DNA of 32,050 nucleotides. Source: Myxococcaceae bacterium (GTDB lineage Bacteria > Myxococcota > Myxococcia > Myxococcales > Myxococcaceae). The notes under the pieces are model-generated. The model searched no databases. It saw only the letters and a list, made by a program, of their open reading frames with translations, and was not told where the DNA came from. The stretch is from positions 1 to 32,050 of the forward strand of contig JALOQF010000103.1 in assembly GCA_025459425.1 (NCBI GenBank). Direction: 5' to 3'. This document shows, one piece after another, positions 1 through 32,050 of this stretch. Within the stretch, counting starts at the first letter, position 1. Each line of letters starts with the position of its first letter. Position numbers and translations under genes: made by a program.

Positions 1-139
1 CGGTGGACTCGTCGCCGAGGAACCAGTGCGTGCGAGCGTGCACGTCGGGCCACGCGGCGAGGGTTTCGGACAGGGCCTGGGCGTGCGCCGGCTCGAGCGT
101 TGGCGGCGGGGCGAACCGGCCCTTTTCGGAGCGCTTCAT
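1..139 (-). CDS. Partial protein, possibly luciferase-like (DUF5519-type) N-terminus, runs off left edge
   Basis: Reading leftward from an ATG at 139, 46 codons are open to the window edge, almost all ending in G or C. The peptide begins MKRSEKGRFAPPPTLEP and continues with a helix and the motif AAWPDVHARTHWFLGDEST. A short basic start, a Pro-rich patch and 'W-P-x-V-x-x-x-x-H-W' recall the small bacterial luciferase-domain (DUF5519-like) proteins, but the diagnostic later part lies outside the window, so the family is a guess. The rightward reading frame over the same bases gives an unnatural Arg/Cys/Ser-rich peptide, which supports leftward coding here. It diverges from the small gene that starts near 198. 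Confidence 0.5.
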   Translation of the reverse strand, partial: MKRSEKGRFAPPPTLEPAHAQALSETLAAWPDVHARTHWFLGDEST

Positions 140-197
140 GGCCAGAGGGATAGCGGCTGGGGCAGACGACTGCACGGCGGACCCGCCCGAGCGTCAG

Positions 198-410
198 GTG
201 AACCTCGCGTTGAGCGAAGAGCAGGTGCTGGCGATCGTGCAGCAGCTCATGTCGGAGCCGACTCGCCGACGACGACGGAACTCCGAATCGCTGCAGGCCT
301 ACGTGATCGAACGCCTGAGCCAGAACGACGCAGAGTGGGCGTCCTTCATGAGCGCTCGAGCCGATTGGCAGAAGGAACTCGAGAAATGGCTGAGGCCGCG
401 CGACGTGTAG
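198..410 (+). CDS. Small hypothetical protein, shares a C-terminal domain with the 26510-27019 gene
   Basis: I chose the GTG at 198 (70 residues, starting MNLALSEEQVLAIV) because the frame upstream overlaps the divergent gene at 1-139 and reads as shadow; an ATG at 138 is the alternative. The protein is helical: an amphipathic N-terminal helix, an Arg-rich turn (about residues 22-27), then LQAYVIERLSQNDAEW and a final charged helix. From the LQ onward it aligns without gaps to the C-terminus of the protein encoded at 26510-27019, with 12 of 33 residues identical including the D-x-E-W core and a later Trp. No known function is recognised. No convincing Shine-Dalgarno sequence precedes the start, so the start is uncertain. 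Confidence 0.5.
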   Translation: MNLALSEEQVLAIVQQLMSEPTRRRRRNSESLQAYVIERLSQNDAEWASFMSARADWQKELEKWLRPRDV

Positions 411-439
411 CGTTGCGCCTGGCCGAGGGCCGCCAACGC
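410..439. terminator. Possible bidirectional hairpin between convergent genes
   Basis: GCGTTG (410-415) pairs with CAACGC (434-439), and inside it GGCC (421-424) pairs with GGCC (428-431) around a 3-nt loop. It lies between the stop at 410 and the stop of the leftward gene at 474. There is no T-run, so this is only a candidate. Confidence 0.3.
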
Positions 440-473
440 CCGCTCGCTCGACTTGCCCGAGCTCGACCGCCGC

Positions 474-1088
474 TCACCCTCGCGTGAAGTGCGCGCGCAG
501 GAAGCGCGGCCGGCCAGCGAGTCGGCGCCCGAGCCGGACGAACCTCGGCTCGTCGAGCCAGGCGAACGACCACGACGTGGGAGCCTGCTCCACGGTGAGG
601 GCAAGTCGACGCAGCCCCTCGGCCGCCTCGTCGATGGCCTCGGGAGCAGACGCCGCGGGCAGGTGCATCACGAGCTCGAGGAACACCTCACCCGCGAGCG
701 CGCTGCGCGAACGACCGCAGGTGACCAGCGTCCACCCTTCGAAGAGCTGGCCTGGCTGGTACACGAACACGTCGACGTGCAGCGCGGCCTCGGCGTCGGA
801 GTGGAGCACCCGCCACGGCTCTCCGAGCAGCTCGGAGAAGCTGTCGAGCATGGCCGGCAAGGGCGATGGAATGGATGACGCTTCTCCCGCGGCTGGGAGC
901 GCGAGGCGCTGCACGTCACGGCTGTCGGCGCAGGTTTCGCACAGGGCGTAGGCGGCGACCGCGTCGAGCACCTGCACCGAGTCACCGGCGAGGACCTCGC
1001 GCGTGGCGCCGACCGTCCAGCGCGGCGCCGAGGGTGGAATGGCCACGAAACAGCCCGCACATCGAACGACGCTGCGCATGGCGCGCAT
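474..1088 (-). CDS. Suppressor-of-fused (SUFU) domain-like protein with N-terminal CxxC pairs
   Basis: This 204-residue protein starts at the ATG at 1088 (a second ATG lies at 1079). Residues about 85-200 contain LHVDVFVYQPGQ followed by WTLVTCGRSRSAL, the 'hydrophobic-D-V-x-V-x-P ... T-L-V-T-x-G-x-S' pattern of bacterial SUFU-like proteins, which are often found as immunity or accessory proteins. The N-terminal part has two Cys pairs, C10-x2-C13 and C50-x2-C53, that could form a zinc ribbon. No signal peptide or membrane segment is visible, so a cytoplasmic location is expected. It lies 88 bp downstream of the oxidoreductase gene on the same strand. The SUFU call rests on motif memory only, and the zinc site is inferred. 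Confidence 0.65.
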   Translation of the reverse strand: MRAMRSVVRCAGCFVAIPPSAPRWTVGATREVLAGDSVQVLDAVAAYALCETCADSRDVQRLALPAAGEASSIPSPLPAMLDSFSELLGEPWRVLHSDAEAALHVDVFVYQPGQLFEGWTLVTCGRSRSALAGEVFLELVMHLPAASAPEAIDEAAEGLRRLALTVEQAPTSWSFAWLDEPRFVRLGRRLAGRPRFLRAHFTRG

Positions 1089-1176
1089 GGTGGATCCAGC
1101 GGCTCGAGCGCGCCAGCACGACGGTCAGCCATCTCTGGCTGCCCGCACCGCCTGACGACGACGGTCCACCCGAGCC

Positions 1177-2340
1177 TCACCGCGCGTCGCGGAGCAGCCG
1201 AAACCCGAGCGCGCGCTGCCCCAGGGCCCGCGACGCCTGCACCCACAGCATCATCAAGGGCTCGAGCAGCCGCGCCTGGCGGAGCGGCCCGGCGAAGACC
1301 GGCTCGAACCCCACGTCGGCGACGAGCTGCTGCACCACCGCCCGCGCCGGCGCGTCGTCACCACAGAAGAAGTTCACCGCTGGGCCAGCCGCCGACACGG
1401 GCAGCGCGAGGTTCTCGGCGCCCTGCGCGTTGAACGACTTGAACACCCGCGCGCCGGACAGCAGCCGCGCCACCTCTTCGGCCCACGACGTCTGGTGGCC
1501 ATACGAGAGCGTGAAGCCCGGCCCGACGTGGTTGGTGCAGTCGATGACCGTCTTGCCGACGGCCATGGCCTTCGCGCCGGTCTCGCGCTCCAGCGCCACG
1601 ATGGCCTCGTCGCCAGGCTCTCGCGCGCCCACGAGCACCTCGTGACCGGCCCGCCGCCACGCCCGCGTCAGCCCGCCGCCGATGTGCCCAGCCCCCAGCA
1701 CGGCCAGGCGCCGCGGCGTCGGCGTCTTCACGAGGGGCGCCGCCGTCACCGCTGGCTCGAGTCGCAGCCCGAGGCGACGGCCGAACTTCTCCACCACGGC
1801 CAGGTGAATCCACAGCACGGCCGCGGGCTCGAGGAGCCGCGCGCGCTCGAGGCCCCCGAGGTCGACCGGCTCGAAGCCCAGGTCGGCGGCCAGCCTGCCC
1901 GCCACGCTCCGGGCCTCGGCGTCGGCGCCCGCGAAGAACATCATCGCGCGCGCGCCAGCGACCTGCGGGTTGGCCATCACCTCGATGCCCACCGTGTTGA
2001 AGCACTTCACCACCCGCGCGCCCGGCACCTTGCGCTGCAGCACCTCGGCGCCCGAGTCGGTGTGGCCCACCACGAGCGACAGGCCCGGGCCCAGCGGGTT
2101 CGACGCGTCGAGCAGCACCTTGCCCGAGGCCCCCTCGAGGGCCTTCGTCACCGCGTCGAGCGCCTCGAAGGGCGTCGCCAGCACCAGCACCTCGGCCGCG
2201 CGCGCCACCGCCTCGATGGACTGGGCGCCCGGCTGCGTCGACGGCTCACGAATGCCGTAGGTGACGGTGTGGCCCGCGCGGGTGAACGCCGCGCCCAGGG
2301 TGCTGCCGACCTTGCCCTTGCCGATGACGCCGATGTGCAT
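1177..2340 (-). CDS. Tandem-domain F420-type NADP oxidoreductase-like protein
   Basis: This 387-residue protein holds two copies of the NADP-binding fold of the coenzyme-F420-dependent NADP oxidoreductase family. Copy 1 (about 1-190) begins IGVIGKGKVGSTLG, then VLVLATPFEAL and LLDASNPLGPG. Copy 2 (about 211-386) begins LAVLGAGHIGGGL, then VIDCTNHVGPG. Both contain 'F-N-x-x-G' and 'A-D-x-G-F-E-P-V' and end in a similar LLEP...W helix. Copy 2 is shorter: from its REP (240) to GKTVIDCTN there are about 22 residues against about 42 in copy 1, so the strand equivalent to VLVLATP is missing. Copy 1 may keep cofactor binding while copy 2 is degenerate or structural. The ATG at 2340 is the natural start. 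It follows a LysR gene on the same strand after about 27 bp and may be co-transcribed with it. Confidence 0.85.
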   Translation of the reverse strand: MHIGVIGKGKVGSTLGAAFTRAGHTVTYGIREPSTQPGAQSIEAVARAAEVLVLATPFEALDAVTKALEGASGKVLLDASNPLGPGLSLVVGHTDSGAEVLQRKVPGARVVKCFNTVGIEVMANPQVAGARAMMFFAGADAEARSVAGRLAADLGFEPVDLGGLERARLLEPAAVLWIHLAVVEKFGRRLGLRLEPAVTAAPLVKTPTPRRLAVLGAGHIGGGLTRAWRRAGHEVLVGAREPGDEAIVALERETGAKAMAVGKTVIDCTNHVGPGFTLSYGHQTSWAEEVARLLSGARVFKSFNAQGAENLALPVSAAGPAVNFFCGDDAPARAVVQQLVADVGFEPVFAGPLRQARLLEPLMMLWVQASRALGQRALGFRLLRDAR

Positions 2341-2367
2341 GCCCCACCGTGCGTGAGGCGAGCCCCG

Positions 2368-3348
2368 TCACGCCATTTCGTTCGATGCAACGTGTCGTTT
2401 CGTGCGGCGAACATGCGCGTCGGTGCGCGTCTTGGCGCCGTCATGTGCCCCGGGCGCGGCCTTCGCGGCGGCGTCGACGAAGAGCTGCCGCAGCCACCCA
2501 TGCTCGGGCGAGGAGTCCTGCCGGGGGTGCCACAAGAGGCTCAGCGCGTACGGCCGCAGCGGCACGGGCGTCTCGCACACCACCAGGTCGAAGGCAGCCG
2601 CGAGGCGAGCGGCCATGCGCTCCGAGATGGTGAGCACCGCGTCGGACTCGGCGACGAGCTGCAGCGCCGAGAGGAAGTACGGCACCGCGCGCGTCACCCG
2701 GCGCTTCTTGCCCCGCTCGGCCAGCACGTCGTCGAGGTACCCGCCCGGCCTGCCCCGCGGCGCCACCTGCAGGTGGTCGAGCGAGAGGAACGTCTCGAGG
2801 TCCATTCGGCGCCGCGCCACCGGGTGCCCCTTGCGCAGCACGGTGACGAAGCGGTCGGTGAACAGCACCCGGGTGCGCAGCTCGGGCGGCAGGTCGGCGT
2901 AGATGCCCACCGCGAGGTCGATGGCCCCTTCGCGCAGCATGGCCGCGTCGTCCGTCGAGGTGGGGAGGAACCGCAGGAAGACCCCCGGCGCCGCGGCCCG
3001 CGCGAGCGCGTCGAGCGTCGCTCCCAGCACCGTCACCACGTGGTCGGTCGCGTTCACCCGGAACTCGCGCGTCAGGCGTGCCGGCTCGAAGGCCTGCTGC
3101 GGGCTGAGCACCGCGCGCGCCCGGGCGAGGGCGTCGTGCACCTCGGCCTTCATCGCCAGCGCCCGCTGGGTGGGCACCATGTCGCGGCCCGCGCGCACCA
3201 GCACGTCGTCACCCAGCGTCGCGCGCAGCCGGGCGAGGGCGTGGCTCATCGCCGGGGTGCTCAGGCCCACCCGCCGGGCCGCACGCGACACGCTCTGCTC
3301 CTGCAGCAGCGCGTCGAAGGTCTCGAGGAGGTTCAAGTCGAGCGTCAC
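2368..3348 (-). CDS. LysR-family transcriptional regulator
   Basis: This is a full-length LysR regulator (326 residues from GTG 3348). The winged helix-turn-helix occupies residues about 1-62 (LLETFDALLQEQSVSRAARR, then STPAMSHALARLR and LVRAGRDM), followed by an effector-binding domain with FRVNATDHVVTVL and GAIDLAVG. I prefer GTG 3348 because 'M-T-L-D-L-N-L-L-E-T-F' is the usual LysR beginning; an ATG at 3366 would add six residues, and the reading frame further upstream is non-coding in character. It lies upstream of the oxidoreductase gene on the same strand. Just upstream, AACGA (3369-3373) and TCGTT (3385-3389) form an inverted pair with an 11-base centre, a plausible autoregulatory LysR site. 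Confidence 0.88.
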   Translation of the reverse strand: MTLDLNLLETFDALLQEQSVSRAARRVGLSTPAMSHALARLRATLGDDVLVRAGRDMVPTQRALAMKAEVHDALARARAVLSPQQAFEPARLTREFRVNATDHVVTVLGATLDALARAAAPGVFLRFLPTSTDDAAMLREGAIDLAVGIYADLPPELRTRVLFTDRFVTVLRKGHPVARRRMDLETFLSLDHLQVAPRGRPGGYLDDVLAERGKKRRVTRAVPYFLSALQLVAESDAVLTISERMAARLAAAFDLVVCETPVPLRPYALSLLWHPRQDSSPEHGWLRQLFVDAAAKAAPGAHDGAKTRTDAHVRRTKRHVASNEMA

Positions 3349-3418
3349 GCCAGCACTGCACCACATGCAACGACGTGACGCACCTCGTTCACCCGAAGAA
3401 AGGGACCCGCGCGCACCG

Positions 3419-4798
3419 TCACAGCTTGATGGAGCGCACCTGCGCCGCGCGCACGTCGAGCAGCAGGTCCTTCGGGTCGAGCCGGTCGAACACACCCTTC
3501 ATGCCGTCGGTGATTCGGTCGAGGCCCTCTTTCACGACGTCCAGGCCCTCGAGCACGGTGCCGCGCACCTGCGCGCGCGGGTCGTAGCTGATGTCGGCGA
3601 GGCGCTGCTGGAAGTCGGCGCGGGGAATGCGCTCCTCGCGGCCCCAGGGGTTGATGTACTCGACGTACTCGACGCCATCGATGGTGGCGGTGCCCGTCAC
3701 CAACACCTTGTGGAAGCCCTCGCCCCACGAGAGCGCCACGGGCACCTCGACGCCGGCGCGCAGCTGCGTGTCGACGATGCCCATCGCGGCGGCGCGCTGC
3801 GCGTCGGTGGTGAGGCGCCGCTCGCTCATCGGCCGGCCGGTGAGGGCTTCGTACAGCACGTCGAGCTTGTCGCTCCACGCACCCGCGCCCTCGCCCGTGT
3901 CGTCGACGAAGTCGCGGTCGCCGTTGCCGAGCTCCATGAGGGCGCCGCCGAGGAGGCGCTGCGTGATGGCGCGGTTGGTGGTGTCGGCCTCGATGCTGCC
4001 GGCCTCGCGGCTGACGGTCTGCCCACCGGCGAGCCGGGCCTCACCTGAAGGGCTGGCGAGCCCGGCGACGATGCGCGCGTACTCGGCAGGCTCGCGCAGG
4101 GCGAGCTGAATGGCGAGCGTGGTGGGCGCGCAGGTGCCGCGCTGGCCCTGCCCGATGGAGCTCGGCGTCGCGAGCTCCTGCACGAGGTCGGTGACGAGCT
4201 GGCCGCGGTCGATGCCCTCGGCGAGCGGCGTGGCCTCGTCGGCGAGCGCAGAAAGGTGGCCCAGCGTGGTGTCGCCGCCGGCGAGGTCGCGGTCACCGGG
4301 CAGGCGCCCCGACAACACGAGCTTCTGGAGCGCGAGCGCCGCCACCGGGTCCTTCGCCTCGAGGCAGCGGGCCTTCACCGCCTCGTACTGCGCGCGGGCG
4401 GTGGGGCTCAGCCGGCCGAGCGCCGCCGCCTCGAGCGGGGCGTTGGCCTCGAGCTGGGCGAGGGCGCCCTGATGACGGGGGTCCTTCTCGAGGGTGTCGC
4501 GGCGGTCGTGCACGCTGGCCGCATCGCGCGTCACCTCGGCGGTACCCTCGGAGGCCCGGTCCAGCGCCGGCCCGCGCAGAATCTCGTCGGCGTCGCGCAG
4601 CGCGTCGCTCACCTGTCGGCCGCCAGCGCCACCCCGGGGCCGCAGCTTCTCGAGCGACAGCTCCACCACCCGCTTCGTCGGCGCCACCACCGCCCGGAAG
4701 CTGTCGGTGCGAGCCGCTGACGGCACCGCCGGACGCGCCGACACCGGACGGGCACCCTGCTGAGAAGGCCGCTGTTTCAAGGGGTTGAGCCGAACCAT
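3419..4798 (-). CDS. Putative papain-fold cysteine peptidase-like protein
   Basis: This 459-residue protein starts at ATG 4798. Residues 1-60 are Pro/Ala/Arg-rich and look disordered, followed by helical residues 60-210. The C-terminal half carries an ordered Cys-His-Asn set: GQGQRGTCAPTTLA (C223), GEGFHKVLVTG (H363) and EYVEYINPWG (N383). A Cys at the start of a helix after a Gln, then 'G-x-H-x-V-x-V' and 'x-x-N-P-W-G', is the pattern of papain-like (CA clan) peptidases, with the upstream Gln (Q217 or Q219) as an oxyanion-hole candidate. There is no signal peptide, so export would need another route; an effector or toxin role is speculative. No specific family was recognised. The last residues end shortly before the LysR start. 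Confidence 0.72.
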   Translation of the reverse strand: MVRLNPLKQRPSQQGARPVSARPAVPSAARTDSFRAVVAPTKRVVELSLEKLRPRGGAGGRQVSDALRDADEILRGPALDRASEGTAEVTRDAASVHDRRDTLEKDPRHQGALAQLEANAPLEAAALGRLSPTARAQYEAVKARCLEAKDPVAALALQKLVLSGRLPGDRDLAGGDTTLGHLSALADEATPLAEGIDRGQLVTDLVQELATPSSIGQGQRGTCAPTTLAIQLALREPAEYARIVAGLASPSGEARLAGGQTVSREAGSIEADTTNRAITQRLLGGALMELGNGDRDFVDDTGEGAGAWSDKLDVLYEALTGRPMSERRLTTDAQRAAAMGIVDTQLRAGVEVPVALSWGEGFHKVLVTGTATIDGVEYVEYINPWGREERIPRADFQQRLADISYDPRAQVRGTVLEGLDVVKEGLDRITDGMKGVFDRLDPKDLLLDVRAAQVRSIKL

Positions 4799-4868
4799 GA
4801 CGGTCTCCTCGAGCGACCTTCACCGCGGCGCTCGAAGAAGTATCGGCCGGGCCCCTGCGGCCGACGAG

Positions 4869-5294
4869 TCACACTTTGTCAGGTGACGTCACAAACGCGG
4901 CGCGGCGCGCGAGGTCGAGGGCGAGGGCGTGGCGCTGCGCCGCCGTGAGGCCGTCTCCGGCGCGGGCGAGCACGGCGTCGACCTCGGCCCGCGCGCCAGG
5001 GGCCTGGGCGAAGAGCGCTTCGAGCTCGGCCTGACGCTGCGCCGCGAGGTTCTTCTGGGCGAGCGCATCGCGAGCACGCACGTACTCGGCGTATTGCTCG
5101 GCGTCGCGCTCGTCGGCGACCGAGGCCGAGGCCTCGAGCCCTTCATTGGCCTGAGCGGCCATCGACAGCACGCCCATCACCAGCACCACCAGGCCCAGCA
5201 GCACCAGCGCCCCGGAGCTGTTCGTCCCCCGCAGCACGTGCGTGCCCATCAGCCCCGACATCAACAGCACCACTCCCGAGAGCATCGTTCGCAT
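4869..5294 (-). CDS. Small membrane protein with two N-terminal TM segments
   Basis: This 141-residue protein starts at ATG 5294 (another ATG at 5285). Two hydrophobic segments, about residues 3-20 and 28-46, are separated by a short Arg/Asn loop. The remaining ~95 residues are Glu/Ala/Arg-rich and predicted to be helical or coiled coil (ADERDAEQYAEYVRARDALA onward). This layout suggests a hairpin anchored in the inner membrane with a soluble helical tail. No family was recognised. It is divergent from the DJ-1/PfpI operon and lies upstream of the papain-like gene on the same strand with a 70-bp gap. Confidence 0.7.
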   Translation of the reverse strand: MRTMLSGVVLLMSGLMGTHVLRGTNSSGALVLLGLVVLVMGVLSMAAQANEGLEASASVADERDAEQYAEYVRARDALAQKNLAAQRQAELEALFAQAPGARAEVDAVLARAGDGLTAAQRHALALDLARRAAFVTSPDKV

Positions 5295-5450
5295 GCCCTC
5301 GATTGGGGCGACCGGCGGGAACCCGTCACGGCCCCTCGCGCCGAGGCGCCGTTTTTGTTCGACGAAATGACTCTGTGCACCGCGTTCATTCGACGAAACA
5401 CCACCGACGACACACCCTGTGGCCTGCACCCCAACCCGGAGCCACACCCC
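5295..5450. promoter_or_regulatory. Divergent promoter region with two TTCGACGAAA sites
   Basis: This intergenic region separates the leftward membrane-protein gene from the rightward DJ-1/PfpI operon. It has an AT-richer patch around 5350-5400. The decamer TTCGACGAAA occurs twice in direct orientation, at 5358-5367 and 5389-5398, 31 bp apart, about three helical turns. Each contains the odd palindrome TTCG-A-CGAA. This is the expected arrangement for a dimeric repressor or activator binding two sites on one DNA face. GGAG at 5438-5441 lies 9 bases before the ATG at 5451 and fixes that start. Confidence 0.5.
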
Positions 5451-6221
5451 ATGAGCCTCAGAGACCCGAACGTCGCCACCCCGAACAAGCGCAAGCGCAT
5501 CGCCCTCGTCATCTCCAACCCGGCCACCTCGAGCACCACCGGCTGGCCCGTGGGCTTCTGGTGGAGCGAGCTGACGCACCCGTACTTCGCCTTCACCGAG
5601 GCCGGCTACGAGGTCGAGGTGTTCAGCCCCGAGGGAGGCGCCTGCGAGGCCGACGCCATGAGCGACCCGCGCGACCCCTCTGGCTACTCGGCGAGCGACC
5701 TCATCAGCCTTGGCTTCCTCTCGACGCCGAAGCTGCTCGCGCTGGTGAAGGACACGAAGCCCGCCGCGGCCATCGACCGCGCCCGCTTCGACGCCATCGT
5801 CGTCGCTGGCGGGCAGGCGCCGATGTTCACCTTCGAGAAGGCGGTGGGCCTGCAGAAGAAGTTCGCCGAGTTCTACGAGGCCGGGAAGGTGGCGGCGGCC
5901 CTGTGTCACGGCGTCGCGCTGCTCCGCTACGTGAAGACGTCGTCGGGCGAGCTGCTCGCGAAGGGCAAGACGGTGACGGGCTTCGCCAACGTCGAAGAGG
6001 ACTTCGCCGACGAGGCCGTGTGGGGCCTGGGGGCGCTCCCGCGCGGCACGCACGTGATGCCGTGGCGCATCGAAGACGAGCTGAAGAAGCTGGGCGTCAA
6101 CTACGTGCAGGCCGGGCTGTGGCGCGGCTTCGCGGTGCGCGACGGCAACCTCGTCACCGGCCAGCAGAACTTCTCGGGCACCGAGACGGCCGAGCTCGTC
6201 ATCGAGACGCTGGGCCGCTGA
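5451..6221 (+). CDS. DJ-1/PfpI family protein (class I glutamine amidotransferase-like)
   Basis: This 256-residue protein starts at ATG 5451, preceded by GGAG at a 9-base spacing. After a basic leader (NKRKRIALVISNPATS), GFWWSELTHPY supplies the conserved acidic residue (E40). IVVAGGQAPMF forms the central strand and turn, and AAALCHGVALLRY is the nucleophile elbow with C142 followed by H143. The architecture matches the larger DJ-1/PfpI proteins (glyoxalase III/Hsp31-like). Members include glyoxalases, deglycases, chaperones and isocyanide hydratases, so the exact reaction cannot be read here. It leads an operon: the next gene starts 9 bp after its stop. Confidence 0.9.
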   Translation: MSLRDPNVATPNKRKRIALVISNPATSSTTGWPVGFWWSELTHPYFAFTEAGYEVEVFSPEGGACEADAMSDPRDPSGYSASDLISLGFLSTPKLLALVKDTKPAAAIDRARFDAIVVAGGQAPMFTFEKAVGLQKKFAEFYEAGKVAAALCHGVALLRYVKTSSGELLAKGKTVTGFANVEEDFADEAVWGLGALPRGTHVMPWRIEDELKKLGVNYVQAGLWRGFAVRDGNLVTGQQNFSGTETAELVIETLGR

Positions 6222-6230
6222 GGACGCGCC

Positions 6231-6785
6231 ATGTCGACCGAGCCGGTGACGGTGGTGGTGCGACGCACGGTGAAGGCCGGGCGCGAGCAGGACTACGAGG
6301 CCTGGCTGGGGCGGCTCCTCGAGGGGGCGCGCGGCCTGCCGGGCTACCTCGGCACCACCGTCACCCGGCCTCCACCCGGCGGCCGCGACTACGTCAGCGT
6401 GTTCCGCTTCGACACGGTGGAGCACCTCGAGGCCTTCGAGGCGAGCGAGCTGCGCGCGCGGGCGCTGCGCGAGGTGGTCGACCTGGTCGAGGCCGACGCG
6501 CGCTGGGAGCGGCTCACCGGCCTCGAGGCGTGGTTCTCGCCGCCGCCGGGCACGATGGTGCCGCAGCCGTCGCGCTTCCGCATGGCGCTGGTGATGATCG
6601 TCGTCGTCTACGGGCTGGTGCTGAGCATCGGCACGCTGGTGGCGAAGCTGCTGGGCGACGCGCCGCAGCCGCTGCGGCTGCTCGTCACCATCACCCTCGA
6701 GGTGTTCTTCATGACGTACGTGCTGATGCCGCGCCTCACCCGCGCGCTGGCGCGCTTCATCTACCCGGCACCGAAGGGGCCCTGA
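6231..6785 (+). CDS. Antibiotic biosynthesis monooxygenase (ABM) domain protein with C-terminal membrane hairpin
   Basis: The protein has 184 residues. Residues about 5-100 form a dimeric alpha/beta-barrel ABM domain: PVTVVVRRTVKAGREQDYEA, then GARGLPGYLGTTVTRPP, then YVSVFRFDTVEHLEAFE. The C-terminal part has two hydrophobic segments, about 118-140 and 148-168, and ends in a basic tail. Soluble ABM proteins are about 100 residues, so this belongs to the longer membrane-anchored ABM group. The start follows the DJ-1/PfpI stop by 9 bp and the next gene begins one base after its stop, so the three genes are almost certainly one operon. Many ABM domains act on quinone-like or reactive substrates, but the substrate here is unknown. 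Confidence 0.88.
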   Translation: MSTEPVTVVVRRTVKAGREQDYEAWLGRLLEGARGLPGYLGTTVTRPPPGGRDYVSVFRFDTVEHLEAFEASELRARALREVVDLVEADARWERLTGLEAWFSPPPGTMVPQPSRFRMALVMIVVVYGLVLSIGTLVAKLLGDAPQPLRLLVTITLEVFFMTYVLMPRLTRALARFIYPAPKGP

Positions 6786-6786
6786 C

Positions 6787-7584
6787 GTGCTGCCGCTCCT
6801 GCTGTCGGCCTGTCTGGGCCAGGTGAACGCCGAGGCGCTCAAGGCGCAGCCGTGGAAGGCGGGCGTGTCGCTGGGCGCCGACGCCTCGTTCTTCGGCAGC
6901 CTGGGCAACGTCGTCTTCCTCGACGTGGGCGGCGCGGCGCGCGCGCAGTGGCAGACGGCCGACGCGCCCGACGACGAGGGCCGGGTCTTCGTGCGCCAGC
7001 GCCTCTTCGCCGTGGTGAGCGCGCGCTACACGGCCACCGGCCGCGGCCCATTCCAGAACCTCACCTTCGGGCACGCGCGGTGGACGGCGATGTGGCACCC
7101 GCGCGTCGGCACCGACGTCTTCGCGCAGGTGCAGACGAACCAGTTCCTGCGCATGCAGGTGCGCGCCGTCGGAGGGCCCGGCGTACGGGCCGAGCTGGTG
7201 CGCACGGCGGCGTTCGCGCTGTGGGGCGGCTCGGCGGTGATGTTCGAGTACGACCGGCTCTCGGCGCTCGAGGGGAGCGACGAGCGGCTCGACGTCTTCG
7301 ACGTGCGGTGGTCGACGTACCTCACGGCCCGGGTTGCGCTCGTCGGCGGCCGCCTGCTCGCGCAGAACACCACGTATGTGCAGCCGCGCTTCGACCGCTT
7401 CGACGACGTGCGCGTACTCAACGAGACCGAGGTGATGGCGCGCGTGACGGACGCCTTCATGGTGGGCGTCACGGCCAGCGTGCTGCACGACACCCAGCCG
7501 CCGATGGGCGTGGTGCCGACGGACCTGCGCCTGTTGGTGACGACCCGCTTCTCGCTCGACGTCGCGCCGCCGGCTGGAAGCTGA
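6787..7584 (+). CDS. DUF481-like outer-membrane beta-barrel protein
   Basis: The GTG at 6787 gives 265 residues, one base after the upstream stop. A short hydrophobic start (MLPLLLSACLGQVNA) looks like a Sec signal. The rest alternates polar and hydrophobic residues in strands of 9-12 separated by short turns, for example GPFQNLTFGHARWTAMWHP, VFAQVQTNQFLRMQ and RVGGPG-like turns, ending in LLVTTRFSLDVAPPAGS. This matches the DUF481 (YdiY-like, 'salt-induced outer membrane protein') barrels, whose function is not established. It is the third gene of the DJ-1/PfpI-ABM operon. The exact DUF481 boundary cannot be checked by eye. Confidence 0.75.
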   Translation: MLPLLLSACLGQVNAEALKAQPWKAGVSLGADASFFGSLGNVVFLDVGGAARAQWQTADAPDDEGRVFVRQRLFAVVSARYTATGRGPFQNLTFGHARWTAMWHPRVGTDVFAQVQTNQFLRMQVRAVGGPGVRAELVRTAAFALWGGSAVMFEYDRLSALEGSDERLDVFDVRWSTYLTARVALVGGRLLAQNTTYVQPRFDRFDDVRVLNETEVMARVTDAFMVGVTASVLHDTQPPMGVVPTDLRLLVTTRFSLDVAPPAGS

Positions 7585-7638
7585 AGGAACACCAGCGCGC
7601 AGCGCGGTGACGACGGCGTGCTGCGGCCGAGGGAAAGG

Positions 7639-7656
7639 ACTCGCGCCCGTGCGAGT
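7639..7656. terminator. Weak hairpin between convergent genes
   Basis: ACTCGC (7639-7644) pairs with GCGAGT (7651-7656) around a 6-nt loop, between the DUF481-like stop and the PIN toxin stop. There is no T-run. It could serve both directions but is weakly supported. Confidence 0.25.
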
Positions 7657-7689
7657 GACCGCGGCGTCCACCAGCTCGCGGTCGCGCCG

Positions 7690-8103
7690 TCACCACACCA
7701 CGTCGCAGGCGTTCATCCCGCGAATCGTCTCGTCCGCCGTCAGGAGCGGCAGGTCGAGGCGGTTGCTCACCACCACGAGCAGCCGATCGAAGACGTCTCG
7801 ATGGCCGGTCGTCAGCGCCGACGCCGCGAGAATGTCGTCGTGCTCGAGGGGCACCTCGACGATGGAGGGCGTCTGCACCGAGGCCCACCAGCGCCGGAAC
7901 GACGGCGTCGCCTGAATCGTGCCGTTCTGCGAGAGGAACCACAGCTCGAGCAGTACCGGTGCCGGCACATGCAGCGCACACGAGCCCGCCTCGACCTGGG
8001 AGAAGACCCGCCGTGCCGTCGCGCTCAGCTTCCTCGTCTGGCCCGTCGCGTACCAGACGAGGGGGTGCGTATCGGTCACGACGGCGCTGAGCTCACCGCG
8101 CAC
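7690..8103 (-). CDS. vapC: PIN-domain toxin, VapC family
   Basis: I place the start at GTG 8103 (137 residues), overlapping the antitoxin stop (8093-8095) by 11 bp. The protein is a typical short PIN domain: AVVTDTHPLVWY (D11), PAPVLLELWFLS (E53), then HRDVFDRLLVV (D103, D106) and LLTADETI (D124), the acidic residues that hold metal in VapC-type ribonucleases. 'T-D-T-H-P-L-V-W-Y' and 'L-L-T-A-D' place it in the PIN subgroup commonly paired with Phd/YefM-type antitoxins. The known role of the family is cleavage of RNA, often tRNA or rRNA, restrained by the antitoxin. The RNA target cannot be predicted. All catalytic acids are present, so the toxin looks intact. Confidence 0.88.
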   Translation of the reverse strand: MRGELSAVVTDTHPLVWYATGQTRKLSATARRVFSQVEAGSCALHVPAPVLLELWFLSQNGTIQATPSFRRWWASVQTPSIVEVPLEHDDILAASALTTGHRDVFDRLLVVVSNRLDLPLLTADETIRGMNACDVVW

Positions 8104-8341
8104 CCAGCCACTCCAGGAAGGCCGCGCGCGAGTCCTCGACGGGCTTGAGCAACTTGAGCGAGCCACCCAGGCGTCGACGGCGTGGACGTCGCGGCTTCGC
8201 CGCCTTCACGAACCCGACTGGCACCAGGTACGCCGTGACGCGGCCCCGCACCTGCACTGGAACGATGGCACCTCGTGCGGCCCGCTGGACCAGCCGGCTG
8301 AGGTCGGCGCGGGCCTCCGAAAGGGAAATGGGCGATGTCAT
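8093..8341 (-). CDS. Phd/YefM-type antitoxin
   Basis: This 82-residue protein starts at ATG 8341. The N-terminus ISLSEARADLSRLVQRA is the Phd/YefM DNA-binding start ('S-x-x-E-A-R-x-x-L-x-x-L-V'), followed by a short strand region (IVPVQVRGRVTAYLVPV) and a basic stretch (KAAKPRRPRRRR) before the C-terminal toxin-binding tail. Reading frames further upstream are not protein-like. It precedes and overlaps the PIN toxin gene, the usual antitoxin-first order. Its promoter region carries TGTACA palindromes right at the start codon, consistent with autorepression by the antitoxin-toxin complex. Confidence 0.87.
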   Translation of the reverse strand: MTSPISLSEARADLSRLVQRAARGAIVPVQVRGRVTAYLVPVGFVKAAKPRRPRRRRLGGSLKLLKPVEDSRAAFLEWLGAR

Positions 8342-8362
8342 GTACAACTCAACTGTACAGTT
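8339..8362. promoter_or_regulatory. Palindromic TGTACA operator of the toxin-antitoxin pair
   Basis: TGTACA occurs at 8341-8346 and 8354-8359, 13 bp apart. The second lies inside the perfect 12-bp palindrome AACTGTACAGTT (8351-8362). The first overlaps the antitoxin start codon. Phd-family antitoxins are known to bind short palindromes of this kind to repress their own operon; the sequence shows the sites, and the binding is inferred. Confidence 0.65.
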
Positions 8363-8438
8363 CAGCGTCGACGCGCTGCAAGCTGGTGAGGCCGTCGACT
8401 TGCGCTGCTGTAGGAGGACGTGATGGCGTCCGACGCCG

Positions 8439-8978
8439 ATGAAGCGAGTCCGGGTCGACCCGTTCCACATCGTCGAGGTTCAGCGGGTCTGGACATCGAG
8501 GGCGCGGCCTGCAGTCATTCATCAGGTCGGGAAAGCGTGGGCACTGCTTCGGTTGGTCGATGACCTGCGCTTCGACGGGTGGGAGTGGGTGCGTGTCTCT
8601 GACATGACGACGGCCAGGGCAACGCCGCACACCCGCTTCGCCGATCGTGTGCTCGAGCCCGGCCTGGTGCGTGAACCGTCGTGCGCGCTCGATTCGACCG
8701 CTGCGCTCCTCTCGAGCCTGAGCAGGCGCCGGCTCGTGGCGGTCGAGTGCGAGGCTGACGACGACTTCCTGCTGGGTCGCATCATCTCGGTCGACCAGAC
8801 CACCGCGGTCGTCCACGCCATCGACGCAAGGGGACGCTGGGCACGCCACGCGACCCGCCTCGAGCTCGACGACGTCACTCGCGTGCAGCGCTGCCACTAC
8901 GAGCGGTGCTTTGAACGACACGGCGACCCGTGGCCAGGCCGCCCAGGCGACGTTCGGCGGCGCTCGACGCAGGCGTGA
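8439..8978 (+). CDS. Hypothetical protein, conserved-looking, unknown function
   Basis: This 179-residue protein has no recognised family. It begins VRVDPFHIVEVQRVW and contains a strand-rich segment near residues 103-145 (LVAVECEADDDFLLGRIISV, TTAVVHAIDARGRW, LELDDVTRVQ) that reads like a small beta-barrel, then ends in HYERCFERHG. The first ATG after an in-frame stop at 8421 is at 8439, but the best Shine-Dalgarno (AGGAGG, 8412-8417) sits 5 bases before an ATG at 8423 in another frame that stays open for only 46 codons. Either the real start lies at 8423 with a base lost or gained nearby, or the short frame is coupled to this gene. It diverges from the antitoxin gene. Confidence 0.65.
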   Translation: MKRVRVDPFHIVEVQRVWTSRARPAVIHQVGKAWALLRLVDDLRFDGWEWVRVSDMTTARATPHTRFADRVLEPGLVREPSCALDSTAALLSSLSRRRLVAVECEADDDFLLGRIISVDQTTAVVHAIDARGRWARHATRLELDDVTRVQRCHYERCFERHGDPWPGRPGDVRRRSTQA

Positions 8979-9192
8979 CGGCGGCCGAATTTGCGCAGGT
9001 CGGCCCTCACGGCGTCGCCGCCGCACGCCAGCGGACTCTCGGAGATCCATCACCTTCCACGCCAGAAAGGTCGCACCGGCCGGGCCGACCGGCCTGCGCG
9101 TCGAACCAGAGCCCCGAAATCAGTCTCCTTTCTCCACGGCCCGGGGTTTGCTGACACCGTCGCCGCTGCACCCACCCCGGGGGACGTTTCCC

Positions 9193-11961
9193 ATGTGCCG
9201 TCGCCACTTCGCGCTCGCTGCCCTCGCCGCCTCGCTCACCGCCTGTCCCGGCCCCGCCGAGTGGCAGACGCTCGCGACCGACCTCGACGAGGCCCTCATG
9301 GGCGTCGGCGGCACCTCGGAGAAAGACGTCTGGGCCGTCGGCGCTGACAAGGGCGCAGGGCCCCTCGTGCTGCGCTTCGATGGCACCTCGTTCCAACGCC
9401 TCGACACCGGCCACCACGGCGACCTCTGGTGGGTGCACGCCTTCACGCCCGGGCACGTGCTGATCAGCGGCGCGAGCGCCACCATCCTCGAGTTCAAGGA
9501 CGGCACCTTCACCCGCCACCTCACGCCCGGCCTCGCGCGGCAGACCGTCTTCGGCGTCTGGGGCCGCTCGCCCAGCGACGTCTACGCGGTGGGGAGCAAC
9601 ACCTCGGGGCGCTCCGGCTTCATCTGGCACTACGACGGCTCCACCTGGACCGCCGAGAACCTGCCCGACGACGTGCCCCGCCGCGCCGGAGAGCTCCCTG
9701 GCCTCTTCAAGGTGTGGGGCACGGCCACCGAGACGTGGGTGGTCGGCTCCGATGGCGTCGTGCTGCGCCGTGAGGGCCGGGGCCCCTGGAGCACCCTCAC
9801 CTCGAACGCCGAGGGCACCCTCTTCACCATCGCCGGCGACGGGAAGAACGTGTTCGCCGTCGGCGGCGGCGTCACCGCGCAGCTCCTCACCGGCACCAAA
9901 GACGGCTTCTCGGCCTCGCCCGCCGATGGCCTGGGCCTGTTGCAGGGCGTGGCGAGCAATGGCTCCATCACCGTGGCCACCGGCGAGAGCGGCGCGGTCT
10001 TCGAGCGGCGCGGCACCACCTGGGCGCGCGTGCAGACGGGAAGGCCCGCGGTCGAGTCGCTCCACGCCGTGTGGGTCGACCCCTCGGGCGGCATCTGGAC
10101 GGTGGGCGGCAACGTGCTGTCCGACCTCGCGAAGGGCGCCGTGTTCCACGCGAGCCCGACGAAGCGCTCCACCTACGTGCAGCCCGAGAAGCCCACGCCG
10201 CCCGCGCCCAGCTGCCCCGCGAAGGACGTCGACCCCCAGCCGAACGCCTCGGTCGCGCGCCGCTGGAACGAGCAGCTGATGGCCGCCATCCGCCGCGACC
10301 TGCCGCGCCCCACCGTGCACGCGCGCAACCTCTTCCACTTCTCCGCCGCCATGTGGGACGCCTTCGCCGCCACGAAGGCCGACGCGCGCGGCGTCTTCGT
10401 CACCGAGAAGGTGACCGGCTTCACCGACGCACAGCTCGACGAGGCCGTCAGCTACGCCGGCTTCCGCGTGCTCGAGCACCGCTACCGCCAGGCCGTCGGA
10501 GGCCCGGTGAGCGAGGCGTGCTTCCGCGCGCTGATGACGAAGCAGGGCTACGACCCCGATGACGCCACCCTCGTGGGCAACGGCCCTCGCGCGCTCGGCA
10601 ACCGCATCGCCAAGGCCATCATCGACGCGCACCTCGACGACGGCGCCAACGAGCGCAACGACTACAAGGACACCACGGGCTTCAAGTCGGTCAACGCCCC
10701 GCTGTCGGTCGAGTCACCGTCGCGCACGCCGGCCGCCGACATCGACCAGTACCAGCCGCTCGACCTCGCCGTCGCCGCCACGCAGAACGGCATTCCGCTC
10801 AAGGCCGGCGTGCAGGGCTACATCGGCGCGCAGTGGCGTGACGTGAAGCCGTTCGCCATGACGCGCGCCTCGCCCATGGCGCTCTACGTCGACCCGGGCG
10901 CGCCGCCGCGCATCACGCCGGCCACCATGCGCTGGGCCGTCGACATCATTCGCAAGTCGTCGAAGCTCACCCCCGACACCACCCTGCGCGACTTCTCGCC
11001 CGGCGCGTACGGCAACAACCCGCTCGGCACCAACGACGGCACCGGCCACCCGATGAACCCCGTCACCGGCCAGCCCTACGCGCCCGTGCGCGTGCCCGAG
11101 GGCGACTACTTTCGCGTGCTGGCCGAGTTCTGGGCCGACGGGCCCAAGTCCGAGACGCCGCCCGGCCACTGGAACGTGCTCGCGAACCAGGCGTCGGACC
11201 ACCCGCAGTTCTCGCGCCGCTGGAAGGGCCAGGGGCCCGAGCTGTCGAAGCTCGAGTGGGACCTGCGGCTGTACCTCGCGCTCAACGGCGCCGTGCACGA
11301 CGCCGCCATCGCCGCCTGGGAGGTCAAGCGCGCCTTCACCTGCAGCCGGCCCATCACCATCATCCGCTCGGCCGCCGCGCGCGGGCAGTCGTCGAACCCC
11401 GCCGGGCCCTCGTACCACCCCGACGGCCTGCCCCTCGAGCCGGGCCTCATCGAGGTCGTCACCGACGAGTCGTCGCGCCCCGGAGAACGGCACGCCCACC
11501 TGCGCGGCTTCATCGGCGACGTCGCCATCAAGGTGTGGCGCGGCGAGCCCGGAGACTTCCGCCGGCAGCTCTCGGGCGTCGGCTGGGTGCGCGCCATCGA
11601 GTGGGTGCCGTACCAGAAGCGCAACTTCGTCTCTCCGGCGTTCCCCGGCTTCGTGTCGGGCCACAGCACCTTCAGCCGCTCGGCCGCCGAGGTGCTCTCG
11701 TCGGCCACCGGGACGCCGTACGTCCCCGGCGGGCTCGGCCAGTACCTCGTGCCCAAAGACACGCAGCTCACCTTCGAGGTGGGGCCGTCGGTCGCGTTCC
11801 CGCTCCAGTGGGCCACCTGGTACGACGCGGCTGATCAGGCCGGCCAGTCACGGCTGTGGGGCGGCATTCACATCGAGCCCGACGACTTCTCGGGCCGGCG
11901 CATGGGCGCGCAGATTGGCGTGGCCGCCTTCCAGAAGGCCGAGACGTATTTCGGCCCGTGA
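9193..11961 (+). CDS. Lipoprotein: beta-propeller-like region fused to vanadium haloperoxidase/PAP2 domain
   Basis: This 922-residue protein starts at ATG 9193 with a lipoprotein signal (lipobox L-T-A-C, C18). Residues about 25-325 repeat blocks such as MGVGGTSEKDVWAVG, FGVWGRSPSDVYAVG and HAVWVDPSGGIWTVG, a propeller-like pattern of repeated 'W/F-x-V-G' strands. After a Pro-rich linker (about 328-345), residues 350-922 form a vanadium-dependent haloperoxidase/PAP2-type domain. All three signature motifs are present: K712-x6-R719-P720, SGH at 822-824 (H824 the expected nucleophile or acid-base residue), and S886-R887-x5-H893-x3-D897. The family either oxidises halides with vanadate and peroxide or hydrolyses phosphate esters; sequence alone does not decide. 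The lipobox places it in the envelope. The frame upstream of 9193 reads as non-coding. Confidence 0.9.
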   Translation: MCRRHFALAALAASLTACPGPAEWQTLATDLDEALMGVGGTSEKDVWAVGADKGAGPLVLRFDGTSFQRLDTGHHGDLWWVHAFTPGHVLISGASATILEFKDGTFTRHLTPGLARQTVFGVWGRSPSDVYAVGSNTSGRSGFIWHYDGSTWTAENLPDDVPRRAGELPGLFKVWGTATETWVVGSDGVVLRREGRGPWSTLTSNAEGTLFTIAGDGKNVFAVGGGVTAQLLTGTKDGFSASPADGLGLLQGVASNGSITVATGESGAVFERRGTTWARVQTGRPAVESLHAVWVDPSGGIWTVGGNVLSDLAKGAVFHASPTKRSTYVQPEKPTPPAPSCPAKDVDPQPNASVARRWNEQLMAAIRRDLPRPTVHARNLFHFSAAMWDAFAATKADARGVFVTEKVTGFTDAQLDEAVSYAGFRVLEHRYRQAVGGPVSEACFRALMTKQGYDPDDATLVGNGPRALGNRIAKAIIDAHLDDGANERNDYKDTTGFKSVNAPLSVESPSRTPAADIDQYQPLDLAVAATQNGIPLKAGVQGYIGAQWRDVKPFAMTRASPMALYVDPGAPPRITPATMRWAVDIIRKSSKLTPDTTLRDFSPGAYGNNPLGTNDGTGHPMNPVTGQPYAPVRVPEGDYFRVLAEFWADGPKSETPPGHWNVLANQASDHPQFSRRWKGQGPELSKLEWDLRLYLALNGAVHDAAIAAWEVKRAFTCSRPITIIRSAAARGQSSNPAGPSYHPDGLPLEPGLIEVVTDESSRPGERHAHLRGFIGDVAIKVWRGEPGDFRRQLSGVGWVRAIEWVPYQKRNFVSPAFPGFVSGHSTFSRSAAEVLSSATGTPYVPGGLGQYLVPKDTQLTFEVGPSVAFPLQWATWYDAADQAGQSRLWGGIHIEPDDFSGRRMGAQIGVAAFQKAETYFGP

Positions 11962-12017
11962 CGGGCGCTGAAAGCTGGTGAGGGCGCGTCGGGCTCGTTA
12001 AGGCTCGGCGCTCCCCG

Positions 12018-12725
12018 ATGTCTCCTGGTCTCGACACCCGCTCGAAGCTGCTGCTCGCGCTCGCGGGCCTCTTCGTCACCTCGCTCGTGGTGGGCGACCT
12101 CATCGGCGTGAAGCTGTTCGCCGTCGGGGGCACCACCCTGTCGGCCGGCTTTCTGCCCTTCCCCATCACCTTCCTGCTGACCGACCTGCTGAACGAGTTC
12201 TACGGCAAGCAGGTGGCCCGCACGGTGACGTGGGTCGGCTTCTCGATGGCCGTCTTCACCCTGGTGGTGCTCACCATCGCGGTGGCGCTGCCGGCGTCTC
12301 CCATCACCGAAGCGGCCGACTGGAGCGGCGTGCGGCAGCCCGACTTCGAGAAGGTGTTCGGCGGGAGCCGCCGCATCCTCATCGCGTCGATGGTGGCGTA
12401 CCTCTTCGCCCAGTTCACCGACATCTGGGTCTTCAACCGCCTCAAGACGGTGACGCAGGGCCGCCTGCTGTGGCTGCGCGCCACCGGCTCGACCGTCTTC
12501 TCGCAGCTCATCGACACCGCCGTCATTCAGACGCTCGCCTGGCAAGACGCGCTCGACCTGAAGACCCTCGGCGGGCTGATCCTCTCGTCCTACCTCGGCA
12601 AGGTGGTCATCGCCCTGGGCCTGACGCCGCTCGTCTACCTGGGCCATGGCGTCGTCACCCGGCTCCTGGGCCTTGCGCCAGTGCGGCTCGACGAGGCGGG
12701 CAACATCGTGGCGCCGGGGCCCTGA
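12018..12725 (+). CDS. yhhQ: Queuosine precursor transporter, YhhQ family
   Basis: This 235-residue integral membrane protein has about six hydrophobic segments (roughly 10-28, 38-56, 73-95, 120-140, 155-175, 190-215). The signature FPITFLLTDLLNEFYGKQVAR (about 47-67) matches the 'T-D-x-x-N-E-x-Y-G' motif of the YhhQ (VUT) family. E. coli YhhQ takes up the queuosine precursors preQ0/preQ1 for tRNA modification. The length is usual for the family. No good Shine-Dalgarno precedes the ATG at 12018, and no preQ1 riboswitch-like structure was recognised in the 56-bp gap after the haloperoxidase-like gene. It appears intact. Confidence 0.9.
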   Translation: MSPGLDTRSKLLLALAGLFVTSLVVGDLIGVKLFAVGGTTLSAGFLPFPITFLLTDLLNEFYGKQVARTVTWVGFSMAVFTLVVLTIAVALPASPITEAADWSGVRQPDFEKVFGGSRRILIASMVAYLFAQFTDIWVFNRLKTVTQGRLLWLRATGSTVFSQLIDTAVIQTLAWQDALDLKTLGGLILSSYLGKVVIALGLTPLVYLGHGVVTRLLGLAPVRLDEAGNIVAPGP

Positions 12726-12836
12726 CCGACCGCTTTTTGCTCCCGTGGGATGGAACAAGTGACGGTCCTGAGGCAGGCTGGATGCTTGTCGCCTGTGGTG
12801 GTTCGATATTCCGGTCGTTGGGGGGAGTGAACGAAC

Positions 12837-13877
12837 GTGGCGTCGTCGTTTGAGCTCTTCGAGCAAATCGGTCGTGCGCGACGCGGCGTCGTGGGCGGCA
12901 CGCTCGTGCTCGACGGCGACTTCCGGGTGCTCGCGATGGACGCGCGGGCCCAGCGCACCTGCGTCGGGCTGCTCGACGTGGGGGGCTCACTCACGCGCGC
13001 CCTGCCCTTCGTCCCGCCCGCACCCGTCACCGCGCCCGTGCTGTACGAGACGGCCGCGCAGGGCCCCATCGTCGGGGTGGCGCTCGCGCCCGATGACGCC
13101 GGCGGCCTCGTCGCGGTGCTGCTGACGCCGTCGCTCGACGAGCTCGCCTTCCAGGCCCTCCCGGGAGCCGCCATCGTGACCGACGCCCAGGCGCGCGTCG
13201 TCGCCGCCAACGCCGGAGCCCGCGCCCTCTTTCACCCGGCCGAGGTGCTCGTCGGCACCCCGCTCCTCCAGCTCATTCCCTCGCCGGTGCTGGTGCAGCT
13301 GCTCAAGGCGGCCATGGCCGGCGCGCCCAGCCCGGGCCACGTGTCCTTCGAGTGGAACCGGCCCGAGGGCCGCCGCACCTTCGAGTTCCTCTGCACCCAC
13401 GCGCTCACGCCCTTTCCCCACTGCGTGGTGGCGCTGACCGACGTGACCGAGGTCCGGCAGCGTGGTGACGTTGACCGACGTGACCGAGGCCCGGCAACGC
13501 GAGGCCGAGCGGGAGCGGCTCCTCGAGGCCGTGCACCAGTCGCAGAAGCTCGACGCCGTCGGGCAGCTCGCCAGCGGCGTCGCGCACGACTTGAACAACG
13601 TGCTGGCGGTGGTGCAGACGTGCGCGAGCGCGCTCAAGGAAGAGGTGTTCGAACCGCTCCACAAGGCCGACGCCGAGCAGATTCTGCTGGCGAGCCAGCG
13701 CGCGAAAGACCTGCTCAACTCGTTGCTCGCGTTCTCACGCAAGTCGCCGGCCCGCAACGAGCGCTTCGACGCCGTCGAGATGGTGCGCGAGGCGATGAGC
13801 CTGGTGCAGCGGCTGCTCCCCACCACGGTGAAGCTCGAGCTGTCGGTTCCCGAGGGCAGGCGCCTCGTCGAGGGTGA
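12837..13877 (+). pseudogene. N-terminal (PAS) half of a hybrid histidine kinase, frame broken near 13461
   Basis: The GTG at 12837, after GGGGGAG, opens a frame that is protein-like to about 13460: an N-terminal sensor region (residues about 1-100), then a PAS-like segment (ALPGAAIVTDAQARVVAANA, ARALFHPAEVLVGTPLLQLI) ending in CVVALTDVTEVRQ. Beyond 13461 this frame turns into Arg-rich nonsense, while the kinase core continues in the next frame from 13462. The switch coincides with a 37-bp imperfect tandem duplication (13424-13497). Removing one copy joins the halves into one ordinary PAS-HisKA-HATPase-REC protein spanning 12837-14595. The gene is therefore either disrupted in this organism or damaged by an assembly error. 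Confidence 0.75.
13424..13497 (+). repeat. 37-bp imperfect tandem duplication causing a frameshift
   Basis: Copy 1 is 13424-13460 and copy 2 is 13461-13497; they match at 33 of 37 positions (differences at unit positions 8, 11, 30 and 37). Both encode V-V-A/T-L-T-D-V-T-E-V/A-R-Q in their own frames. Because 37 is not a multiple of three, the second copy shifts the kinase frame. Two of the four differences change an amino acid. Confidence 0.9.
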
Positions 13878-14595
13878 CCGCTCGCAACTCCAGCAGACGC
13901 TCATCAACCTGAGCCTCAACGCGCGCGACGCCATGCCAGCCGGGGGCCGCCTGTCCGTGTCGATGCTGGCCAACGACCGCCGCGTCACCTTCGTGGTGGC
14001 CGACACCGGCCAGGGCATGACGCGCGACGTGCGCCAGCGCGCCTTCGAGCCCTTCTTCACCACCAAGCCGCGCGGCAGCGGCACCGGCCTGGGCCTGTCG
14101 ATGGTCTACACGTCGGTGCGCGCCCACGGCGGAGACGTTCGCATCGAGTCCGAGCCCGGTCGCGGCACCACGGTGACGGCGTGGGTGCCCCTCGAGCAGG
14201 GCCTGCCCGACCCCGAGAGCATCACGCCGCTCCCTCGCACGCGCGGCGTCGCGGTGGTGGTGGACGACGACGAGGCCACCCGCAAGGTGCTGGCCCGGTT
14301 CCTCAAGAAGCTCGGCTACGCGGTGCACCTGGCAGCGTCGGGGGAAGAGGCCGTCTCGCTCCTGCGCGCGGGCCTGCACCCCAGCCTGGTGGTGTGCGAC
14401 CTCGTGCTGCCCGGCCTCGACGGCGCCGAGACGGTGACGCAGCTCAAGGCGCTCGAGCCTGCCATCAGCGTGGTGTTGACGTCGGGCTTCCTCGAGGCCC
14501 CGCAGAGCGTCGGCACCACCGGCGTCGCCGGGCTGTTGCGCAAGCCCTTCTCGATGGAAGACGTGGCGCAGGTGGTGTCGCAGCTGCCGGCCTGA
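13462..14595 (+). CDS. Histidine kinase core plus C-terminal receiver domain (second half of broken hybrid kinase)
   Basis: From GTG 13462 this frame encodes 377 residues. The HisKA phosphoacceptor is in GQLASGVAHDLNNVLAVV (H42). The HATPase has an N-box LINLSLNARDAM (N153), DTGQGM (D181), an F-box FEPFFTTKPRG and a G2 box GSGTGLGLS. Residues about 262-376 form a receiver domain with the acidic pocket DDD (268-270), phosphoacceptor LVVCDLVLPGLDG (D313), T340 and LLRKPF (K361). All catalytic residues are intact. The H-D-L-N-N form of the H-box is usual in soluble myxobacterial hybrid kinases; no membrane segment is seen. The true protein probably starts at 12837. Whether this half is translated alone is doubtful, because its GTG lies inside the duplicated segment with no Shine-Dalgarno. 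Confidence 0.85.
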   Translation: MVTLTDVTEARQREAERERLLEAVHQSQKLDAVGQLASGVAHDLNNVLAVVQTCASALKEEVFEPLHKADAEQILLASQRAKDLLNSLLAFSRKSPARNERFDAVEMVREAMSLVQRLLPTTVKLELSVPEGRRLVEGDRSQLQQTLINLSLNARDAMPAGGRLSVSMLANDRRVTFVVADTGQGMTRDVRQRAFEPFFTTKPRGSGTGLGLSMVYTSVRAHGGDVRIESEPGRGTTVTAWVPLEQGLPDPESITPLPRTRGVAVVVDDDEATRKVLARFLKKLGYAVHLAASGEEAVSLLRAGLHPSLVVCDLVLPGLDGAETVTQLKALEPAISVVLTSGFLEAPQSVGTTGVAGLLRKPFSMEDVAQVVSQLPA

Positions 14596-14973
14596 GGGCT
14601 GAAGCGCGGTCGAAAAGTCCCCTCGGTCACGTCTCGTGGCGCACCACGGCGCTCGGACGCGTCGCTGGTGGCTCGTCGAAGGGGGCGCCTCGAGGCACGC
14701 ACCGGGGCCGATCAGCGCGGCACCTCGATGGCGAGCGACGCTGATGCTGACGCCGCCCCGAATGACGTGAAGGACGCTGGCGCCGACGACGATCTCGATG
14801 CCGCCGTCGTACGAGTTCACGCCCATCAACTCGAGCGCGATGTCTCAGGCGCGCCGGGCGCTTCACCCTTCTTCATCGCCGCGCGGCGCCCGCTTCACAC
14901 CCCGCTGGTTCCATGCATCGTGCGGCGCCCTTCGGCGTCGCGGACCCGGTGCTTCCCGGGAAAGGAGCCTGAC
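14596..14973. other. 378-bp region without a confident gene; possible minus-strand coding remnant
   Basis: No complete gene is supported here. On the minus strand, about 14733-14844, right after a TGA, a short frame with GC-ending codons reads DIALELMGVNSYDGG and then IEIVVGASVLHVIRGGVSI, which looks more like real protein than any plus-strand frame, but it then runs into antisense of the kinase. It may be a decayed gene fragment. Close to the downstream ATG, TTCCCGGGAA (14953-14962) is a perfect 10-bp palindrome, a possible operator for the gene at 14974. Confidence 0.3.
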
Positions 14974-15402
14974 ATGTCGAGGTGGATGCTGGTGGCCGTG
15001 GCGGTGTCGATGGTGGGAGCCGTTGGGTGTGGACGGGGCGCGCGCGCCGAGCGACTGGAGAAGATGGTGGCCCTGAAGGTCGACGACGCGCTCGACGACC
15101 TCGACGCCACCACCGCCCAGCGCGAGCGCGTGCAGGCGATGACGAAGGACGCCCTGACGGCCGCGCGGCCCCTCGCGGAGCAGGCGCAGGCGGCTCGCGG
15201 CGCGCTCGTCACCGAGTGGAAAGCCGACCGGCCCGACGCCAGCCGCGTGCACCAGCTCGTCGACGCCCAGCTCGAGGCCCTGCGCGGCTTCGCCCACCGG
15301 CTGGCCGACCAGGCCATCGAGCTGCACCAGGTGCTCACGCCCCAGCAGCGCGCCCTCGTCTCGGAGCGCCTCGACCGGTTCGAGCGACGCCAGCGACCGT
15401 GA
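14974..15402 (+). CDS. CpxP/Spy-like (LTXXQ) lipoprotein
   Basis: This 142-residue protein starts at ATG 14974, with AGGAG at 14963-14967. The first 19 residues form a lipoprotein-type signal (hydrophobic VAVAVSMVGAVGC, C19), although Ala at -3 is less usual. The mature part is entirely helical with Glu/Arg/Ala-rich segments and ends in HQVLTPQQRALVSERLDRF, matching the 'L-T-x-x-Q' motif of CpxP/Spy envelope chaperones and stress sensors. The protein likely acts in the periplasm, perhaps binding unfolded proteins or metal. It lies downstream of the broken sensor kinase but is separated from it by 378 bp. Confidence 0.8.
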   Translation: MSRWMLVAVAVSMVGAVGCGRGARAERLEKMVALKVDDALDDLDATTAQRERVQAMTKDALTAARPLAEQAQAARGALVTEWKADRPDASRVHQLVDAQLEALRGFAHRLADQAIELHQVLTPQQRALVSERLDRFERRQRP

Positions 15403-15435
15403 CGTCACATCGTCGCGCTTGTTGCGGCCACGGCG

Positions 15436-23411: not shown

Positions 23412-25184
23412 TCACGGCAACGTCGACCAGCTCCCGCTGCCGAGCGCCGGCACCCGCGCGATGAAGAGCGGCTTCACGCACTGCCCCGACACGCACGCCT
23501 CGTCGGCCGCGCACGAGCCCACCGTCGTGCACGTGCGCCCCGTCGGCGCCTGCGGCTTGAAGATGGCGGCTTCTCCCCAGGCGAGCGAGTCGAGCGTCGG
23601 GCACGAGAAGCCCGCGTGCCCCACCATCGCCGTGTTGGTGCCCGTCGCCGGAGCCTGGTGCAGCAGCGCGATGTTCTTCGCGCAGCGCAGACCTTCCTCG
23701 TAGACCCAGTAGGTGAGGTCGGCGCTGAGCTCGAGGGCGGGCCCGAACTGGAAGTTCTGCGCCGTCGTGAAGCAGCGGCAGTATTCGCTCGTGAGCACGC
23801 GCCCCACCGTCACGCCGTTCGTCTGAAACCACGTGCGCACGGCCGTCGTCTCGGCGTCGGCCGGCACCGTCGAGAGCTGCCGCGCCGTCGTGTTGCACGC
23901 GGGCGCGTCCGACGCACACGTCCTCCACCAGTTCGCCGCCGACGTGCCCACGAGCGCCTGCGCGCACGTCTGCCCGGCCGGGAGCGTCGCGGGGCACAGG
24001 TCGGTGCGGTCGCTGCACACCGACGCCGAGGCATGCCGCCAGAACACCGTATAGCCACCGCCGCGCAGCGCCTGCTTGAGCGACAGGCTGAGCGACGCCG
24101 TGGGGCCCGAAGGCTCACACGCGGCGCTGGAGCAACCCACCACCTGGTACGTCGCGCTCCGGCTGACGCCTCCGGCCGAGGGGAGCAGCTGGTCGACCCG
24201 CTCGCTCGCGCTCGACGCGAGGCCGTCGAACACGACGACTGGAGTCGAGGTGCTGGCGCCCGTCGTCACCGTGCGCGTGAGCCGGACCCGGGCCAGCGCC
24301 GGGCTCGAGCCGTTGGTCCATGCGAGCTGCACCCGCTGGCCGTCGGTCGAGAGCGTCGCGGCCAGGCCCAGCGGCGTCAGGCTCCCGGCCCCACCGTCGG
24401 GCTGGCCACCGTCCAGCACGCCACCGTCCGTCCCTCCGTCCGAAGCGCCGCCGTCGGTCGCCGGCTCGGGCACCGTGAAGGACACGACGGTCGGCGTGGC
24501 CCGGCAGCGCCCACACTCGTTGCACGAGAACGCCGCGTAGAAGAGGCGCTCGCCCGGCGTAAAGACGTCGAGGCTCTCGGTGAAGACGGTGGTGGTGCCG
24601 GTGCGGAGCGGGATGCCGTCGGTGGGCGTCGTGGGGGCGGCTCCGCTCTTTCGCACGAGCGCCATCTGGAAGAAGCCCGACGAGGCCGGAGGGTTCACCC
24701 ACGACAGCCCGACGACGCCGTCGTTGGACGAGACGGTGAGCGCGTCGATGGCCTGCGACGGCGCGCGGGTGGTGACGCCGGGACCCAGCTCGACGAGGGC
24801 CTGGTCGATGCTCCAGCGGCCCTGCGTGTCCTGCGACCAGAGGCGGTACGCGACGGCGCCGCACGTCGCTGGCGGGCTCGAGTCGACGAACTCGGTGGCG
24901 AGGCCCACGAAGACGACCGTGCCGCTCACGCCGATGCTGTCTCCGATGGCCGGAGTACCCGACGGCCGCGTCGCCGTGCCGCCGGGCAGAAAACGCGCGA
25001 CGAGCACGCGGGCGAGGTCTCCATCACCGGGGTTGTTCCAGGTGAGCTGCACCGCTCCGTCGGAACGCACCTCGGCGCGCTGCTGCGTGGGGGCGGGCGG
25101 CGGCGCGGTATCGACCGTCTTGGGCTCGGGGCCCGGGCACGCGACGAGCAGGGGCACGACGACGCAACACAGGGCGACTCGCAT
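23412..25184 (-). CDS. Lipoprotein: fibronectin-III-like domains fused to a histidine phosphatase domain
   Basis: This 590-residue protein starts at ATG 25184 with a lipoprotein signal ending in L-V-A-C (C16). Residues about 36-140, 145-237 and 268-368 look like FN3-type beta sandwiches ('V-x-L-x-W-x-N-P', 'Y-x-V'). A DGG-rich flexible linker lies at about 240-267. Residues about 372-545 match the histidine phosphatase superfamily: YTVFWRHASASVC (R383, H384 nucleophile), ARQLSTVPADAETTAVRTWF, GRVLTSEYCRCFTTA and MVGHAGF (second H523), then GEAAIFKP. The C-terminus has a Cys-rich tail (CTTVGSCAADEACVSGQCV). Envelope location is expected. FN3 plus phosphatase in one lipoprotein is unusual; its substrate is unknown. 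Confidence 0.88.
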   Translation of the reverse strand: MRVALCCVVVPLLVACPGPEPKTVDTAPPPAPTQQRAEVRSDGAVQLTWNNPGDGDLARVLVARFLPGGTATRPSGTPAIGDSIGVSGTVVFVGLATEFVDSSPPATCGAVAYRLWSQDTQGRWSIDQALVELGPGVTTRAPSQAIDALTVSSNDGVVGLSWVNPPASSGFFQMALVRKSGAAPTTPTDGIPLRTGTTTVFTESLDVFTPGERLFYAAFSCNECGRCRATPTVVSFTVPEPATDGGASDGGTDGGVLDGGQPDGGAGSLTPLGLAATLSTDGQRVQLAWTNGSSPALARVRLTRTVTTGASTSTPVVVFDGLASSASERVDQLLPSAGGVSRSATYQVVGCSSAACEPSGPTASLSLSLKQALRGGGYTVFWRHASASVCSDRTDLCPATLPAGQTCAQALVGTSAANWWRTCASDAPACNTTARQLSTVPADAETTAVRTWFQTNGVTVGRVLTSEYCRCFTTAQNFQFGPALELSADLTYWVYEEGLRCAKNIALLHQAPATGTNTAMVGHAGFSCPTLDSLAWGEAAIFKPQAPTGRTCTTVGSCAADEACVSGQCVKPLFIARVPALGSGSWSTLP

Positions 25185-25267
25185 GGCCGATTCCTATCGT
25201 CCACCCGCGGGCGCCGGCCCTCTTTTTCGCGCCTGTGGGTGCGGACGAGCGGGCTACGCTGCCACGC

Positions 25268-26497
25268 ATGCCCGTCGACGTCATCTTCATCGAGCCCTGC
25301 TTCCCCTCGAACCAGCGGGAGTTCGTCCGCGCGCTCCACGCCGTCGGGGCCCGCGTCATCGGCATCGGCGAGCGCCCGAAGGAATACCTCGACGATGGGC
25401 TGCGCCAGTGGCTCTCGCACTACGAGCAGGTGAGCAACGTCACCGACGAGGCGCAGCTCGAGCGCGCCGTGCGCTTCGTGCAGTCGAAGGTGAAGGTCGA
25501 CCGGCTCGAGGCGGTCGTCGAAGCGCACGTGATGGCCGCCGCGCGGGTGCGCGAGAAGTGCGGCATCCCCGGCACCAGCGTGCGCTCGACGTTCCGGTGC
25601 CGCGACAAGCCGGCCATGAAAGAGGCGCTGCGCCAGGCGGGCGTGCCGTGCGCGCAGTCCATCGGGTCGAACAGCCCTGACGACATCAAACACTTCGCCG
25701 CGCGCGTGGGCTTTCCGCTCATCGTGAAGCCTCGCGATGCCGCTGGAGCTTCTGGCACCGAGCGCGTCGACAATGGGCCCGAGCTCGACCGGGCGCTCGC
25801 CAGGTTCGGCGTGCCGCAAGGCCGCAGCGTCGCCGTCGAGGAGTTCATCGAGGGCCACGAAGCCTTCTACGACACGCTCACCATCAACGGCCGCGTCGTG
25901 CACGACTTCGTCACGCACTACTACCCGAACGTGCTCGAGGCGATGCGCAACCGGTGGATCAGCCCGCAGTTCATCGTCACCAACCGCATCGACGCGGCGC
26001 CGGCTTACGGTGAGGTGCGCGCGATGGGCCAGAAGGTCATCACCGCGCTCGGGCTCGAGACGACCGCCACGCACATGGAATGGTTCGTCGGGCCCAAAGG
26101 CCTCAAGTTCAGCGAAATCGGCTGCCGGCCCCCGGGCGTGCGCGCGTGGGACCTGTACGCGGCGGGCAACGACATCGACATCTACCGCGAGTGGGCGATG
26201 GTGGTGGTGCACGGCCGGCCGAGCCAGCGGCTGTCACGCCAGTACGCGGCGGGCATCATCGCGCTGCGCCCCACGCAAGACGGCCGCATCGTCGACTACG
26301 CGGGCGTCGACGAGGTGCACCGGCGCTTCGGCAAGTGGTTCATCGACGAGCACCTGCCGTCGCCGGGCACGCCCACCCAGCCCGTCGAGGCCGGCTTCAT
26401 GGCCAACGCGTGGATGCGGCTCAAGCACCCCGACTACGACACCCTGCGCGGCATGCTGAACCTCATCGGCCAGACGGTGAAGGTCATCGCGCGCTGA
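25268..26497 (+). CDS. ATP-grasp ligase (first of two in the cluster)
   Basis: This 409-residue protein starts at ATG 25268. Domain order is typical: a Rossmann-like N-domain (VDVIFIEPCFPSNQREFV, IGIGERP), then an ATP-grasp fold with CRDKPAMKEALRQAGVP (K114), FPLIVKPRDAAGASGTERV (K154 and the flexible loop), VAVEEFIEGHEAF (E191/E192) and metal-binding acids in HMEWF (E271) and KFSEIGCRPPGVR (E283). Such enzymes couple a carboxylate to an amine or thiol through an acylphosphate. This layout is closest to the carbamoyl-phosphate-synthase-like or amidoligase branch. An in-frame ATG at 25235 lies in the intergenic region and is not preferred. A possible -10 hexamer TACGCT ends 7 bases before the ATG, which would give a near-leaderless transcript. 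Confidence 0.9.
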   Translation: MPVDVIFIEPCFPSNQREFVRALHAVGARVIGIGERPKEYLDDGLRQWLSHYEQVSNVTDEAQLERAVRFVQSKVKVDRLEAVVEAHVMAAARVREKCGIPGTSVRSTFRCRDKPAMKEALRQAGVPCAQSIGSNSPDDIKHFAARVGFPLIVKPRDAAGASGTERVDNGPELDRALARFGVPQGRSVAVEEFIEGHEAFYDTLTINGRVVHDFVTHYYPNVLEAMRNRWISPQFIVTNRIDAAPAYGEVRAMGQKVITALGLETTATHMEWFVGPKGLKFSEIGCRPPGVRAWDLYAAGNDIDIYREWAMVVVHGRPSQRLSRQYAAGIIALRPTQDGRIVDYAGVDEVHRRFGKWFIDEHLPSPGTPTQPVEAGFMANAWMRLKHPDYDTLRGMLNLIGQTVKVIAR

Positions 26498-26509
26498 AGA
26501 ACAGCCTCA

Positions 26510-27019
26510 TCAAGACGAACCGGCCTCTCTCTTCTTGCGAATGAAGTCAGCCCATTTCGGGCTCGCGGTCAGCGCGCTCACCCACTCAGGGTCATCATCT
26601 GCGAGGCGCGTGACGATGTAACGCTGGAGCGCCCCTTTCTGACGATGGAGCCGACGATGGGGACTCGCACGCACGACTTCGATGAGTCGAAGCAGCGACT
26701 CTCGGTCGGCCAAAATGAGTTCCGCGTGGGCCTGCACGGTGAACTGAAACCGGGTCGAACCCGGAGACTTCACGAGGGCACCAAGGTCCTTCAAATCCAG
26801 GTCGATGTGGTTCTCGCTGGCAGGCGAGTCCAACATGCTGACGAGATGCTCGGCCCGGGCCTGCTCGATCTGCCCCGACTCGATTTCGTAGACAGACAAC
26901 GACAGATCCGGCTCTCCGGTGTCACGCCTCGAAAACGCAACGCGAAGAATCTCATCTGTCGTGGACGATGGCTCCCACAGGCTTCGGGGACGCCGGCCAA
27001 TTCTCAACCAGACGGTCAC
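26510..27019 (-). CDS. Hypothetical protein, third gene of the TIGR04255 cassette
   Basis: This 169-residue protein starts at GTG 27019, which overlaps the stop of the HEAT-like gene in a GTGA junction. No family is recognised. The N-terminal two thirds are strand-rich (ILRVAFSRRDTGEPDLSLSV, HIDLDLKDLG, RFQFTVQAHAELILADRESL). The C-terminal 40 residues, LQRYIVTRLADDDPEWVSAL and on to the end, align with the small protein at 198-410 (12 of 33 residues identical). The last codons are less GC-biased than in the flanking ATP-grasp genes. The stop lies 12 bp from the convergent ATP-grasp stop. Its function is probably tied to its two coupled partners. Confidence 0.7.
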   Translation of the reverse strand: MTVWLRIGRRPRSLWEPSSTTDEILRVAFSRRDTGEPDLSLSVYEIESGQIEQARAEHLVSMLDSPASENHIDLDLKDLGALVKSPGSTRFQFTVQAHAELILADRESLLRLIEVVRASPHRRLHRQKGALQRYIVTRLADDDPEWVSALTASPKWADFIRKKREAGSS

Positions 27020-27525
27020 TGCTCCAGAACCCGCTCCAACACTTCTGCCGCAGCCTCTCGAACACCGGGACTGAGATCGGTCTCGGCGACAGTCTCAACG
27101 ACAATCCGAAGCGATTCATCCGCGGAGATGAAACGCTCGAGTCCGTAAAGTGCCGACTCTCGAACGAACGGGCGCTCGTGCCGCAGGAGTCCGCGAAGCC
27201 ACCGAACGACGTGGAGGTGATGCGAGGTGCTCAACGCAAAAGCCTGGGCGGCCCGAGACAGGAGCACCGCGTCGTTCTGAATGACAGACGATTCGACTGC
27301 GCGGAGAAGTGCGCCCGTGTTGTCACGAGCCATCGAGTCGAACCAAAGCTCAGAGTGAATGGACACAGGAGCGTGTGGAAGGACTGGAACGGCACGCAGG
27401 CCGTCAACGAAACGACCGGCTTCGCTCGTAGAGGGAGTCTCACTGACGTCCCGGAACACGATGCTCCCCATCGCCGGGGGCGCAGCGCTGAGACGAACGT
27501 GGTCTTGGCGAAGGAGCGCAGTCAT
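27016..27525 (-). CDS. HEAT-repeat-like protein, second gene of the TIGR04255 cassette
   Basis: The ATG at 27525 (169 residues) overlaps the TIGR04255 stop in an ATGA junction, and the next gene overlaps this stop by 4 bp, so translation is coupled on both sides. The N-terminal 80 residues are unassigned. The C-terminal part is helical with HEAT-like pairs: ALLRAVESSVIQNDAVLLSR, HHLHVVRWLRGLLRHERPFV followed by RESALYGLERFI, and SPGVREAAAEVLERVLEQ. 'V-R-E-x-A-x-x-x-L' is the HEAT signature. Such repeats bind partners rather than catalyse. It may scaffold the other two cassette proteins. Confidence 0.75.
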   Translation of the reverse strand: MTALLRQDHVRLSAAPPAMGSIVFRDVSETPSTSEAGRFVDGLRAVPVLPHAPVSIHSELWFDSMARDNTGALLRAVESSVIQNDAVLLSRAAQAFALSTSHHLHVVRWLRGLLRHERPFVRESALYGLERFISADESLRIVVETVAETDLSPGVREAAAEVLERVLEQ

Positions 27526-28250
27526 CGGAACAGTTCCCTGGTTGGGTCCTTGATGGATTCTTCGAACATCGCCTTTTGCCTCTGGTGGAGCTTCTCCACA
27601 ACCTCGGGCCATGCAGTGGGGCTGGCCCCGGGTGGCATCTGTTCGGTGAGATTCAGGTCGTAGACGATGACGCGACGGCCATCGCCAGTGGAAGGTCCCG
27701 ACACGAGGGTGAGCAATGCGCGAACCTCGCCCTCGACGGTTTCGGTCGTCACCTGAAATGAGGAGATCGCCCTGGGCTGCGACGGGAGCTGGGGAGGCAA
27801 CGCATGAAAGTACTGTTCCAGGTCAGCGCCTTCCGGGACCAGAATCTGGTCGATGTACCGCACACCGACCTTGATGAGCTCTGTCGGGCGACACACGGCC
27901 TGGAATCGAATGGCCGCATCATCGATGAGAGGCCGAAACGAGGCCCAGCCCGGGTAAGGGGCCAAAACGTGAACCGAGAGGACGCCCTGCCCAAGGCCAA
28001 CGAGTCGGAGGCCAGAGGAGTCTGGAAGCAGCCACCTCGAGAATCGTTGGCTTGTGGTCGTCCTGAGGCCGGACTTCTCCCAGCTCGCCGCGACCTCATG
28101 CGTCTTCAGTTCACGACGGGGTCCTGAGTACTGCTCAGCGAAGGCATGGAGCAACCCTGGCTCTGCCGTCGACCACTCGACTCCACCGGCGAAGTGCAGC
28201 TCGACGAGTGCCTCGGCGATTGGTGGGTTCGGGTACGGAGGACCAAGCAT
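27522..28250 (-). CDS. TIGR04255 family protein
   Basis: I start at ATG 28250 (242 residues) because MLGPPYPNPPIAEALVELHF is the usual family beginning; an ATG at 28295 would add 15 residues. Further family features are VCRPTELIKVGVRYIDQILVP near residue 120 and the C-terminal LHQRQKAMFEESIKDPTRELF. TIGR04255 members are sporadically distributed across bacteria and have no established function; that patchiness suggests a mobile accessory role such as toxin-antitoxin or phage defence, which is inference. It is the first gene of a three-gene leftward operon with 4-bp overlaps, placed between cluster genes on the other strand, and its codons are less GC-biased than theirs. Confidence 0.88.
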   Translation of the reverse strand: MLGPPYPNPPIAEALVELHFAGGVEWSTAEPGLLHAFAEQYSGPRRELKTHEVAASWEKSGLRTTTSQRFSRWLLPDSSGLRLVGLGQGVLSVHVLAPYPGWASFRPLIDDAAIRFQAVCRPTELIKVGVRYIDQILVPEGADLEQYFHALPPQLPSQPRAISSFQVTTETVEGEVRALLTLVSGPSTGDGRRVIVYDLNLTEQMPPGASPTAWPEVVEKLHQRQKAMFEESIKDPTRELFR

Positions 28251-28403
28251 CGGGAACAAGATAGTCCTCGGCTCGACGATTGCCAGCGCATGCACCGATG
28301 CGACGCATCACTCATCGCTCGATGAGGGGTTTCCCTCGGCCCGTTTGGCCCACTGAACTTCGACCGTCCCGACCCGGACTCACGTAGAGTGTCGTGCCGC
28401 GCC
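28251..28403. promoter_or_regulatory. Divergent promoter region (cassette versus ATP-grasp cluster)
   Basis: This 153-bp gap must hold promoters for both the leftward cassette and the rightward operon. TAGAGT (28385-28390), 13 bases before the ATG at 28404, is a reasonable -10-like element; no matching -35 at good spacing was convincing. The sequence is AT-richer on the cassette side. Confidence 0.4.
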
Positions 28404-29345
28404 ATGTCCGTCGACGCCACGCCCACCCGCACCGCCGTGCTCCTCGGCGCCCAACGCTTCCAGCCGACGCTCGCCGCGGCGGTGAGGGAGACGGGCGTCA
28501 AGGGCCGCATCGCGCTCGTCACCGCCGGCTGGCAGGAGCGCGAGGACGAAGACGAAGAGCTCGTGCAGCACCTCGACGGCAACACCATCAACCTGATGCT
28601 CTACAAGCGCGGCGAGCAGCTCTTCCGCGAAGACCGTGAGTTCGCCCTCGCGCACAAGGAGCGGCAGAACCTGCTTCGTTCGCTCCAGGACGTGTACCGG
28701 CTGCGCCTCGAACGCGCCCTCGACGCCGAGGCGGTGGTGCGCTTGTCGAAGCAGCCCGAGTCGATTCGCCACGAGGTCGAGCAGGCGTGCATCGACGCCA
28801 TTCGTGACCTCGACGCCTGGCACCTGTACCAGTGCGCGAAGGTGCGGGCCGAGTTCAACGAGAAGTGGAAGCCGCTCCAGCGGCCGGCCATCGCGCGGCA
28901 CCGGGGCGACCTCATCGAGTCCCTGTCCGACTGCGGCGCCATCGCCATCGCTGGCGGGCACGTGGCGGTGCTGGTGAACCGACTGCTCTTGTTCGGCCTC
29001 GAGTCGCTCATCGGCGCGCGCACCGTCTTCGCCTGGTCGGCGGGCGCGATGGCGGTGAGCCAGCGGGTGGTGCTGTTCCACGACGACCCGCCGCAGGGCC
29101 AGGGCGCCAGCGAGGTGCTCGACGCGGGCCTGGGCCTGGTGCCGAACGTCGTCGTCTTCCCCGAGCCCGAGACGCGGCTCAAGCTCGACGACGGCGTGCA
29201 CGTGGGGCTCATCGCGCGAAGGTTCGCTCCATCACGCTGCATCGCGCTGCCGGCCCGCGCCTCGGTGGTGCTGCACGACGGCAAGGTGGTGCGCACCAGC
29301 GGCGCCGTCCACCTGAACCACGCCGGAGACTCGTTGCCCTCATGA
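28404..29345 (+). CDS. Peptidase S51/cyanophycinase-like (type 1 glutamine amidotransferase fold) protein
   Basis: This 313-residue protein starts at ATG 28404. The fold is the class I amidotransferase/peptidase S51 type: a strand GRIALVTAGW, a long helical insert (about 75-160), IAIAGGHVAVLVNRLL, and the nucleophile elbow FAWSAGAMAVS with S212 rather than Cys. The Ser form points to S51 relatives such as dipeptidase E and cyanophycinase, which cut Asp- or polymer-linked peptides. VVFPEPETRLKLDDG with HVGLIARRF may supply the His. The stop overlaps the next start by an ATGA. In this cluster it could trim or transfer a product of the ATP-grasp ligases. Confidence 0.82.
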   Translation: MSVDATPTRTAVLLGAQRFQPTLAAAVRETGVKGRIALVTAGWQEREDEDEELVQHLDGNTINLMLYKRGEQLFREDREFALAHKERQNLLRSLQDVYRLRLERALDAEAVVRLSKQPESIRHEVEQACIDAIRDLDAWHLYQCAKVRAEFNEKWKPLQRPAIARHRGDLIESLSDCGAIAIAGGHVAVLVNRLLLFGLESLIGARTVFAWSAGAMAVSQRVVLFHDDPPQGQGASEVLDAGLGLVPNVVVFPEPETRLKLDDGVHVGLIARRFAPSRCIALPARASVVLHDGKVVRTSGAVHLNHAGDSLPS

Positions 29346-30481
29346 GCACCGCCCGCATCATCGACGAGCTCATCAACGCCTGGGGCGACGCGCCGAAGCT
29401 GCGCGCCTTCCTCAACGCGCACAGCTTTCCCCTCGTGCAGGACTCGCACGTCACCTTCGTGTGGATTGGGCAGGCCGACGCCGTCAACGTGCGCCACTGG
29501 GTGTACGGGCTCGAGTCGTCCACCACGCTGACGCGCGCGCCGAACACCGACCTCTGGCACCTGACGCTCGAAATCCCCGGCAACTCGCGCGTCGAATACA
29601 AGTTCGAGATTCTGCGCGAGGGCCGCGCGGAGTGGATCGAAGACCCTCTCAACCCCAACCGCGCGAGAGACCCGTTCGGCGCCAACTCGGTGCTGCAGTC
29701 GGCGGGCTACGTCAGCCCCGACTGGACCCAGCCCGACGAGCTGGCGCGGCCAGGCCTGCTCGAGCGCATTCGGGTGCCGAGCCGCACCTACGGGCACCGC
29801 GTGGTGCAGGTGTACCTGCCGGCGCGGTACCGCAAGACGCGGCGCTACCCATTGCTTGTGGTGCACGACGGCAGCGACTTCCTCAACTACACGGGCATGA
29901 AGACGGTGCTCGACAACCTCATCCACCGCCTCGAGATTCCAGAGCTGGTGGTGGCCTTCACCGACTCGCCCGACCGCCTGCGCGAGTACGCGGCCGACGA
30001 GGGGCACGCGGGCTACGTCACCAACGACCTCTTGCCGTTCATGAACGCGAAGTTCCCGCTCATCGACGAGCCGCGCGCGCGGTGTCTGCTGGGCGCGAGC
30101 TTCGGCGCGGTGGCCTCGTTCTCGACGGCGGTGCGGCACCCGGGCGTGTGGGGCCGGCTGTTGCTCCAGTCGGGCAGCTTCGCCTTCACCGACATCGGCC
30201 GGCGCAACCGCCGCGGCCCGCTGTTCGACCGCATCGTCGAGTTCGTCAACGCCTACCGCGAGAAGCCCACCGCGATGAGCCAGCGCGTCTTCGTGACGTG
30301 CGGCGTGTACGAGTCGCTCATCTACGAGAACCGCTCGCTGGTGCCGCTCCTCGACGCCACCGGCATGCAGGTGAAGTTCGTCGAGGCGCGCGATGGGCAC
30401 AATTGGCAGAACTGGCGAGACCGTCTGCGTGAAGGTCTGTCGTGGTTGTTCCCCGGTCCCTTGATGTTCGTGTACGAATGA
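29342..30481 (+). CDS. Enterochelin-esterase-like alpha/beta hydrolase with N-terminal E-set domain
   Basis: The ATG at 29342 overlaps the upstream stop by 4 bp (379 residues). Residues about 35-115 form an Ig-like/E-set domain (VTFVWIGQADAVNV, WHLTLEIPGNSRVEYKFEIL), as in Fes and related esterases. The hydrolase part has VVQVYLPARYRKTRRYPLLV, VVHDGSDF, CLLGASFGAVASF with nucleophile S253, and EARDGHNWQNWRDRL with H353. The acid is not certain. Members of this family cleave siderophore esters or acyl-sugar/peptide esters. The gene lies inside the ATP-grasp operon, so the natural substrate may be an ester or amide made by the cluster. Confidence 0.88.
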   Translation: MSTARIIDELINAWGDAPKLRAFLNAHSFPLVQDSHVTFVWIGQADAVNVRHWVYGLESSTTLTRAPNTDLWHLTLEIPGNSRVEYKFEILREGRAEWIEDPLNPNRARDPFGANSVLQSAGYVSPDWTQPDELARPGLLERIRVPSRTYGHRVVQVYLPARYRKTRRYPLLVVHDGSDFLNYTGMKTVLDNLIHRLEIPELVVAFTDSPDRLREYAADEGHAGYVTNDLLPFMNAKFPLIDEPRARCLLGASFGAVASFSTAVRHPGVWGRLLLQSGSFAFTDIGRRNRRGPLFDRIVEFVNAYREKPTAMSQRVFVTCGVYESLIYENRSLVPLLDATGMQVKFVEARDGHNWQNWRDRLREGLSWLFPGPLMFVYE

Positions 30482-30491
30482 GGAGCGCTCC

Positions 30492-31730
30492 GTGGCTGTG
30501 GTGACCCGTCGTATTGGTCTGTCGCTCGGCGCAGACCTGTGCTGGCCGTTGTGCTTCGAGCACCTGGTGAAGCGGCTCGACCTGAGCGTGCCCGTCGGTG
30601 GAGACACCGTGCGCTTCGAGGTCGAGCGCGTGGCGATTCAGCCATTCAGCCTGCGCGAGCCCGTCGGCTACGACGTGGTGGTCGACCGTCTGACGCACTG
30701 GATGCACAGCCAGCGCGAGTGGATCAAGAAGGGCCTGTTGATGGACGGCTTGTATGTCTTCAACAACCCCTGGAGCGTGCAGGCGAACGAGAAGCACACC
30801 AGCTACGCGGCGATGATGAAGCTGGGCATGCCGATTCCCGAGACGTGGATGCTGCCCGCCAAGGCGTACTCGGAGGACCAGGTCGACGCGAAGGTGACGC
30901 TCAAGCGGTACGCGAAGCTGTTCGACCTGAAGACCATCGGCGAGAAGCTGGGCTTCCCGTTCTTCTTGAAGCCCTACGACGGCGGCGGCTGGCGCAACGT
31001 CACGCGGGTGAAGAACGTGAAGGAGGCGTGGACGGCCTACGACGAGTCCGGCAAGTCGGTGATGCACGCGCAGGCGTCGGTCGAGGGCTACGACGCCTTC
31101 GTGCGCACCATCGGGTTCGGGCCGCAGACGCGCATGGTGTCGTACGCGCCCGACGCGCCGCTGCACGACCGCTACACGCAGAAGGTCGACTTTCTGCCGA
31201 AGGCCGAGGCCGAGCACCTGCGCAAGGTGACGCTCACCATCAACGCGTTCTTCGGGTGGGACTTCAACTCGTGTGAGTCGTTGCGGCGAAACGGCGTGTG
31301 GCACCCCATCGACTTCGCCAACCCGTGCCCCGACTCGCAGGTGACGTCGCTGCACTTCCACTTCCCGTGGCTGGTGAAGGCGTACGTGAAGTGGACGCTG
31401 TTCTGCGCGGCGACGAAGCGGCCGTTCCGCAAGAACCTCGACTGGCAGCCGTTCTACGACGTGGCCGCGCTCGACCTGCCGTACGCCGAGAAGCTCGACC
31501 GCTACGCGAAGATTGCCGACGAGCGGTTCGAGACGGCGCGCTTCGAGGAGTTCTGCGCCACGCACCTCAAGCACCTCGACGCCGAGGCGTTCGCGTTCTT
31601 CGCGACGAGCGAAGCGAAGGAGGCGGTGCGGCTCAAAGTGGCGGCGCTGTTCCCCGCGCACGAGGTCGAGAAGTTCACCGAGCTGTTCTGGCAGCGCATT
31701 CAGGCGTGGCGCGCGGCTGGCTGCCCGTGA
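30492..31730 (+). CDS. ATP-grasp ligase (second of two in the cluster)
   Basis: GTG 30492 follows AGGAG at the end of the esterase gene (10-bp gap) and gives 412 residues. The N-terminal part reads IGLSLGADLCWPLCFEHLVK, then YDVVVDRLTHWM, then NNPWSVQANEKHTSYAAMMKL, where a Lys-Thr pair before 'G-M-P-I-P-E-T' is a RimK-like lead-in. GFPFFLKPYDGGGWRNVTRV carries the ATP-loop Lys (K160), and FNSCESLRRNGVWHPIDFANPCPDS supplies metal-binding E262, D274 and N277. The C-terminal 100 residues are helical. The enzyme should form an amide or peptide bond; the acceptor is unknown. It is a different branch from the ATP-grasp at 25268, which suggests two steps in one pathway. Confidence 0.9.
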   Translation: MAVVTRRIGLSLGADLCWPLCFEHLVKRLDLSVPVGGDTVRFEVERVAIQPFSLREPVGYDVVVDRLTHWMHSQREWIKKGLLMDGLYVFNNPWSVQANEKHTSYAAMMKLGMPIPETWMLPAKAYSEDQVDAKVTLKRYAKLFDLKTIGEKLGFPFFLKPYDGGGWRNVTRVKNVKEAWTAYDESGKSVMHAQASVEGYDAFVRTIGFGPQTRMVSYAPDAPLHDRYTQKVDFLPKAEAEHLRKVTLTINAFFGWDFNSCESLRRNGVWHPIDFANPCPDSQVTSLHFHFPWLVKAYVKWTLFCAATKRPFRKNLDWQPFYDVAALDLPYAEKLDRYAKIADERFETARFEEFCATHLKHLDAEAFAFFATSEAKEAVRLKVAALFPAHEVEKFTELFWQRIQAWRAAGCP

Positions 31731-31732
31731 GG

Positions 31733-31752
31733 TGATGGTGGAATTCCCATCA
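31733..31752. promoter_or_regulatory. Candidate operator upstream of VapB-like gene
   Basis: TGATGG (31733-31738) and CCATCA (31747-31752) form 6-bp inverted arms around GGAATTCC (31740-31747), itself a palindrome offset by one base. It sits at the antitoxin start codon, the usual place for an autoregulatory site. Confidence 0.35.
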
Positions 31753-32006
31753 TGTCGATCAACCTCGACAATCCCGAGGTCGAAGCCCTGCTGAAGGAAT
31801 TGGCGGCGAAGACTCGAGAGTCGCTCACCGAGGCCGCTGGCAAGGCGTTCCAGGCCCGACTCGACGCCCTCTTGGCCAGTCAGAAGCCCGGCCGAGAGCG
31901 CTTCCTCCCCGAGGTGCTGGAGATGAGCGAGCGAGGCGAGGAGCTCCCCGATCTCGACCCGCGGCCCACGAAGGAGCTGCTCGATGACCTCTGGGGTGAC
32001 GCATGA
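31752..32006 (+). CDS. VapB-type antitoxin
   Basis: This 84-residue protein starts at ATG 31752, with GGTGG about 8-13 bases upstream. It begins MSINLDNPEVEALLKELAAK, then TRESLTEAAGKAFQARLDAL, then ends PDLDPRPTKELLDDLWGD, the pattern of VapB antitoxins with the PSK-type/Rv0623-like DNA-binding strand and a C-terminal acidic toxin-binding tail ('E-x-x-x-L-P-D-L-D-P-R'). The stop overlaps the next start by an ATGA. It begins 21 bp after the ATP-grasp stop. Confidence 0.85.
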   Translation: MSINLDNPEVEALLKELAAKTRESLTEAAGKAFQARLDALLASQKPGRERFLPEVLEMSERGEELPDLDPRPTKELLDDLWGDA

Positions 32007-32050
32007 ACGACTGCGTCGTCGACGCATCGGTCGTACTCGCGGTCGTTTCC
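32003..32050 (+). CDS. PIN-domain toxin (VapC-like), truncated by the right edge
   Basis: The ATG at 32003 overlaps the antitoxin stop. Sixteen residues are visible: MNDCVVDASVVLAVVS. 'V-V-D-A-S-V-V-L-A' is the PIN first strand with its catalytic Asp (D7). Gene order and overlap support a VapBC pair. The rest lies outside the window, so intactness cannot be judged. Confidence 0.8.
   Translation, partial: MNDCVVDASVVLAVVS

Follow-up and report, generated by a model that had tools for sequence, protein, structure and literature searches.

A conserved cluster of ATP-grasp ligases, an S51-fold protein and esterases that recurs beside GlgA in several bacterial phyla

Introduction

What might be made by two different ATP-grasp ligases that are encoded close to an S51-like protein and an esterase, and do such genes belong together at all? 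The question is raised by a stretch of 32,050 nucleotides from a Myxococcaceae bacterium (the window). A first-pass annotation made from the letters alone had pointed to four genes at 25268-31730 as a candidate undescribed peptide or amide pathway. All four open reading frames are present over that span (Table 1), and C, D and E are coupled in the way that had been described, with a 4 bp overlap between C and D and a spacing of 10 bp between D and E. For gene C, the ATG at 28404 is a likelier start than the GTG at 28389; counted from this ATG the proposed active serine is correctly numbered S212, whereas it becomes S217 when counted from the GTG.

Table 1. Position and description of the cluster genes and of the cassette inserted among them
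Feature	Position	Strand	Description
Gene A	25268..26497	+	409-aa ATP-grasp ligase, L-amino-acid ligase/CPS branch (RizA/BacD-like)
Inserted cassette, outside the system	26510..28295	-	169-aa protein, HEAT-repeat protein, TIGR04255 protein
Gene C	28389..29345	+	S51/class-I-amidotransferase-fold protein; helical hairpin insert
Gene D	29342..30481	+	Fes/CE1-type esterase; Enterochelin_N/CBM48-like (starch-binding-like) N-terminal domain
Gene E	30492..31730	+	RimK/LysX/Ddl-like ATP-grasp; extra C-terminal helical domain

Results and discussion

Insertion between A and C

Although the four genes had been said to lie together, this is true in the window of C, D and E only, since A is separated from C by three minus-strand genes. 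DNA homology between the window and its closest relative, L032, extends over 25249-26497, stops, and resumes over 28396-31730, and in L032 the cassette is absent, with A and C spaced 43 bp apart. The break in homology and the missing block in L032 together indicate that the 1.9 kb between A and C is an insertion and that A belongs with C-D-E. The TIGR04255 cassette was ruled out as a member of the system on the same ground. A defence system was also considered and rejected, PADLOC having given no match for A, C, D, E or the inserted cassette.

A few observations concern the flanks of the window. A stretch at its extreme start (99-386, plus strand) is 28 % identical to the 169-aa protein of the cassette, and a putative lipoprotein of 590 aa with a PRK06193-like region (E 3e-10) adjoins A at 23412-25184 on the minus strand. 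Beyond E, positions 31752-32050 (plus strand) hold an antitoxin ORF with a weak likeness to RelB and, after it, the beginning of a further gene, an arrangement resembling a toxin-antitoxin pair; the RelB-like ORF directly after E occupies the place that is taken in relatives by a second, small esterase, Est2, immediately after E.

Gene families of the cluster

The assignment of A as a CPS-like ligase is borne out by ATP-grasp and CPSase_L_D2 matches above the Pfam cut-offs. Its best solved relative is the L-amino acid ligase 4WD3 (E=2e-13), with BacD and BL00235 among the top matches. L-amino acid ligases are thus the nearest proteins of known structure, and A is a putative amino-acid ligase. 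Against the BacD equivalog it scored 33 bits, the cut-off being 850. Orthologues of A in A4 are 58-77 % identical, and the clade of A comprises 25 rows with support of 100/100. Two more ATP-grasp proteins, A' and A2/A'', form separate and mostly well supported clades, so that three ATP-grasp clades are recognised, each with members from several phyla; A' has a match to the LAL_C2 domain. Downstream of the cluster at one locus (L068:11941-16862) lies a run of four additional ATP-grasp genes of the A type (A2, A', A2, A').

The E protein of the window has no Pfam match, and its sequence gives weak matches to RimK and LysX, with 20.3 bits for TIGR00768 against a cut-off of 143.4, well outside the RimK family proper; for 21 of 32 relatives the matches are confined to weak ones with D-Ala-D-Ala ligases. 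Both C and E were modelled with AlphaFold, and the model of E (pLDDT 86) matches RimK, ArgX/LysX and D-Ala-D-Ala ligases, in agreement with the RimK-like ATP-grasp originally proposed. K160, E262 and N277 are invariant in 80/80 sequences, and E can be regarded as an ATP-grasp protein on account of its fold together with this lysine and the metal-binding Glu/Asn. An extra helical domain of about 110 aa follows at the C-terminus (about residues 300-408). A distant homologue of E (38 % identity; L151:8634-9965 in genome G554, from the planctomycete search) adjoins an ATPase of a sugar-type ABC transporter and is accompanied by none of the other cluster genes, and may have an outgroup function.

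Gene C had been described as an S51-like peptidase, and this description holds for the fold and less well for the activity. The Pfam S51 match of C alone is weak (E 0.047), and all 31 homologues searched match this family at E<=0.1, the best at 6e-9. In Foldseek searches with the model (mean pLDDT 90), all 12 matches at E<=0.001, and a 13th, were S51 structures, including pseudo-CphB, cyanophycinase and dipeptidase E, and a long helical hairpin (residues 83-160) is inserted within the fold. The serine of the nucleophile elbow is found in 61/68 sequences and is replaced by Ala, Cys or Gly in the other seven; the position taken as the S51 catalytic histidine, which was matched by eye on the alignment, is a histidine in 19/68 only, while H231 is invariant in the same 68 sequences. 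C therefore belongs to S51 by its fold and departs from the family in its catalytic serine and triad histidine, and with the presumed histidine unconserved and the serine sometimes lost it may not be a hydrolase. We refer to it as an S51-fold protein, for which a peptidase role is doubtful as judged from the residues.

For D, the call of an enterochelin-esterase-like protein is upheld by the Pfam Esterase match (1e-18) together with Enterochelin_N. The D profile matches Fes 2B20 with E=3e-25, and the residues S253, D351 and H353 are invariant in 73/73 sequences, but D scores 103 bits against the Fes equivalog cut-off of 222 and is placed outside Fes itself. A role in siderophore handling was ruled out, as no siderophore genes are present among the conserved neighbours of the cluster. 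At the N-terminus, Enterochelin_N was recognised in 26/26 members, with weak CBM20 matches in 9/26 and weak CBM48 matches in 6/26, and the profile aligned with a glucoamylase starch-binding domain at E=0.003; the putative starch-binding assignment of this domain, made from sequence profiles, is weak. A second and distant homologue of Est2 (about 30 %) is present elsewhere in the window's own genome (L132:8928-9632, genome G000, contig C158).

Conservation across phyla

On scanning 84,980 species genomes, 212 relatives of E were found, and the best 80 of the 212 were kept with their flanks. These 80 loci (60-94 % identity) come from Myxococcota, Acidobacteriota, Planctomycetota, Gamma- and Alphaproteobacteria and one Gemmatimonadota MAG, and the genomes that carry the cluster are mostly MAGs. 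The order A-C-D-E recurs with near-zero spacing in Acidobacteriota, Planctomycetota and Pseudomonadota. Spacings below 50 bp were seen for 66/67 C-D pairs, 57/62 E-Est2 pairs, 27/30 Est2-GCS pairs and 23/28 A-C pairs, and fewer than 60 bp separate the two genes in 232 of 263 adjacent pairs of the core. The possibility that the four genes are not neighbours in related genomes, on which the first-pass proposal could have failed, was addressed by this comparison, and adjacency was found across several phyla.

Amongst 195 Myxococcota genomes, A occurs in 26, C in 26 and E in 25, with all three in 24, and they are jointly absent from nearly all the others; C and E lie within 3 kb of each other in 21 of the 24 carriers. 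The hypergeometric probability of such co-occurrence is about 1e-27 to 1e-30 when kinship is ignored. Carriers of A belong to 14 genera of Myxococcota, and A, C and E are all lacking from many large and complete genomes belonging to the same family. The spread is patchy in other phyla as well, with 9/247 genomes in Acidobacteriota, 38/246 in Planctomycetota (some of these representing a distant E subfamily) and 2/398 in Pseudomonadota. In the alphaproteobacterial and Gemmatimonadota loci D-E-Est2 is retained, and both C and GlgA are missing; at the alphaproteobacterial locus L083 a YbdK carboxylate-amine ligase adjoins D-E-Est2 (TIGR02050, 322 bits against a cut-off of 176), and at one of the loci of this kind a CBS protein lies next door. 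That the cluster is a conserved system is almost certain, and the notion that ordinary, unrelated housekeeping genes happen to be neighbours, for which nothing speaks beyond the single window, is refuted by the shared order, the tight spacing across several phyla and the near-perfect co-occurrence.

Linkage to glycogen genes and the wider cluster

The unit is larger than the set first proposed as undescribed (two ligases with an S51-fold protein and one esterase); that set is itself conserved, its genes being neighbours across several phyla, and it is linked to GlgA. In many relatives GlgA lies directly upstream of A, with a median gap of 4 bp (less than 50 bp in 22/24), and this tight spacing is conserved in Myxococcota, Gammaproteobacteria and other groups. 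The GlgA of the cluster is a genuine member of TIGR02095 (538 bits against a cut-off of 328). GlgA was found in 36 of the neighbourhoods of the best 80 of the 212 E relatives, in several phyla. Over half of the flanks lack it; these flanks reach at most 8 kb to each side, and many are cut short by contig ends. In genomes G014, G210 and G650 it is far from the cluster. Each of 18 genomes examined has a GlgA above the cut-off, and in five of them (G195, G199, G202, G499 and G601) the linked copy is the sole GlgA and is therefore presumably the housekeeping enzyme there. A second match is present in 7/8 of the Myxococcota genomes examined for GlgA.

Other members of the glycogen pathway are seen less widely, GlgC near the cluster in several phyla and GlgB or GlgX in a few loci. 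Second loci, in Acidobacteriota and other groups, repeatedly show a GlgA-A pair divergent from an A'-A2/A'' pair. In Myxococcota and also at L158, a locus from the planctomycete search, Est2 is followed by a GCS2-like ligase that has two CBS domains, and subsets of loci include an aspartoacylase-like protein and an N-formylglutamate-amidohydrolase-like protein. At L158 and at L163, from the same search, A, C, D, E, Est2, GlgA, GlgC, A' and A2/A'' all lie within about 13 kb. The genome of the window holds several of these partners on contigs apart from the window in an assembly of 651 contigs, namely Est2 with the GCS2-CBS gene on C400, A' beside GlgA on C150, and A2 on C571. No conserved transporter family, carrier protein or precursor gene was found among the recurring neighbour families, consistent with the earlier remark that no precursor peptide gene is present.

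Proposed function and alternatives

The best explanation of the whole, in which our confidence is evenly balanced, is that of a probably cytosolic operon that makes and unmakes an amide-linked compound containing amino acids and works together with glycogen synthesis. That the pathway forms amides is likely, and the genomic link to glycogen, which is observed directly, moderately favours a functional tie. Up to three L-amino-acid-ligase-like ATP-grasps (A, A' and A2), together with E and the GCS2/YbdK-type CBS ligase, would join carboxylates to amines in steps by way of acyl-phosphates, and C, D, Est2 and, in some lineages, the aspartoacylase-like and N-formylglutamate-amidohydrolase-like enzymes would hydrolyse the product or its intermediates. 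In such a scheme D and Est2 may cleave esters (or thioesters), with C and the deacylases cleaving or binding the amide product, and the starch-binding-like N-terminal domain of D could place this enzyme on glucan.

Coupling of GlgA to A, considered together with this domain of D, suggests that the product is built on glycogen, primed by it or stored alongside it; the likeliest candidate is a conjugate of an amino acid or small peptide, made on or primed by an alpha-glucan or stored together with one. The narrower case of a covalent conjugate to glucan is rather unlikely, and it would be speculative to propose that amino acids or short peptides, attached by ATP-grasp ligases encoded with GlgA, serve in several phyla as a decoration or primer of glycogen and are taken off again by the esterases and the S51-fold protein. 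By eye, the N-termini have no evident signal sequence, and this, along with the small gaps between genes and the lack of a conserved transporter, carrier or precursor, suggests a product that probably stays inside the cell and is not made by the ribosome. The loci that keep D-E-Est2 without C and GlgA indicate that the core reaction may be able to proceed without glycogen.

These same loci fit the strongest rival, in which a free soluble small peptide or pseudo-peptide (an osmolyte, a thiol or a dipeptide reserve) is made and GlgA is a neighbour through shared control of reserves or stress protectants. Such a free product is a possibility to be taken seriously, if short of probable: A has its nearest relatives among the L-amino acid ligases, the core is repeatedly accompanied by GCS2/YbdK ligases (at L083 by the TIGR02050 member), and deacylases like FGase and AstE act, by family, on N-acyl amino acids. 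However, the GlgA-A spacing is conserved across groups and is tighter than shared control needs, and D has a glucan-binding-like domain; both features speak against a free product.

RimK adds amino acids to ribosomal protein S6, and the nearest folds of E (RimK and ArgX/LysX) act on protein tails, which would agree with a tagging system where a protein, possibly GlgA, receives amino acids from E and loses them again through C. We consider protein tagging improbable, as it leaves the two esterases and the deacylases without a role, the three further ligases of the A type look like those that act on free amino acids, no conserved acceptor tail was identified, and E, at 20 bits, falls far under the 143 bits required for the RimK family. 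The pairing of ATP-grasps with hydrolases is also a familiar theme of graspetide clusters, where ATP-grasps cyclise a ribosomal precursor. Such a RiPP is very improbable here: the gaps within the operon are too small for a precursor gene in 232 of the 263 core pairs, the neighbours include no conserved transporter family, the A-type ligases resemble those of free amino acids, the linkage to GlgA would go unexplained, and S51, cyanophycinase and glycogen are unmentioned in a 2022 survey of graspetides.

Comparison with known systems

The usual view of bacterial glycogen is that of a polymer of glucose alone, produced by a small number of well-studied enzymes. The presence of glgA a few bases upstream of ligases, sometimes as the sole GlgA of the genome, points to a missing amino-acid step or a partner product, and if this is true, decoration or priming of glycogen may provide a joint store of carbon and nitrogen or a covalent control of glycogen. 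In the literature searched, no description of decoration or priming of glycogen with amino acids or peptides was found, nor any of ATP-grasp proteins with glycogen or glgA, S51, cyanophycinase or RimK that corresponds to this cluster; the search did not cover the 2009 amidoligase survey discussed below. The likeness to the ADP-glucose pathway (GlgC-GlgA-GlgB-GlgX) lies in the bona fide GlgA, in GlgC in several phyla and in GlgX or GlgB in a few loci. A review from 2024 on the alpha-glucan enzymes of prokaryotes (PMC11046441) mentions, in its available sections, no ligases or esterases of this type.

Closest in its logic is the cyanophycin system, consisting of CphA and the S51 cyanophycinase CphB, where ATP-grasp ligases are likewise paired with an S51-fold protein; the model of C matches cyanophycinase and pseudo-CphB, and a comparable logic of intracellular storage is possible. 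CphA is a protein of about 870 aa with an ATP-grasp plus Mur-ligase-like architecture. In contrast, A and E are each about 410 aa long and of the single ATP-grasp kind, their CphA matches are partial and far below the cut-off, C has a helical insertion, lacks the conserved histidine and has lost the serine in 7/68 sequences, and the present cluster adds GlgA and esterases.

Amongst individual families, A and its paralogues fall in the same branch as the L-amino acid ligases RizA, BL00235 and BacD, but they are below the BacD equivalog cut-off and comprise three clades that are clustered together beside GlgA. E shares its fold, with a weak sequence match, with RimK, LysX and ArgX, although it is well below the family cut-offs and carries the additional C-terminal helical domain. 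The two-domain plan of D, with its GxSxG motif and histidine, is that of Fes and of the CBM48-CE1 feruloyl esterases; unlike Fes, D stays below the equivalog cut-off, has no siderophore neighbours and is clustered with GlgA and ligases.

Clusters of ATP-grasp amidoligases were reportedly surveyed by Iyer et al. in 2009, and the theme shared with those clusters is that of ATP-grasp ligases adjoining peptidases. We rate the system described here as a variant of the amidoligase-cluster theme, possibly listed already in that survey, with an unexpected link to glycogen.
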